Origin: Methanococcus maripaludis C5
GTDB lineage: Archaea > AGJL01 > Methanococci > Methanococcales > Methanococcaceae
Assembly: GCF_000016125.1 (NCBI RefSeq)
Contig: NC_009135.1
Location: 1,116,001-1,180,000 of the forward strand
Length of the DNA stretch: 64,000 bases
Reading direction: 5' to 3'
Shown here: positions 1 to 64,000 of the stretch, one piece after another
How the letters are laid out: each line of letters begins with the position of its first letter
How positions within the stretch are numbered: position 1 is the stretch's first letter
Translations under genes and position numbers: made by a program
Notes under the pieces: generated by a model
Told to the model about the DNA's origin: nothing
The model's input: only the letters and a program-made list of their open reading frames with translations
The model's database searches: none

Positions 1-58
1 ATGTTGAGGATATTTATGATAATTAACAGAATATGTGGGATTTTGGGGGCGTAAAACT

Positions 59-1060
59 TTGAAGAAAATACTTTCTATTATTTTTAGTTGCATGTTATTG
101 CTTACATCTTTTGCAGGTTGTATTGGGTGGGGGGACGAAAATGAAGTTTCAATGGTAATGCCGCCTACTGAACAGAATTCAAAATCCAATTCTGAAACAA
201 TATCTGAAAACAATATGCAAAACGTATCTAATGAAAATGATTCTGATTCGTATACTATTCAAAATATGTCTGAAGATGATCAGGAATTTTTGGAAACTAA
301 ACTGAATAATTTTTCAGAGGGATTAGAACGTTTTAGTGGCGGTCCGGAATTTGATGATTTTACAATTAAACTAGCAGAAAATATTTCAAAACTTCCAAAA
401 TGTAATGTAGAAACACCCGATAGCTTAAAAGAATACGATTCTAAGATTTCAAACATTACGAAATGTCTTCATGAATATAAAAATTTAGCAGAAGGTTTAA
501 ACAAAGATTTTGACCTTGAACTACCCTATGCAGACGATAAAAAAATAAGTAAATTTGTATCTGCTGCAGAACCTGACGACTTGAAGAATTTATTGACAAC
601 GTTGATTTTAATTGAACAGTATAATTCACTAATTGACAGTGCTGAAAATGTTGAGTATAAAAATAAGGAATCTTATGCAGATTTTTATTACGCATTGCTT
701 ACGTTTGGATTTAGCATAATTTTAATTCAGGAAAATATGGCCTACCGTGTAAGTTATAAACTGGTTGGCATAATTTTTATAAAAACTGGCTTTTACAAGT
801 TTTTTTCAAATTTTGGAGTGCTTAAATATGTAATGAGCAAGACGTATGGGATATTTAAAAATTTGATAGAGGGTAGCCCTTCAAAAGTTGGGGAAATAAA
901 AACTGATCTCGAAAATGTAAACATCTCGGTGAATATGGATGCTGTAAAAAATAACTCAAACTTTAAAAACGCTGAGAATATTTTTGAAAATGTAACGGAT
1001 ATGGCTAAAAATACGAATGTTTCTGCGGCGGCTGAGGCTATTGTTGGGTGGAGATCATGA
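59..1060 (+). CDS. Predicted lipoprotein of unknown function
   Basis: I do not recognise the family. The N-terminus has two lysines, a hydrophobic stretch and a lipobox-like FAGC, so the protein is probably exported and lipid-anchored at that Cys. A low-complexity Ser/Asn/Glu linker follows, then a mainly helical charged body. A second hydrophobic stretch (about residues 215-245 of the mature frame) may be membrane-embedded. I place the start at TTG 59 because a GGGGG run lies about 10 bases upstream and it gives a compact signal peptide; ATG 35 is in frame (8 residues longer) but has no ribosome binding site. The gene lies 40 bases before the transglutaminase-like gene on the same strand, so the two may act together at the cell surface. 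Confidence 0.6.
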   Translation: MKKILSIIFSCMLLLTSFAGCIGWGDENEVSMVMPPTEQNSKSNSETISENNMQNVSNENDSDSYTIQNMSEDDQEFLETKLNNFSEGLERFSGGPEFDDFTIKLAENISKLPKCNVETPDSLKEYDSKISNITKCLHEYKNLAEGLNKDFDLELPYADDKKISKFVSAAEPDDLKNLLTTLILIEQYNSLIDSAENVEYKNKESYADFYYALLTFGFSIILIQENMAYRVSYKLVGIIFIKTGFYKFFSNFGVLKYVMSKTYGIFKNLIEGSPSKVGEIKTDLENVNISVNMDAVKNNSNFKNAENIFENVTDMAKNTNVSAAAEAIVGWRS

Positions 1061-1100
1061 TTCATAAATTTTTTACAATTAATGTTATCCGGGGTTAACA

Positions 1101-2174
1101 ATGGCAAAATTTCCTTATTTTAAAGACATTTTAACAGGAGTTTCAATTGGGATGGCAATAGGGATTTTAATTCTAATTCTTTTGTTAGGATTGTATTTGG
1201 CAATTCCACGTTCTTACGATTATGTATATGGCGAAAAGATAACCGTTGATGTATTAAACAGCATCGAAAATGATAAAAATCCGCAAAATCATGAAGAATT
1301 GGCAGCTGCAATTATCGATTGGGAATGTACAAATTTTGAACCCATGTGGACAAGAAACAATGGAAATACCACTCTTAAGAATCTAGGCGTATTTAATATA
1401 GATGGGAATTATAGACTTTTTTTAAGAAATGGGCCTGCAACATGGATATTATATAATAAAATGGCATGTTGTGGTGAATATGCAAATGCTTTCGCATATT
1501 TAATGAATAAATCAGGTTATGAATCCCGTATTGTCCATGTTCCTGGTGAAGACCATGCATGGGCAGAATATTTTGTTAATGGGGAAAAATATGTCGTAGA
1601 GCCAAGCCATAATAACTCAAAAATGAACACAACAAAGCGAGGGGCTGAGGGTCAATGGTCATATGTTGAAAGTTATGATCCAAACAATTCCTCTGACAAA
1701 ATTGATGTTTCTGATGAGTATTTTGAGTGTGGAAATTTAACTGTTAGCGTATACCGGGATGAAAAGCCTGTTGAAGATCTAAATGTTGTAATTAAAAGCG
1801 GTTTATTATTAAATCTTGATAGTCGATATACTGATCCAAGAGCGGTTACATCTAAAACAACCGATGAAAGTGGTTCTGTTAATTTTAAACTTGGTGAAAA
1901 AACGTACATCGTAGAAGTGGTGGATCATTACCCCTTAATAGATTGGAAATATTCAAAAAATGTTACGATGGTTGTTGGAGATACTTCAGAATTACGATAT
2001 GATCTCGAAAAAGATTCTAAAATATATAATGTCAACTGGGGTACGATACGCTGGTATGGGCTTTCATTCATTTTTATGGTAGAATTAATTTTAATTGCAT
2101 TAAATTGGAAGAAAATTAAGAAACTTGCACCTATATTAAAAATAAATATTAAAATACCACTATTTCACAAGTAA
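1101..2174 (+). CDS. Membrane-anchored transglutaminase-like protein
   Basis: There is one N-terminal membrane helix (about 11-34), an outer domain and a C-terminal helix (about 318-338). The outer domain has the transglutaminase-like/papain-fold pattern: Cys at 123-124 in MACCGEYA, His152 in GEDHAWAEY, and VVEPSH around 167 where the usual third residue is Asp, so here it may be Glu. Such domains are proteases, peptide N-glycanase-like enzymes or transamidases; the substrate cannot be told. Residues about 205-300 look like a beta-sandwich (carboxypeptidase-regulatory-like) domain. It follows the lipoprotein gene on the same strand, and its 3' end overlaps the convergent NACHT gene by 15 bases. 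Confidence 0.7.
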   Translation: MAKFPYFKDILTGVSIGMAIGILILILLLGLYLAIPRSYDYVYGEKITVDVLNSIENDKNPQNHEELAAAIIDWECTNFEPMWTRNNGNTTLKNLGVFNIDGNYRLFLRNGPATWILYNKMACCGEYANAFAYLMNKSGYESRIVHVPGEDHAWAEYFVNGEKYVVEPSHNNSKMNTTKRGAEGQWSYVESYDPNNSSDKIDVSDEYFECGNLTVSVYRDEKPVEDLNVVIKSGLLLNLDSRYTDPRAVTSKTTDESGSVNFKLGEKTYIVEVVDHYPLIDWKYSKNVTMVVGDTSELRYDLEKDSKIYNVNWGTIRWYGLSFIFMVELILIALNWKKIKKLAPILKINIKIPLFHK

Positions 2175-5100
2175 TTTACATACTCTTAAATAACGATCAA
2201 ATAAACGAATACACATTTCTTTATTGCCAATAACTTCATACGCTTTTATAATATTAAAAAAACCGGCATGACCACTATTTTCAAATAAATAATTCGATAT
2301 TTCCTCTCGTGTATTCATATTTTTCAATGCTTCTGACAATGCATAATGAAGGTACCTTGAAACAGCAGATATATGTATGGTATCAGGATAGTAATTTTCG
2401 TTTAAATAATTTGTCAGTAGATGAATATTGCCGCAAATATCATAAGTTTTATTTATCAATATTTTCCAAGATTCCGTGTTTTTTAATACAAGATCATATT
2501 TACGATCAATCAGCCGTTTATATATTTCATCAATCTGTTCTGAATTAGAACAGTCCTTAACCAAATCAATAAACTGTTTTTCTGAAATATTATTTTTTTC
2601 TTTTTTGGAAAACGAAGTGTTTTCAAATTCTTCAAATTTCAGAATGTCTTTTTTTCTATATTTTTCACAGAGTTTTTTAAAGATATGTTTTTCGCCACTA
2701 TATTGGAACTCCGACAAGAAATGGTTGGTATCGTGTGAAATTACTTTTTCTACTTGCCCATATGCTTTTTCAAAAGCGCTCTTTTTTTCTTCTGAGTTAT
2801 ATAATTTAGAATTGGCAATATTTAGATATATTAAAAATTTCTGCTCATAATATTCAGAGTCCGGTTTTCCGTCGTACCCTTGTCTTAATATGTATTCATC
2901 CATTCCTTTTTCAATTTCATCGATAGGCATACCATATTTTATTTTTTTTAAGAGTATGTCGGTAATTGCCCTATCGGAAATATTATGTCTTCCAATATGT
3001 TCAATAAGCTGTTTTTTAAATCTTTCTGCCATATCTAAATTGTATTCCGCAATTAATTCCAAAAGATCATAAGGACCATGTCTAGTTTCATCCCCATCTG
3101 TTATGTCAATGACTCTTAAAGTAAGTTTAAAAACTTCTTCAGTATACTCTTCCAATTTTGTGTTAGATTCCCACTGGTTATCCCACAAAATCCTTAATGA
3201 CTCCACAAGTAGATAGCTTATAATAATGTCTTTATGCCACTTATGTCGCAATGATCCTTCGAGTATTCCTTTTTCAAAATAAGATATTGATTTTTTAGTA
3301 TCAATTTTTGAAAAAAACATACTTATGGTGAAGCATTTTGTAACATACTCATAAAAATCATTATTTGAGTGAATTAAATCAGTTTCAATTTGAGATAGGT
3401 CATTTCTATTTATAATTTTTGAGAATTTTTTAGAATCTAATCTTTGAAATTGAGCATAGAAACTAAAGGAATCAATATTATTTTCTTTTCTGATCAATAT
3501 TTTTTTTAATTTTAACAATTCTTTTTCAGAATTAATACATGAAAATATATTAGCCCATAAAAACGAAATAGTTTCTACAAGGTATGGTTTGTAGAGTTCT
3601 TTTCTATTATTGATATATCTAATATAATCCCCAATAATTTTTTCAATTTCTTTTTTACCAGTCAATACTAAAATAAAATCATTAAAAAGTGCCGAATATA
3701 GTCCTAATTCATAGTAATATTTAGATTCAATTCGGTTCTGTTTTTGAAACTTTTCAAAAGAATTTTCATTAAAAATATAGGACATATTTGCAAAATTAAT
3801 GGGGGTATTATACATTTTCAATTCAATACCCCTGGTGGTTTTTAATTTGGAAAGCATTTCTTTTGCGATATCCATTTCGTCTTTGGAGATAGTTATGTCA
3901 AAATATTTCTTAAAAAATAGAATAAAAACGTTTTTTTCATTGATGTCTTTAAAATTTTGTAAAAATTGTCTGATTTTTTCATGAATTGATTCTGAGTTTA
4001 TAAATATTGGCAAATACTCTGGACGTCTAAATAAGTCCAATAACATAATAAATTCGTAATTTTCGAAATCATCGATTAACTCATACAGTTCATTCCGATT
4101 TTCGCTTAAACATATGCGTAAAAATGATTTTACTAATTTTTCTTTGCCAGATTCTTTGTAACTATAATTAACTTCAGAAATATTTTTATAATTGCCCCGT
4201 ATGAACTTGATAAAAACTTCGTTTAATGGTTTTTTACCTATTGCTAGTGCGGAATAAATATAATTTTCAAGTTGATCATCAAGTATGCTGCTCATTTCTA
4301 TTTCAAAATCCTCAAAAAATTCGTATTTTTGGTATAATCGAATAGTTTCATCAAGTTGCAATTTAAGTTCATTAGATATGTCCTTTTTACCTGATTTCCA
4401 AAACAATACTCTGTTTTTTATTAAATTGGGAATGCCATATTTCCACACTGTTTCAAGATAATCTTTTGGATAATACTCAGTTTTGTTAGCAGCCCATTTT
4501 TCGAACTTTTTTTTCAATTCTGGAATATCGATTGAAATTTTACGTATAATTTCTAAATATTCACTATCTAGTAACTCATCAAAAATTTCCGGCTCTTGAG
4601 ATGCTAATGCAGGAATAAATGATTCTGAATCCATATAATAATCGTCATTTACTCCAAAACCTTCATATTTTCCTAAATAATGTTCAATAAGATTTAATTC
4701 AACTAAACCTGGTAAATTGTTCTCTTTTTTATATTCTTTTCTAAGATATGTTAAAAATAAATTTTTAAAATATTCTCTATTGGCCAGTATTTTCATTTTC
4801 CTTATGATTTTAGGGTCATTTTCATATTCTGTTTTTAATCTTTGAGTAAAAAAGAATTCTTGATATCTCCTATGCTGGTATGTATATATGTTTTCATTCT
4901 GTGAGGATCCTGCTGGCGAAGAATTATCAAAAAATAAGTCTGCAATGTAGTCTATAATGGTATTTATGGATCTATAATCCAAACGAGAATATTTGTTTAA
5001 AATAATATCTTGTAACTCTTTCTGCGAAAGACGAAAATGAAATTTATTCTGTAATTCAAAAGCAATGTCTTGATTTAAGTTGATAATTGCCTGTTTTTTA

Positions 5101-6464
5101 CAATTTAATAAATTTAAATTTTCAATATTTTTTTTATGTTCAGGATTATTTAGGAGTAGATTAATTTTTTTAGAAAATAAGTCGATAATTGTGCTATCAT
5201 TGTCAAGTTCATCTATCGTATCCCAAATTAATTTTATAAGTAAAACATCTTTAATTTCTGTAATAAGGCTTTGATTATGCCCCATGAGTTCTTCTAATTT
5301 CGCATTTTTTGAATTTGACATTTTTACTTCAAAATATTGTTTTAGGTATGATTCATCCAATTCATCTATATTATATTCTATAAGGTTTTTAAGGTATGTT
5401 TTTACTCGTAATCTATTTAAATTTCCAGAACGACACGAAATTATGATTTTTTCAGTATCTACTTTTTGACTTAATTCTTGTATTTGGAAAAGTACATTAT
5501 CTACAATATTTTCATCCAATTCATCAAGACCATCAAAAAGATATATAAAATGCAAATTTTGACCATTTATCATACAGTCGTATTTCCTACCCCGAATAAT
5601 ATTTTCCAATGAATCGGAAATACAACTTTTTAAATTTATCAAAAGAGGGATGGCACCATTATTAATCAAAACAGAGATCATTTCTGATACTTCGGGTTCA
5701 ATAAATTCATTAGTATCTTCTGCCATCCCTTCCTTATCCAATCCGCCAAATACTGTTAATAATTTATGCATAAATATACTTTTACCTGAACCCGGATGCC
5801 CAGTCAATAAAAAAAACTTACCCTCAGATAAGATTTTTTCTGAAACATTTACACTATTTTTATATGAATCTACAAATGGGAGATCCATGTACTCTTTTGA
5901 TTGTAAAAATGTTAGAATTTTTGGATTTGTGCTGTTTTGTATGAACCGGAATTCATCACCTATTCCAAAATAAAGCTGAGCCAGATCCAAGTTTGATGGT
6001 TTTGAAAGTTTTCTGAGAATATCTTTATGTGTTATATATGTTACCTTAGTGCCATATTTTTTTGCTAAATCTTCAATACGCTTTTCATAGACTGTTTTAC
6101 TGCTCCCATCTAATGTTCTATCTTCATTAGAATATATAATAACTTCATTTAAGTTATATTTTCCAAATACATTGTTTGGGTACTGTTTTTTTAATCCTTT
6201 CTTATCTGAATTTTTAGCTTTTAGGCCCAATATCGATTTTTGAATCTGTTTCCAATCGTACCCAGTTTCGTAAAATTTGGCTTGGAATCCATATTTTTTC
6301 CCATTAACTTCAAATGGTTCTGTTTCTATGCCTGGTTGATTTTTGTAGGAATTTATTTTAGTAACGCCCAATTCTCTACAACATAAAAACATGCAAAGGT
6401 CTTCAAAAGAATCCTGCCGACTTTCCCCATTTAACCCAAATTTATTCCAATCAATTTTTTCCAC
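2160..6464 (-). CDS. Avs-like NACHT STAND ATPase with N-terminal Mrr-like nuclease domain
   Basis: This 1434-residue protein has three parts. Residues about 10-110 look like a PD-(D/E)XK/Mrr-type nuclease (IETEPFEVNGK, then the Q-x-K triad QAK at 61-63). A NACHT-type P-loop ATPase follows, with Walker A GHPGSGKS (222-229) and Walker B LFDGLDEL (309-316). About 900 residues of charged alpha-helical, TPR-like repeats make up the C-terminal part. Nuclease-NACHT-helical repeat is the architecture of antiviral STAND (Avs/bNACHT) proteins, in which the C-terminus senses phage proteins and the nuclease cuts DNA. The start is GTG 6464: its AGGTGG site overlaps the stop of the membrane-protein gene upstream, implying coupling. 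The subfamily and the trigger cannot be told from sequence. Confidence 0.82.
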   Translation of the reverse strand: MEKIDWNKFGLNGESRQDSFEDLCMFLCCRELGVTKINSYKNQPGIETEPFEVNGKKYGFQAKFYETGYDWKQIQKSILGLKAKNSDKKGLKKQYPNNVFGKYNLNEVIIYSNEDRTLDGSSKTVYEKRIEDLAKKYGTKVTYITHKDILRKLSKPSNLDLAQLYFGIGDEFRFIQNSTNPKILTFLQSKEYMDLPFVDSYKNSVNVSEKILSEGKFFLLTGHPGSGKSIFMHKLLTVFGGLDKEGMAEDTNEFIEPEVSEMISVLINNGAIPLLINLKSCISDSLENIIRGRKYDCMINGQNLHFIYLFDGLDELDENIVDNVLFQIQELSQKVDTEKIIISCRSGNLNRLRVKTYLKNLIEYNIDELDESYLKQYFEVKMSNSKNAKLEELMGHNQSLITEIKDVLLIKLIWDTIDELDNDSTIIDLFSKKINLLLNNPEHKKNIENLNLLNCKKQAIINLNQDIAFELQNKFHFRLSQKELQDIILNKYSRLDYRSINTIIDYIADLFFDNSSPAGSSQNENIYTYQHRRYQEFFFTQRLKTEYENDPKIIRKMKILANREYFKNLFLTYLRKEYKKENNLPGLVELNLIEHYLGKYEGFGVNDDYYMDSESFIPALASQEPEIFDELLDSEYLEIIRKISIDIPELKKKFEKWAANKTEYYPKDYLETVWKYGIPNLIKNRVLFWKSGKKDISNELKLQLDETIRLYQKYEFFEDFEIEMSSILDDQLENYIYSALAIGKKPLNEVFIKFIRGNYKNISEVNYSYKESGKEKLVKSFLRICLSENRNELYELIDDFENYEFIMLLDLFRRPEYLPIFINSESIHEKIRQFLQNFKDINEKNVFILFFKKYFDITISKDEMDIAKEMLSKLKTTRGIELKMYNTPINFANMSYIFNENSFEKFQKQNRIESKYYYELGLYSALFNDFILVLTGKKEIEKIIGDYIRYINNRKELYKPYLVETISFLWANIFSCINSEKELLKLKKILIRKENNIDSFSFYAQFQRLDSKKFSKIINRNDLSQIETDLIHSNNDFYEYVTKCFTISMFFSKIDTKKSISYFEKGILEGSLRHKWHKDIIISYLLVESLRILWDNQWESNTKLEEYTEEVFKLTLRVIDITDGDETRHGPYDLLELIAEYNLDMAERFKKQLIEHIGRHNISDRAITDILLKKIKYGMPIDEIEKGMDEYILRQGYDGKPDSEYYEQKFLIYLNIANSKLYNSEEKKSAFEKAYGQVEKVISHDTNHFLSEFQYSGEKHIFKKLCEKYRKKDILKFEEFENTSFSKKEKNNISEKQFIDLVKDCSNSEQIDEIYKRLIDRKYDLVLKNTESWKILINKTYDICGNIHLLTNYLNENYYPDTIHISAVSRYLHYALSEALKNMNTREEISNYLFENSGHAGFFNIIKAYEVIGNKEMCIRLFDRYLRVCKLLVK

Positions 6465-6472
6465 ATTTCCAC

Positions 6473-7678
6473 CTAAATTTTAGCGGTATTTTGTTTTAAT
6501 TCTTTTTTAATTTCTTTTAATGGCTTAGTTAATGTAGAAATCAGGTTTTCATTTCCAATCTGTTTCAAATGTTCCAAAATAGTTTTTTTAGCATCTATAT
6601 TTGACATTAATATATTTCCCTCAACATTCTGAATCATATCATCCAAATCATACCAAAATAAATATTTAATAATTAATTCTCGAATTTTAATTCCAAAATT
6701 AAATATAAACAAAATTTGGGTTTCTTTTAAAAACTTATACTCATGCTTCCTATTTTTTAAAGCATTTAACATTTCAAAAATTAAATTTTTGAGAGGATTT
6801 TCTAAATTTTCTTTTAGTTTTTCAGGATTTATTATAAACTGATAACATAATTCATTGAGTTTAGTGTAAAACTCTTCATCAGAATAAGCTAAAATATCAA
6901 GATTTGTTTGAATTTTACTGTGTGATTCTGCATCTATTGATTCTGATTTTAAATATTCATTGTTTAATTCTTTTATTAAATCAATAAATAATTCTTTTTT
7001 CAGTGCACTCTGTGAATTATTGTATTTTGATAATTCTGAAGTTATTTCTTGAATTTTTTCTTTGGATTGAATAAAATATATTTTTTGGATCCCGAGTGCA
7101 ATTATTAAAACACTCCAAAATGAAAAAAGATCTGAAGGATTATAGATCTGATACATCATGATGTAAATTATAGAATAAATAATCGTGAAAATTATTGATA
7201 AGGGCATGATATTGCATAAAACTTTTAAAAAACTCCCTAAAAGGAATATAAATGCATGAGTAAATATGGTCCTATTTAATAAAAATTTAAAAAAGTCAAA
7301 ACTCATACGCCAATCATAATTCAATGTTTTAAATGCCCCTTTGAAATTCAAAACATAATAATTTAATTTAAAAATTTCAAAAAGGATTAATGCTGAAAAT
7401 ATAAACAAAAAAGGTGAAATTTCTAAAGTATATTGAAATAACGGGATAGCAGGGAGAGAATTTATCTCTAAAATGAAGAGTATTTTTTCGAAAATTAATG
7501 ATACTGCAACGATAGAAATTATTTTGAAAATGAACTGCATACTTTTCAAACAATAAATTACATTATATGTCATTTTAAATTTCAAAGTTAGAATAATATC
7601 TAAAAGATTCTCGTTTTCCATTGCAGAATCTATTTTTTCTTGAACGTATCTTTCTATTTTATAATTTTTTTGAACCAT
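6473..7678 (-). CDS. Multi-pass membrane protein coupled to the NACHT ATPase
   Basis: Unrecognised 401-residue protein. The first ~45 residues are polar, followed by about five hydrophobic segments between residues 48 and 205. The second half (about 210-400) is soluble, charged and helical. It is the first gene of a two-gene unit: only 8 bases separate its stop from the GTG of the Avs-like gene, whose ribosome binding site overlaps this stop. That coupling suggests a partner of the defence ATPase, for example a membrane effector, anchor or immunity factor; this is inference from position only. Base composition is very AT-rich, like the neighbouring accessory genes. Confidence 0.6.
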   Translation of the reverse strand: MVQKNYKIERYVQEKIDSAMENENLLDIILTLKFKMTYNVIYCLKSMQFIFKIISIVAVSLIFEKILFILEINSLPAIPLFQYTLEISPFLFIFSALILFEIFKLNYYVLNFKGAFKTLNYDWRMSFDFFKFLLNRTIFTHAFIFLLGSFLKVLCNIMPLSIIFTIIYSIIYIMMYQIYNPSDLFSFWSVLIIALGIQKIYFIQSKEKIQEITSELSKYNNSQSALKKELFIDLIKELNNEYLKSESIDAESHSKIQTNLDILAYSDEEFYTKLNELCYQFIINPEKLKENLENPLKNLIFEMLNALKNRKHEYKFLKETQILFIFNFGIKIRELIIKYLFWYDLDDMIQNVEGNILMSNIDAKKTILEHLKQIGNENLISTLTKPLKEIKKELKQNTAKI

Positions 7679-7833
7679 CCCATTACCCGAAAAATTTTAA
7701 ATTAATCCCCATTTAATGGATGTTTAATATTTAGCAGATCAAAAATATAAAATTATTTAATTGGAAATGAAATGTTTTAATTAAAAAATCGAATTCTAAC
7801 TCAAAAACAACCTCATCGGTTTTTTTCACCTCA

Positions 7834-8232
7834 TCGGACTTAGTCCGACGTTCCATTTGGAGAATCGAGTTAACGAGTTTTGCAAAAAATTGATGATTTT
7901 GATTAAATTATTGAATTTTTTTGAAAATGCACAATGAAAACGGCTCCGACGAGCCCAGTAGAACTTAAGATCCGATCCGGTAGCGGTTCGAGGGTTCAAA
8001 TCCCTTTCCCTCCACTTTTTTTAAAATCAACTTCAAAACGAACGTATTTTTTGATATAGTTATTATCGGACTGGTATTTCATGTCTTTATCTCGATGATC
8101 TGTCGTTTTTAATATTTATTTTTTGAAAATTATGCTGTCGTACCTAAAAATTGCGGTGTGATTTGTATCGGACTAAGTCCGATCTCCTAAAATAAAGCTC
8201 AAATTGGCCGTATTTTTTCAGTATATCGGACT
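7834..8232. repeat. TCGGACT repeats around the tRNA-Leu half
   Basis: Two near-perfect palindromes, TCGGACTTAGTCCGA (7834-7848) and ATCGGACTAAGTCCGAT (8167-8183), and two single ATCGGACT half-sites (8065-8072 and 8225-8232) surround the tRNA-Leu half. The half-sites are each preceded by CGTATTTTTT (8043-8052, 8209-8218). The palindrome arms equal the anticodon stem implied for the tRNA-Leu (TCGGA/TCCGA). A small hairpin with arms GGCTC and GAGCC lies just before the tRNA half (7942-7954). These are probably integrase or excisionase binding sites; nothing else was found in 7679-8282. Confidence 0.6.
7963..8014 (+). other. 3' half of a tRNA-Leu(UAA) gene (attachment-site sequence)
   Basis: From the anticodon loop (CTTAAGA, 7964-7970) onward the sequence reads as a leucine tRNA: the 3' anticodon stem TCCGA, a long variable arm, a T-arm with GGGTTCAAATCCC, acceptor strand TCCCTCC and discriminator A, then a T-run. 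No matching 5' half (expected to begin GGAGGGA) lies upstream. Half-tRNAs cut at the anticodon loop are typical duplicated att cores of tyrosine-recombinase elements, and an integrase gene lies 270 bases away. Whether this is the far end of an element or an unrecombined attP cannot be decided here. Confidence 0.8.
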
Positions 8233-8282
8233 TTTCGATTAAATATTATTTAAAAAAATTAATGTATCTTTCAAAATTTTGA

Positions 8283-9215
8283 TCACCAAATATTCGATAT
8301 ATATCTATTAAATACATCTTTTCTATCTTTTCCGTGACCAAGTTGAACGGATACTTCTTCACAGGCTTCTTTTATTGTTTTTCCCTCATTTCGAAGTTTA
8401 TCATACAATTTCTGCGCCCAAAGTTTTCTTGCGGCATGAACAGACGTTCTTGCATCTTTGTAGTCATTTATTCTGTGAAACTCGAAAACCCGATATACAA
8501 ATCTGTTGACCGAATCATTCCGCAAGGGGCAAATTCGCTGATTTTCGCCAAATTCATTTTTAACATTCGATAAAAATGGAACCAGTTCTTTTGGAATTGG
8601 AATATTTCTGCTTCTCCCACCTTTTGATTTATGAATGTGCAGTTTTAAATTATCCAAATCAATATCTTTCGACATTATCTTTGTAACTTCGGAAACACGC
8701 AGTCCAAAAGCTAAGGCGAATCTAACGCCAATTGCGGCTTTCGCATCACTATGTTTACAGTAATTTAGCAAAAGTTCTGCATGTTCTTCTGTCATCGCAA
8801 TTTTTCTTTTTGATTTCCCAACTCCGGACATTGGGATCACAGTATTGGAAAAATCAAGTGCACATGATTGAAATGCATGGTTTACACACTTTGAAATTTT
8901 TATAAATCTAGTTCTGTAGTTATAAAGTGTTTCAGTAGTACATGCCGAGGCTTTAAAATTTAAAAATTCTTGAACATGTAATTCGTTAATATCTTTTATT
9001 TGTTTAATCTCGGCATGATTTTTATTTAAAAATTTACAAAAACTCGCTGACAAGTCCATAAGGTTATTTTTTTCGGAATATGAATAAATTCTCCACGAAT
9101 TATCGTTTTCAGCATCTTTTTTAAGCGAATGTTTGTCTAAATGCTCTTTAAATGATGAATCAACGATTGAAAACTTAAATTGCTGTTTTAATGATCTTGT
9201 TCTATTTCTAGCCAT
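8283..9215 (-). CDS. Tyrosine recombinase / integrase (int1)
   Basis: The catalytic domain has the tyrosine-recombinase residues in order: Arg in GLRVSEV, Lys in HIHKSKGG, HAAR (H-x-x-R), His in LGHGKD and the nucleophile Tyr in FNRYISN near the C-terminus. An N-terminal SAM-like core-binding region precedes it. I use ATG 9215, which begins MARNRT and has AGGA upstream. The open frame runs to 9332, but those 39 extra codons translate the hairpin array and are unlikely to be protein. The gene points toward the tRNA-Leu half-site 270 bases away, which is probably its own target. Confidence 0.85.
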   Translation of the reverse strand: MARNRTRSLKQQFKFSIVDSSFKEHLDKHSLKKDAENDNSWRIYSYSEKNNLMDLSASFCKFLNKNHAEIKQIKDINELHVQEFLNFKASACTTETLYNYRTRFIKISKCVNHAFQSCALDFSNTVIPMSGVGKSKRKIAMTEEHAELLLNYCKHSDAKAAIGVRFALAFGLRVSEVTKIMSKDIDLDNLKLHIHKSKGGRSRNIPIPKELVPFLSNVKNEFGENQRICPLRNDSVNRFVYRVFEFHRINDYKDARTSVHAARKLWAQKLYDKLRNEGKTIKEACEEVSVQLGHGKDRKDVFNRYISNIW

Positions 9216-9250
9216 TGATAATTCCTTTTTTAAAGTAACGATATGAGTTT

Positions 9251-9451
9251 GGCGAAGCCTTATGCCCGTAAGGGCATGAGGAAGGCGATAGCCTGACGAC
9301 CCTTCTAAACCGTGGCAGCGTAGCTGACACATTATTTATTTGCTGCGATAGCAGCCATATGTTTTAAGAAAGCGGTAGCTTTCGTAATAATCTAATTTCA
9401 TAAAAAAACCTCTAAAAATTTTTTCTAAAGGCGGCCGCAATAGCGGCCGCC
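9251..9451. repeat. Array of small GC-rich hairpins with NNTA-type loops
   Basis: Seven stem-loops lie in 200 bases of otherwise AT-rich DNA. Arms/loops: GGC/GCC, loop GAA (9251-9259); ATGCCC/GGGCAT, GTAA (9262-9277); AGGC/GCCT, GATA (9283... to 9294); CAGC/GCTG, GTA (9316-9326, extended by GTG/CAC); GCTGC/GCAGC, GATA (9342-9355); GAAAGC/GCTTTC, GGTA (9368-9383); GGCGGCCGC/GCGGCCGCC, AATA (9430-9451). Five share the core GC-(N)NTA-GC while their outer stems differ. The array sits between int1 and the divergent GIY-YIG gene. Confidence 0.75.
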
Positions 9452-9495
9452 ATATTAGGATCGGGCCAGGATCACTCCGGGGATCCGTTACCTCT

Positions 9496-9561
9496 TCGGC
9501 ATTAACCGTAATAAAAACTCGTTACGCTTCGCTACACTCGTTTTTCTTCCGTTAATGCCGA
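9496..9561. repeat. Inverted repeat, 11-bp arms
   Basis: TCGGCATTAAC (9496-9506) is exactly complementary to GTTAATGCCGA (9551-9561), with a 44-base spacer. A shorter inverted repeat, GGATC/GATCC (9469-9486), precedes it. In the rest of 9333-10282 I see an AT-rich stretch, one small palindrome (GTGCA/TGCAC, 10071-10085), a possible 33-aa gene and the leader of the GIY-YIG gene. Confidence 0.6.
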
Positions 9562-9852
9562 CACTCGACAAAATAAGTAAATTAAGTTAGTTCAGTCCAG
9601 ATAGGCCACAATCCCCAAACTAGGGCAGGCTAAAAGAATAAATCCCAAAATCGTTACAGTTTTGAAGAACTTGCGCCAGTAAAGGCCAATTTGATTATTA
9701 GTTAGTATTTTGTTTTTTAAAGTTACTTTTGATTGTTAATTTAAAAATTACAATGCCCCCATTTTTTTCCATATTTAACCATCTATTGATAATCTATTTT
9801 TCAAACTAAATTTTCACCCCATTATATTTTTTTGAATTTCACTTTTTCAATG

Positions 9853-9954
9853 CTATATTGGTTTTTCAGATCCAATCGTTAACCCATGTAGCAATATTAT
9901 ATCTCTCGAACTTGAGATTCTTAAAATATGAGTAATAAATTCTTCATTTCTCAT
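9853..9954 (-). CDS. Possible 33-residue peptide
   Basis: ATG 9954 has a good GGTGA site 6 bases upstream. A TATA-like stretch (GATATATATAC, about 10000-10012 on this strand) is correctly placed for a start of transcription near 9978. The frame encodes MRNEEFITHILRISSSRD and 15 more residues, ending at TAG. No family is recognised. The signals make it better than a chance frame, but the length alone proves nothing. If real, it could be a small regulator of the integrated element. Confidence 0.35.
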   Translation of the reverse strand: MRNEEFITHILRISSSRDIILLHGLTIGSEKPI

Positions 9955-10182
9955 TTCAGATCACCTAAACGTTTTTACAAAATTTTCTATGTCTTAAAGA
10001 GTATATATATCAAGCTAGCCGTTCTAAAAAAATCAAGTGCATAAGATATCATACAAAATCTAAAAATATGGTGCATATATTGCACATAATTAATGTACAA
10101 TATATAAACAATCGACATGAAATTTAAAAAAATCGTAAAAAATTCACGTAAAAATAATATTCATTTTAAAATCAGTATACAT

Positions 10183-10282
10183 AAATATATATAGTGCTTT
10201 GCGCACAGATCTATCTGCAGCTGCTCCAGAATAACAAAACCAGGCTGCGATGATCTCGAGGGGGAGATCGGAGTGATAAATA
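10183..10282 (+). promoter_or_regulatory. Promoter and structured leader of the GIY-YIG gene
   Basis: A TATA-like AAATATATATA lies at 10183-10193. The leader then contains a GCAGC/GCTGC pairing (10217-10221 with 10244-10248) and a hairpin with arms GATCTC and GAGATC around loop GAGGGG (10252-10269), directly abutting the GGAGTGA ribosome binding site (10270-10276). The GGGG in the loop resembles a decoy ribosome binding site, so translation may be controlled by this structure; that is inference. Confidence 0.45.
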
Positions 10283-11137
10283 ATGATAGAACTGGTAAAT
10301 GGATCTAGGGAAGTTTCGGTAACGTTGGTAGCAGGATCAACTGATGGGATTATAAAATATGATTTTATTGATTCAGTATTAGAATCATACTTGATTCCAC
10401 GTGAGTTTTATGCCGATTTCAGAAATTTAAAAACTTTAAAAGATAGATATTCTGGCATATACGTACTTATTGGAGATAAGGATGATTTTGGAAAATATAA
10501 AGTGTATATTGGATATTCCGAAGATATAGTGTCTCGACTTACAAATCACAATTCCAATGAACTTTTCGATTGGAAGCGTGCAGCATGTATTATTTCACAA
10601 AAACCGATCAGAAACGAGTACTTTGCATGTATTGAAAGAATTTCAATAAATCGAGCAAAAAATACAGCAGATTGTATTTTAGTAAACTCAAATGAAAACA
10701 AAACCCCGCTCCAAAATGTAAATGGGTCGCATACACTTAAAAAACTAATGAAGGATGTTTCAGAGTATTTGGCGCTCATGGGATACCCAATTTTAAGAGA
10801 TAACAAAAAGTCTGAAAATTTCATATATCTAAGTCGAAACGGAGAAATTCTTGCAAAAGGGGAATTTTTGAACGATAACGTTCTAGTTTTTGAAGGTTCG
10901 CTCGTAAAAGCAAAAGAAAGCGACAGCATGACTAAAAATAATAAAAATATAAAACAAAATCTTATAAAAAATAAAATTCTTGCACCGCATGGGAAGTTTT
11001 ACATATTCACAGAAGATTATGTATTTTCTTCATTAAGTTCAGCGGCATGTGTGGCGTTTGGGGGAAACGTTAGCGGCCGACAGTGTTGGAAAAATAAAGA
11101 TGGTAAACCATTGAAAGAACTGTTCGAATCAGAATAA
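10283..11137 (+). CDS. GIY-YIG nuclease with C-terminal DUF4357
   Basis: Residues about 55-130 form a GIY-YIG domain: GIY at 58-60, YIG at 75-77, the conserved Arg85 and a Glu118 in the expected metal-binding position. The C-terminal 50 residues (FSSLSSAACVAFGGNVSG, ending in a Trp/Lys-rich stretch) match DUF4357, often fused to GIY-YIG nucleases. Such proteins are predicted DNA endonucleases of mobile elements or restriction-like modules; the target is unknown. The start ATG has GGAGTGA 6 bases upstream. It stands alone between the two integrases, so it is probably cargo of the integrated element. Confidence 0.8.
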   Translation: MIELVNGSREVSVTLVAGSTDGIIKYDFIDSVLESYLIPREFYADFRNLKTLKDRYSGIYVLIGDKDDFGKYKVYIGYSEDIVSRLTNHNSNELFDWKRAACIISQKPIRNEYFACIERISINRAKNTADCILVNSNENKTPLQNVNGSHTLKKLMKDVSEYLALMGYPILRDNKKSENFIYLSRNGEILAKGEFLNDNVLVFEGSLVKAKESDSMTKNNKNIKQNLIKNKILAPHGKFYIFTEDYVFSSLSSAACVAFGGNVSGRQCWKNKDGKPLKELFESE

Positions 11138-11680
11138 TTCATACATCTTCATAATAATATTACATTTTTTAATTATTTTTAATTATTTTTTAAAAATTAT
11201 GAAGCATATACTAAATGGTATATGATTGACCGTTATGTCAACGTGAAGTAAATACGAAATGATTGGTAAATTAGTAGTAATTACTACGATTAAAGGTCTT
11301 AATTAAGTCAAAAATCAGATTATTTTGAAAACAAAACGTTATCATTATATAAAAAAACAGTACCATAATATTGTAAGCGACAATAAGTTATTATTAAAGT
11401 GGAATGGTCATATGATCCCCCATAAATCCACTTAAAAATGCTATTGTGTAAGACTTACCAAATATTGCGAAGATCGGTGGATAATTAGATATTTCTTCAC
11501 TGAGTAGTAATTTTTACGAATAATGATTTGAAGATATTTGAAAAGCGATAAAATTGGAAAAAATAGCGAGATTGTTGAATTGAGAGAAAAACTTTCGAAA
11601 ATAATATTTAAAATTAGAAAAAGGTCGCAATTTCTTTTTAAAATATGGATTGTGATGGTAAATTAGTATGGTGCATAACT
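11138..11680. other. Gene-poor region with palindromes
   Basis: I find no convincing gene in this AT-rich stretch. It contains a CATATAC/GTATATG inverted repeat (about 11207-11227), the perfect palindrome GTAGTAATTACTAC (about 11273-11286), a TATTGT/ACAATA hairpin (11369-11385) and an AAGTGGA/TCCACTT inverted repeat (11397-11433). These could be operators or replication sites of the element. Confidence 0.4.
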
Positions 11681-11935
11681 ATGAAGAAAAATTATTTATT
11701 TAGCATATATCTCGCAATTACGCCTCTCGAACTTAGATTTTTCCTCCACGAACTGGCGCATTTGGACAGTATTGATTTAGATATCCTTTCAGAAGTGGCG
11801 CATTTGGAAAAAAATACGAAAATCCGCTTAACTTTAACAGAAGAAGATAAAAAAATCGTTGAAAAGTACGGAAAATTAACAAATTCGCTTTTAAATTACG
11901 TAATATTGGACCATACAGATAAAGTGAGGGTGTAA
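11681..11935 (+). CDS. Small protein upstream of integrase 2
   Basis: An 84-residue protein, not recognised, with a leucine-rich N-terminal half and a charged C-terminal half. I choose ATG 11681 (MKKNYLF) because GGTG lies 7 bases upstream; the frame is open from 11645. The stop is 2 bases before the integrase ATG, and the integrase ribosome binding site (GAGGGTG) overlaps this gene, so the two are translationally coupled. A small coupled partner of an integrase could be an excisionase or regulator, but no helix-turn-helix is evident. Confidence 0.55.
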   Translation: MKKNYLFSIYLAITPLELRFFLHELAHLDSIDLDILSEVAHLEKNTKIRLTLTEEDKKIVEKYGKLTNSLLNYVILDHTDKVRV

Positions 11936-11937
11936 TT

Positions 11938-13134
11938 ATGGTTTCTGACTTTGAAAAAGAAGACGTTTTAGAAGATATTACCTCAAATAATGCTGATCAA
12001 AAAAGTAAAAAAAAGGTAAACGGAAAAAAACAGAAACCAGTCACCATTTCAGAATTTGAAAAAGATCTTTTTGAATCCCGAGGAATCGGCGATTCAAACA
12101 TTATTGGAGAAAATAATTCGGAAAATGAAGAAAAAACGTTATCAGATCAAGAGTATATCGAAAAATGGAAAAATTTATACGCAGAAAAAAGGAAAGGGGC
12201 AGTAGCACAAAGTACTTTAATAAATGAACTTTCAAAACTGCCTGTTTTTTTTAGATACACTATAAAAATTGGTAAAAAACCTGATGAAATGACTAAAAAT
12301 GATTTTATTAAATTTTTTGATTATTTGCAAAACACTAAAAAACCGCATGATAATCGAAATAAAAAAAATAATTCGAAAAAGGTTTCCAAACCCTTATCGA
12401 GAAATACAATCTGGAAATACTACTTACTTCTAAAAACATTCTACTTATTACTCGAATTGGATAATTTTGATGAGTTTAGCGAGTACAATGCGAAAATCCC
12501 CCGACTAAAAAAACCAACGAAAAGTGATCATTACGATCCACTTTTAAAAGAACATTTTGATGAGATTATTCGAAGAATAATAAGAAGTACAAGTAGAACT
12601 CGTGTAAGAGACGTACTTGCACTAATGCTTTTATGGGATTCGGGAGCAAGAGTTTCAGAAGTTCTAAATTTAACATACAAAGATTGTGATTTTAAAACGG
12701 GACGTTTTAAATTTTTTGATACGAAAAATGGAGAAAATAGAACCGTGATCTGTTCACACGGGACGTTAGATATGTTGAACAAGTATTTAAATCGAATAAA
12801 TATCGAAAATGGACCAGATGATTATATAATCCAGGTATCAGTAAAAAGAGAAGAAATGGACGATAAATTAGCCACAACTCATCTATCACGTAAAATAACA
12901 GAATTAGTAAAGGAATTAAAAAAAGAAGGCATAATGGAAAATAATATGCATATAGTTTTGCATTCGTTACGACACGGGCGAGCATATGCGTTATATAAAG
13001 CCGGTGTGCCAATTCCACAGATACAGCACTTTCTGGGGCATAAAGATCAGCGAACTACACTGGGTTATATCCATTCATTTAAGGTTTATATGGAAACATT
13101 AGACGATCTTCAAAAACAATTAGACCGTGAATAA
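11938..13134 (+). CDS. Tyrosine recombinase / integrase (int2)
   Basis: A 398-residue integrase. The first ~75 residues are a charged, probably disordered extension; then comes a SAM-like core-binding domain (about 80-190) and a complete catalytic domain: Arg in GARVSEV, HSLRHGR (H-x-x-R), His in LGHKDQ and Tyr in LGYIHS. The gene points toward tRNA-Ser(GCU) 1.2 kb away, with repeats resembling that tRNA in between, so tRNA-Ser is its likely target. The long N-terminal extension separates it from the other two recombinases in the window. The start is supported by GAGGGTG. Confidence 0.88.
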   Translation: MVSDFEKEDVLEDITSNNADQKSKKKVNGKKQKPVTISEFEKDLFESRGIGDSNIIGENNSENEEKTLSDQEYIEKWKNLYAEKRKGAVAQSTLINELSKLPVFFRYTIKIGKKPDEMTKNDFIKFFDYLQNTKKPHDNRNKKNNSKKVSKPLSRNTIWKYYLLLKTFYLLLELDNFDEFSEYNAKIPRLKKPTKSDHYDPLLKEHFDEIIRRIIRSTSRTRVRDVLALMLLWDSGARVSEVLNLTYKDCDFKTGRFKFFDTKNGENRTVICSHGTLDMLNKYLNRINIENGPDDYIIQVSVKREEMDDKLATTHLSRKITELVKELKKEGIMENNMHIVLHSLRHGRAYALYKAGVPIPQIQHFLGHKDQRTTLGYIHSFKVYMETLDDLQKQLDRE

Positions 13135-13242
13135 TAGTTTCAAAGTGCAAAATGGTTAAATGCCATTTGTCACTTTTAAACCCAAATTACCCTTTTAAAT
13201 TAAAAATTAAGACTTATTATCCAAATACTGAAGTGATAAGTT

Positions 13243-13869
13243 ATGGAAAATTACGAAATTAAAAACTCTGAAAAATTAGTTAATATTTACTTTAAAAAAA
13301 CAGTGTACTCCAATCAATCGTACGTTTTAGATGACCCTATTGAAAACAGGATAATGGAAGATCATATCGCATATTTTAAAGAATGTCCTCCAAAAATACC
13401 TAATTATCCATTTACGTTGATTGAACCATTTAGTTTAGAACATGATGATTGGTACGATGAAGATGATGACTACTATGATGATAATGAAGAAGACGAATAT
13501 GATGAGGATATTACAACATTTAAACATTACAAAGATCTTGAGGAGGATATTACAATATTTAAACATTACAAAGATCTGAAAGAATATATTAAATCAAAAA
13601 TTTATGAAGATGATCTTCATGATGGGCAATACATACTTAAAAACATTGAATCATTTGAAAACTGGATAGATCAGCTTGTAAAACTTTTAGAAATTTCAGA
13701 AGAGGATATTTTAAATGGGGTATATGCATACTTTAACGTAGAATTTGGAGATGAAGATTCTTTATATATTGAAAGTAACCACATCCTAAACATTCCTGAA
13801 AAAAAATTTGAAGAAATACGTGACCGATTGGAAGAAATGTCGGATTATGTTATAATATTAAGTGAATAA
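13243..13869 (+). CDS. Acidic protein with an internal tandem duplication
   Basis: A 208-residue protein of unknown function. Residues about 65-90 are almost entirely Asp, Glu and Tyr, followed by two copies of a 13-residue unit (DITTFKHYKDLEE and DITIFKHYKDLKE). The rest is mixed alpha/beta and charged. The strong negative charge recalls DNA-mimic or anti-restriction proteins of mobile elements, but there is no specific motif. It lies 108 bases after int2 with its own AAGTGAT site upstream of the ATG. Confidence 0.6.
   Translation: MENYEIKNSEKLVNIYFKKTVYSNQSYVLDDPIENRIMEDHIAYFKECPPKIPNYPFTLIEPFSLEHDDWYDEDDDYYDDNEEDEYDEDITTFKHYKDLEEDITIFKHYKDLKEYIKSKIYEDDLHDGQYILKNIESFENWIDQLVKLLEISEEDILNGVYAYFNVEFGDEDSLYIESNHILNIPEKKFEEIRDRLEEMSDYVIILSE
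13507..13584 (+). repeat. 39-bp tandem duplication inside the acidic gene
   Basis: Bases 13507-13545 and 13546-13584 are near-identical 39-base units in frame (13 codons each). They differ at only a few positions, mostly at the unit's 3' end, so the duplication is recent and could vary in copy number between strains. Confidence 0.85.
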
Positions 13870-13939
13870 TCGCATTGAATAGACCTTACATACCATTTAC
13901 TTTTTTAACTTTTAATTAATTTTTTAAAATCTTAAAAGA

Positions 13940-14232
13940 TCCCGTGACTTTTGAATTTTAAATAATAGAATTTTAAAGGGATTATTTCCAAATAATGCTA
14001 AAAATAGTACTTTTTAACTTGTTATTTTAAATTTAAAATTGGATAAATCTGTAAAACAGCATTTTAACAGTTTTATCCGCTTAAATTATTAAAATTATTC
14101 GTGGCGAATAATATTTTAGTCCCAAAATTTTGATATAAGTACACGGGACTGCGAAAACTACACACGGGACTGCGAAAAACGATAATTTGACGTCAGTTCC
14201 TAGTAACGGGATCCGAGTCCCGTGACTTTTGA
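13940..14232. repeat. CACGGGA iteron cluster beside tRNA-Ser
   Basis: TCCCGTGACTTTTGA occurs at 13940-13954 and 14218-14232. Between them, ACACGGGACTGCGAAAA occurs twice at 14141-14157 and 14162-14178, 21 bases apart (two helical turns); its CACGGGA(C) core is the reverse complement of the first motif. At 14202-14222 a 21-base stretch matches the tRNA-Ser anticodon arm (14387-14408) except for a 3- versus 4-base difference in the loop. A GGATAAA/TTTATCC inverted repeat lies at 14041-14078. I see no gene in 13870-14349. The cluster fits integrase arm and core sites, or a replication origin. Confidence 0.6.
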
Positions 14233-14349
14233 CTGCTCAAAATGGGGGCTTTTAGCGTAAAATTGAGATTTATCAAAATAGACTATAATGTTATAACGGG
14301 TCTTGTAAAATACGAAATAAAAGAGCTTTAAACGCTGTAAAAAGAGAAA

Positions 14350-14434
14350 CGCGGAGACCGAGATTTGAACTCGGGTTACTCAGAGAGTAACGGGATTAGC
14401 AGTCCCGCGCCGTACCAGGCTGGGCCATCTCCGC
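14350..14434 (-). tRNA. tRNA-Ser(GCU)
   Basis: Read on the minus strand it folds as a class II tRNA: acceptor GCGGAGA/TCTCCGC, a D-arm, anticodon arm CGGGA-CTGCTAA-TCCCG with anticodon GCT, a long variable arm TTACTC/GAGTAA, a T-arm CCGAG-TTCAAAT-CTCGG and discriminator G, as expected for serine. The gene is intact. An integrase gene and repeats resembling its anticodon arm lie directly beyond its 3' end, so it is probably the integration site of the element to its left. Confidence 0.96.
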
Positions 14435-14507
14435 ACGAACAACTTAATAAGGGCGATTATTCTATAAATACTTTTCCATGCTCAAAATTTAAAAGAAAAA
14501 TGATTTT

Positions 14508-16154
14508 TTAAATTTTTGAATTTTCAGGTACGTTTAAAATATAAAATGGCCATTTTTTAAGAACTCCTTTTGGTAGATCACCCTTTTTAACCTTTTCTAA
14601 AAGTTCTGAGTGATCGATTGAAGATTTAACATTTGTATTTCCCATTTCAACTGAAATTTTATCATTTTTCAAAGCTTCTTCGATATCCTGCCCTATAGAA
14701 CAGTTTGGCATTTCTTCTTTTATTTTGTCGATAAGCACGTTTTTATTATTTTCAAGTGGTAAAACCATTTTGTAGGATTCTCCCGAAACCAAAAGTACCG
14801 GATTATCTTTTTCCAATCCAAATCTCTGCCCCATACAGGAGACCATCTTTCGGGGATTGAATACCTCAATTCCGCCAATATCAAAGTAATCTCCAGCAAA
14901 AAATTCGGTATTTTTTGGAAAACCTTCAAGTTTCATTTCTAATTTTAATTTAAATCCCGACCTTAAAATTTCACCAGAAATTTTTGGAATTCCTTCCTGA
15001 TTTAAAATAGTAACTATATCACCAGTATCAATATTTACTAATGGAATTGAACCCGGTCTTGAAACAAGTAAAACTCCATAATTATCTTTTGTTTTAGAAA
15101 TAAATTCTTTTTTCCCTTTTCTTTCAATTACAGGATAAGTTAAAGGAAATACATACATTCGATAATTATCTTCTTTATTTATTCCGCCAGCAAATGGCCC
15201 GATTTCGCTTCCAACATAAAGGTTTGTAAACTTTTCTTCACCAACATTCCAGCCCATAAATTTCCTAATTTTCGACCATTCGTCTCTTGAAAGAGAAGTT
15301 ATACTAAATATCAGCGCAGAATCTTTAAGGGCCTCTGAAAGCCTATTTTGAATATCAATTGCAAAATTGTTAAGTCCAATTCTTTCGTACAATTTTTTTA
15401 GTTCGAAAGCTTCTGAATTTTCATCATCTAAACTGTTCAAGTCAGTTGAGTTTATCGATTTTTCAAGTCCTGTTTTTAATTTATTAATATCTGCCCATTT
15501 GATAATCGTTGCAGCAGGTGCCGAAATTACCGAAATATCATCAAGAGTTAGTATTTTTGAAATTGTAAGTATATTCAGCGCATTTTTGTATTCATCGATT
15601 AAATACGAAGACGGGCGGATATGCGATAAAACAACCCTTTGAGAAAACTCCGACGTGTAAAGGCGAATAAGATTTAAATCATCAACTTTTGATAAGCCGT
15701 CAACCTTGATCCTGCTTGGAACAAAAATCACTGCTGACTTATTTTTTGATAAACCACTCGATTCAAATATCGCCTGCATTCCGGGAACCCAGGTCTTTTT
15801 TAAAAAATCATCAGAAATTAAAAACCACTTCAATTTTGTAATATCTCCACCAGAAGTTCCAGAAGTGTGTGTTACAATTGCAGTATCTTTTAAAAATAAA
15901 TCAGTTATGTCCTCTTTTTCGAGACTGTCTTTTAAAAAAGTTTTAGGATTCAATGAAAAATCCTTTGGATCAGTTTTTTTTAAATGAATTTCATCGAGAA
16001 TATCTCTTGAAAGTCCTGAATTTTTAAAAATTGCTTCTTCGTATTCTTCAACTGACGATATATCTAACCATTTTTTCCAGGTTACGCTTTTAAAATCCTT
16101 AAAATAACTGTAAAATACTTTTTGAAGGTTTAAATCAAAATCGTAAACGCTCAA
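14508..16154 (-). CDS. Adenylate-forming enzyme-like protein (PaaK/F390-synthetase-like)
   Basis: A 548-residue protein. THTSGTSGG (about residues 96-104) is the Ser/Thr/Gly-rich phosphate loop of acyl- and aryl-CoA ligases; the later ...NIDTGDIV... fits the conserved Asp region that binds the ribose. Overall it resembles the phenylacetate-CoA ligase/coenzyme F390 synthetase branch more than the long-chain acyl-CoA branch, but similarity is loose and the substrate cannot be read. The start is TTG 16154, preceded by GGGGGCGGT. It is a single gene between tRNA-Ser and the helicase. Confidence 0.6.
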   Translation of the reverse strand: MSVYDFDLNLQKVFYSYFKDFKSVTWKKWLDISSVEEYEEAIFKNSGLSRDILDEIHLKKTDPKDFSLNPKTFLKDSLEKEDITDLFLKDTAIVTHTSGTSGGDITKLKWFLISDDFLKKTWVPGMQAIFESSGLSKNKSAVIFVPSRIKVDGLSKVDDLNLIRLYTSEFSQRVVLSHIRPSSYLIDEYKNALNILTISKILTLDDISVISAPAATIIKWADINKLKTGLEKSINSTDLNSLDDENSEAFELKKLYERIGLNNFAIDIQNRLSEALKDSALIFSITSLSRDEWSKIRKFMGWNVGEEKFTNLYVGSEIGPFAGGINKEDNYRMYVFPLTYPVIERKGKKEFISKTKDNYGVLLVSRPGSIPLVNIDTGDIVTILNQEGIPKISGEILRSGFKLKLEMKLEGFPKNTEFFAGDYFDIGGIEVFNPRKMVSCMGQRFGLEKDNPVLLVSGESYKMVLPLENNKNVLIDKIKEEMPNCSIGQDIEEALKNDKISVEMGNTNVKSSIDHSELLEKVKKGDLPKGVLKKWPFYILNVPENSKI

Positions 16155-16315
16155 AAATACCGCCCCCTAAACGACTCTGATAAAATTATGTTGAAAAACG
16201 TATATTTTAATTTCGAAATAATATTGATTAAAATATAAAATTTCCGAAAAAGATTTTCTGTTTAAAAAATTGAAAAAAAGAATTTAAAATAATTTTAAGT
16301 TAAAAAAGAGAGTAA

Positions 16316-17941
16316 TTAGTTGCCGCTCGCAACTTCAACTATTGCTCTTCTTCCTCTTTTTTCATGCTTGAATGAATCGAGAATTCTTTCTGCATCGTCT
16401 GAGGATACGGTTACAAATGAAAACTTCTCAAATACTTTTACATCGTCGATGTCTCTCCCTTTAACATCGGATTTTCTTGAGATGTGGTCAACTAATTTTT
16501 TAGGGTTCATTTTGTCGAGTTTACCTAAAGCTACGAATAACCTAACGTTTCCGCCAGCAACGAATGATCTTCTTCCCCTACCTTCGCTTCTTCCACTTCT
16601 GTCTCTTCCTTCAGATCTTTGTGAATTTCTTCCAATCTTTTTGTAGTTTGATTCGCTTAATTCATCTTTCAATGCGTATTTTAAAACTGCTGAAAGAACT
16701 TCTTGTGGATCTGCATCTTCTAATAAATCAGCAGCCATGTTTTCGCAGTCGTTGTATTTTCCAGATTCTAAAACTTCTTTTATTCCTGAAACAATTTTTC
16801 TTTTCTTAGCCCCAATGATGTCTTTAACGTCTGGAACTTCTTCTTTTCTAATTTCAGTTTTTGCAATTTTCTGGATGTATTTGAATTTTCTGAATTCTGA
16901 AGGTTCTACAAATGTAACTGCGTAACCTTGTTTTCCAGCTCTTCCTGTTCTTCCAATTCTGTGAACGTATGATTCAGGGTTTTGTGGAATATCATAGTTT
17001 ACAACGTGTGTTAAGTCGTTGATATCGATTCCTCTTGCTGCAACATCAGTTGCTACGAGAACGTTGATTTTTCTTCCTTTAAATTTATCAAGAGTTTTTT
17101 CCCTTTGTGCTTGGGTCATATCTCCGTGAAGACCTTCTGCAGCGTATCCTTTTTCATTTAATCTGCTTGAAACTTCGTCAACGTCTGCTTTTGTTTTACA
17201 GAAGATTAAACCGTAGAACTCTTTTTCTAAGTCGATAATTCTTGAAAGTAACTCAAATTTATCTCTTGAGTGAATTTCGTAGAAAGACTGGTCAGTTAAG
17301 GTTGTTGTAAGCTGTTGTCTTTTAACTTTGATGATATCGTATTCTCTCATGTAGTTTTTAGCAAGTTTCATAATGCTGTCAGGAAGTGTTGCTGAGAATA
17401 AAAGCATTCTTTTTTCAGTGCTTACTGATTTTAAGATTTCTTCTACATCGTCAATGAATCCCATGTTTAACATTTCATCAGCTTCATCCAAAACTACGTA
17501 TGAAACGTTTTCGAGTTTTATTGTTCTTCTTGAGATGTGGTCGAGGATCCTTCCTGGAGTTCCAACAACAATCTGAACTCCTCTTCTTAATTCTCTTATT
17601 TGTCTGTCAATTGACTGTCCACCATATACTGGGAAAACGTTCAATCTTTTTGAACCTTTGATTGAATCGATTTCTTCTGCAACTTGTATTGCAAGTTCTC
17701 TTGTAGGTGCTAAAATAAGTGCTTGTGTGTTTCTTGAACTTTCGTCAATTGTTTCTAGAATAGGGATACCAAATGCTGCGGTTTTTCCAGTTCCCGTTTG
17801 AGCTTGGCCGACAATGTCTCTTTTTCCTTCAATTAAAATAGGAATTGCTTGTTCTTGGATAGGAGTAGGGGTTGTGAAGCCTTTCTTTTCTAAAGCTTCC
17901 AATATCTCGTCAGATAGACCTAAATTTTTAAAACTTTCCAT
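16316..17941 (-). CDS. DEAD-box RNA helicase
   Basis: A 541-residue ATP-dependent RNA helicase. It has the Q motif near residues 4-31, motif I AQTGTGKT, motif Ia PTREL, motif II DEAD, motif III SAT and motif VI HRIGRTGR. The C-terminal ~75 residues (NVRLFVALGKLDKMNPKKLV...) match the DbpA-type RNA-binding domain, after a short Arg/Ser/Gly linker. Such helicases unwind rRNA and mRNA structures and are often cold-induced in archaea. A GAGGAT site precedes ATG 17941. The upstream region has a possible pseudoknot, suggesting RNA-level control. Confidence 0.95.
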   Translation of the reverse strand: MESFKNLGLSDEILEALEKKGFTTPTPIQEQAIPILIEGKRDIVGQAQTGTGKTAAFGIPILETIDESSRNTQALILAPTRELAIQVAEEIDSIKGSKRLNVFPVYGGQSIDRQIRELRRGVQIVVGTPGRILDHISRRTIKLENVSYVVLDEADEMLNMGFIDDVEEILKSVSTEKRMLLFSATLPDSIMKLAKNYMREYDIIKVKRQQLTTTLTDQSFYEIHSRDKFELLSRIIDLEKEFYGLIFCKTKADVDEVSSRLNEKGYAAEGLHGDMTQAQREKTLDKFKGRKINVLVATDVAARGIDINDLTHVVNYDIPQNPESYVHRIGRTGRAGKQGYAVTFVEPSEFRKFKYIQKIAKTEIRKEEVPDVKDIIGAKKRKIVSGIKEVLESGKYNDCENMAADLLEDADPQEVLSAVLKYALKDELSESNYKKIGRNSQRSEGRDRSGRSEGRGRRSFVAGGNVRLFVALGKLDKMNPKKLVDHISRKSDVKGRDIDDVKVFEKFSFVTVSSDDAERILDSFKHEKRGRRAIVEVASGN

Positions 17942-18052
17942 AGTATATCCTCTTTTTTGAATTTTACGTCAAAAATGAATACGAATATAAATTCTGAATA
18001 ATCTTTTGAAAAAATCATAATTAATTAAAAAGAGTAAAATAACTCCCAAAAT

Positions 18053-18120
18053 TATGATTCACGAGGTTGTAGTCAAACCCTCATAAATCATACGACATGG
18101 AGAAATTTGGGCTTTGACTA
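18053..18120 (-). promoter_or_regulatory. Possible pseudoknot in the helicase leader
   Basis: On the minus strand, about 110 bases before the helicase start, TATGATTTATGAGG (18092 to 18079) pairs along 14 positions (two G-U) with CCTCGTGAATCATA (18066 to 18053). The 12-base loop, GTTTGACTACAA, contains GTTTGACTA, which pairs with TAGTCAAAGC upstream (18120 to 18111; one bulged base). Order arm1-arm2-arm1'-arm2' is an H-type pseudoknot. Two further G-C pairs could extend either stem but not both, so two states may compete. No known riboswitch class is recognised. Confidence 0.5.
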
Positions 18121-19068
18121 TTAGTCTTTCCGATCAAAAGGATTTACATTCAATCCATCGCCAACTAGTAGTAATACTGTATACTCCTATATCAAGTTAT
18201 CTGTTAACTGAACTAAAAAAATAAAAAAATAAGGTTTAAATATCCAAAATCGTGCTAAGTCTAAAAAAGCTCTCAAAAATAAAAATATGATCAGCCACAA
18301 GCCCCCCGAAATGTGGCCAACTGAAATTATCTATTTTGAAATGTGATTTCCCCCAAAATCCAAATATAACACCGTGTTTATCCGATTCCCTTAGACATTA
18401 ACCCCTATTAAAATAGTTTCAAATTTATCAATTTTTACTATTGTTATATATCGTTTAGCAGATAACTATTGCAAAATATAATCTATCTATAGGGTAATAT
18501 ATACGTTATACCCGGAAAACATCAGCCTTTATGAAAAATAGAGCTAATTTATAATAATCATTTATTACAAATATATCAATAAATTAATACTAAATTGTGC
18601 TGCTAAATTTATTATTACTAAAACCGTTTTTAACTGTTTTTTGATCAAAATATTACTTAATATTCCTTTTTTAGAAATTTTAAAAAATTAATATCCACTT
18701 TTTAAAAATTAAAAATAGAATTAATCTTTTTTTCGTTAAAATTACATCCTGATCACGCAATTGTAGCTCAAAAAAGCTATTTTTTGATTTTGAATCTGCT
18801 ATTTTCACCACCTAACATTTTACCTAAATTGTTAGTTTAAAATATCCGGACAAAATACCGTAATTATAGAATCTATTTAGTTATATGAATAAATATTTTA
18901 ATATTTAGATAAATGAGTTAATAAAATTATATGTAAATATATTTGAATATATAGACTAATGTATATAAACAAAAACGGTTAAAAATGGCTAAATAAGTAT
19001 ATAAAGAATGAATACAATATTAAAAGAATAATTAAGAAAATTTAAGAACTTAAATTTATGTTGGTAAT
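18121..19068. other. Gene-poor region between helicase and integrase 3
   Basis: Nearly 0.95 kb, very AT-rich, with no supported gene on either strand. It holds a GCCACA/TGTGGC hairpin (18294-18317), a TAGCT/AGCTA hairpin near 18764-18780 and several A/T runs. The helicase promoter probably lies near 18150-18240. It could contain unrecognised small RNAs or be decayed mobile DNA. Confidence 0.5.
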
Positions 19069-19617
19069 ATGACACGGCACTATTGTAAAGACTGGCTCAC
19101 AAAAGACGAGTTAAAAGTATTTATCGATTCGGTAGACTCTACAGAACATAAATTGTTCTTTAAAATGCTCTATGGAATGGCACTCAGGGTCTCAGAACTC
19201 CTAACAATTGAAGTAAAAAACATAAATTTAAACGAAGGTGTTTGTAAATTACTGGACACTAAAACCGAAACATTCCAAATCTGCGTTATTCCAGAGTGGT
19301 TAAACGAAGATATTTTCGGACATATCGTCGATAACAATTTAAAAGATGATGACCGACTTTTTAAGTTCAAAAACCGGACATATGCTTGGGAACTCGTTAA
19401 AAAATATACTAAAAACGCTAAAATTCATAAAGAGTTTTCAACCCATACATTCAGAAGAAGTAGGGCGCTACACCTGTTAAATGATGGAGTTCCGCTTGAA
19501 AAAGTGAGTAAATATTTAAGGCACAAGTCAATAAACACTACAATGCACTACCTGAAAATTACAGTTGACGACATTAAAAAGGAACTCGTCAAAATTGGAG
19601 ATTGGTACGATCTTTAA
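19069..19617 (+). CDS. Short tyrosine recombinase, catalytic domain only (int3)
   Basis: 182 residues comprising essentially only the catalytic domain: Arg40 in ALRVSEL, HTFR (His126, Arg129), His152 in LRHKS and Tyr161 in MHYLK. All active-site residues are present, but there is no N-terminal core-binding domain of the usual ~100 residues, and no extension is found upstream in any frame. It may be a solo-domain recombinase acting in trans, or a decayed integrase. The ribosome binding site before ATG is weak. It lies 130 bases before the HTH gene. Confidence 0.8.
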   Translation: MTRHYCKDWLTKDELKVFIDSVDSTEHKLFFKMLYGMALRVSELLTIEVKNINLNEGVCKLLDTKTETFQICVIPEWLNEDIFGHIVDNNLKDDDRLFKFKNRTYAWELVKKYTKNAKIHKEFSTHTFRRSRALHLLNDGVPLEKVSKYLRHKSINTTMHYLKITVDDIKKELVKIGDWYDL

Positions 19618-19824
19618 ACAATATTTCCAATTATTTTCGGACAAATTTCCAAAATTATGTATTCTAAAAATTAAAACAAAAATGGTAAAATTAAGTAATT
19701 TTAAATAAACACTCCATAAATACCTTTTTAAATGATAAAAACCAATTAATTGCTTGATGAGATGTCAAAAATACTTTTTTTAACATTAAATTCCAATTTA
19801 AACCGAAATTTAAAGATGATACAA

Positions 19825-20346
19825 ATGTCTGAAAAATACAAAACTTACCACACTTCAAAATATTTATCAAAAACAGAAGTAGAGGATTTAATAAAACGGG
19901 GCGTTGACGAAGTTACCATGCCAAAATCCGTTTATGAATACATGGAACAAAAAAATAAAGGGGCATTAAACCGTCTTTTAATTTTTGGAGTAGATGTATC
20001 GATTACAGATCAGGTTGGAAGGCCGCGAAAGGTTGAAGGAGATATAAAGAAGAAAATCATTGAAGAGATTATCAACGGTAAAAGCATTCGAAAAGTTGCC
20101 GAAGAATACGATCTGAAAAAATCAACCATCTGGGACAATATCAAAGACGATATGGCAAAAATAAAGCAAGAAAAGTTCAGAAAAATGATTTACGACTATA
20201 AAGAGCTTCTAATCGAAAAAGGAAAGTATACTGACTATATCGAAACCCTTTTCTGCGAACTTGACATGAATATCTCAAATGACAATTTAAAAGAAGCTGA
20301 AAAAATACTTCTAAAAATCATAGAATACTCAAAAAAGAAAGATTAA
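19825..20346 (+). CDS. Helix-turn-helix DNA-binding protein
   Basis: 173 residues from ATG 19825 (MSEKYKTYHT). The middle segment, beginning GRPRKVEGDIKKKI and running through SIRKVAEEYDLKKSTIW, is a resolvase/Hin-type helix-turn-helix preceded by the GRPRK minor-groove element. A charged coiled-coil-like C-terminus follows. The frame is open back to TTG 19750, but the preceding residues look non-conserved and lack a ribosome binding site. Its place just after int3 suggests a mobile-element regulator; a role as a chromosomal regulator cannot be excluded. Confidence 0.65.
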   Translation: MSEKYKTYHTSKYLSKTEVEDLIKRGVDEVTMPKSVYEYMEQKNKGALNRLLIFGVDVSITDQVGRPRKVEGDIKKKIIEEIINGKSIRKVAEEYDLKKSTIWDNIKDDMAKIKQEKFRKMIYDYKELLIEKGKYTDYIETLFCELDMNISNDNLKEAEKILLKIIEYSKKKD

Positions 20347-20464
20347 CCCAATGTTCATACTTTTTTAGATTTTTTAAATTATTTTTACTTTTTAAACACT
20401 TATCGAAACAGTATTAATAGGTAAATAATCATAATATATTACATCCAACATGGAGGGGAAATCT

Positions 20465-21481
20465 TTGCAATCGTTTAAAATAGCGCGTGTAATGGGGATA
20501 CCTATTGAACTGCACATTACATTTATTCTACTGTTAGTAGTTGTTTTCTACTTTTGGGGCATTGAAGGGCTAATTTTGTACATGTTTTTGTTTACATCCG
20601 TGGTTTTACACGAACTCGGACATTCATACGTTGCAAAAAAATACGGGGTAACAATAGAAAAAATACTGCTTCTGCCAATTGGCGGAATGGCGATGATGAG
20701 CGAAATTTCAAAAGAAGGGGAATTTAAAATCGCAATTGCAGGACCATTGGTCAGTTTAGTACTTGGAAGCATACTGCTTGGAGTTTCAACAGTAACAGAT
20801 TATACTTTAGCAGAATATCCACTTTTCCAGACCGTTGGGGGATTAAATATACTTCTTGGGATTTTTAACCTGCTTCCAGCATTTCCAATGGATGGAGGGA
20901 GGGTATTTAGGGCATTGCTTTCAAAAATGACCAAAATGAGCTATGTAAAAGCAACAAAACTTGCATCAACAATCGGACAGTATTTTGCACTGCTTTTATT
21001 GATATTTGGACTCATAAATTTCAATGTAATTTTGGTATTGATTGCAATATTCATCTACTTTGGAGCATCTCAAGAGTACAAGGCACTTGTTGCGGATACA
21101 TTATTTGAAAACGTGCCTGCAAAAGAAATAATGTCTAAAAATATAGTTTACGTAAATTCAGACGATACTGTCGATGATGTTTTAAATCTAATGCTTGAAA
21201 ATAGGTTTTTGGGGTATCCTGTACTCGAGGATGGAAAAATCGTTGGAACAATTACTCTAAACGAAATATCTTCATCTGCCGCAAAAACAACGAAAGTAAG
21301 AGATTTAATGTCTCCACCAGTAATGGTTCCGCCAAATGCTGAATTAAATGAACTAATTCGGGGAATGGCAAACACAGACCGTGTTTATGTTATTGATAAT
21401 GGAAACATACTTGGAATAATTTCTAAAACAGATATAGTAAGAACTTTAAGTATTCTCGGGCTAAAAAATAACAACCAATAA
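20465..21481 (+). CDS. Site-2 protease family (M50) with CBS pair
   Basis: A membrane zinc metalloprotease: HELGH at 49-53 in one helix and the distal LLPAFPMDGGRV motif that supplies the third zinc ligand, with about six membrane segments in the first ~200 residues. The C-terminal ~120 residues form two CBS motifs (EIMSKNIVYVNSD..., DLMSPPVMV...), which bind adenosyl ligands such as ATP or AMP and probably gate activity. I place the start at TTG 20465: GGAGGGG (20452-20458) sits 6 bases upstream and would otherwise lie inside the coding region of the ATG 20450 start. Substrate unknown. Confidence 0.9.
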   Translation: MQSFKIARVMGIPIELHITFILLLVVVFYFWGIEGLILYMFLFTSVVLHELGHSYVAKKYGVTIEKILLLPIGGMAMMSEISKEGEFKIAIAGPLVSLVLGSILLGVSTVTDYTLAEYPLFQTVGGLNILLGIFNLLPAFPMDGGRVFRALLSKMTKMSYVKATKLASTIGQYFALLLLIFGLINFNVILVLIAIFIYFGASQEYKALVADTLFENVPAKEIMSKNIVYVNSDDTVDDVLNLMLENRFLGYPVLEDGKIVGTITLNEISSSAAKTTKVRDLMSPPVMVPPNAELNELIRGMANTDRVYVIDNGNILGIISKTDIVRTLSILGLKNNNQ

Positions 21482-21522
21482 CAGATTTAAAAATTTACCT
21501 TAGGGGGGAAGGTGATTTTTTT

Positions 21523-21795
21523 ATGAAATCTGATACACAGATGTTAAGGGATCTACAAAAAATAACTATTTCATTTGGAGTACTGTTTATTGTAGTAACG
21601 GGATACCTTGAATTAACAAAAGATTGGGATTCTATGCTACTTATACTCCCAATGTCTGGATTTTTATTGATATTTGCAGGAATACATAAACAAATCCATG
21701 AAAACGACTACTTTAAAAAAGTCTTCTTAATTGGCATAACCTTACTGATAATTGCAGTTGCTATTTTATTTATTTTACTATTATATCTTGCTTAA
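21523..21795 (+). CDS. Small membrane protein
   Basis: 90 residues with three hydrophobic helices (about 14-32, 37-53 and 65-88) and little else. Family not recognised. GGTGAT precedes the ATG by 8 bases. It follows the M50 protease by 41 bases on the same strand and may be cotranscribed, so a modulator of that protease is conceivable but unproven. Confidence 0.65.
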   Translation: MKSDTQMLRDLQKITISFGVLFIVVTGYLELTKDWDSMLLILPMSGFLLIFAGIHKQIHENDYFKKVFLIGITLLIIAVAILFILLLYLA

Positions 21796-21904
21796 ATATC
21801 TTTTAATCCTTTTTTTGCATTTTTCAGATAAAAATAATAATTTATTGTTGTAGTTCTGGACATATTTTTGAACATACATTAAAAAAACAGATTTCTACAT
21901 ATTG

Positions 21905-21930
21905 CACATATGTGGATAACTATATATAGA
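21905..21930 (+). promoter_or_regulatory. Palindromic operator and TATA box of the NifX/MinD cluster
   Basis: The perfect palindrome CACATATGTG (21905-21914, within TGCACATATGTGG) is followed by CTATATATAG (21920-21929), a good TATA box placed about 45 bases before ATG 21975. The palindrome overlaps the BRE position, so a bound protein would block the promoter. The same palindrome recurs at 24150-24159. Confidence 0.65.
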
Positions 21931-21974
21931 ATCTTACCACACATTTCTACAGAAATAAAAAGAGGAAGATAACA

Positions 21975-22334
21975 ATGAAACTCTGTATTACTAGTACTGG
22001 AAATACATTAGAAAGCACTTTCGAACAAAGATTTGGTAGAAGCCCATATTTCATAATCTACGATACCGAATCAAAAGAATTCGACGTAATTGAAAATAAA
22101 AACGGTGAATCTGCTCATGGAGCAGGTATTGGATCTGCACAATTGGTAATTTCATACAATATCAATGCAGTAATTAGCGGCAATATGGGCCCAAATGCAA
22201 AACAAGTTTTAGATGGCGAAAATATTAAAACTTACAAAGGAACTGGAAGTACCGTTCTTGAAAATATCCAATTATTTGAAAAAAATGAATTATCTGAAAT
22301 AACAAAGCCTGGACAAGCACACCAAGGCATGTAA
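21975..22334 (+). CDS. NifX/NifB-C-like (dinitrogenase FeMo-cofactor family) protein
   Basis: 119 residues of the RNase H-like fold of PF02579: LCITSTGNTLES at the start, FGRSPYFIIYD, a His-containing ESAHGAGIGSAQ stretch and the NAVISGNMGPNAKQVL motif. Members bind iron-sulfur or Fe/Mo-type clusters (NifX, NafY, C-terminus of NifB, the orange protein). No nitrogenase gene lies nearby, and the two ferredoxin-MinD ATPases downstream point to an ORP-like metal-cluster system instead. The gap to the next gene is 9 bases. Confidence 0.88.
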   Translation: MKLCITSTGNTLESTFEQRFGRSPYFIIYDTESKEFDVIENKNGESAHGAGIGSAQLVISYNINAVISGNMGPNAKQVLDGENIKTYKGTGSTVLENIQLFEKNELSEITKPGQAHQGM

Positions 22335-22343
22335 GGAAAAATC

Positions 22344-23201
22344 ATGAACATTTCAATATTGAGTGGAAAAGGCGGAACTGGAAAAACCACCATATCTACA
22401 AATTTAAGCGTTCTTTTATCTGAAACTCACGAAAACGTTCAATATCTGGATTTTGATGTAGAAGAACCAAACGGGTTTATTTTTTTAAAACCTGCTATTG
22501 AATCTGAAAAAAAAGTGTTTAAACAAGTTCCAAAAATTGATACGGATTTGTGTAACAACTGCGGCGAATGCAGTAATTTATGTAAATTCAACGCCATATC
22601 TATAACACCAAATAACTCAACAGTTTTTGAAAAATTATGCCACTCTTGCGGACTATGCTACATTGCATGCCCCATGCAAGCAATTTCAGAAATTTCAAGA
22701 GAAATTGGAAAGATAGACTCTGGAAAATCAGAAAAAAATCCAAATTTAAGTGTTTGTAGGGGCGTTTTAAAAATTGGGGAGCCTTCCGGAGTTCCAGTCA
22801 TTTCTGAATTAAAAAAATGTTTAGATGAAAAATCAATAAACATACTCGACGCGCCCCCTGGAAGTTCATGCAGTGTACTAAACACTGTTGAAGATAGCGA
22901 CTACTCCATACTCGTTACAGAACCTACCAAATTTGGACTCCACGACTTAAAAATTGCAGTTGAAGTTTTAAGATACTTAAAAATACCATTTGGTGTTTTA
23001 ATCAATAAATCTGATGAATTTGATTTTATTATCGAAAATTGCTGTAAAGATGAAAAAATCGATATTTTGGGGAAAATTCCATTTTCAAGAAATATTGCAA
23101 ATAAATATTCAAAAGGAGACATTTTAGTCAATTTGGATGCGGAGTTTACCGAAAATTTGCAGAATATTGCCTCTGAACTTGAAAAGAGGTCGATATTATG
23201 A
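22344..23201 (+). CDS. MinD/Mrp-family ATPase with inserted ferredoxin domain (1)
   Basis: A 285-residue deviant Walker P-loop ATPase (SGKGGTGKTT, residues 7-16) with an inserted two-cluster ferredoxin: Cys70/73/76/80 and Cys99/102/105/109, each C-x2-C-x2-C-x3-C. The conserved DAPPGSSC and TEPT motifs of this family are present. Such paired ATPases are found with NifX-like proteins in ORP loci and are thought to move or assemble iron-sulfur or mixed-metal clusters. Its stop overlaps the start of its paralog by 4 bases (ATGA). Confidence 0.92.
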   Translation: MNISILSGKGGTGKTTISTNLSVLLSETHENVQYLDFDVEEPNGFIFLKPAIESEKKVFKQVPKIDTDLCNNCGECSNLCKFNAISITPNNSTVFEKLCHSCGLCYIACPMQAISEISREIGKIDSGKSEKNPNLSVCRGVLKIGEPSGVPVISELKKCLDEKSINILDAPPGSSCSVLNTVEDSDYSILVTEPTKFGLHDLKIAVEVLRYLKIPFGVLINKSDEFDFIIENCCKDEKIDILGKIPFSRNIANKYSKGDILVNLDAEFTENLQNIASELEKRSIL

Positions 23202-24046
23202 AACAGATTGTTATAATAAGTGGAAAAGGCGGAACTGGAAAGACCACCATATCTTCCTCATTTTCAGAATTACTTGACAAAAAAAACATTGCTGACTGCG
23301 ATGTTGAGGCCCCGAATTTACATTTGATGTTTGAAAATGAAATAATCAATACAAAAGAATACATCGGATCCCAGACTGCAATCATTGATCCTGAAAAATG
23401 TATTAAATGTGAAAAATGCTTACAATGTAGGTTTGGAGCAATAACTCCAGAACTAGAAGTAAACCCCCTAAAATGCGAAGGTTGTGGTTTATGCAAATAC
23501 GTCTGTCCTGCCGATGCTGTAAAAATGGTAGATAACATTACTGGCCATATTTATTCTTCCAAAATCAAAGACGGATATTTATCTTACGCGAAACTAAATA
23601 TTGGGGCAGAAGGGGCTGGAAAAGTTGTAACTGAAGTTAGAAAAAATTCTCTTGAAAATCAGAATTTTGAAAACTTACTGATTGATGGATCTCCAGGAAT
23701 AGGCTGTGTTGTAATTGCATCACTTGCAGGCTGTGATTATGCAGTAGTTGTAACTGAACCAACACAATCAGGATTAGATGATTTAAGCCGTGTTTTAGAA
23801 CTTACCAAATTTTTTGATATCGAAAGCTATGTTATAATCAATAAATACGACATTAATGAAGAAAAAACTTCCGAAATAATCGATTACTGTAAAAATGCAG
23901 GTTTTTCTGTCTTGGGAAAAGTTCCATTTGATAGTACAGTAAACAAATCAATTCAAAACGGAATTCCAATTGTCAATTATGAAAATAGCATTGCAGGTAA
24001 CGAAATTAAAAAAATATGGAATGATTTTTACAACAAACTCAAATAA
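23198..24046 (+). CDS. MinD/Mrp-family ATPase with inserted ferredoxin domain (2)
   Basis: 282 residues, a paralog of the preceding gene: P-loop SGKGGTGKTT (8-17), cysteine sets 68/71/74/77 and 93/96/99/103, then DGSPGIGC and TEPTQSGLDD. The first cysteine set has spacing C-x2-C-x2-C-x2-C, unlike the usual x3 before the last Cys, so that cluster may differ. The pair probably works as a heterodimer, since both lie in one operon with a 4-base overlap. Function in metal-cluster handling is inferred from family and neighbours. Confidence 0.92.
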   Translation: MKQIVIISGKGGTGKTTISSSFSELLDKKNIADCDVEAPNLHLMFENEIINTKEYIGSQTAIIDPEKCIKCEKCLQCRFGAITPELEVNPLKCEGCGLCKYVCPADAVKMVDNITGHIYSSKIKDGYLSYAKLNIGAEGAGKVVTEVRKNSLENQNFENLLIDGSPGIGCVVIASLAGCDYAVVVTEPTQSGLDDLSRVLELTKFFDIESYVIINKYDINEEKTSEIIDYCKNAGFSVLGKVPFDSTVNKSIQNGIPIVNYENSIAGNEIKKIWNDFYNKLK

Positions 24047-24111
24047 TTACTTTTTTTACACCATTAACTAACCGATATTAATCTAAAAAAACCTGTAATT
24101 TTAAAAAAACG

Positions 24112-24160
24112 TAGTATTATATACTTGTTTTTCAATATAATGAAATATGCACATATGTGC
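24112..24160 (+). promoter_or_regulatory. Second copy of the palindromic operator
   Basis: GCACATATGTGC (24149-24160) is a 12-base perfect palindrome containing the same CACATATGTG as at 21905. It lies about 25 bases after a TATA-like stretch (TATTATATAC, around 24115), that is, at the expected transcription start, and 35 bases before ATG 24195. One regulator probably controls both halves of the cluster. Confidence 0.65.
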
Positions 24161-24194
24161 GAAAATAATTAGTATACAAAATAAGGTGAGTTAT

Positions 24195-24479
24195 ATGGAT
24201 TACAGACTACACAGAAATTGCATATGCAGAAAATTATTTGACACAACCGAATATCTCGGACTTGGAATTAGAAGATTTTTTAGAATGGGCTTAACTTCCG
24301 AAGAAATCAAAAATGTCATTAAAAGAGAAACAGGTAAAGATATATCTGATGAAGAGATAAGTAAGATATCAAAAGAAATCTCTGAAGAAGATGTTATCGA
24401 TGCTCGTGGAAGAAGAAACTTTTTCGGTGCGGGCAGGGGTGGCAGAATGGGAAGAGGAATGGGAAGAGGGAGATTTTAA
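24195..24479 (+). CDS. Small protein with C-terminal RG-rich tail, ORP-like cluster
   Basis: 94 residues from ATG 24195, which has GGTGAG 4 bases upstream. The earlier ATG 24147 lies within the operator region and is not credible. The N-terminus has HRNCICRK, two cysteines two apart; the middle is helical; the last ~25 residues are Gly/Arg/Met repeats (GRGGRMGRGMGRGRF). Family not recognised. RG tails usually bind nucleic acids or acidic partners. It sits between the MinD ATPases and the second NifX-like gene, so it is probably part of that system. Confidence 0.7.
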   Translation: MDYRLHRNCICRKLFDTTEYLGLGIRRFFRMGLTSEEIKNVIKRETGKDISDEEISKISKEISEEDVIDARGRRNFFGAGRGGRMGRGMGRGRF

Positions 24480-24509
24480 ACATTATTAATTAAACAATAA
24501 GGCGATAAT

Positions 24510-24860
24510 TTGAAAGTAGCAATCCCAATACTTGATGAAAAAACAGTTTCTTCACATTTTGGAAAAACTCCATTTTTTATGATTTTTGAAATAAACGAAA
24601 ATAATGAAATAATTGGATCAAAAAAAGTAGGAAACTCCCCATGTCATGGAGCTCATGAAGAAGGTCACGGCGGACAGGGGCCTGGAAGCACAGTTCAAAC
24701 ATTGCTTTCTGAAGGAGTTAATGCAGTAGTTTTCGTAAATATGGGTCAAAGAAGTGTAAATGCTTTAGCAAGTGTTGTTGAATTATACCAGACCCAATTA
24801 GAAGATGTTGAAGCCGTATTGAAAGAATTTTTAAATGGAAATATGGCAAAATTAAACTAA
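24510..24860 (+). CDS. NifX-like (PF02579) protein 2
   Basis: 116 residues of the same family as the gene at 21975: KVAIPILDEKTVSSHFG, PFFMIFEI, a Gly/His-rich CHGAHEEGHGGQGPGS loop that could bind metal, and NAVVFVNMGQRS. The start is TTG 24510 with AAGGCGAT upstream. The His-rich loop is longer than in its paralog. It closes the ORP-like cluster, 30 bases after the RG-tail gene. Confidence 0.88.
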   Translation: MKVAIPILDEKTVSSHFGKTPFFMIFEINENNEIIGSKKVGNSPCHGAHEEGHGGQGPGSTVQTLLSEGVNAVVFVNMGQRSVNALASVVELYQTQLEDVEAVLKEFLNGNMAKLN

Positions 24861-25079
24861 TTTTAAATTATTCTTTTTTTTAAATTTTGAAAAATCCTGT
24901 CATTTACGATTAAATTAAGTTTAATCAAATATATGTTGTTTTGATGGATAGTAAACTATATTTATGGCTTTTTAAAAATATTATCATGTAGTCCCGCTAC
25001 ACACCCCAACAATAATACATATTTATTTTGCCAAATAATAAATGCTAATTAGTGCCGTTAACGTATAAAGGGGGGAACA

Positions 25080-25316
25080 ATGGAACTAATTAACGTTATA
25101 TGCCATTGGGCAATGTATGAAGACAATATTGACCTTGGAAAACCGCCAAACTGGATTTTGGAACATTTCAACTACGAATATCCTGAAGAACGTCTGGAAT
25201 TTTCAATGGATTTTTTGTGCATTCTTGGTAAATTCCAAAAATATCCTAACTCAAAAGTCTACGTTCCATTAAAAAATACAAATCATAACATTGATGTTTT
25301 TGGACTTCTGGATTAA
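25080..25316 (+). CDS. Conserved-looking small protein of unknown function
   Basis: 78 residues, cysteine- and aromatic-rich near the start (VICHWAMYED), acidic, without membrane segments. A strong GGGGGGAA site precedes the ATG. Upstream, 24861-25079 holds a small hairpin with arms TGTAG and CTACA (about 24987-25001). No family is recognised, and it stands alone, converging on the ribosomal operon. Confidence 0.55.
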   Translation: MELINVICHWAMYEDNIDLGKPPNWILEHFNYEYPEERLEFSMDFLCILGKFQKYPNSKVYVPLKNTNHNIDVFGLLD

Positions 25317-25412
25317 TTGAATAAAAATTGAGTCTCGAATCTTGAATGTTAAAATTTATGTTAAAAAAGAATTAAATAACGTTAAAAGAGTTTTAAATTA
25401 ATTTAAACAGAA

Positions 25413-25616
25413 TTATTCTTCAGTTTCTGTTTTTTCATTCTTTTTGTATTCTAAGTACCCACATTTTCCACATGCGAATCTGTTTAAGTGTTCAGCCATG
25501 AATACGCCTGCACCACATTTTGGGCATGCTTTTTTCAATCTTTCTACAGTGTTTCCTTCAACTTTGTAGTAATCTGATTTTTTTGTTGATGTTTTTACAC
25601 CTTTTTTAGCTGCCAT
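25413..25616 (-). CDS. rps27ae: Ribosomal protein S27Ae
   Basis: 67 residues with the C4 zinc ribbon C-P-K-C ... C-G-K-C and the basic N-terminus ([14 protein letters not shown]) of archaeal S27ae, a small-subunit protein. Its GGAGGAATAAT site overlaps the end of rps24e, one base upstream, so the two are coupled. It is the last gene of the five-gene operon. Confidence 0.97.
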
Positions 25617-25617
25617 A

Positions 25618-25926
25618 TTATTCCTCCGCTACTTCAGCTTCTGCTTCTTCTTCGATTTTGTTTTTTTCTAAAACGGATTTTGTTTCGATTGTTTCCATTG
25701 CTTTTTCATCGTTGTAGATTTTTGCGTAACCTTCTGCTTCCAATTTACCAAAAATCTGGTCTAGTGTATCAACTACGAGAACTTTTTTGTCTGCGTTTAA
25801 AACTGCAACAAGTTTCATTTTTACGTCTTTGATTGAAGGGGTAGCTGCATCGAATGATACTGTGAATTTTACTTCCCTTCTTTGTAATAATGGGTTGTTT
25901 TTGTCTGAGATAATGCTTATATCCAT
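25618..25926 (-). CDS. rps24e: Ribosomal protein S24e
   Basis: 102 residues beginning [19 protein letters not shown], with the typical RREVKFTV and [10 protein letters not shown] motifs of the S24e family and an acidic C-terminal tail. GGTGATACGGAT precedes the ATG. It follows the dephospho-CoA kinase gene by 7 bases. Component of the small ribosomal subunit. Confidence 0.97.
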
Positions 25927-25933
25927 ATCCGTA

Positions 25934-26410
25934 TCACCTTTCTTCCATATCTTTTAGAAGTTTTTCAATTTTCTGTTTCAGTTCGTCTGTGATTTTTAAC
26001 AGCACCATGCCTTCGTCAGGCTGTCCGTAAATGACTGAGGTATCCTCGGGGAAGTACTTTATTACAGGTATTGTAAGTAAGTCTTCTTCACCCTTAATGA
26101 TTAAAGCCATATCTCTATCATGTATGGTGGAAAGGTATTTAATCCTTTCTATGGCTTCATCAGAAATGCACCCTTGAGGATTTTCAACCTCAAAAATTGT
26201 TTTAAATTTATGAGGGATGTTAACAGGGATATTTCTTTTAGTTTTAAAGTCCAAAATTGATAAATTTGGTATTATACCATTCGATAAAAGGTGTTTTGTA
26301 GTAACGTCACCTATAGAAACGACCTTTCCTTCTATACTGGGAAGTTCCTTATATACTTTTCCGAAAGGTTTTTTCAATTCGTGAGCTACTTTGTCGTTTA
26401 ATAAATACAT
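25934..26410 (-). CDS. GTP-dependent dephospho-CoA kinase
   Basis: 158 residues of the PF04019 (DUF359) family: KPFGKVY near the start, [22 protein letters not shown] and [11 protein letters not shown] motifs. This archaeal family, unrelated to bacterial CoaE, phosphorylates dephospho-CoA with GTP in the last step of CoA synthesis. I choose ATG 26410 (MYLLND) because it aligns with the usual family start; GTG 26419 is in frame but has no ribosome binding site either. It is conserved between spt4 and rps24e in many euryarchaea. Confidence 0.9.
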
Positions 26411-26444
26411 AAAGGTCACTATAACAAAAATTCAAATTTTTAAG

Positions 26445-26621
26445 TTATTTAACGCTCAATGCATATTTTCCTTTTATGTCTATCCCTGCTTTTTTTGCAA
26501 CTTCTGAGTTGTGAGGATCGAGTACAATTAATAAACCTCTAACGTTATCTGAAGTATCAAATCCGCAAATTGGGCAGGTATCTTCTCTTGTGATGTATTT
26601 GCATCTTAAACATGCATTCAT
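26445..26621 (-). CDS. spt4: Transcription elongation factor Spt4 (RNA polymerase subunit E'')
   Basis: A 58-residue protein: MNACLRCKYITRED, then CPICGFD, giving a four-Cys zinc site (C-x2-C, C-x2-C), and the VLDPHNSEVAKKAGI segment typical of archaeal Spt4. Spt4 binds Spt5 and keeps the RNA polymerase clamp closed during elongation. GAGGTGA lies 7 bases before the ATG. It sits directly after rpoE (E'), the standard archaeal order. Confidence 0.96.
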   Translation of the reverse strand: MNACLRCKYITREDTCPICGFDTSDNVRGLLIVLDPHNSEVAKKAGIDIKGKYALSVK

Positions 26622-26657
26622 TTAAATTCACCTCAAATTAAAATTAAAAGTGAAAAA

Positions 26658-27221
26658 TTAATTTTCTTCACTTACTGTTTCATTTTCCTCTTCGAGCCAT
26701 TCGAGTCTTCCAAGACCGTTCTGTCTCATTGTTAAAGCTATTTTGCTGCCTCTTTTCTTCTCTTCTCTTAAGCTGACTGCAACAATTCTAGCTCTTACTT
26801 TGTCGCCTTTTTCTAAAACTTTGCCTGTTTCTTTTCCAATGATTGCTTCTCTTTTTGGGTCAAAGCTTACGAAATCATCCATGATTTGTGAAATGTGAAT
26901 CAAACCATCGAGGGGGCCAAGTCTTACAAATGCACCAAACTCAACAACGTCAACGATTTCTCCGTCAACTACTTCCTGAAGTTCTGGAACGTAGGTAAGC
27001 ACATTAAATTCTGTTTCGTGGTATGCCGCACCATCTCCATAAATGATGCTTCCGTCACTTACTTCATCCACATCAACGATTGAAAGGATAAATCCGATGT
27101 CCTTATCAAGAATTCCTTCGTATTTTTCCATTAAAACCCTTTTTACGTTTTCGCTTAACGGGTTTCCAAACATTTTAGGGGGGATTCTCACGGTATCAGA
27201 AATTTTTAAAATTTTATACAA
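26658..27221 (-). CDS. rpoE: RNA polymerase subunit E' (Rpb7)
   Basis: 187 residues: an N-terminal tip domain (MYKILKISDTVRIPP) and a C-terminal S1 RNA-binding domain (VDGEIVDVVEFGAFVRLGPLDG, HISQI). Forms the stalk with subunit F and helps open the promoter. TTG 27221 is the start, with GAGGTGG 5 bases upstream. It leads the rpoE-spt4-kinase-rps24e-rps27ae operon. An acidic tail (EEENETVSEEN) follows the S1 domain. Confidence 0.97.
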   Translation of the reverse strand: MYKILKISDTVRIPPKMFGNPLSENVKRVLMEKYEGILDKDIGFILSIVDVDEVSDGSIIYGDGAAYHETEFNVLTYVPELQEVVDGEIVDVVEFGAFVRLGPLDGLIHISQIMDDFVSFDPKREAIIGKETGKVLEKGDKVRARIVAVSLREEKKRGSKIALTMRQNGLGRLEWLEEENETVSEEN

Positions 27222-27378
27222 ATAACCACCTCAGTAGCAGATTAAACTTTTAAAACAGTTGAGATAACGAAATATTTTAAAATAATAAAACAGTTTCACT
27301 ATATATATTCTCGTTTTTGGTATATAAATTCTACGCACAGTTTTTATTATTGTTAAAAATTGAATAAAAAAATAAAAA

Positions 27379-28293
27379 TTATTTCTGGGCAATTCCGATG
27401 ATATCAGACATTTTTAAATCTTTTTTCAGGAGATATTCTTCAATTTCATTGTTTATCTTTTGGAATATGTCGTATCCTCGGTAGTAAACTCCAGTTCCAA
27501 CCTGAACTGCAGAAGCTCCTGCCATCATAAATTCTATTGCATCAGCGCCAGTAGTAATTCCACCAACACCAATTACGGGCACATCTACCGCGGAACAGAT
27601 ATCATAAACATTCTTAACTGCAATTGGTTTTATTGCTTTTCCACTCATTCCGCCAACTTTATTTCCAAGAATTGGAACACCTGACTCAATATCAATCACC
27701 ATTCCTGGACCCAAAGTATTTATTGCAACAATTCCATCAGCTCCGGCATTTATAACCGCATTTGCAATTTCTTTAATATCTGTTACATTTGGAGTAAGTT
27801 TTGCAATAACTGGAATGTCTGAAACGTCATTTACTGCTGAAACCACGTTTTTACAAAGACATGGATCCTGACCGATTGATGAACCGTATCCGCCACCTGC
27901 GTGAGGGCATGATATGTTTAATTCTAAAACATCCACGTAATTTCCAATTATTTCAGCAGCTTTTTGAAATTCAGAATCGTTTTTACCATAGATTGAACCG
28001 ATGATTTTAACGTCCATTCTTTTCATTTCGTCTTTTATTCGTTCAATTTCTCCAGCATATTCATCTGCACCAGGATTTGGAAGTCCCATTGCATTTAAAA
28101 AGCCACCTTCGACTTCAACCATTGTTGGATTGTTGTGTCCCGGCTTTTTTTCGATTCCAACAGATTTGGTACATACTGCCCCTGCACCGTTTTTCGCCAT
28201 CCTTTTTAGGGCACTTCCAGTTTCCCCCATGACTCCCGCTGCAAGAAACACTGGATTTTTAAATTCAATATCCCAAAGTTTAGTTTTTAGCAT
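27379..28293 (-). CDS. pyrD: Dihydroorotate dehydrogenase, type 1B catalytic subunit
   Basis: 304 residues; FMN-dependent TIM barrel of pyrimidine synthesis. Visible are NPVFLAAGVMGE at the start, NAMGLPNPG, LELNISCPH (flavin and orotate site, with the type 1B catalytic Cys region), VIAKLTPNV and GVGGI near the phosphate site. GGGAGAT precedes the ATG. Its usual partner PyrK is not adjacent. It is divergent from the QueG-like gene. Confidence 0.95.
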   Translation of the reverse strand: MLKTKLWDIEFKNPVFLAAGVMGETGSALKRMAKNGAGAVCTKSVGIEKKPGHNNPTMVEVEGGFLNAMGLPNPGADEYAGEIERIKDEMKRMDVKIIGSIYGKNDSEFQKAAEIIGNYVDVLELNISCPHAGGGYGSSIGQDPCLCKNVVSAVNDVSDIPVIAKLTPNVTDIKEIANAVINAGADGIVAINTLGPGMVIDIESGVPILGNKVGGMSGKAIKPIAVKNVYDICSAVDVPVIGVGGITTGADAIEFMMAGASAVQVGTGVYYRGYDIFQKINNEIEEYLLKKDLKMSDIIGIAQK

Positions 28294-28387
28294 CTGAAAT
28301 CTCCCGATATTTTTGAATATATTTTATAAGAAGACATATAAAAAACTAAAGAATCAGATGATTCATGTTATAAATCGGCGGGATATT

Positions 28388-29173
28388 ATGGAAAAATTAA
28401 TTGAAAATCTCATTATTGAATTTGTAAAAAATTATTCGAAAGAAAACAATACCAAAACAAAGTGGTTGACTCCAATTGTTGGATTTGCAGATTCTAGTGA
28501 TCCAGAATTTTTAGAATTAAAACAGGTAATTGCAGAAAAACATCTAACTCCAAAAGAAGTTTTGAACGAATCAGAAAGTGTAATATGCTACTTTTTGCCT
28601 TTTTCAAAAGAATTTAACCTTGGAAATGTAAAACCCGGACTTGCATCTGAAGATTGGGCTATTTCTTACGTTGAAACCAATAAAATGATAGAAGATTTAA
28701 ACGACTATCTCTCTGAAAAATTAGGTGAAATGAATCATACTTGTTCAAAAATTCCACCAACTCACAATTTTGACAAAGAAAAACTGATAAGCTACTGGTC
28801 GCACAGACACGTTGCAAAAATTGCAGGACTCGGAACATTTGGATTAAACAATATGTTAATTACAGAAAAAGGCTGTAACGGCCGATTTGGAAGTTTAATT
28901 ACATCTATAAACTTAAAACCAAGCGAAAAACCAGATTATGAATTCTGTTTGTATAAGTACAATGGATCCTGTGAACTTTGCATTGAAAAATGTGAAAAAG
29001 AAGCTTTAAAAATAAACGAATTTAATCGAAAGGAATGTTATAAAGTATGCTTATCAAATGAAAAAGTTTATGAAAAATATGGGGTTGCAGACGTTTGTGG
29101 AAAATGTTTGTGCAATGTTCCATGTTCATTTAAAAATCCTGCGAAAAATCTACACTATAAATTAAAAAAGTGA
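28388..29173 (+). CDS. QueG-like iron-sulfur protein
   Basis: 261 residues from ATG 28388, which has GGCGGGA upstream (the frame opens at 28313). The HRHVAKIAGLGTFGLNNMLIT segment matches epoxyqueuosine reductase-type proteins, and two cysteine clusters follow (C-x2-C-x3-C with a preceding Cys, and CGKCLCNVPC) for two 4Fe-4S clusters. Bacterial QueG also binds cobalamin. Methanogens make archaeosine rather than queuosine, so the substrate here is probably something else and cannot be told. Confidence 0.7.
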   Translation: MEKLIENLIIEFVKNYSKENNTKTKWLTPIVGFADSSDPEFLELKQVIAEKHLTPKEVLNESESVICYFLPFSKEFNLGNVKPGLASEDWAISYVETNKMIEDLNDYLSEKLGEMNHTCSKIPPTHNFDKEKLISYWSHRHVAKIAGLGTFGLNNMLITEKGCNGRFGSLITSINLKPSEKPDYEFCLYKYNGSCELCIEKCEKEALKINEFNRKECYKVCLSNEKVYEKYGVADVCGKCLCNVPCSFKNPAKNLHYKLKK

Positions 29174-29182
29174 AAATAAAAT

Positions 29183-30286
29183 CTAAAACATCGTTTTATT
29201 TTCTCTTAAACAGGATTCTGCTTCAACTAATATTTTTAAAATGTCTTTTTCAGAATTATATTTTTTAAGAATAACTTCTGAAAGGTTTCCATTTTGTATC
29301 CTGTTTTGAATGTGAATTAAATAAGATTTTTCTTCTTTAGTTGCGACGGAAAATGCTTTTTTATAGAGTGATTCCAATTCTGCTTTTAATTTCTTTGTTC
29401 CCGATTTTATTGCAATATCTGTTAATTCAAGTATTGTTTCATCATCTTCTGCTACTTTCAAATCATTAACCCTTAAAAGACATTTAATAAATGCTGAAAC
29501 AGCCATGTCTGCATGAACGGATTCCTGTTCATCCATTATTTTTATTTCAACACATTTCCTTCCACGCCTTACAATTAAAGCCCTTGAATTTACCCATTCT
29601 TCACATAAAACTTCTGCATCTTTTTTTCTAAGTTCTACGTACATTTTTTCAAGGAGTTTTTCATAATCGGAAGATATGTTAAGTTTTTCAGGTATTAAAT
29701 TTCCGCAGATTTCGGGAATTTCTTTCTGATTTTTTTTGTAATATAAAAGTCGGTTATCCATGTATCCGGTTACATTTCCTTCGACTATTGGAGAAGATGC
29801 AGTTACTGCTACAAGGTAAGGTAAAAGCGTTCGAAGCTTGTTGTGCTTTCTAACGAGGTCTTCTTCGGTCGAATATTCTACATTTACTTGTAAAGCCTGA
29901 ATATTCATCCAGCCGTGCTGTCTTAAGTTAAATACCCTATCATATGTATCAAAAACTTCCCTTTCATCGTGATTCCAAAATGAAGTTTCTGATAAATTTA
30001 AAGTCGGGTGCATTCCTAAACCAAGGAGATTATACTTATTATTGGTCGTTTCATAAAACTTTTTTAAACCTGTCACGATCTGATTTTCAAGATTTGAAAT
30101 GCTTTCTGAAGGACTAAGTGGTTTAAATTCTATCACGTGTTTTTGTAATTCTTTTGAAATGCCAACTGTCTCAAAAAAAAATTCATTCTGTATTTTTCCA
30201 GAAATTTCTTCGATTATTAAATCTGAAACAGGCATTGCTTTTAAATCGTGATTGTTGATGGAATATTCGTGTTCAGTTCCTATCAT
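29183..30286 (-). CDS. GCS2-family glutamate-cysteine ligase-like enzyme
   Basis: 367 residues of the carboxylate-amine ligase family (PF04107): IGTEHEYSI (metal and ATP-binding Glu residues), LGMHPT, NIQALQVNVEYS and the VVRRGRKCVEIKI-like C-terminal motif. Members join glutamate or peptides to amines through an acyl phosphate. The start overlaps the ATP-grasp gene by 14 bases. With the upstream ATP-grasp and RLAN genes this is the amidoligase gene set known from bacteria, whose product is unknown. Confidence 0.8.
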   Translation of the reverse strand: MIGTEHEYSINNHDLKAMPVSDLIIEEISGKIQNEFFFETVGISKELQKHVIEFKPLSPSESISNLENQIVTGLKKFYETTNNKYNLLGLGMHPTLNLSETSFWNHDEREVFDTYDRVFNLRQHGWMNIQALQVNVEYSTEEDLVRKHNKLRTLLPYLVAVTASSPIVEGNVTGYMDNRLLYYKKNQKEIPEICGNLIPEKLNISSDYEKLLEKMYVELRKKDAEVLCEEWVNSRALIVRRGRKCVEIKIMDEQESVHADMAVSAFIKCLLRVNDLKVAEDDETILELTDIAIKSGTKKLKAELESLYKKAFSVATKEEKSYLIHIQNRIQNGNLSEVILKKYNSEKDILKILVEAESCLRENKTMF

Positions 30287-31222
30287 TTGCTACACCATCG
30301 GGATCGATTAATTCTGAAAACTTCATTTTTCCATTCGAAAATTTCTGCCTTGAATCATCCATGATATGCGATACAATTTTAGAATACGCTTCAGGGTAAA
30401 ATTCGTCTTCCGTTGTTTCAAGAGACGGATTATCATTTACCTCAATTACGTAAACTTTTCCATCTTTTTCTTTTAAATCGATACCGTAAAGACCGGTTCC
30501 AACTGCATTTGCAGCTTTTAAAGCTGTATTTATAACTTCTTTTGGAACTTCGTCATACATTATGCTTTCAACCATACAGTATACCCTGTGCCCGTCTACG
30601 CAGTCCTGTATCTTGAAACTCTCTTTTGGAATCAGATATTTACAGACATAAATTACTTCGCCATTTAAAATTCCAACTCTCCAGTCAAATCTAGTTTCGA
30701 TAAATTCTTGTGCAACCAATATATCTGAAAGTCTCAAAAATCTGGAAACTATTTTTGAAAATTCTTCTATTGAGTTTACTTTTTCAACCCTCATCGAAAA
30801 AGAGGTTGATGGCTCTTTTACAATTAAAGGTAGCCCAATTTCTTCAACGATGCATTTTAAATTTTCAAGGTTATTTTCAGATTTTCTCAAAAATCTGGTT
30901 TTTGGAATCGATACATCATTTTCCATCATGTGTAAATACATGTTTATCTTATCCGCACATATCCGAATGGATTTTGAATTATCGATTACTTTTACGCCAT
31001 TTAATTCTGCAATTCTCGATGCTACGTAGCTTATATTCATTGGATCGGTTTTGGATCGTATAAACGGGCCGTTCAGTGTTTTTATTTTGTGTATTTCGTT
31101 TGGGAATAAGAAATAAAATTCGTGGCCCTTGATTCTGCAATATCTCGGAATCTGATTAAAGATTGGAGCTGATTTGAACTACTAAGGGTTTGTCTATCGA
31201 CAAATACTCCAAATTTTCCCAT
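30273..31222 (-). pseudogene. RimK-like ATP-grasp ligase, frameshifted
   Basis: The intact part (30273-31040, 255 residues from MNISYV) carries the ATP-grasp fold: KEPSTSFSMRVEKV, QEFIETRFDWRVGIL, YGIDLKEKDGKVYVIEVNDNPSL (metal ligands Asp/Glu/Asn). Upstream, ATG 31222 with GGTGGAT begins MGKFGVFVDRQTLSSSNQL in another frame; adding one base to the GGG at 31126-31128 joins them to give ...DIAESRGHEFYFLFPNEI... before MNISYV. So about 61 N-terminal residues were lost by a one-base deletion, which is either a real mutation or a sequencing error. It starts directly after the stop of the RLAN gene. Confidence 0.8.
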
Positions 31223-31828
31223 TTAATCCACCAACAAGGTCTTTTCGATCATTGATTTTTCTTCTTTTGAAAGTTTTGATACGTTTACAGGTGAAAGTGA
31301 CGAAAGATATATTCTATCGTCGATAATTACAAATAAAGCAGTAATTAGAGGAATTTTAAAAGTTTGATAGATTTTATTTGCCATTTGTTTTATATTTTCA
31401 TTTTCCGTGCATACCTCTCCAAAAAATATTGAAAAATTGACCATTTCAAAATTTTCAGGAACCTTTTGGTAGCACAGCGGATATTTTCCGCAGTTTGTTA
31501 CGTGTTTTGATATTTTTTTAGATTCTTCTCGATTTTTAACGATATAATATGTTGAAGGATCTGAAAAATAATTTACTGAGTAAACAATTGAAGGATTTGG
31601 AACGTCGCCTGAAGATATTTCCCATTGCAAAATAGGAATTCCTGCAAGTTCTGCTCTTTTAAGTGCTACTGGAACAATATATGCATCCAGTACGTCACTA
31701 CTTCTTGGAAAAACCTTATTTTTTCCAGATATCTCTTTTGATATCAGTTTGTAGTAACTTTCAGTTTTGTAAAAATAATCTTTGCTTATTACACAGTCTA
31801 TTCCGTCTTTTATTGTTGTATGAGACAT
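31223..31828 (-). CDS. RLAN-domain-like protein (RimK-associated)
   Basis: 201 residues from ATG 31828. The DGIDCVISKDYFYKTESYY segment, followed by KVFPRSSDVLDAY, fits the RLAN domain (PF14401) that normally precedes RimK-like ATP-grasp ligases, here as a separate protein. Its stop and the ATP-grasp start are adjacent. The start is uncertain: TTG 31837 is in frame, and the best ribosome binding site, GGTGAG (31862-31867), has no normal start after it because an A7-G3-T8 stretch intervenes. Confidence 0.65.
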   Translation of the reverse strand: MSHTTIKDGIDCVISKDYFYKTESYYKLISKEISGKNKVFPRSSDVLDAYIVPVALKRAELAGIPILQWEISSGDVPNPSIVYSVNYFSDPSTYYIVKNREESKKISKHVTNCGKYPLCYQKVPENFEMVNFSIFFGEVCTENENIKQMANKIYQTFKIPLITALFVIIDDRIYLSSLSPVNVSKLSKEEKSMIEKTLLVD

Positions 31829-32094
31829 TTTATTCAAAAAAAACCCTTTTTTTGGAATAAACTCACCTTCATTGCTGTTTTAAAGGCCCGACACTCCCCC
31901 ACAATATAATCGAAGTATCATGATTCCTACAACATCAGGATATATAAATTTATGTAATTTAAAAAATCTATTTAAAACGGTTTTTTTGTAAATTAACGGT
32001 TTAAACACGGTAAAATCATGTAAACATATATTAACCCTTTTGAAAATAGAATATATTGAGGCCTAAAAAGCCTTGCATAAAACGAGGGGGTATT

Positions 32095-32343
32095 ATGGAA
32101 GGTGAACAACACATCGAAAAAAGGCCCGCTATCGTCTCACAGACCCATTCAAGAAACGACGCACTGGACTGGGTGTCTATTGTTTTGGTAATAATTGGGG
32201 GACTTAACTGGGGGCTAGTTGGGGCTTTCAATATAGACCTTATTCAGGTTGTATTTGGAAGTTTCCCAACAGTTGCAAGAATTCTGTATATACTTGTTGG
32301 ACTATCTGCAATATACATGATTTACTATGCTTCAAAAACTTAA
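32095..32343 (+). CDS. DUF378 small membrane protein
   Basis: 82 residues with two membrane helices; the first contains VLVIIGGLNWGLVGAF, the signature of DUF378, and the second ARILYILVGLSAIYMIY. Function unknown; DUF378 proteins are widespread in prokaryotes. GAGGGGG lies 5 bases before ATG 32095; the in-frame earlier start at 32056 lacks a site. A GGC/GCC hairpin (32060-32072) precedes it. Confidence 0.88.
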   Translation: MEGEQHIEKRPAIVSQTHSRNDALDWVSIVLVIIGGLNWGLVGAFNIDLIQVVFGSFPTVARILYILVGLSAIYMIYYASKT

Positions 32344-32380
32344 AAAAATATTAAAATAATTTATTTTTAATTTTTAAGAG

Positions 32381-32875
32381 TTAATCTTCTTTTGATCGGT
32401 ACATAGTAGTTAACCATTCTTTTACGTATTTTTCAGTTTCTTCTTTGTGGTTCAATACATCTAAGAATATAGTTCCGCCAACGATTTCGTTATCGACGAG
32501 TTCTTTTTTCATATTTTCAAGCGTATTTCCAATGGTCTTTCCTGCAGTACAGAATACCGCAACTTTTTTTCCAGCGAATTTGTATTTTGAAAAAAAGGTC
32601 TTTAAAGGAGCGGCCATATTTCCGGCCCATACAGGAGTTCCGATAAATATTGTGTCGTAATCGTCCAGATTTAAAGATATTTCTTTTATTTCAGGCATTT
32701 TTCTAAACAATAAAAATCTGCCAAGTTCTAGAAACATTGCTAATCCTTTTTTTGGAATTTCGGTTAAAGTTTCAATCTTCAATAAATCTGCTCCAGTAGT
32801 TTCTGAAATTAATTTAGCCACATACTCAGTATTTTCAAAAAGTGAATAGTATATCACAAGTTTTTTTTCATCCAT
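32381..32875 (-). CDS. Flavodoxin family protein
   Basis: 164 residues: VIYYSLFENTEYVAKLI is the FMN phosphate loop, TPVWAGNMAAPLKTF and FCTAGKTIGNTLE contact the ring. A soluble one- or two-electron carrier; its partner is unknown. GAGGGGAACGAT precedes the ATG. The 3' end converges with the DUF378 gene; the TatD gene lies 20 bases upstream on the same strand, so the two may be cotranscribed. Confidence 0.9.
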   Translation of the reverse strand: MDEKKLVIYYSLFENTEYVAKLISETTGADLLKIETLTEIPKKGLAMFLELGRFLLFRKMPEIKEISLNLDDYDTIFIGTPVWAGNMAAPLKTFFSKYKFAGKKVAVFCTAGKTIGNTLENMKKELVDNEIVGGTIFLDVLNHKEETEKYVKEWLTTMYRSKED

Positions 32876-32895
32876 ATCGTTCCCCTCGTTTTATT

Positions 32896-33657
32896 TTAAT
32901 TAATATTAAATAATGCTGCTGCATTATCATGCGAAACAGCTTTTATTACCTTTTCGTCAAATCCTGCCATTTTTAGTTTCAGAACAGTTTTTGGAACCCC
33001 CATTATATCTGATGGAGCTGAAGAACTATCACTATTTAATAAAAATCTCTTTTCACAGTATTCCCCAAGTATTTCTACTGCATCATTTGGAGTTAATTTT
33101 TGGGGTTGAACAGTAATTCCGAGCCTATAATCATTTTCCCAGATAATCGGCACAGTTTCTTTTGTAACGTGTTCTATTACTATTTTTTTCTTAAAATCGA
33201 TTGGTAGATCCATTGTATCGAGAACTTCAACAATATTTCTTGTTACGGCTTCTTTATTCGTTCTTGGGGTGTGAACTACTGCGGGCAAATTCATCTCTTT
33301 TGCAATAGTTATCTGGTTTTCAAAAACTTCAATTTCTTCTTTGCTACATTTTTCAAGTCCGATTTCTCCAACGCCAACAACATTTTCTTTTTTTAGATAT
33401 TCTTTTAAAACATCATAATCTATTTTTGGCGGAATTGCTCTTGGGTGAATTCCAATACAGGCTTTCATTTTTAAACCATTTTTCTGTGCTTTTGCCATTT
33501 CACTCTTCAAAATCTTGTCGAAATAGTCAAGAGCTGTGTCAAACGATCTCATTCTTAATGGATCGTGTGCGTGAGTTACAACACAGTCAAAAACGGCTGC
33601 CATTAATTCAAAATCTTCATAAGGTCTTGTATCGGAATGTATGTGGGAATCGATCAT
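32896..33657 (-). CDS. TatD-family metal-dependent hydrolase
   Basis: 253 residues of the amidohydrolase fold: MIDSHIHSD (metal-binding His5, His7), GVGEIGL, VVHTPRTNK and LLNSDSSSA (late metal-binding Asp). TatD enzymes are DNases, but archaeal members differ enough that the substrate is open. GGTGG precedes the ATG. Confidence 0.85.
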   Translation of the reverse strand: MIDSHIHSDTRPYEDFELMAAVFDCVVTHAHDPLRMRSFDTALDYFDKILKSEMAKAQKNGLKMKACIGIHPRAIPPKIDYDVLKEYLKKENVVGVGEIGLEKCSKEEIEVFENQITIAKEMNLPAVVHTPRTNKEAVTRNIVEVLDTMDLPIDFKKKIVIEHVTKETVPIIWENDYRLGITVQPQKLTPNDAVEILGEYCEKRFLLNSDSSSAPSDIMGVPKTVLKLKMAGFDEKVIKAVSHDNAAALFNIN

Positions 33658-33837
33658 TAAACCACCATTTCGGTATTTATTATTTTGAATTTGTTTTGAA
33701 CTTGAAATGTAGCATATATCTCAAAGCCCCGATAGATTTATTCATAATTTTAATACATTTCTATTTTAACTTTGTTTTTACCCATTTATATACATTATAA
33801 AACATAATTAACAGTATTCATTTTAAGAGGCGGTAGA

Positions 33838-35139
33838 ATGGAACTTTATTTTAGAGGCGGTGCTTCTGAAGTTGGAAGAAGTTGCGTAGAAGTCAAAACC
33901 GAAAAAAGTACAGTTTTGTTTGACTGCGGCGTAAAACTGTCCCATGAAGAATCAGAATACCCCATTTTGGACAATTTAAACGCGGATTGTGTCTTTGCGT
34001 CCCACGCTCACCTTGATCATACGGGCGGAATTCCATTGCTTATCCGAAAAGGCATGGTTCCTGCAATTTACGCAACAGAAGTTACAAAAGCAATATCAAA
34101 AGAACTTTTAAGAGATTCCATAAAAATTGCAGGTGCAGAAGGACAGGATATCCCATATGATAAAGCAGATGTTAATAAATCATTAAATCTCTTTAGAAAA
34201 GCCCGATACAACCATCCAAAACGGTTCAAAGATTTCGAGTTTGAATTTTTTAATGCAGGGCATATTCCTGGGAGCTCCACGATATCTTTAAATTACGGTA
34301 GAAAACGAGTAGTTTATACTGGAGACACTAAGGTAAGTGATACTGACCTTGTAAAAGGCGCTGATTTATCATATACAAAAGAAGATATCGCTTGTTTGAT
34401 TATTGAATCTACATACGGAGATACAAATCAGGAACATAGGGAAGAAGCTGAAAAAAATTTCATAAATAAAATAAAAGAAACACTTGAACGAGGAGGAATT
34501 GCACTAATTCCAGTATTTGCAGTTGATAGGAGCCAAGAAATCCTGATGATATTAAATAGACATGATTTTGGAGTTCCAGTATACTTTGACGGCATGGGAA
34601 GAAAAATTACAAGGATAATGTTACAGTACCCTGCATTTTTAAACCATCCTGACGAGTTAAAAGCTGCATTTTTGAACGTTACAGAAGTTGAGTCAAAAGA
34701 TAGGCCAAAAATAATAAAAGAAATCAGACAGAACGGTGGGATTATTGTAAGTACGGCAGGAATGCTTGAAGGAGGCCCGATAGTTCCATACATTACCGAA
34801 TTTATGAAAGAACCCAAAAATTCGCTGATATTTACAGGATATCAGGTTGAAGAAACCGCTGGAAGGCATTTACTTGAAACCGGAAAAATTGAAGTGGGAG
34901 AATTCGATGTCGAACCTAAATTTGAAATTGCATCATACCAATTTTCTGCACATGGCGAAATGGATGAATTAAGACAGATTGTAAAAAAAGCAAATCCTGA
35001 AACTCTTGTTATCCAGCACGGTGAAGAAGAAGTTGTAAAAACATTTAGAGATTGGGCTGTTTCAGAAGGATTTAGTGAAAGTAATGTGTTTGCTCCAAAA
35101 ATTGGGGATAAAATAAATTTAACTGAAGTTTTAAAATAA
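33838..35139 (+). CDS. Archaeal beta-CASP ribonuclease (aCPSF2-like)
   Basis: 433 residues, with a metallo-beta-lactamase core (SHAHLDHTGG; His56, His58, Asp60, His61) and a beta-CASP domain (PVYFDGMGRKIT, STAGMLEGGP, YQFSAHGEMDEL, IQHGEEEV). Length and the absence of N-terminal KH domains place it with aCPSF2 rather than aCPSF1. These enzymes process or degrade RNA 3'/5' ends in archaea. AGGCGGT precedes ATG 33838, and an AT-rich TATA-like stretch lies near 33785-33800. Confidence 0.93.
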   Translation: MELYFRGGASEVGRSCVEVKTEKSTVLFDCGVKLSHEESEYPILDNLNADCVFASHAHLDHTGGIPLLIRKGMVPAIYATEVTKAISKELLRDSIKIAGAEGQDIPYDKADVNKSLNLFRKARYNHPKRFKDFEFEFFNAGHIPGSSTISLNYGRKRVVYTGDTKVSDTDLVKGADLSYTKEDIACLIIESTYGDTNQEHREEAEKNFINKIKETLERGGIALIPVFAVDRSQEILMILNRHDFGVPVYFDGMGRKITRIMLQYPAFLNHPDELKAAFLNVTEVESKDRPKIIKEIRQNGGIIVSTAGMLEGGPIVPYITEFMKEPKNSLIFTGYQVEETAGRHLLETGKIEVGEFDVEPKFEIASYQFSAHGEMDELRQIVKKANPETLVIQHGEEEVVKTFRDWAVSEGFSESNVFAPKIGDKINLTEVLK

Positions 35140-35189
35140 ACGATATTTTTTTAATTTTTTTAAACTAATTTTCAAAAAAAAGAAAAGTA

Positions 35190-35885
35190 TTATTCAACAA
35201 CTTCAATTCCAAGTGTTAAAACATTGTCTTTTTTCAAATAAAGTCTGTAATCAACTATTTTTGAAGGAGTCTCAATTATTTTTTTAGAATACAATGGATC
35301 TGTAATCGTGTTTAAAAACCCTCTCAAGTCCCCCGGTGCTTTTATTCCGTAAATATCGTTTGCACCGCTTGAAATTACAACCGGAGTATCGTATTTTTTA
35401 GCGAGTTTTAAGTTTCTTTGAAATGCCCAGAGAATTTTTGATCTATCGTAATTTCTGCTTTTTAAAAGATTTCCAAAATTTAATTCAATTGCAACACGGT
35501 TAGTACTACCGAGTCTTGCAAGGATGTGGTCAAGCCCGTTATCCATCCTATTCAATTCAGGAGTTGATAAAATATCAACATCGTTCATTTCAAGAACTCT
35601 CCGGTTTATTTTAATTTCCCCGCCTTCAACAAGTAAAATATCAACTTTATTTCTGTATTTTTTAACTGCTTTTTCCATTTCATTTTGATTTTTTGTTGAA
35701 AGTTTTAATCCTGAAAATACTTTAAATTCGCAATTTTCCCCGTATTCAACTGCATTATTGATTTTTTCTTCAGAATATTCATTATGATTTTGAACTGCAA
35801 CGCTGCCGTCCCATCCAAATCGTTTTAATGTTTTTATCCCGTTTTCGTCAAAAATATGATTTATATCAAAAATTCCTTCAAGCAT
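35190..35885 (-). CDS. rnp3: RNase P protein component 3 (Rpp30)
   Basis: 231 residues, TIM-barrel-like RNase P subunit of archaea: MLEGIFDINH..., LLVEGGEIKINRRVLEM, NRMDNGLDHILARL, AIELNF and SSGANDIYGIKAPGDL. It works with Pop5 and the RNase P RNA to cut tRNA 5' leaders. It converges on the beta-CASP gene. Confidence 0.94.
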   Translation of the reverse strand: MLEGIFDINHIFDENGIKTLKRFGWDGSVAVQNHNEYSEEKINNAVEYGENCEFKVFSGLKLSTKNQNEMEKAVKKYRNKVDILLVEGGEIKINRRVLEMNDVDILSTPELNRMDNGLDHILARLGSTNRVAIELNFGNLLKSRNYDRSKILWAFQRNLKLAKKYDTPVVISSGANDIYGIKAPGDLRGFLNTITDPLYSKKIIETPSKIVDYRLYLKKDNVLTLGIEVVE

Positions 35886-35939
35886 TAAATCCCCTGAAAT
35901 TAAATTACTGGTAATAAAATAAAAAAATTAAAAAAGAAT

Positions 35940-36233
35940 CTAGTATCTATCCTGTGGAGTTTTTACTTCGTCGATGAGCTTTTTACCTGCTGCAACCTCA
36001 TCGATACTGTGAATTACCCCGTTCATGGATTCAATAATTGCTTTTATTGCCTCGTAGTCGAGATTGAATCCTTCAATTGTAATTTTAATATTTTCAGTAG
36101 ATTTATCTATTTCGTAAACCGTTACGTTTACACCATCAATACCATCTACAGAACATAACTTAACTGCTAAATCGGTTAATTTTGGCTCGTGTGTTTTTAA
36201 AACATCCAAAACCATTCTCCTTAACTTGGTCAA
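35940..36233 (-). CDS. DUF211 protein
   Basis: 97 residues; RRMVLDVLKTHEP, DGVNVTVYEIDKSTENIKITIEG and GVIHSIDEVAAG fit the archaeal DUF211 family, a small ferredoxin-like fold of unknown role that may be regulatory. The start is TTG 36233 with AGGAGGAT 5 bases upstream. The next gene upstream is divergent (cfbD). Confidence 0.9.
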   Translation of the reverse strand: MTKLRRMVLDVLKTHEPKLTDLAVKLCSVDGIDGVNVTVYEIDKSTENIKITIEGFNLDYEAIKAIIESMNGVIHSIDEVAAGKKLIDEVKTPQDRY

Positions 36234-36471
36234 AAATATCCTCCTCTAAAGACAACTGCTATTTTTAAGATATTTCCATTGATTATTTCTTTCTAATTTA
36301 AAAGAGCTATTATTTATATTTATAGTTGTATTCACATATGCTATATATTATTTACAATGCAAATTTATATTACGAATTAATATCTTTTTATCAATAAATC
36401 ATCGAATATTTTAATAAACATTTTGAAAATAAAATATACGCAATATAAAAACCATAATTTAAAGTGATATC

Positions 36472-37572
36472 ATGATTTTACATCCAAGACCTTCCCCAAT
36501 TGCTGCAGCAATGTACCAGTTACGAGATATTGGTGTTGATGCAATTATTCTCCACGGGCCGAGTGGGTGCTGTTTTAGAACTGCGAGACTTCTTGAAATT
36601 GATGGAATAAGAGTTTTTACCAGCGCAATGGGTGAAAATGATTTTATTTTTGGTGCAATGGATAAATTAAGAGAAGTAATAGCGGAAGTTTTAGAATATT
36701 TAAAAAAGGAAGCTCCAAAAGACGAAAAATACAAAATTGGAATTGTTGGAACCTGCGCAAGCATGATTATTGGAGAAGATCTTGAAAGCTTAATCGATGA
36801 CTTTGAAGACATAATAATTCCAGTAGATATTCACAGCGGCCTTGTTGATAACACAGTTGGTGCAATAAGGGCGATGGATGGCGCGTTGAATGCTGGATTA
36901 ATCGACTATTCCGAATATGAAAGGCAGAAAAAAATGCTTGTTTGTGCAACTGATGTTGAAAAAAAGCGAGGAATGGCTAAAAGTAGGTATTTAAAACCTA
37001 CATACGAAGACGACCTTGAAAAAGTTATGGATATTTTAAAAGAAACCGATAAAAAAATAAAACAGGGTAAAAATGTAAAAATTGCCTGTGTTTTGAATGC
37101 GAAAAAAGAAACCGCATACCTATTTTCTGACCCGCTCTTAGAACTTAATAAACACTTCAAATGTATTAATATTGCAAATCTCGATGAAAATATCGGTTTT
37201 GATAAAGTAAGGGCAGATACTAAAAATATTTCAGAAGAATTTAGTGAAAATGGATTTAAAATAGATTATATTACAGGCGGACTTGACGAATATCCGATAA
37301 CTGGTGAAAAAGCATTGGATTACTTAAAAGAAATTAATCCGGATATTGTTATTGTGTCAGGAGTTCCTCATGCATTATTAATTGAAGATTTAAAAGAACT
37401 TAATCCCGATGTGATAACTGTGGGAATAAGTGATGGCCCAAGGTTATATCATCCAATAAAAGAAGTCTACAATTACGGAATAATCGAACTCGATGCCCAT
37501 GCAAAAGTTCTTGGAAAGAAAAATATTGTAAAATCGAGATTTGGGGAAATTTTAAGTTTCCTGAAATTCTAA
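36472..37572 (+). CDS. cfbD: Ni-sirohydrochlorin a,c-diamide reductive cyclase, catalytic subunit
   Basis: 366 residues of the NifD-like family: HGPSGCCFRTARL (Cys33/34), GIVGTCASMI (Cys95), PVDIHSGLVDNTVG and SGVPHALLIEDL. With the NifH-like CfbC it reduces and cyclises Ni-sirohydrochlorin diamide in the making of coenzyme F430, the nickel cofactor of methyl-coenzyme M reductase. CfbC is not in this window. A region of 238 bases without a gene precedes it, containing AT-rich promoter-like DNA. Confidence 0.95.
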   Translation: MILHPRPSPIAAAMYQLRDIGVDAIILHGPSGCCFRTARLLEIDGIRVFTSAMGENDFIFGAMDKLREVIAEVLEYLKKEAPKDEKYKIGIVGTCASMIIGEDLESLIDDFEDIIIPVDIHSGLVDNTVGAIRAMDGALNAGLIDYSEYERQKKMLVCATDVEKKRGMAKSRYLKPTYEDDLEKVMDILKETDKKIKQGKNVKIACVLNAKKETAYLFSDPLLELNKHFKCINIANLDENIGFDKVRADTKNISEEFSENGFKIDYITGGLDEYPITGEKALDYLKEINPDIVIVSGVPHALLIEDLKELNPDVITVGISDGPRLYHPIKEVYNYGIIELDAHAKVLGKKNIVKSRFGEILSFLKF

Positions 37573-37662
37573 GAATTTTCTTTTTTAAATAGTCAAATAT
37601 TAATAAAATCATGGGAATATTTTAATTGGATTTTATTGTTACCATTTTTACGAGGGAAAATA

Positions 37663-38610
37663 ATGCAGAAACCATGGGTTGAAAAATACAGGCCAGAAAC
37701 ACTTCCTGAAGTCGTTGGACACCACGAAATTATCAAAAGACTTACAAATTATGTTGAAAAAAAGTCAATGCCCCACTTACTCTTTAGTGGTTCTCCAGGA
37801 GTTGGAAAAACAACTGCAGCACTTGCTCTTGCAAAAGATTTATACGGGGAAACTTGGAGAGAAAATTTCCTTGAATTAAACAGTTCTGATGAAAGGGGAA
37901 TCGATGTAATCAGAACCAAAGTAAAAGACTTTGCAAGAACAAAACCTATTGGGGATGCCCCATTTAAAGTCATATTTTTAGATGAAAGTGATGCTTTAAC
38001 GTCAGATGCTCAAAACGCACTTAGAAGAACCATGGAAAAATATTCTGATATTTGCAGGTTTATTTTAAGCTGTAATTATCCAAGTAAGATTATTCCTCCA
38101 ATTCAATCAAGATGTGCAATTTTTAGATTTTCACCGTTAAAAACTGAAGATTTAGTTGAAAATTTAAAAGATATTTCTGAAAAAGAAACATTAACTCTTG
38201 AAAAAGGAGGAATTGATGCGATAATCTATGTTTCAGAAGGGGACATGAGAAAAGCAATCAATGTTTTACAGACTGCAGCAGCAGTTTCCGATACCGTAAC
38301 TGAAGAAATAGTTTACAAAGTTGCTTCTAAAGCGAGACCTGACGAAATCAAAAAAATGACTCATCTTGCATTGAATGGAAAATTCGTTGAAGCAAAAGAA
38401 CAGCTCTATAACTTGATGATTGACTGGGGAATGAGTGGAGAAGATATATTAATTCAAGTATTTAGGGAAGTTCCAAATTTAGACATTTCTGAAAAAGAAA
38501 AGGTGCATTTAGTCGAAGCAATTGGTGAATGCGACTTTAGAATCGTTGAAGGCTCAAACGAAAGAATACAGTTAAGCGCACTCCTTGCAAAAATGGGAAT
38601 TTTAGAATAA
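37663..38610 (+). CDS. rfcS: Replication factor C small subunit
   Basis: 315 residues from ATG 37663 (MQKPWVEKYRPETL), with CGAGGGA upstream. AAA+ clamp loader: Walker A SGSPGVGKTTAAL, Walker B VIFLDESDAL, the SRC motif in IQSRCAIF. No intein interrupts it. Loads PCNA on DNA together with the large subunit. Confidence 0.97.
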   Translation: MQKPWVEKYRPETLPEVVGHHEIIKRLTNYVEKKSMPHLLFSGSPGVGKTTAALALAKDLYGETWRENFLELNSSDERGIDVIRTKVKDFARTKPIGDAPFKVIFLDESDALTSDAQNALRRTMEKYSDICRFILSCNYPSKIIPPIQSRCAIFRFSPLKTEDLVENLKDISEKETLTLEKGGIDAIIYVSEGDMRKAINVLQTAAAVSDTVTEEIVYKVASKARPDEIKKMTHLALNGKFVEAKEQLYNLMIDWGMSGEDILIQVFREVPNLDISEKEKVHLVEAIGECDFRIVEGSNERIQLSALLAKMGILE

Positions 38611-38640
38611 ACTTTTTTTAAATTTTTTAATACTAAAAAA

Positions 38641-39210
38641 TTATTTTACGTAATTTATAACGTCTTTTCTTCTTTCAGGCGCAGATTTTGGAGTTTCCAT
38701 CAATTTATAACCAAATGCAATTCCATAGTACGGCTCAAAGTCTTCGGGAATATTCAATTTTTTAACATTTTCAGTTGTAAAATATGGCCTTACAAGACCG
38801 AGCCAAATTGAACCGATATTCATGCTCTCTGCTGCCAAAAGCATGTTCTGAATTGCCGCAGAACAGTCAACAATCGCTGAATGCGCGTTTTTATTTCCTG
38901 AAACAATTATTAACGTTGGAGCTTCGTATATAATATTGTATTTTGGATTGCCCATTGCATTTATAAGACTTTCAGGCAGATTTTTCATTGATGTTGGATT
39001 TTCTGCAAGCGTTTTCTTTGATACAGTGTTTATTTCGTCGAGCAAATTCTTGTTCTGAATTACTGTAAAGTGCCAGGGCTGTTCATTTAACGCGGTTGGC
39101 GCATAAATTGCAGCTTCTATTATCGCTTCGATTTCGCTGTCTTTTATCTGATCTTTTTTGAATTTTCGAACACTTCTTCTGTTTTTTATTGTTTCTAAAA
39201 CTTGATTCAT
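38641..39210 (-). CDS. Nitroreductase-family flavoprotein
   Basis: 189 residues: NRRSVRKFKKDQI (FMN phosphate contact), APTALNEQPWHFTVI, AAIQNMLLAAESMNIGSIWLG and GIAFGY. FMN-dependent NAD(P)H oxidoreductase; substrate unknown. It lies 9 bases after the LUD-domain gene, so the two are probably cotranscribed. GGGAT precedes the ATG. Confidence 0.92.
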   Translation of the reverse strand: MNQVLETIKNRRSVRKFKKDQIKDSEIEAIIEAAIYAPTALNEQPWHFTVIQNKNLLDEINTVSKKTLAENPTSMKNLPESLINAMGNPKYNIIYEAPTLIIVSGNKNAHSAIVDCSAAIQNMLLAAESMNIGSIWLGLVRPYFTTENVKKLNIPEDFEPYYGIAFGYKLMETPKSAPERRKDVINYVK

Positions 39211-39219
39211 AATATCCCG

Positions 39220-39861
39220 TTAAAATCCAAGGCTCTTTCCTATCACAAGGACTGTCACGTCTGTAAGCATTGGTCTTCTTTTAATTACTGAATAGATTCT
39301 ACAAGCCCGCGTTTCTGCATCACAGTTTACACAGTATCCTGTTTTTATGCATGGGTTTAAAAATCCCAATCTTTTCATATTCTTTGGAGCTGCTTCCATT
39401 TTGATTCTTTCAAACGCAGTATCGATGTCCTTACATAATTTATTCAATCCGACAACGATTATTACTTTTTTCGGGCCAAAGACCATTGCAGAAACCCGAT
39501 TTCCAACTCCATCGATATTTACGAGTTCTCCTGCTGTCGTAATTGCATTTGTGCTTGAAATAAATATGTCAGACGTCAGTTGTTGTCTCATTACATCCAT
39601 TTTTTCTTCTGGCGTAAGTTTAGGGTCTTTGTGGTCTAAAATCACCGCACCTTTTTCCCTCGCCTGCTCTGCGATATTTAAGGATTGGACTGTAACCGAA
39701 CCGCCAAAACCAATTTTAGTTCCGGTTCCGACAAAATTTATAATATATTTAGAAACTTCGCTTTCATCTTCAAAATAATACGCGTCAAAAAGGTTTTTCT
39801 TCAAAGCTTCTACGAGTTTTTTGCCAGTTAGGTCGCTATGCCACTTGTGAACTTCCTGCAT
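39220..39861 (-). CDS. LUD-domain (DUF162) protein
   Basis: 213 residues of the LutC/YkgG-like LUD family: GFGGSVTVQSLNI, ILDHKDPKL, DIFISSTNAITTAGELVNIDGVGNRV, and a C-terminal CVNCDAETRACRIY with cysteines. The family occurs in lactate utilisation but LutA/LutB are absent here, so the role is open. GTGA precedes ATG 39861. Confidence 0.88.
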   Translation of the reverse strand: MQEVHKWHSDLTGKKLVEALKKNLFDAYYFEDESEVSKYIINFVGTGTKIGFGGSVTVQSLNIAEQAREKGAVILDHKDPKLTPEEKMDVMRQQLTSDIFISSTNAITTAGELVNIDGVGNRVSAMVFGPKKVIIVVGLNKLCKDIDTAFERIKMEAAPKNMKRLGFLNPCIKTGYCVNCDAETRACRIYSVIKRRPMLTDVTVLVIGKSLGF

Positions 39862-39950
39862 TTTTTCACTCTAAAAACGTTTCTTGATTAACTCTTTAAA
39901 AAAAGTCATGTAAATAATCTATGTTTATAAAAATTGGAATTTAAAAGACA

Positions 39951-40031
39951 TTATTTGCCAGTAATAAATTTCAAAAGTCCGAGTAAAACAATTATCGTTA
40001 AAGCGATAACAAATATTCCTTCGAGTCCCAT
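39951..40031 (-). CDS. 26-residue membrane peptide
   Basis: A single hydrophobic helix with a short basic end (MGLEGIFVIALTIIVLLG, then LKFITGK). GGTG lies 6 bases before the ATG. No family is recognised. It is between, and on the same strand as, the ECF-type transporter gene and the LUD gene; it may be a subunit of a membrane complex. Confidence 0.5.
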   Translation of the reverse strand: MGLEGIFVIALTIIVLLGLLKFITGK

Positions 40032-40098
40032 TTTAACACCGATATTTAGTTTGTTAAAAGTTATAGGTCGATATACTATTTAAAATTTAAAAAACGTT

Positions 40099-40701
40099 TT
40101 ATTTCCATCGGATCTGAAAATCTGGCATTTCTAATTTTTTATCCAATATTACAATTACTATAAACACCAATAAAAATGAGAGTATTTTATCTAGTAAATT
40201 TGCAAAAAATCCAGTAATATTTACTGCTAAAAACACATTAAATCCCTTTTCAATTAAAATTTGAGTTATTTTATCAATTTGATCCCCTGCAACACCCCCA
40301 AGAGCCATATAACTTATCGTATTTCCAACGATCGCAGTTAATATCGAAATAAAAATAGATGCGCCAAGAACCGTTTTTATGTTAAATGGATGTTCTTTGA
40401 AAATATATCCTGCAATAAATCCGACCAAAATATTAACAAATGTAAAATAAAAATATCCGGGATCCACCAAAAAACCAAGAATGATGCTTGTTAACAATCC
40501 AACAAGTGCGCCCATAAATGGACCCATTAAAACCCCTGCAAGAATTGTTCCAACCGTATTCAAAAATGCAGGAAAATTCAAAATAGAAACCAGTTGTACC
40601 CCAATTATATTAATTCCGATTGAAAAAATTATCAAATACCGATAAAGTACTTTTTTATAGCTTTCACGATCGTTTTGTAATGCCCTTAACTCCTCTTTCA
40701 A
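40099..40701 (-). CDS. ECF-type transporter substrate-binding (S) subunit-like protein
   Basis: 200 residues with about six hydrophobic segments. FPAFLNTVGTILAGVLMGPFMGALVGLLTS resembles S components of energy-coupling-factor vitamin/metal importers; the stretch is split here for reading: PAFLNTVGTILAG, then GPFMGALVGLLTS. Substrate unknown, and no ATPase or T component lies nearby. The start is TTG 40701 with GAGGGGAT upstream. Confidence 0.65.
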   Translation of the reverse strand: MKEELRALQNDRESYKKVLYRYLIIFSIGINIIGVQLVSILNFPAFLNTVGTILAGVLMGPFMGALVGLLTSIILGFLVDPGYFYFTFVNILVGFIAGYIFKEHPFNIKTVLGASIFISILTAIVGNTISYMALGGVAGDQIDKITQILIEKGFNVFLAVNITGFFANLLDKILSFLLVFIVIVILDKKLEMPDFQIRWK

Positions 40702-40849
40702 AATATCCCCTCATCTGACTGATAACTGTTTTTTTGTTGGGATTATAAATATTATATTTTTTAAATTGGAATTTAATGTTAAAAACTTTTTCGTTATATA
40801 CTTTAAAAATAATTTAAAAATTTAGAAAAAGAAGTTTATTTAAATTTAA

Positions 40850-41272
40850 TTAGAATATTTTTTTCAAATTTTCAATTGCTGTTTTCAATATATTCAATAA
40901 GTATCTACCATATAATTTAAATCTAAATTCCCCTTTTGTGATTATTCCTTTTTTCAAACAGTAATCAACCAGTAAATCTTTAGCTTTTATTGTGATAAAC
41001 CGATCTATTAAAACCACCACCAATATAAAAAATACATTTTGAAGTTGCAAATATTCAACAGGAACTGCTGGAAGTAGGATTTTTAAATAACATAACAAAT
41101 AAATGAGTATTATTAAAAATAAAATCATTATCAGGTACAATAATACAATGATCAATAAACGTACTCCAAATTTTGCACGATGTCTCAGATCAACTTCATA
41201 AACGGTATAGCATGTTTTTAAGAGTATTAATAATGCGGTTAAAAATACTAATGCCGAAATTAATTCGATCAC
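40850..41272 (-). CDS. Small membrane protein, paralog of next gene
   Basis: 140 residues with a hydrophobic N-terminal helix, two central helices and a C-terminal KDLLVDYCLKKGIITKGEF segment. Starts at GTG 41272 after AAGGGG. It shares layout and C-terminal motif (ILVVVLIDRF... then K..LVDYCLKKG) with the 119-residue product of the gene 45 bases upstream, so the two arose by duplication. Function unknown. Confidence 0.6.
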   Translation of the reverse strand: MIELISALVFLTALLILLKTCYTVYEVDLRHRAKFGVRLLIIVLLYLIMILFLIILIYLLCYLKILLPAVPVEYLQLQNVFFILVVVLIDRFITIKAKDLLVDYCLKKGIITKGEFRFKLYGRYLLNILKTAIENLKKIF

Positions 41273-41317
41273 GTTTAAACCCCTTTAAATTTTGTAAAAC
41301 CCCAAATTTTATTAAAT

Positions 41318-41677
41318 TTATTTTTTTACGTCAGTCTTTTTAATTAATCCATTTTTAAGACCGTAATTTACAGCCTGCTTACTTGAAAATACTGAAACTA
41401 AATATGTACCAATAAGGGGAATAATAAAGGCAATCCCTAACTGAATTTCAGATGATTGACTTTGAAATACTTCAAAAGCTGGAAGAGTTTTAAACAAAAT
41501 TCCAACAAACCCGCACAAAAAAAAGGTCGCCAGTAAAAGCAGGACAGACTCCTCAAACTCTATAAATTTATTATTCTGAGAATTTTCATAACCTAAAAAA
41601 GCATTATCTATGGTACTAATTACCTTTTTGAATGTTAACACTATTGACATCAGTAGTAAAGCACCAAATAAACCCAA
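41318..41677 (-). CDS. Small membrane protein, paralog of previous gene
   Basis: 119 residues: an N-terminal helix (GLFGALLLMSIVLTF), two central helices and a C-terminal SKQAVNYGLKNGLIKKTD like that of its paralog. TTG 41677 has no ribosome binding site and stop codons precede it in frame, but the residue aligns with the paralog's start. An ATG with GGGGAG upstream (41730) opens a different frame ending at 41650, so a frameshift near the start is also possible. Confidence 0.5.
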   Translation of the reverse strand: MGLFGALLLMSIVLTFKKVISTIDNAFLGYENSQNNKFIEFEESVLLLLATFFLCGFVGILFKTLPAFEVFQSQSSEIQLGIAFIIPLIGTYLVSVFSSKQAVNYGLKNGLIKKTDVKK

Positions 41678-41869
41678 CTACTAAATGCTCTAGATGACGT
41701 ATGGATCACTAAAATACTACCTAGACTCATAACAACTCCCCGCCCCAATTAAAAACTATATGTCGTGAACCAAATTATTAAATAAATTTTATTTAAAAAT
41801 TCTGGTTTAATTTAAAAAAACCACTTGAAAAAGTTTATTTTATATCTTTAAAAAAAATTTTAAAACAGT

Positions 41870-42316
41870 TTAGATATATACGTAAAATTCCCTTTCGAGA
41901 ACTACTATTTTTTCGCCTTCTCCTTCAGGTTTTTCAACAACAATTTCAAACCTGTCTCTTCCGGATACGTCCTGAACTGCAAATCCTAAAACATATTGCA
42001 ATTCTTCGTCTTCGGTAAAGAGTTTAACGTCTGTTTTGAACCGTCTTGCAAGTCTTGAAATTTCCCTCAAAGCAAGTTTTAGCTCTGTAAAGAGGAAAAT
42101 GTAGTCTTTTACGTAGTCGATCTGTTCTTGTGTGCCCGTAATTACAGGGTACTCCTTATCTCTCATTTCGTCTTTTTTTATTTCGTATCCAATATCACAG
42201 ACGCATGAAAGCCTTCCGATAATTGATTGAGGAAGTCCAGGAGGTAGTGGAACTTCTATTATTTGTTCTTCGTTTTCGTTTTCTGTTTCATTCTCAATAT
42301 TTTTATCAATTTCCAT
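41870..42316 (-). CDS. Unknown protein in marker 7 operon
   Basis: 148 residues. The first ~20 are Glu/Asn-rich; then PPGLPQSIIGRLSCVCDIGYEI and a helical/beta body ending in EREFYVYI. I do not recognise the family. It lies 31 bases after the marker 7 gene on the same strand, so it is probably part of the same methanogen-specific unit. Confidence 0.6.
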   Translation of the reverse strand: MEIDKNIENETENENEEQIIEVPLPPGLPQSIIGRLSCVCDIGYEIKKDEMRDKEYPVITGTQEQIDYVKDYIFLFTELKLALREISRLARRFKTDVKLFTEDEELQYVLGFAVQDVSGRDRFEIVVEKPEGEGEKIVVLEREFYVYI

Positions 42317-42347
42317 GATTTCCCCTATTTTCTTGATAATCGTTAAA

Positions 42348-43262
42348 TTAAGCGTTTTGTTCAGCAGTTTTAACTTCTGATGTTGATTTTAACTTGATGA
42401 GTATATAATTTTTCATCTCAGACCTTGTGATGTATGCGATGTCTTTTAAAAGGTACTTACCAATCTTAACATTTTCGATCTCTTCGTGGCTTCTATCGTA
42501 ATCCATTTTGATCCTTAAACCATCGAGCTGAGTTACAATCGGCATCGGAGCAAGAAGTCCACGAACTTCATCTATTCTTTTTTCGATTTCGTCTTTTAAA
42601 ACTACTGGCGGAATAATCGGAGGATCGTATGAAAGTTCTAATCTTTTATCGTTTATTTTTTTGGTAACTTCATCAATCATTCGTCTTAGTGCCCTTATTT
42701 CTTCCCCTTTTCTAAGTCTCTGCGCTCGTCTTCCAAGGTCTCCAACGTAGGTGTATGGAATATCGAGAGTTTCAGGGCCCCCAGTTACAACGAGAGGAAG
42801 GTCGATTTTAAAAAGGTGGGTTTTATCTAAAATACAGGATTCAAAGTTTCCCATAACATAAATTGCGATGTCGTGCTCTTGAATAAGCCGTTTTTCCCTT
42901 TCAGTGATCTGGCTTATGCTTTTTCCAGCCCCGTGTGCAAGCCCGATCATATTTGGTTTTGCACCAAATTTCCTGACATATTCAGAAACATCGCATGCAA
43001 TGTGGGGTAAGTGGTGTCTTGAAAGACTTGGAGATACTATCGCAATTTCAATTCCTGCAAGAGGGGTTTCTACTATTTTTCCCTTGTAGCTTTTTGCCTC
43101 TTCCTTGAAATTTTCGATTTCGTTGTGGGGAATTGCAATCGTCATGTAGACATCGAGCTGCATTACGTGCTCCTGGATTACAAATCCGCCAACGTCTTCA
43201 ATCCATTCCTTCAAAATATTGTTTTTGTAGACTCCCCCTTCATATCTGATTATCTCATACAT
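42348..43262 (-). CDS. Methanogenesis marker protein 7
   Basis: 304 residues from ATG 43262 (MYEIIRYEGGVY), with GGTGG upstream; the frame opens at 43313. The sequence, with IEIAIVSPSLSRHHLPH, GLAHGAGKS and VVTGGPETLDIPYTYVGDLG, matches the marker 7 family, found only in methanogens and, in one species, reported as part of the methyl-coenzyme M reductase activation complex. It follows the CBS gene by 19 bases. Confidence 0.85.
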   Translation of the reverse strand: MYEIIRYEGGVYKNNILKEWIEDVGGFVIQEHVMQLDVYMTIAIPHNEIENFKEEAKSYKGKIVETPLAGIEIAIVSPSLSRHHLPHIACDVSEYVRKFGAKPNMIGLAHGAGKSISQITEREKRLIQEHDIAIYVMGNFESCILDKTHLFKIDLPLVVTGGPETLDIPYTYVGDLGRRAQRLRKGEEIRALRRMIDEVTKKINDKRLELSYDPPIIPPVVLKDEIEKRIDEVRGLLAPMPIVTQLDGLRIKMDYDRSHEEIENVKIGKYLLKDIAYITRSEMKNYILIKLKSTSEVKTAEQNA

Positions 43263-43281
43263 CTTTTCCACCTTGTAAGGA

Positions 43282-44247
43282 TTAGAAATCAATCCTAACA
43301 GTAATAGTTCCAAAAGTCTTCATGCTCTTTTCAAATAACGTTACATCCGTAATTATCCTTTGAATCGATGATTTCTCATCTACGAGCGTAATGTGATCAG
43401 TTATGATTATTTCTTCGAATTTAGGTTTTTCGATTAATTTCAGTACTTCTTTTATAATATTTAATTCGAGAAGGTTTATAAGTTTCGTGTTTATCGAAAG
43501 GTGGTCAACTTTACCCTGTCTTTTCATTATTTTTGCAATTGGCTCCCATTCTCTATCTGAAATTTCGATGAAATCTTCTTTTTCACTTATTATGTGGCCT
43601 CTCGCACCCATTAAAACAATTATTTCGTCTGCGAGTTCTTCAACTTTTTTAGGGTCGTCCCCGTAGAAGTAGATGTTTGTTATGTGACTGCATTTGTTTA
43701 TTTTTGGTTCAGGACTGTATATTTCAGAAGTTCTTACGATGTCCCCTTTAGTAACGATCCCTTTAAGGTTTCCATCTTCAATAACAAGAATTCTTCCAAT
43801 ATCATTCTTTACCATTATTTTCTGAGCTTCTGAAGCTGACAGGTAAGGTGAACTTGATACAAGTTCTTCCTTTTTAGTCATTATGTCTTTTATTTTTAAT
43901 TTCTTTAATTTTGACATCGATGATTTTTTAGTTCTTAAATCTTCAAATGTAGCAATTCCAACAAGCTCTTTTTTTGAATTTAATACTGGATACCCCATAT
44001 GCCTGTATTTTTTTATAAGCGCCCCGAGTTCATCGATTGATTCGTCTTCATTAAGAGTAACGAGATCTTTTGTCATTATGTCATTTACAACAATCTTGTC
44101 GAGAACCTTTAAATCGTAAAGCCTTACAAGATCGCTTTCTGATTCCTTGATAAAGTTAGTTATGTACTTAAATACGTAATTTATTGAATCGTGCTCCATT
44201 CCAATGTTGTATACTCTTTCTATCGTTGAAAGCTTCCTGAATAACAT
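43282..44247 (-). CDS. CBS-domain protein with extra C-terminal domain
   Basis: 321 residues from ATG 44247 (MLFRKLSTIERV), preceded by GGTGG. Two CBS motifs (NDIMTKDLVTLNEDESI, DIMTKKEELVSSSPYL) lie in the middle. The C-terminal ~140 residues (YFYGDDPKKVEELADE, MGARGHIISEKEDF...) form a separate domain I cannot name. CBS pairs bind ATP, AMP or S-adenosylmethionine. It heads the unit with marker 7 and the 148-residue protein. Confidence 0.85.
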   Translation of the reverse strand: MLFRKLSTIERVYNIGMEHDSINYVFKYITNFIKESESDLVRLYDLKVLDKIVVNDIMTKDLVTLNEDESIDELGALIKKYRHMGYPVLNSKKELVGIATFEDLRTKKSSMSKLKKLKIKDIMTKKEELVSSSPYLSASEAQKIMVKNDIGRILVIEDGNLKGIVTKGDIVRTSEIYSPEPKINKCSHITNIYFYGDDPKKVEELADEIIVLMGARGHIISEKEDFIEISDREWEPIAKIMKRQGKVDHLSINTKLINLLELNIIKEVLKLIEKPKFEEIIITDHITLVDEKSSIQRIITDVTLFEKSMKTFGTITVRIDF

Positions 44248-44538
44248 TAAACCACCATAACTGATAACGAGATAATGATTGATCAAAATTATTAACTCAT
44301 ATATTATAAAACATATAAAAAACAAACACTATTGAAAATCCATACTAGAGATTATCTTTTTTAAACACACCAATAAACCCTAATTTTTGAATTTGATTTC
44401 TAATTTGCGTTATTTTTAAATTAACTTAATCGACTTAATTGACTTGAAAATAAAAAAATATAAAATGAAAAATTTAATTGGTTGTTATTTTACTTGTATT
44501 ATTAGTTTTATTATTAGTTTTATTCACATTTTCGTGTT

Positions 44539-44637
44539 TTATTCGTTATTATTAATTGTTTTGTGGAGGAAAAATGCTGAACCCCCCCATAAAACAATTG
44601 CCCCGAATAAGAACATTATTATGGCACCGGTACTCAT
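44539..44637 (-). CDS. metS: MetS-like small subunit of the NSS transporter
   Basis: 32 residues with one membrane helix: MSTGAIIMFLFGAIVLWGG then SAFFLHK. This matches the MetS small subunits that accompany sodium-dependent NSS-family (MetP-type) amino-acid transporters in bacteria. GGAGGT lies 7 bases before ATG 44637; the gap after the transporter gene is 13 bases. A run of seven G inside the gene is in frame. Confidence 0.85.
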   Translation of the reverse strand: MSTGAIIMFLFGAIVLWGGSAFFLHKTINNNE

Positions 44638-44650
44638 TTTATCTACCTCC

Positions 44651-46162
44651 TTATTCTTCATCTTTTTTAACAAATTCGTCCCATTCTTCAATTTCTTTTC
44701 CGCCACCAATCCAAGGGATCATTGGCATGATTAATGAAACTACGAGACCAAATACTGGAAGACCCAAACTCAATAATAAGAATATTGATGCGTAGCCTTC
44801 GTATCCCATAGTTAATTCTGTCCATGCACCGTTTAATAGCATGTATATCAAAAACAACGGCGAGAAAATACCTGCAAAGAATTTCCAGAATGATCCCAAA
44901 TTGTATTCTGAAAGATTGTCAATGTATTTTTCGAGTTTGCTTCCTTTAAAGATCCAGATTGCAACAATCAGTTCGAGTACTGCAACTAGAGGAATTGTAA
45001 ACCAGTTTATGTAGTGGTCTACTGAATCTAACCAGTAAAGACCTGCGTTTGTTGCATATATTAAACTTGCAAAGAAGCTTGTTGCAATAACTGCTGAAGC
45101 TGCTTTGTGTCTCGGCATGTTGAATTTATCGATTACTGCTGATGCAGTTGATTCTACCAGTGAAACTGATGAGGAAATTCCTGCAACAAATAGCGCGATA
45201 AAGAAGATTGCAGCAAGTATAAGTCCACCAGGCATTAATGAAAGTGCTTGAGGGAATGCAACGAATGCTAAACCGATACTTTGTGTTACAACTTCTGAAA
45301 TAGGTACACCTTGTGTCATTGCCATGTATCCGAGTGTTCCGAATACTGCAAATCCTGCCAAGAATGAAAATCCACAGTTCATTAATGAAATTGTAAATGC
45401 GCTAGCAGTTAAATCTGATTTTTTAGGTAAGTAGCTTGAATATGCTATCATGATACCAAATCCAAGGCTCAATGTAAAGAATATCTGTGAAAATGCATCA
45501 ATCCAAACTTTAGGAGTTAATAACAGTGCAAAGTTCGGAGTTAAGTAGTATTCAATACCTGCAAGTCCACCCGGTAACGTAACGCTTCTTACAACGAGTG
45601 CAAGTATCAAGAAGAATAATACTGGCATTAAAATCTCGTTTGCTTTTTCAAGGCCTTTTCTAACACCCGAATTTACAACCAAATAATTTACACCCCAGAT
45701 TAAAACCAATCCTGCAAGTACGGGTAAGTTAAATCCTCCAAGGTCCCCATGACCTGAGGAAAGTGCCAAAATATCGCTAAAGAAGAATCCACCAAAGTCA
45801 GTTGGGAATCCCACCATGAACAACTTAGCAAGGTAAACTAGTGCCCATGCAATAATTGCGGTATAGTATGTCGTGATAATGAACGCGGTAGCTACTGCAA
45901 ACCAGCCTATCCATTCAAAGTTTTTTCCAAGTCTTCTTAACGCCAAAGGTGCTGAACCTTTCGTAGAGTGCCCTAATGCAAGCTCTAACACCATTACCAT
46001 TATACCTACAAACAATAACGCAACAAAGTAAGGGATTAAGAACGCCCCGCCACCATTTTCATATGCCATGTACGGGAAACGCCAAATATTTCCGAGACCA
46101 ACTGCGGAACCAACTGCAGCTAAAATGAAGCCCATCTTAGAGGCCCACTGTTCTCTTGCCAT
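44651..46162 (-). CDS. Sodium-dependent amino-acid transporter, NSS (SNF) family
   Basis: 503 residues from ATG 46162 (MAREQWASKMGF), preceded by GGTGAT. It begins with the NSS signature GSAVGLGNIWRFPYMAYENGGGAF and has about 12 membrane helices; the segment is read here as GSAVGLGNIW and RFPYMAYENGGGAF. Imports an amino acid (methionine or alanine in the MetPS branch) with sodium. The open frame continues upstream to 46420 but that part lacks a ribosome binding site and family similarity. Confidence 0.94.
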   Translation of the reverse strand: MAREQWASKMGFILAAVGSAVGLGNIWRFPYMAYENGGGAFLIPYFVALLFVGIMVMVLELALGHSTKGSAPLALRRLGKNFEWIGWFAVATAFIITTYYTAIIAWALVYLAKLFMVGFPTDFGGFFFSDILALSSGHGDLGGFNLPVLAGLVLIWGVNYLVVNSGVRKGLEKANEILMPVLFFLILALVVRSVTLPGGLAGIEYYLTPNFALLLTPKVWIDAFSQIFFTLSLGFGIMIAYSSYLPKKSDLTASAFTISLMNCGFSFLAGFAVFGTLGYMAMTQGVPISEVVTQSIGLAFVAFPQALSLMPGGLILAAIFFIALFVAGISSSVSLVESTASAVIDKFNMPRHKAASAVIATSFFASLIYATNAGLYWLDSVDHYINWFTIPLVAVLELIVAIWIFKGSKLEKYIDNLSEYNLGSFWKFFAGIFSPLFLIYMLLNGAWTELTMGYEGYASIFLLLSLGLPVFGLVVSLIMPMIPWIGGGKEIEEWDEFVKKDEE

Positions 46163-46302
46163 ACAATCACCACCATTTTTTTTAATACAACCATTAATTT
46201 CTCGAAATCGACTTATATATAAATTGTTATTTAGATTTGAACAAATAGTCATTAACAAAAGTAGTTTAAATGAAATTAAAAAGTAAAAATGTAAAAAAAA
46301 GA

Positions 46303-47211
46303 TTATTCGAGATTGTTTTCTTTTAGCCTTTCGATAACCATTTTCCATGAAGGAAGGTTTGTCTGGCATCCAACCTGTTCCACGACAAAAGAAGATACAC
46401 ATGAGCCTGCAAGCCCGCATTTCTTTAAATCATTTCCTTTTAAGTACGCGGTTAAAAATCCTGCCCTGTAGCTGTCTCCAGCCCCAGTTGGATCTTTTGC
46501 TTCAGTTAAAATTGCCGGAACTTTTATTGTTTCGCCTTCTGAATAGATAATACTTCCCTGTTTTCCGTAAGTTACAATTAAAACTTTAACCCTATTCATT
46601 AGTTCTTTTTCGGAAATATTTAATAAATCGAGAGTTCTCTGGAACTCGTGGTTGTTCATGAATAAAAAATCAACGTTTTTTATAATATTTTCCATGTTTT
46701 CTTTTGAATAAAGGGTTAAATCCTGTCCTGGATCGAATGATACAAGGATACCCATTGAATTTGCTTTTTCAGCACATTTTAAATTGTAATTTGGGTCGCC
46801 AGTTGCAAGGTGAACGATTTTTGAATCAAACTCTGGAACTTCGATATCAGAATAGTGTTTCGCAGCGCCCCACAAAAAGTACGTAATCTGGTTGTTTTCA
46901 GGATCTGTAAATATCCATGCCTTTGGAGTTTCTTCTTCGGTTGATATAAATATATTTTCAGTTGAAACTCCTAATTTTTCCAGATATTCTCCGTACCCTG
47001 AAGCTTTGAAGTCTGTTCCAACACAAGAAAGTATTTCTGATTTTACGCCTAAATTTGCAATTTCTGCTGCAACGTTACATGCAGCACCGCCGTAGTATTT
47101 TTTAGCAGTTGGTATCTGCATTGAAGTGTTTAGTTCCGGAAATTTATCCACATTAAATATGTAATCTAGTGCAATATGCCCTACTGCCGTTATCTTGCCA
47201 ATTTTATCCAT
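46303..47211 (-). CDS. PfkB-family kinase (nucleoside kinase-like)
   Basis: 302 residues: GHIALDYIFNVDKFPE at the start, GGAACNVA (sugar-binding), NNHEFQRTL, and the catalytic DPTGAGDSYRAGF. The sequence resembles the archaeal ATP-dependent nucleoside kinase of methanococci (substrates inosine, guanosine, cytidine), rather than bacterial sugar kinases. ATG 47211 has GGTGG upstream; TTG 47214 is in frame. Confidence 0.88.
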   Translation of the reverse strand: MDKIGKITAVGHIALDYIFNVDKFPELNTSMQIPTAKKYYGGAACNVAAEIANLGVKSEILSCVGTDFKASGYGEYLEKLGVSTENIFISTEEETPKAWIFTDPENNQITYFLWGAAKHYSDIEVPEFDSKIVHLATGDPNYNLKCAEKANSMGILVSFDPGQDLTLYSKENMENIIKNVDFLFMNNHEFQRTLDLLNISEKELMNRVKVLIVTYGKQGSIIYSEGETIKVPAILTEAKDPTGAGDSYRAGFLTAYLKGNDLKKCGLAGSCVSSFVVEQVGCQTNLPSWKMVIERLKENNLE

Positions 47212-47236
47212 CAAACCACCAAATTAGTATTATTTC

Positions 47237-47953
47237 TTATTTTACTGCTTCAATTGCATCTTTTAAATTTATCATGTTTTTGTAAATTGCAGAACCCACA
47301 ACTACACCATATACCCCGATTTCCTTGAATTTCAAAAGGTCATCGATTGTAGTAACTCCGCCTGATGCTACAATAGGTATTTTTAAGTTTTCAACGAGTT
47401 CTTTTGTTGGTTCGATATTTATCCCATTCAATAAGCCTTCGCTATCAACATTTGTAAATAGGATACTTCCTGCACCCATTTCTTCGAGTATTTTTCCAAT
47501 TTCCACAGGCGTATACTTCGTTTTTTCTTTCCAGCCTTTTATTACGACTTTACCATCCTTTGCATCGAGTGAAACCATTATTTTTTCACTGCCAATATTT
47601 TCCGAGAGTTCTTTGATTATTTCAGGTTTTTCTACAGCAATAGTCCCGATTATTACTTTTTTCGCCCCTTTTTCAACTAAATATACTGCATCCTCGATGG
47701 ATCGAATTCCTCCGCCGATTTGAACAGGAACTCCAGATGTTTTGATTATTTCTTCGATAAATTCATCATTTACCCGCTTTCCATCAAGTGCACCATCGAG
47801 ATCCACGAGGTGAAGCATTTCTGCACCTTCGCTTACCCATTTTTTTGCAATTTCAGGAGGGTTGTCTAATTCAACGTGTTTTTTATCCGGGTTCCCCTGG
47901 ATAAGCTGCACACATTTTTTATTCTTCATATCAACTGCAGGAATAACTAGCAC
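47237..47953 (-). CDS. hisA: Phosphoribosylformimino-5-aminoimidazole carboxamide ribotide isomerase
   Basis: 238 residues, a TIM barrel of histidine synthesis: [15 protein letters not shown] (catalytic Asp), [43 protein letters not shown] (second catalytic Asp) and ASGGV. GTG 47953 is the start because AAGGTGG ends just upstream; the in-frame GTG 47962 lies inside that ribosome binding site. Confidence 0.95.
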
Positions 47954-48168
47954 AATATCCACCTTTCGTGTAAATACGTCGTAAAATAGGAAATCAGGTT
48001 CGCCTAAAATCTATTTTACATTAAATTTCAAGCTATATATGAATATCCCAAAATAGAAAAACAGAAAAATTTAAAAATGGAGGTTATTTTTACAAATTTA
48101 AAAAAGGTGTAAAATTGGTTAAATAGGAAATTATCGAATAGTACAAACTTATTAATTACTTAAACGAT

Positions 48169-49806
48169 TTAAAGGTATCTTGCCCGTTTTTCAACTTCTT
48201 TCATGCACTCTAAAACCGATTCAAACATTTCATAAGTTTTGTAGCCTTCAATAATTTTATTCCAAACTGAATCGAATTTATCATAGTGGATACTCATTAT
48301 GGATTTTTTTAACACAATCAAATCAATTGCCTTGTCTTCAACTAAATCACTGTATTTTCCAAGCCCAAAATCGATAACAAAAGTATTATCTGAAACTATA
48401 AAGTTTGAAGTCGTTAAATCGTTATGTACAATTCCGCCAGAATGCATTTTTCCAATAATTTTTCCTAAATCTTCACAAAAATTGAGATTTCCTTCTTCGA
48501 TTTTTTCTTTTGCAATTTTTCCGTGAATGTAGCTCATTGTAATTTTTTTATTTTCTTTGTCGATATCAAAAATGCTCGGTGCATAAATTCCAAGTTCTTT
48601 GATTGAAGCTAAAAATCTAGCTTCTTTTACAGTTCTTCTCAATCGTATTAATTCATCGAGTTCCAAAATACGGTAGCCTTTTTTTACCCTTTCTTTTGTA
48701 ATCGATTCAAATTCTAAGTATATTCCTTTAGAAATGTCTGCCTCTGCCCCTTTCCCGATTAAATGTTCCGGAATTATTCTGGATTTGATATTTTCGTTGT
48801 TAAACTCATTTTCGGATATCCAGTTTACTTCAACCATGTCGCTTCTGTAGTTAGAAATTGGTTTTGTATCGTTCAAATCCATTCTTTTTCCATTTAAATA
48901 CTGTAAAATTCCAAGCCATGCAATCATTGCACCGTTATCTCCGCAAAACTCTCGTTCTGGAACGTAAAAGTCAACATTTTGTTCAATGCACATTATATCT
49001 AACATTTCTTTCAAACGATTATTTGCAGCAACCCCTCCAACAAGCATTACTTCAGCCTTATTGGTATGTGCAAGCGCTCTTTCGGTAATTTCCGTGAGCA
49101 TTGAAAATGAATTTTCCTGTAATGAGTAGCATACATCTTCAATTCTTTCTTTTGAATCGTATTTCTTCATTGCTGCGGTTAATAATCCTGAAAGAGAAAT
49201 ATCCATTCCTTTAACTGTGTATGGAAGTTTTATGAACTTGTTTCCATTCTTAGCATATTTCTCAACGTAAACTCCACCGGGGTGCGGCATATTGCAGTGC
49301 CTTGCAAACTGGTCTAAACAGTTTCCTATCGCAATATCGAGCGTTTCTCCAATTACTCGGTATTTTTTTCCGGTGTATGCTAAAACTTGCGTATTTCCAC
49401 CACTTACATACAGTGTTAGCGGATCTAATGCATCCGTTTTTAATTTTCCAATTTCTACGTGGCTAATGCAATGATTTACCCCAATTATCGGTTTATTTAT
49501 TGAAAGAGAAAGTGCCCTTGCAGTTGTTGCAGTAACCCTTAAACTTGGACCAAGACCTGGGCCTAATGAAAAAGAAACCAGATCAATCTTTTCGATCGGA
49601 ACTACTGTTAATGCTTCTTTTAAAAGTTTTACAAAAGTTTCTGCGTGGTGATCTGCAGCTTCCCTTGGATGAATTCCCTGTACTGGCGGAGTGTAAATTA
49701 TTGTTTTGTTAAATAAAACTTCACCATTAGAAGTAATGATCCCTACACCAGTTTTTTCCGCAGTTCCTTCAAATCCAATACATATTAAGTCTTTAGAAGT
49801 ATCCAT
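48169..49806 (-). CDS. Kae1-Bud32 fusion, KEOPS complex
   Basis: 545 residues from ATG 49806 ([14 protein letters not shown]), preceded by GGTGG. The Kae1 part (1-~325) has the metal site HCISH (His112, His116) and the ATP motif [10 protein letters not shown]. The C-terminal ~200 residues are Bud32: [20 protein letters not shown] (catalytic Asp) and [19 protein letters not shown]. The complex adds threonylcarbamoyl to A37 of tRNAs reading ANN codons. The fusion is normal for methanococci. Confidence 0.96.
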
Positions 49807-49979
49807 GACAGCCACCAAACTAATAAAACATAAAATAACCAATTATTAAAAAAAGATGCTTACAAATAACATACAAATAAACAAGTAATTAATTTTTTAT
49901 ATTGTGTATCCCAATTAAACATATAAATTTTATGTAAATTACCACGTATAATTAGATCCTTACTACATAGAGGGAAAAA

Positions 49980-51848
49980 ATGAAAACACTGTTGATACAT
50001 TCCGATTATTTGGAATTCGAAGCCAAGGAAAAAACAAAGATTGCAGAAGATACTGATGTTTTAAACGGAAAAATGGACGAATGTTTAACCGTTTTTATTG
50101 CTGTTGAAAAAGATGATGAATCTGACCCGGATGCAGTTGTTAAAAACGCCGTTGATGAAATCGTAAAAACTGCTGACAATTTAAAAGTAAAAAACGTTGT
50201 AGTATACCCTTACGCACATTTATCAAGCGATTTAGGATCCCCTGCTACTGCAAAAGAAATTTTAGCAGAAATTGAAAAAGAACTCTCAGGCGACTATGAA
50301 GTTCTCAGAGCACCATTTGGATGGTACAAGGCATTTAAAATCAGCTGTAAAGGCCATCCTTTGAGTGAACTTTCAAGAAAAATAACAACTGAAAGAAAAG
50401 AAGAAGTTAAAAAGGAAAAAGTTGTTTCAAAATTCTACATAATAAATGGGGAAAACCTCGAACTTACCGAAGTTAACGACGAAGTTATCTCAAAAATGGA
50501 AGATAAAGGACTTTTAGCTCTTTTAAAACACGAACTCGATATCAAAGAAGAAGGAAAAGATAATGGGGAACCCCCTCACGTTAAATACATTAAAGAAAAA
50601 GAAATCTGCGATTATGAACCTAGTTCAGATGCAGGACACTTCAGATGGTATCCAAAAGGAAAATTAATAAGAGATTTACTTTCAGACTACGTATACAATC
50701 TCGTTGTAGAAAACGGCGGAATGCCTGTTGAAACCCCTGTAATGTACGACCTTCAAAACAACGCGATAAGAGAACACGCGGATAAATTTGGAGAAAGGCA
50801 GTACAGATTCAAACAAGGAAACAAAGATTTAATGCTTAGATTCGCTGCTTGTTTTGGACAGTTCATGATGAAAAAAGACATGTACCTTTTACCAAAACAC
50901 ATGCCACTCAAATTATACGAACTCTCAACATACAGCTTCAGGTATGAACAGAGAGGAGAATTAGTTGGTTTAAAAAGATTAAGAGCATTTACAATGCCCG
51001 ATATGCACACTGTTTGTATCGATATGAAACAGGCAATGGAAGCATTTGAAGACCAACTTTGGATGGGTTTAAAAACCGGGGATGACTTTAAAACCCCTTA
51101 CGCAATAATTTTCAGATTCACAGAAGACTTCTTCGAAGAAAACAAAGAATGGTTCTTTGGAATGGCAAAAGAATACAAACAAAAATACGGAAAAGATGCA
51201 ATTCTCGAAATCTTACCTGGAAGAAAACACTACTGGGTTGGAAAAGTTGACATGGCAGTTGTTGACAGCTTTGGAAGACCAATCGAAAACCCAACTGTTC
51301 AAATCGACGTTGAAAGCGCTGAAAGATTTGGAATCGTTGTTCACGATGGCGATAAAAAAGTTCAGCCAATCATTCTTCACTGTTCCCCAACAGGAAGTGT
51401 TGAAAGAGTTTTATGCGGACTTTTAGAAAACGCTTACTTAAATACCTTGGAAAACAAACCTCCTGCACTTCCAACATGGTTGACCCCAATTCAAGCAAGA
51501 GTTATCCCTGTTGGAGATAAGCATGCGGAATTTGCTCTTGAAGTTGCAACTAAATTAAGAGCTTCAGGAATAAGGGCTGACTTTGATGATAGAGAAGACA
51601 GCATGGGTAAAAAAGTTAGAAACGCTGGAACTGACTGGGTAAACTACGTTGTCGTAATCGGAGACAGCGAAATGGAAAGCAGTAAATTAACCGTAACCGT
51701 TAGAGAAGAATCAGAACTCAAAAAAGCTAAAAAAGAATCATTAACTGTTGAAGAATTAATTGAAAAAATAACTTCAGATGTTAAAGATGCTCCAAAAAGA
51801 CCACTTCCACTTCCAATGAAGTGTTCCGTTCAGCCAATCTTTAGATAA
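49980..51848 (+). CDS. thrS: Threonyl-tRNA synthetase, archaeal type
   Basis: 622 residues. Residues 1-140 (MKTLLIHSDYLEFEAKEKTK...) are the archaeal editing domain, related to D-aminoacyl-tRNA deacylase. A class II catalytic core follows (about 215-500: GGMPVETPVMYDL, YELSTYSFRYEQRGEL, LHCSPTGSVERV, motifs 1-3), then an anticodon-binding domain (LPTWLTPIQARVIPV, DDREDSMGKKVRNA). Attaches threonine to tRNA-Thr. Confidence 0.97.
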   Translation: MKTLLIHSDYLEFEAKEKTKIAEDTDVLNGKMDECLTVFIAVEKDDESDPDAVVKNAVDEIVKTADNLKVKNVVVYPYAHLSSDLGSPATAKEILAEIEKELSGDYEVLRAPFGWYKAFKISCKGHPLSELSRKITTERKEEVKKEKVVSKFYIINGENLELTEVNDEVISKMEDKGLLALLKHELDIKEEGKDNGEPPHVKYIKEKEICDYEPSSDAGHFRWYPKGKLIRDLLSDYVYNLVVENGGMPVETPVMYDLQNNAIREHADKFGERQYRFKQGNKDLMLRFAACFGQFMMKKDMYLLPKHMPLKLYELSTYSFRYEQRGELVGLKRLRAFTMPDMHTVCIDMKQAMEAFEDQLWMGLKTGDDFKTPYAIIFRFTEDFFEENKEWFFGMAKEYKQKYGKDAILEILPGRKHYWVGKVDMAVVDSFGRPIENPTVQIDVESAERFGIVVHDGDKKVQPIILHCSPTGSVERVLCGLLENAYLNTLENKPPALPTWLTPIQARVIPVGDKHAEFALEVATKLRASGIRADFDDREDSMGKKVRNAGTDWVNYVVVIGDSEMESSKLTVTVREESELKKAKKESLTVEELIEKITSDVKDAPKRPLPLPMKCSVQPIFR

Positions 51849-51897
51849 TTAACTTAATTAAATTTTTTAAAATCTTTTTTCAAAATAAAAAAAATAT

Positions 51898-53998
51898 TTA
51901 TTTAGTTTTGAATTGTTCTGCGTCTTCTTCCAATTTTTTGGAAATATCCATCATTTTCTCTGCTGACGCATCTATTTCCTCAACAACCCTGTTTTGTTCT
52001 TCAGATGATGCAGTTAATTCTTCTGCAGTTGCTGCGAACTCTTCAGAAATTGATGCAATATCTTGAACATTTTTTAGTGCTTCTTGAGTATTTTTAGATG
52101 CATTATTAGCATTTTCTTTGATTTTCGTAATCATTTTTGCAGACGATTCAACACTTTCTTTTATTTTCATAAATGCACTGTTAACTTCGTCAATTGCGAT
52201 AACTCCCATATCGACTTCTTCTCGTCCCGCAAGACCTAGATCAATTGTTGTTTCAACTTTTTTATTAATTCCATTGATAGTTCTGTTGATGTCTTCAACT
52301 GATTTTTTAATTTCTTCTGCCAGCGATTTTATTTCACTTGCAACTACTGCAAATCCTTTTCCAGCTTCACCCGCACGTGCAGCTTCAATTGAAGCGTTCA
52401 ATGCCAATAGCCCAGTTTGTTCTGCAACATCTTTGATTAAAACTGTAACTTCATTGATTTTTTTGGATTCTTCTCCAAGTTCTTGGATTGATCTTCCAAG
52501 TTCATCTATTACGTTTGTAATCTTTTGCATAGTATCTATTGCATTTTCAACTTTTTTGACACCCATTTCTGAACTTTGGTTAATTTCTTTTGAAGCCGTG
52601 GTTGTATTCATAACTGCAGAATTTACATTTTCAACAGCTTTTGCAGTTGATTTAATATCTTCGGAAATTTCCTGTAGTTTCGTACATTGTTCACCCGTTG
52701 ATGAAGCGACATGATCTGCTGCCCCTTTAACCCCCCCCAGATATGTTCATTGTTGTTGTAAGTTCTTTGTTAAGATTTATTGTCTGCTGATCCAGAACAG
52801 AAACTTCAGACTGAACTGATTTCAAAAGTTGTGAGAAATTATTTATGGCTTGGTTCACATTCTTTTGGAGTCGGTTTTTATCCTGATTTTCATCCAATCT
52901 AACTGAAAGGTTTCCACGAGACATCTCATACATAAAATCAGATAATTCACGTAATGTTTTTGCCATTGTCTTTCTATCCGTATCTATAAGATCATTAAGT
53001 GTCATTATACTATTTGCCATCTTATTAAATGAATCTGCAAGATCCTCTAATTCATCGCCAGTATTTACATCGATATTGTGATCATAAACTCCTTTTGAAA
53101 ACTGTTCTGCCCCATTTTTAAGTTTAGTTATTGGTTTTGTAAGATTTCTCGAAGAAATTAATGATACGACAATAGAAACTACAAATCCAAAAAATGCTAC
53201 TATTAAATTATGACTTCTTGCAGCATTTAAATAACTCAAAGCCGTGCTTTTTGGAGCGGATATTATCAAATATCCTAAAAGATTGCCCCCTGCATCGTCC
53301 ATAATTAAATAATCGTTACCAGATTCTAAAAAACTTTCATATTCTGATTCTGACGCTGAATTTTCAAAAAAGCTGGAAATATGGGATAGTTTAGCCTTGT
53401 CAGCCAGAGTTGTTGATACAATCATTCCATTCATGTATAGTGAAACATCAAAATTTGAAAAATCTTTTAAATTGTTTACAAATTCATTTTCATCTAAATA
53501 ATCAATAATAACAACTGATCCAACCAATTCCTGATTTTTATAGATATTTTGAACTTGTATTACTGAAAATTGATTCAAATTACCATTTGTTATAACTAAA
53601 TAGCCCGAATTTAGGTTTTTAAAATCAAAATTATTGTTCAATTCATTTTCAGTTATTACATTTTCATATTCATCTAAAAAAATTACTTCGTCAACCCCCA
53701 AACTAGATTTGATATTCTCGGATTCGATATTTAGGGAATTAAAATTATTTTCAATGAAGTAACTTTTTATGTTTTCGTTTTCTGATAAGTATTTTAAAAA
53801 ATTAGCCATCTCTTCATTTTTTTGATCTAAATTATACAATATAGACTTTTTCGAAAGATCAAACTTTTCTAAAGATTCATAGTTTGAGTAATTTTCGGTC
53901 GTTACATTTGAAACGATCGTGAGTATTAATATCGGGAGTGCAAGCCCAATTATGGATGTTAACATTAATTTAGTTCTTATATTATTTACTGATCTCAT
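51898..53998 (-). pseudogene. Methyl-accepting chemotaxis protein split by a G8 frameshift
   Basis: N-terminal part (52727-53998): TM1, a Cache-like sensor domain, TM2 (about 262-284), HAMP (NLTKPITKLKNGAEQFS...) and a signalling linker ending MNISGGG then a stop. Reading the G8 as G7 continues ...[18 protein letters not shown]... straight into the second frame (51898-52611), which holds the hairpin tip [20 protein letters not shown] of chemoreceptors. The whole would be about 700 residues. Controls the archaellum through CheA/CheY. Start ATG follows GAGGGCG. Confidence 0.88.
52731..52738 (-). repeat. Run of eight G at the frameshift
   Basis: A homopolymer of eight C on the plus strand (eight G in the gene) ends the receptor's first frame. 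Seven would keep the frame open. Such tracts gain and lose bases by slippage, giving on/off phase variation, but they are also sites of sequencing error. Confidence 0.9.
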
Positions 53999-54161
53999 AC
54001 TCGCCCTCTACACTAATAACTTTAAATATCCAAATATTTAAATAAAATATGGATAAATAATTCCTGTTTTTTAAAATAATAAGGAATTAACATTCCGTAT
54101 AATAATTTAAAGATATTTATAGTTTTTGTGTAGATTTAAAGAATAATGATAAAAAGAGAGG

Positions 54162-55439
54162 TTAATTTAGCAGTTTACCCGAAAGTCCGAAAGTCTTCGC
54201 ACCAGTCACTTTAACTCGCCTAAATTCACCAATTTTTGCAGGTTCTTCGAAAATCACGTTTTTGCAATTGTCAGTAACTCCCATATTACTTTTAGTTACA
54301 AGTATTTCGAAAGTTTCACCAATATGTCGCGTATTATTTTCGTAGCTTAACTCTCGCCGGAGTTCATTTAAAATTTCAGACCTTTCTTTCCTTATTTTTG
54401 TATCGACCTGTTTTAAAATTGCTGCTTTTGTGTATTTCCTCTGTGAATATTTTGCAGCGTGAGTAAAATCAGGTTTTATCTTTTTTACAATTTCAAGGGT
54501 ATTTTCAAATGCTTCTTCAGTTTCAGTTGGGAATCCAACGATTACATCAGTTGTAAAGTTTAAATTCTTAATTTTTGACTTAAATTCATTTAATACAGAA
54601 ATATATTCGTCAACCGTGTAGTTTCTATTCATATCTTTTAAAACCTGGTCGTCACCACTTTGAATTGGAAGATGAAGGAATTTTACAACCTTTTTGGATT
54701 TAAATGATTCAATTAATTCATCAAGTATCGGTTCTGCAAATTTTGCGTGCATCATTCCAATTCTCATTGCAAATTTTTCAGGAATTTCTGAAATATCATT
54801 TATTAAATTTGGAAGGCTGTCGTTATTATCAAGTCCATAGCATGCTGTATCTTGAGCCGTTACAAGTAAACATTTCGTACCTGTTTTTACAAGTTCTTCT
54901 GCCTTTTTAACAATTAAATCTCGATCGTATGACGCTAAATTTCCCCTTGCACGTTTTACAATACAGTAAGTACAGCTTCCAAGGCATCCTTCGCATATTG
55001 GAAGTGCAGTAATTAAACCTTGTGAACTTACTTTTTTGATTTTTTCATTTAATTGATCTTCAAAATTTAAATTTTCATTAGATTTTCCATTTTTTTCAGA
55101 GCATCCTTTTAAAAGGTTATCTTTCAGAATTTTTCCAGAATACTGTGCTTCTCTTGGCATTACCAGAACATCTGCAAGAGTTTTAATCTTTTTAGGTAGT
55201 GCCTTTGCCATGCATCCTGCTACGACAACTTTTTTATCCAATGATTTGAAATATTCTATTCGTGAAATCATTCTGTGTTCGGTTTCCTGCCTGACAATAC
55301 AGGTATTTATGACAATTATGTCGGAATCGTCCACATTATCGGTCAATTCAAAATCTTCAAATTCATTAACTGAATTTTTTATTATTTCCGTGTCTGCAGT
55401 GTTCAAAGTGCAGCCATATCCTTCAATGTAAATTTTCAA
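54162..55439 (-). CDS. tRNA t6A37 methylthiotransferase (MtaB/CDKAL1 type)
   Basis: 425 residues: an N-terminal UPF0004 domain with Cys10, Cys47 and Cys76 for one cluster, radical SAM C-x3-C-x2-C (Cys152/156/159 in CEGCLGSCTYC), and a C-terminal TRAM domain. Converts threonylcarbamoyladenosine at tRNA position 37 to ms2t6A, the product of the KEOPS pathway whose Kae1-Bud32 gene is nearby. The start is TTG 55439 with GGTGAT. It is divergent from comD with a gap of only 33 bases. Confidence 0.92.
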   Translation of the reverse strand: MKIYIEGYGCTLNTADTEIIKNSVNEFEDFELTDNVDDSDIIVINTCIVRQETEHRMISRIEYFKSLDKKVVVAGCMAKALPKKIKTLADVLVMPREAQYSGKILKDNLLKGCSEKNGKSNENLNFEDQLNEKIKKVSSQGLITALPICEGCLGSCTYCIVKRARGNLASYDRDLIVKKAEELVKTGTKCLLVTAQDTACYGLDNNDSLPNLINDISEIPEKFAMRIGMMHAKFAEPILDELIESFKSKKVVKFLHLPIQSGDDQVLKDMNRNYTVDEYISVLNEFKSKIKNLNFTTDVIVGFPTETEEAFENTLEIVKKIKPDFTHAAKYSQRKYTKAAILKQVDTKIRKERSEILNELRRELSYENNTRHIGETFEILVTKSNMGVTDNCKNVIFEEPAKIGEFRRVKVTGAKTFGLSGKLLN

Positions 55440-55472
55440 TTTATCACCAAAATAAATCCGGATGGTGGAGTT

Positions 55473-55976
55473 ATGAATGCAAGTGAAGCTGTTTATAAAG
55501 CAATACTAGATTCAGGGGTTGATTTTGTAACGAGTGTTCCTTGTGCAAATTTAAAAACTGTTTTAAATTATCTAAATGATGACAAAGATATTCAACACAT
55601 CCCCGTAACTCGTGAAGAGGAGGGAATTGGTGTTTGTACTGGAGCTTATCTTGGGGGCAGAAAAACTGCACTTTTGATGCAGAATTCTGGCTTAGGAAAC
55701 TCCATAAATGCGATAGGTTCGTTAGTTAAAGTTTATAAAATCCCTATTTTAATTATAATAAGCCATAGGGGGGATTTAAAGGAAAAAATTTCTGCACAAA
55801 TTCCAATGGGCCAGTGGACCAAAAAATTGCTTGAAACAGTTGAAATTCCATATTTCAATCCAAAAACTCCAGATGAAGCTTATAAATTAATAAAAGATGC
55901 TTCAGAACTTTCAATAAACATGGAATATCCTGTAGCAATACTTCTCGATGCACTTTACTGGGAACATGACAAATAA
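55473..55976 (+). CDS. comD: Sulfopyruvate decarboxylase, alpha subunit
   Basis: 167 residues: a thiamine-diphosphate enzyme pyrimidine-binding half (TSVPCANLK, VTREEEGIGVCTGAYLGG with the catalytic Glu, LLMQNSGLGN). With ComE it decarboxylates sulfopyruvate in coenzyme M synthesis. No comE gene follows within the window. GGATGGTGGAG precedes the ATG. Confidence 0.93.
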   Translation: MNASEAVYKAILDSGVDFVTSVPCANLKTVLNYLNDDKDIQHIPVTREEEGIGVCTGAYLGGRKTALLMQNSGLGNSINAIGSLVKVYKIPILIIISHRGDLKEKISAQIPMGQWTKKLLETVEIPYFNPKTPDEAYKLIKDASELSINMEYPVAILLDALYWEHDK

Positions 55977-56044
55977 TCGAGAAATTTATTACATTTCCTT
56001 TTTCTAATTTTAATTAAAAAATAGTTAAAATTATTTTATTTTAA

Positions 56045-56926
<882 letters not shown>

Positions 56927-57038
56927 TTATAAAAAAATTATTACCGAAAAGTTAATGTGTTTTGTGAATCTTAAAAAATCTAACAAAAGAGTATTTTATA
57001 TTATAATTTATAATTATCGGTGAGTTTGAGGTAAGAGC

Positions 57039-58199
57039 ATGGAAGACTTTATTGTAATTGGTTCTGGAGTTGGGGGAAGTACAGTATTTAAGGAGTTAAA
57101 ACAGGCGTTTCCGGATCAAAAAATAAGGTTACTTGAAAGCGGAAGTAATCCTGCTTACGTTTCTGAAGGAGAAAATATTGAAGTAATCTATGCCAACTCA
57201 TTTGGTGGGACAGGCGTTTATTCTGTCGCAAATGCAGTTCGAATTGATGTAAAAGAACTTGGAATTTCAAAAAATGATTCTATGTATGGGGATATTGAAA
57301 AAGAGCTGTCAGTTTCAGACGTTCCCGATAATTACTTAGGGGAAAATTCAAAAAAACTTTTAGAAATGGGTTTTTCGAAAACTCCAAAATTTATCGACTT
57401 TAAACTCTGTAAAAACTGCGGGCTCTGTGCACACGAACCCTGTGATGCCAAATGGATACCCTGCGATTTTTTAAGAGAATATAACGACGATATAGTGACA
57501 GATACGGTTGTAATGAAACTTGCAAAGCATAATGGAACGTTTTCTATTCTTGCACTCGATAAAAAAAGTGGTGAAATTAAACTTTACAACTCAAAACAAG
57601 TTATTGTGTCTGCTGGAGCCATAAATTCACCCAGAATTTTAAAAACTATCCTAAATAACGAAGAAGTTGGTAAAAATTTATATATCGATACGTTTGTAAC
57701 CGTTGGAGGAATTTTAAAAGGTTCAAAGTTAAAATCAGAAGTTTCAATGGCAGTTAATAAAAAATACGACGATTTTATACTTGCAACCCATTATTCAGAA
57801 TTACTCCACAAAAGGATTTCAGAAGTTGAAGATGTAAATAAAAACGATATATTCAGCCTTATGGTTAAAATCAAAGATGAAAATACCGGAGAAGTATTTG
57901 AAAATAGCGTAAAAAAAGAAATGTCAACGAATGATACAAAAATACTGTGTGAAGGCGTTTCTAAAGCTTCAAAATATCTCTATGAATTAGGAATTGAAAA
58001 TATATATTCAACAGTTCCAAGAGGGTCTCACCCCGGAGGAACGTGTGCAATTGGAAAAGTTGTTAATAATAACTTAGAAACTGAAATTGAAGGGTTATAC
58101 GTGTGTGATGCATCAGTAATTCCAAAAGCACCTGGTGCTCCACCAATTTTAGGAATTATGGCAATTTCAAAGAAATTTGTCGAAAATTTGAAAAAATAG
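57039..58199 (+). CDS. GMC-type FAD-dependent oxidoreductase with cysteine cluster
   Basis: 386 residues. FIVIGSGVGGSTVFKEL is the FAD-binding motif; SAGAINSPRIL and the C-terminal RGSHPGGTCAIG and GLYVCDASVIPKAPGAPPIL are the GMC signatures. Residues about 124-146 (CKNCGLCAHEPCDAKWIPC) add an iron-sulfur-like site. Substrate unknown. The DUF1611 gene converges on it. GAGGT precedes ATG 57039. Confidence 0.82.
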   Translation: MEDFIVIGSGVGGSTVFKELKQAFPDQKIRLLESGSNPAYVSEGENIEVIYANSFGGTGVYSVANAVRIDVKELGISKNDSMYGDIEKELSVSDVPDNYLGENSKKLLEMGFSKTPKFIDFKLCKNCGLCAHEPCDAKWIPCDFLREYNDDIVTDTVVMKLAKHNGTFSILALDKKSGEIKLYNSKQVIVSAGAINSPRILKTILNNEEVGKNLYIDTFVTVGGILKGSKLKSEVSMAVNKKYDDFILATHYSELLHKRISEVEDVNKNDIFSLMVKIKDENTGEVFENSVKKEMSTNDTKILCEGVSKASKYLYELGIENIYSTVPRGSHPGGTCAIGKVVNNNLETEIEGLYVCDASVIPKAPGAPPILGIMAISKKFVENLKK

Positions 58200-58220
58200 T
58201 CTTAAATTTTTTTATTTTTA

Positions 58221-59141
58221 TTAATTTTTTAATTTCAGAAGAATTTCGTTCAGTAATTTATCAAGATTTATTCCCTTTAAAACATCAACTACAGGTAAAT
58301 CCAACTCTTTTGATAGTTTTTCGATTGATTCTTCCAATCTTTCTTCATCCATGTATTTTGAGTTTAATGTAACTGCAATTACAGGTTTTCCACTCAAAAG
58401 TTCTATTGCAGAAATATTCTTCTTTATAACTTCCAAATCTAGAGTATCGGATGCTAAAATCGTAAAATCAGGTTTTGATCCAAATAACACTGCGATACTG
58501 ATTAAACCGCCGCCTCTTCCAGTTCCAACTTCTAACGTATCTGCAAATATTCCAGTCTGGCTTGATATAATAATTAAGTCCCTATCTTTTGTATCAAGCT
58601 TTTTTACTGCACCAAATACAGTTGATGCACAGTGACATGTTTCTATAGTTTGCGGAATTACCATTTCATCGATTCCGCAGATTAAAGATTGCGGTTCTGT
58701 TCCAACAATTCCAAGCTTAATTCTTTTTTCGAGTTCCTTTTTCAAAATCATACACGTTGTGAATTTTCCAGACTGCCTGCTGGTTCCCATGATTGTCATT
58801 ACTTTTGTATCGATTCCGTCGAGTCCGCTTTTTGCATAAGTTTGTAGTTCATCGTATTTTTTAGGATTTGATGAATCGTAGTATTCAATATTATGTTTTA
58901 AAGCTAATTCTTTTAAATAATCAATTTTTCCTACTCTACAAAGCCTTGCCATGTTGTAAATATTTTTTCCCTTCTTAATTTCTTCTTCGATCGTCTTTTT
59001 CCAAACTTCTATATCATCTGGGCCAAGTATTTCTTTAGTCCATATGAATGTATCGTAATTTAAGTCATCTATCAGGATATTTCCAAAAAGCCGGATCCCA
59101 TTGGCCACCTTATCCTGATGAGATAGATTTGCCCGTTTCAT
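58221..59141 (-). CDS. DUF1611 P-loop protein
   Basis: 306 residues; an N-terminal Rossmann-like part and a C-terminal P-loop domain with GTSRQSGKFTTCMIL as a modified Walker A, ICGIDEMVIPQTI and SGKPVIAVTLNS. This fits the DUF1611 family, some members of which are amino-acid N-acyl/epimerising enzymes, but I assign no function. The ribosome binding site is weak. Confidence 0.75.
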   Translation of the reverse strand: MKRANLSHQDKVANGIRLFGNILIDDLNYDTFIWTKEILGPDDIEVWKKTIEEEIKKGKNIYNMARLCRVGKIDYLKELALKHNIEYYDSSNPKKYDELQTYAKSGLDGIDTKVMTIMGTSRQSGKFTTCMILKKELEKRIKLGIVGTEPQSLICGIDEMVIPQTIETCHCASTVFGAVKKLDTKDRDLIIISSQTGIFADTLEVGTGRGGGLISIAVLFGSKPDFTILASDTLDLEVIKKNISAIELLSGKPVIAVTLNSKYMDEERLEESIEKLSKELDLPVVDVLKGINLDKLLNEILLKLKN

Positions 59142-59299
59142 AGATTATTCAACCGCTGATTTTTTGTCTAAAAGAATATTAATATTTAAAGCTTTCGATT
59201 TGAAATCGATAGTTTATTTAATAAATTTAAAATCTAATATACAATTGAGTATTTAATTTAAATACCTTTTGGGATTATTAAAGACAACAGGAGAATAAA

Positions 59300-59713
59300 A
59301 TGAAAAAAATCAAAGAAATAGTAATTAAAGACATTATGAGCAGTGACGTAGTTTCAGTTGCACCAGAATCAGGAGTAATTGATTCATTTGAAGCCCTTTT
59401 AAAAAATAAAATAAGCTGTCTGCCTGTTGTAAACGAAAACAATGAAATAATAGGTATTGTAACGACTACAGACATAGGATACAATTTAATAATCGATAAA
59501 TACACTTTAGAAACCACAATAGCAGATGTTATGACCAAAACTGTTGTAACAATTGGCGAAGACGAATCTGCGGCTGACGCTTTGAAAAAAATGGATCTTC
59601 ACGGAGATGGAAGAGAAATCATAAACCAGTTACCTGTAGTTAACAGTGAAAACAAATTGGTAGGAATCCTTTCAGATGGAGATATTATTAGGGCAATTTC
59701 AAAACTCTGTTAA
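59300..59713 (+). CDS. Two-CBS-domain protein
   Basis: 137 residues consisting of one CBS pair ([16 protein letters not shown]..., [16 protein letters not shown]...). Such proteins sense ATP, AMP or S-adenosylmethionine and regulate a partner. GGAGAATAAA precedes the ATG. The DUS-like gene converges with a 10-base gap. Confidence 0.9.
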
Positions 59714-59723
59714 TTTTCTATTT

Positions 59724-60494
59724 TTAAAATTCTAATTTTTTAATCCAATTTATCTTGTTTGCTAGTACGCATCTTGCTACAGACACAAAATCTGCATATT
59801 TCAACATTTCTTTTGCACTTTCAACGGAATTGACTGAATTGTTACCAATTATTATTTTTTCAGGGAAACTTTCTCGAATTTTTTTTAAATACTCTAAATC
59901 AGCGTAATTTTTTCTAGGATTAAAACAATCAATATGAATTCCATCAAAATATTCTCGAATTTTTTTGAGCAATTCTATTAATTCTTCGGCAGTTAAAAAA
60001 TTAGCCCGCAATTTTAAAAAAATAGGAATTTTTAAATTTAATTCTCGAATATTTTTTAAAAAATCGGTTAATTTAGCTTCATTTTTAAGTAAATTTTGTC
60101 CGAGGTTCAGATCGGTTATTTCTTGTTGTCTACAGTGGCAGTTTAATTCTAAAATATCTGCATTTTTTGAAATTTCGAGGATATGAGATTTTGCTTTGGA
60201 AAAATCATTAAAACGAATGTTTACAGAAACTAAAGAATTACCAGTCTTCGCTTTTTTAATTTCAGAATTTATTTTTTTATCCATTTCATCTAAACCATAA
60301 ATAAATTCTTTTCTTCCGCGATCCTGAATTTTTTTGCTTGCTACATCTGTATCAAAATCTAAATTAAATGCGCCAAGACATACAATTCCAAAAGTGTCTT
60401 TGTAATTCAAACAAAAATCGCCATCAGTAATCCCTGCCATTGGAGCAAGGACTATTTTTTTGGATAAGTTGTAAATTTTATCTAATTTTTTCAT
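59724..60494 (-). CDS. Dihydrouridine-synthase-like TIM-barrel protein
   Basis: 256 residues: IVLAPMAGITDGDFCLN (the DUS flavin motif), ILELNCHCRQQEI, IFLKLRANF and IIGNNSVNS. Resembles an archaeal branch of flavin TIM barrels near tRNA-dihydrouridine synthases, but lacks the usual C-terminal tRNA-binding helical domain. Whether it modifies tRNA is open. It lies just downstream of the GTP cyclohydrolase III gene (27-base gap) and may be cotranscribed. Confidence 0.75.
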   Translation of the reverse strand: MKKLDKIYNLSKKIVLAPMAGITDGDFCLNYKDTFGIVCLGAFNLDFDTDVASKKIQDRGRKEFIYGLDEMDKKINSEIKKAKTGNSLVSVNIRFNDFSKAKSHILEISKNADILELNCHCRQQEITDLNLGQNLLKNEAKLTDFLKNIRELNLKIPIFLKLRANFLTAEELIELLKKIREYFDGIHIDCFNPRKNYADLEYLKKIRESFPEKIIIGNNSVNSVESAKEMLKYADFVSVARCVLANKINWIKKLEF

Positions 60495-60521
60495 AAAATC
60501 CCAAATAAAAAAAGAGTTAGT

Positions 60522-61322
60522 TTAAATTGGGCACATGTAGTTGTAAGTTACATCTTTTCGTTCTTCGACGTCCTGTTTCAAAGTATAAACTTGGAAATCA
60601 GTTTTTCCTTCCCGAATAACTTCTAAACCGATATCTGCAAGATCTGATGCATCTTCAGCAGTTTTTCCAATACCAATTCCTGCTTTCAATTCAATTCCAC
60701 ATGATTCTTTTATGTCTTCAAACATGCAAAGGAAATCTTTTTCGCTCATTCCATTACATGGACACATGAAGTTGTCTCCACCAATGAAAAAGCCCAGTGA
60801 ATCGTATTTTTTGAGTTCTTCCATTAATTTAAGTTTTGTCTTTTGTACTGAAAGATATGTATCATATGCCGTTTCTAAATCAGTTAATTTTCCAGTTATA
60901 TCGTTTATGTCAACGTGTGCAAGCTGCACATAACCATTTGATACAAATTCATTAGCTACGTCCAAGACTTCTTTTCTAACATCGTCTTGTGCACTGCCGT
61001 ACTCCTGAATCGTTTTTGTTGCCAGTTTTTGAGCCCCATATGCCGTTTCTGCAGAAGCTACTGCCATACTGACGGTAAAAGGATACCTGTTCTTCACACT
61101 ATTTTGAATTCTTTTGTGAGTTTCTAAATCAATTCCGTTTGTGATTGCTATTATATTGTCAAATCTTGTGTAAAACGCAAGACCTCTATGTGCTCCAAAC
61201 TGCAAATTCATGTCGCAGTAAAGTCTTGATTGAAGTGCCTGTAGGTCACTTTCTCTTCTTGGATTGGGGGTAACTGTCCATGGGCCGTAATTATCAATTT
61301 GTACAACGGTTATTTGAATCAT
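60522..61322 (-). CDS. arfA: GTP cyclohydrolase III
   Basis: 266 residues, archaeal type: [21 protein letters not shown] at the start (read in pieces [13 protein letters not shown] and [13 protein letters not shown]), HVDINDITG and [11 protein letters not shown], a GGDEF-like fold. It opens GTP to the formyl-pyrimidine FAPy, the first step to riboflavin and F420. GGAGAT precedes the ATG. It is 105 bases downstream of cofD. Confidence 0.96.
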
Positions 61323-61427
61323 TATTATCTCCTTTATTAATCCGCTAACTTTTCAGTTTACGAAGCAATAACTTGACTTTAATCTAACGCTTAATAAAAA
61401 TATTACTCAATAATATTATTAATATCC

Positions 61428-62357
61428 TTATCGGGATTTATAATAGTCAAGAATATTTCTTGCGAGAGTTATTTTATCATCAATAGTCTTCATTATCGTA
61501 TTAGCATATAAAACTTCACAATTTATATCTTTCTTTTTATTGATATCACTATTGTCTAGAACAAGAACGTCTACAATATCTTTATAATATTCATAAACTC
61601 CAACTGCACTTACAGGATATCCTTTTGCATTCATAAGCGTTCCTGCAGGCCCACTTACTGGATTTTCACCAACAATTGGCGAAACTGCAAAAACCAGCTT
61701 TTCTTTCAGCGCATTTTTTATTTCAGAAATACTCAAAATCGGGCCAATTGATGTTATCGGGTTTGATGGACCAATTAAAATAAAGTCACTTTCTTCAATT
61801 GCTTTTATGACCCCATCTGCCGCTTTTGCATAATTTGAGTTTTCGTAGAAAATATCCAAAACTTTTGCATTGCCTTTTCTAAAAATCCAAAAATCGTGAA
61901 ACTTCAAAAGGATTTTTTCATTGTTTTCTTCGATTAAAACTTTGGATTCCACTCGTTCATTTGACATTGGATAAATTTTTGATTTTAAAGATAAAGATTT
62001 TCGCTCGATATCAACAATTTCAGACATTGGAACTCCATTTTTTAAAGAAGAAGCTTTGTGCATCTTTAAAGCCCTATCTTTATCCCCTATTTTCAAAACT
62101 TCATCAAATCCAAACTTTTTGAGCTGTTCGTGACATATAAAAGTATCCCCTTTTAACCCATACCAGGTTTCATCGTTTATTAAATCAGAAAACGTGTATA
62201 AAACAGTATCAATGTCGGGGGAGAGGTAAATGTCTCCAATATACGTATCTTCACCAGTATTTACTATAACTGAAATATCCTCATTTGGAATGATTTCTTT
62301 AAAACCCTGAATCAATTTTGGTGTACCTGTTCCGCCTGAAAGAATGGTTATGTTCAT
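61428..62357 (-). CDS. cofD: 2-phospho-L-lactate transferase
   Basis: 309 residues from ATG 62357 (MNITILSGGTGTPKLIQGF). GTGA sites upstream support it; the frame's first Met, 62381, lies 8 codons earlier. NTGEDTYIGDIYLSPDIDT, FILIGPSNPITSIGPIL and VVSPIVGENPVSGPAGTLM (here FAVSPIVGE) mark the family. Attaches lactyl phosphate to F0 in making F420. The overlap-free gap to the glycosyltransferase gene is 13 bases. Confidence 0.95.
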   Translation of the reverse strand: MNITILSGGTGTPKLIQGFKEIIPNEDISVIVNTGEDTYIGDIYLSPDIDTVLYTFSDLINDETWYGLKGDTFICHEQLKKFGFDEVLKIGDKDRALKMHKASSLKNGVPMSEIVDIERKSLSLKSKIYPMSNERVESKVLIEENNEKILLKFHDFWIFRKGNAKVLDIFYENSNYAKAADGVIKAIEESDFILIGPSNPITSIGPILSISEIKNALKEKLVFAVSPIVGENPVSGPAGTLMNAKGYPVSAVGVYEYYKDIVDVLVLDNSDINKKKDINCEVLYANTIMKTIDDKITLARNILDYYKSR

Positions 62358-62370
62358 AGTTTCACGTGAA

Positions 62371-63456
62371 TTAAAGTCCATTTTCTACAATATCCATGAC
62401 CTTATCGGTTCCGCTATTTTTAAGGTAGAAATTCATTAACTTTTTAGAATTTTCAAGATATTTCGTAGTTGAAGACATTTTTTCAATTGCTTCTTCTAAA
62501 TTATTATCAACCTCTCGGTAAGATAATGCAATTCCACAACCCATGTCAGCTATTTTTTTCGCATTGTTTTCCTGCTCAGGGTGATCGAGATCAGGAACTG
62601 TTATTATTGGTTTTCCAAAACATGTCGCTTCCATCAATGTTGAATGTCCACCATGACATACCACAAAAGAACATTTTTTTATCAATTCATCCATGTTTGT
62701 TGTTATAGGGATTATTTCAACATTTTTGGATTTTATTTTTTCAAGTTTTTCTGCAACGTCGTAGCTTCCGCAAACCATCTTTACTTTTAATCCTTTTTTA
62801 GCGGAAATCTTGTTTAAAAGCTCCAAAATTTTGTATCGATATTCAAATCCGCCTATGACACATAAAATATAACCTTCATCCGCAATTTCTTCGGGAACTA
62901 CATCATATCGAATTAAAGGGCCGATAAATGAAAGGTTTTCTAGGAGTTTTAAGTTATATTCGCATACGGTATATGGAAGGGGGAAATCTGGAATTATAAC
63001 TTTTTCTGCAGATTTGTTTATGACATTTAATATCTCCATTACGGGATAAACGATATATTTTTCCTTTTTATCCGTTTTGGTACAGTTTTGATTGGTTATA
63101 ATATAATATGGCTTTTTAAAAACCTTTGACGCAACAACTGAACTGTATTTACAGTCTGAAATAACTAAATCCGGATCATAATCTTTTATTATTTCAACTT
63201 CTTTTTTTATTGCTCTTGCAGGGTGATAATCGTTATTAAATATGCTCTTTTTGACGTCAAACTTACCATCTTTTCCAGAAAGCCTGATTTCAGGATAAGT
63301 TTCAAAAACATCTCCACCAGACATTTCCACAAAGTCTTTGCTTTTACCGTATGCTGCATATTTAACTTCGTGATTCTTGGATAATTCATTTCCAATAGCA
63401 ATGCAACGGGTAGTGTGCCCAAATCCTTCACCACATATGGAAATAAGTATTTTCAT
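62371..63456 (-). CDS. MurG-like glycosyltransferase
   Basis: 361 residues of the GT-B family: [15 protein letters not shown] at the N-terminus and [25 protein letters not shown] (read as [13 protein letters not shown]) with DHPEQENNA at the nucleotide-sugar site, like UDP-glycosyltransferases of family 28. Acceptor unknown. It is the first gene of the unit with cofD and the GTP cyclohydrolase. GGTGA precedes the ATG. Confidence 0.85.
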
Positions 63457-63743
63457 AATATTTCACCCAAATAATTCTAAATAATTATTATCGTATCGTT
63501 ATGTCCCAAATAGCCTAATTTAACGTCTTAATCTCTTAAAAATGATAAAAATTGAAAAATTGGATTTTTGATTAATTTCAATAAGTTAAACTCCAATCTT
63601 CATTCCTTAATTGTTCGATTTCAATTTAACAATTATAGTATATTAATAAATCCTTAATTCAAACATTGAAATTTATAATTTAAAATAGCATTCCATTACA
63701 AATATAGTTTTGCATAAAAAAGTGAATATTTGAAGAAGAATTC

Positions 63744-63959
63744 TTAAATTGAACCATCTAAATCTTCTGAAAGGGCAATTTTGTTAATTCTTCCTATTTT
63801 TACTTTCCTAACAATTCCTCTCTGCTCTAGATCGGAAATCGTCCTCGAAACTTTAGGTTTAGTAAGTCCTGTTATATCAACAATTTCTTTCTGAGAAATA
63901 GATCCATGTTCCCTAATTAATTCAATTAATCCTTTTTCTTCATCAGTTAAAATATTCAT
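63744..63959 (-). CDS. Small winged-helix regulator
   Basis: 71 residues: EEKGLIELIREHGSISQKE, VDITGLTKPKVSRTISDLEQRGIV and a wing (KVKIGRINKIALS) form a MarR/IclR-like winged helix. It has no dimer or ligand domain, so it may be a short archaeal regulator or the C-terminal part of a gene beyond the window; ATG 63959 has a plausible AGTGA upstream. The 287-base gap to the glycosyltransferase gene is AT-rich, with nothing else visible. Confidence 0.75.
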   Translation of the reverse strand: MNILTDEEKGLIELIREHGSISQKEIVDITGLTKPKVSRTISDLEQRGIVRKVKIGRINKIALSEDLDGSI

Positions 63960-64000
63960 TAGTGTTTCACTTTTATGGGATTCATAATCGCCAATTCTAT

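Follow-up and report, generated by a model that had tools for sequence, protein, structure and literature searches.

What kind of RNA precedes the DEAD-box helicase gene at this Methanococcus maripaludis C5 locus, and can it adopt competing folds? In the window (the whole 64,000-nucleotide stretch analyzed), the original prediction placed a two-state pseudoknot at positions 18053–18120, within the helicase leader, and proposed that competing structures there might sense temperature or the helicase itself. The helicase ORF reads from 17941 to 16316 on the minus strand, and the relevant RNA is therefore that of the minus strand. Its product matches the Pfam families DEAD (4e-53), Helicase_C (7e-36), and DbpA (PF03880, 3e-17). 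The TATA box at −28 predicts a transcript start at approximately 18165, at GTTGGCG; the third species compared has its TATA box (GATATATT) at −27 to −20. By sequence, the leader is 224 nt long in the window genome and 222 nt in the nearest genome, and a 5′UTR of 223 nt has been reported from dRNA-seq for the M. maripaludis DEAD helicase MMP0457 (PMC6705878). Judging by genus, type of gene, and agreement in leader length, the window helicase is likely the ortholog of MMP0457, and the MMP0457 5′UTR is very probably the same leader in another strain. The predicted start and the dRNA-seq 5′UTR place initiation upstream of 18053, so the feature is transcribed and lies inside the helicase leader, as had been proposed (Table 1). 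On the other side of the promoter, approximately 0.9 kb of AT-rich DNA (18180–19069) lacking long ORFs extends to a tyrosine-recombinase-like ORF (19069–19617, plus strand), and contains a short inverted repeat, GCCACAtttcggggggctTGTGGC, at ~18292–18319.

Table 1. Features of the helicase gene, its leader and its promoter, in window coordinates
Feature	Position	Strand	Basis or remark
DEAD-box RNA helicase, 541 aa, C-terminal DbpA RNA-binding domain	16316–17941	−	ORF and Pfam
5′ leader of helicase mRNA, ~223–224 nt	17942–18165	−	TATA-based start and published 5′UTR length
P0, possible long-range partner of the mRNA 5′ end	17968–17993	−	Duplex −18.4 kcal/mol, P = 0.0075
Conserved TATA-like TTTATATTC, 41–49 nt before ATG	17982–17990	−	Overlaps P0 strand
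Conserved 157-nt core, start site to U6 tract	18009–18165	−	Three-species alignment, covariance model, identity vs flanks
U6 tract at core end	18009–18014	−	U6/U6/U7 in three species
j, AAUUAUGAUUU, competes with f for h	18012–18022	−	11 pairs with h, all kept
U5 tract	18027–18031	−	Conserved in three species
Small inner hairpin GAGU/ACUC, directly before U5	18032–18045	−	Kept in 3/3 species (by eye)
h, 3′ arm of 14-bp stem, CCTCGTGAATCATA; 18060–18050 also 5′ arm of alternative hairpin	18053–18066	−	Pairing
g, loop segment UUUGACUA, pairs with c	18070–18077	−	GUUUGAC in loop, 3/3 species
f, 5′ arm of 14-bp stem, TATGATTTATGAGG	18079–18092	−	Pairing, shuffles, alignment
c, UAGUCAAA-G-CCC, upstream partner of loop	18109–18120	−	8 Watson–Crick pairs with 18070–18077, plus CCC/GGG
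b, small hairpin GGAUU/AAUCC, exclusive with a–e and with P0	18140–18156	−	Invariant pairs
a, CGAUGGA, can pair with e (18093–18101, UCCAUGUCG)	18154–18160	−	7 pairs invariant in three species
TATA box GATATAGG, −28 to −21 from inferred start	18186–18193	−	Read from sequence

The hairpin at the center of the feature is exactly as first described: 14 base pairs, two of them G-U, join segments f (18092–18079) and h (18066–18053) around a 12-nt loop (GTTTGACTACAA). Within this loop, g forms eight contiguous Watson–Crick pairs with the UAGUCAAA portion of c (18120–18113), outside the hairpin, which gives the leader the potential for an H-type pseudoknot. Nine loop bases had been said to pair upstream; the pairing itself is confirmed, but eight pairs are contiguous, approximately six are sterically comfortable, and a ninth requires a bulged G. 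When modeled with A-form geometry, an 8-bp loop helix with a 3-nt linker spans ~30 Å and is strained, and a loop helix of ~6 bp with a 5-nt linker spans ~22 Å and fits. Extra G-C pairs available to only one of the stems are also present, as CCC (18111–18109) can pair with GGG (18080–18078), two residues of which otherwise close the 14-bp stem. Shuffling the 157-nt core 3,000 times with dinucleotide content preserved gave 21 sequences with a stem of 14 bp or longer, and 0/3,000 combine such a stem with a loop pairing of at least eight. The fold of a 101-nt region has a z score of −3.27, with 0/200 shuffles as stable. Across three species, 93% of the f–h pair cells are kept. A 6–7 bp core of c–g is kept in the third species (six contiguous pairs when aligned by hand); the automatic c–g count of 79% is an underestimate, MAFFT having shifted the g segment of this species by one base. 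On these models the predicted pseudoknot stands, with a shorter loop helix.

The predicted feature is a fragment from the middle of a larger element that spans 18009–18165, with a possible long-range 3′ strand at 17968–17993. A pattern search allowing two mismatches and a covariance model (R1), both applied to 36 genomes, recognize the core in three genomes, all from the genus, and in 0/33 others of the class. The E values for R1 are 8e-33, 3e-32, and 7e-25, and the next best is 0.48. In each of the three genomes the core directly precedes the helicase, and it occurs nowhere else in the 36, which favors action in cis; its single copy per genome rules out a mobile repeat. Conservation in the leaders of relatives, where it had been suggested to look, is thus found in the genus. 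Compared with the third species, identity is 0.72–0.81 including gaps within the core and 0.47–0.54 outside it, and the 5′ 37 nt of the leader are almost invariant, more than pairing alone requires. No Rfam family fits the leader (no score above the curated cut-off), and an exact 20-mer search of viral contigs with the element gave no match. A protein scan of genome contigs for wider homologs returned only distant helicases, mostly bacterial. As for other candidates, the leader matches no aptamer family of a metabolite riboswitch; a leader peptide was rejected, since the short AUG frames differ between species (for example MIYEGLTTTS vs MSSGV, by eye); a C/D-box sRNA was rejected because inspection of the core by eye shows no CUGA D box; and rRNA mimicry or an antisense to 23S was set aside, the longest word common to the leader and the 23S locus being 9 nt. 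It is highly probable that the core is a conserved structured cis-element of the helicase leader.

The third species (L117, ~1029–1140) carries an insertion of approximately 110 nt with several hairpins, placed precisely where the core meets the conserved linker, and the end of the core therefore appears to be a module boundary. One genome of the same genus (G001, 99% complete) has neither a helicase match at E ≤ 1e-50 nor the leader element. Three other genomes of the genus (L126, L127, and L128) have a helicase relative with an unrelated yet structured leader (fold z −2.3 to −3.8); a GAGUUUuAGGUU/AACCagAAACUC pairing is found in two of these three leaders, and a hairpin, UUAAUAGAU...AUCUAUUAA, is located just upstream of the start codon region. 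Strong hairpins, again unrelated, are found upstream of the helicase in other genera: a long inverted repeat in L123 (~1040–1135, z −5.3) and a GGGGG...CCCCC pairing in both L118 and L119. Within the order, this helicase may have acquired a structured leader more than once.

Competing structures, as proposed for the leader, do exist, but the strongest competitor of the 14-bp stem is j (18022–18012), which is located outside 18053–18120, and not the other stem of the pseudoknot. Segment j lies approximately 30 nt downstream of h and is followed by U6. All pairs of h–j (11/11) are kept in the three species. The probability of h–j arising by chance in the window genome is 0.0003 with Watson–Crick pairs only and 0.0027 with G-U pairs allowed, and 0.0007–0.0013 in the other two species with G-U pairs. 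The paired changes expected in relatives are found here but are few: the two closest genomes differ in h–j by one compensatory double change (U-A to A-U) and by one C-G pair turned into U-G. The 14-bp stem shows one-sided changes only. The single double change is weak covariation evidence, because the comparative set comprises three leaders, two of them nearly identical, and 172/500 alignment shuffles reach one such change in h–j. The a–e helix says nothing on covariation, because all of its pairs are invariant.

The f–h and h–j helices share strand h and are mutually exclusive, and both are kept in all three species. In simulated folding of the nascent chain, c–g forms first and f–h second; h–j then displaces f–h in the second and third species, and in the window genome f–h persists at 37 °C. 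Computed energies favor f–h in the window genome and h–j in the third species, with the second species between the two (nested models, pseudoknot ignored). Given the error of such nested models, which leave the pseudoknot out, the two folds are best read as near balance, with a preferred fold that differs between species. That the cell makes use of this exclusivity is moderately probable. The observation is real: the helicase has a structured leader, conserved within the genus and restricted to it, that can take up two or more exclusive folds next to a conserved double U-tract.

The U-tracts suggest what such a choice of folds could control. Tandem U-tracts are rare inside genes in the sense orientation (8 in 54 kb) and frequent between genes, often just 3′ of stop codons. 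Termination in M. maripaludis is set by U4 tracts and aCPSF1, and an efficient signal takes at minimum a pair of U4 tracts within at least 18 nt (also stated as two U4 tracts in 18 nt sufficing for binding), and archaeal termination requires U-tracts and aCPSF1, not a hairpin (PMC8716108). Terminator-like U-tracts inside a transcribed leader, beside a hairpin able to enclose them, suggest attenuation. A plain terminator of the bacterial type is a possible role for h–j, but as archaeal termination depends on U-tracts and aCPSF1 and has no need of a hairpin (PMC8716108), h–j would rather mask or expose the signal. Computed accessibility of U5 and U6 hardly distinguishes the two states. The structured leader is thus well supported; its output step we infer, and output through U-tract termination is possible yet doubtful.

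The preferred model is a cis-acting RNA switch formed by the 157-nt core at the 5′ end of the leader. During transcription, c–g would pair first, followed by f–h, which could retain part of c–g as a pseudoknot, and in the last step j would compete with f for h. In state 1 (f–h, pseudoknotted), the tail with U5 and U6 would be free of switch helices; in state 2 (h–j), the hairpin would enclose U5 and abut U6. The choice of state would set the strength of the double U-tract as an aCPSF1-type terminator or pause, and so the number of transcripts that reach the helicase. The input would be the RNA-unwinding capacity of the cell, provided by the TRAM0076 chaperone, the helicase, or both, with poor unwinding favoring the protective hairpin and giving more helicase.

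Among possible factors, only TRAM0076 has been linked to this transcript in published work, by way of MMP0457: the MMP0457 mRNA is bound in vivo by this RNA chaperone and is among the most upregulated in a TRAM0076 deletion, and the authors of that work judged antitermination unlikely for MMP0457 because of the direction of the effect (PMC6705878). If TRAM0076 melts a protective h–j hairpin, the sign of the model would match the rise of helicase mRNA in its absence, and the switch could explain an increase that antitermination did not explain for those authors. A switch that alternates between the pseudoknotted stem and a hairpin next to the two conserved U-tracts is plausible. That the whole model applies, with the leader coupling RNA-folding capacity to U-tract termination, is a tentative proposal. 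The reading as a riboswitch-like archaeal attenuator in which the pseudoknot and the alternative hairpin mask or expose an aCPSF1 terminator and unwinding capacity controls helicase mRNA synthesis is unlikely.

The helicase itself had been named as a possible input, and autoregulation is a serious rival. Here the helicase, perhaps through its DbpA domain, would bind or unwind its own leader and lower expression when in excess. Both the presence of this RNA-binding domain and the near-invariant 5′ 37 nt, which resemble a protein site, are consistent with such a loop. However, the leader contains no copy of 23S helix 92, a known DbpA target (GGCUGUUCGCC and its subwords are absent), nor any long 23S word. 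The cyanobacterial helicase CrhR provides a precedent, as it regulates its own expression (PMC3485376). Autoregulation is somewhat unlikely, and it can coexist with the switch model, the helicase then acting as sensor.

A role in mRNA stability draws on the possible P0 helix, which would link the extreme 5′ end of the mRNA to the only conserved piece of the linker. P0 and a compact fold would shield this end from a 5′–3′ exonuclease, with alternative folds setting the half-life, and long 5′UTRs are reported to add to cold transcript stability in another methanogen (PMC5378194). However, support for P0 is borderline in the third species (−16.1 kcal/mol, P = 0.18), although the duplex falls at the homologous place there, and the conserved P0 strand could instead serve as a TATA box: the TATA-like TTTATATTC could be a second promoter giving a short leader, or form the 3′ side of P0. 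Control of half-life by this route is distinctly unlikely.

The proposed sensing of temperature is not supported. An RNA thermometer, in which temperature alone shifts the fold, would agree with the behavior of the 157-nt core of the window genome, where h–j stands at 0.83 at 4 °C and at 0.02 at 37 °C; the core of the second species also shifts in the computation. The full leader, in contrast, stays in f–h (window genome) or h–j (third species) at essentially all temperatures and shifts weakly in the second species (pseudoknot ignored). A thermometer is very unlikely because the full leader does not switch consistently. Furthermore, the ribosome-binding site is outside the switch helices, the core ending 67 nt before the ATG, and the SD-AUG region is mostly weakly paired in any case (computed, 0.55–0.63 unpaired); nor would melting require strict sequence conservation. 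It is highly improbable that the core is instead a stand-alone small RNA of ~157 nt ending at U6, with the helicase expressed mainly from an internal promoter: the conserved block does have a promoter, a start, and a U-tract end, and the conserved TATA-like sequence lies downstream of it, but the 223-nt helicase 5′UTR found by dRNA-seq has the same start site (MMP0457, PMC6705878), and the restriction of the element to helicase leaders argues for action in cis.

The switch preferred here resembles other long, structured leaders of chaperone and helicase genes, namely the E. coli cspA 5′UTR, archaeal deaD 5′UTRs, and cyanobacterial crhR, whose mRNAs are regulated by RNA structure or by their product, as proposed for this leader. 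There is no sequence relation to these, no temperature switch is supported here, and the competition in this leader is between a pseudoknotted stem and a hairpin adjacent to tandem U-tracts. Bacterial attenuators and riboswitch platforms share the arrangement of two exclusive helices on one strand, the second ending at a U-tract; they differ in the role of the hairpin, which here would mask or expose the signal. For the leader of MMP0457, the relevant passages of the published work give length, upregulation, and chaperone binding, and do not there take up structure, conservation, alternative folds, or mechanism (PMC6705878). The leader occurs once per genome, in a genus well suited to genetic work, and its likely ortholog has a published start site and chaperone effect.

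Attenuation controlled by RNA structure is textbook knowledge for bacteria. In archaea, which terminate transcription through U-tracts and the nuclease aCPSF1, it has to our knowledge hardly been documented. If the attenuator reading is true, the leader would represent factor-dependent attenuation in archaea, and the element may let the cell adjust the amount of helicase it makes.
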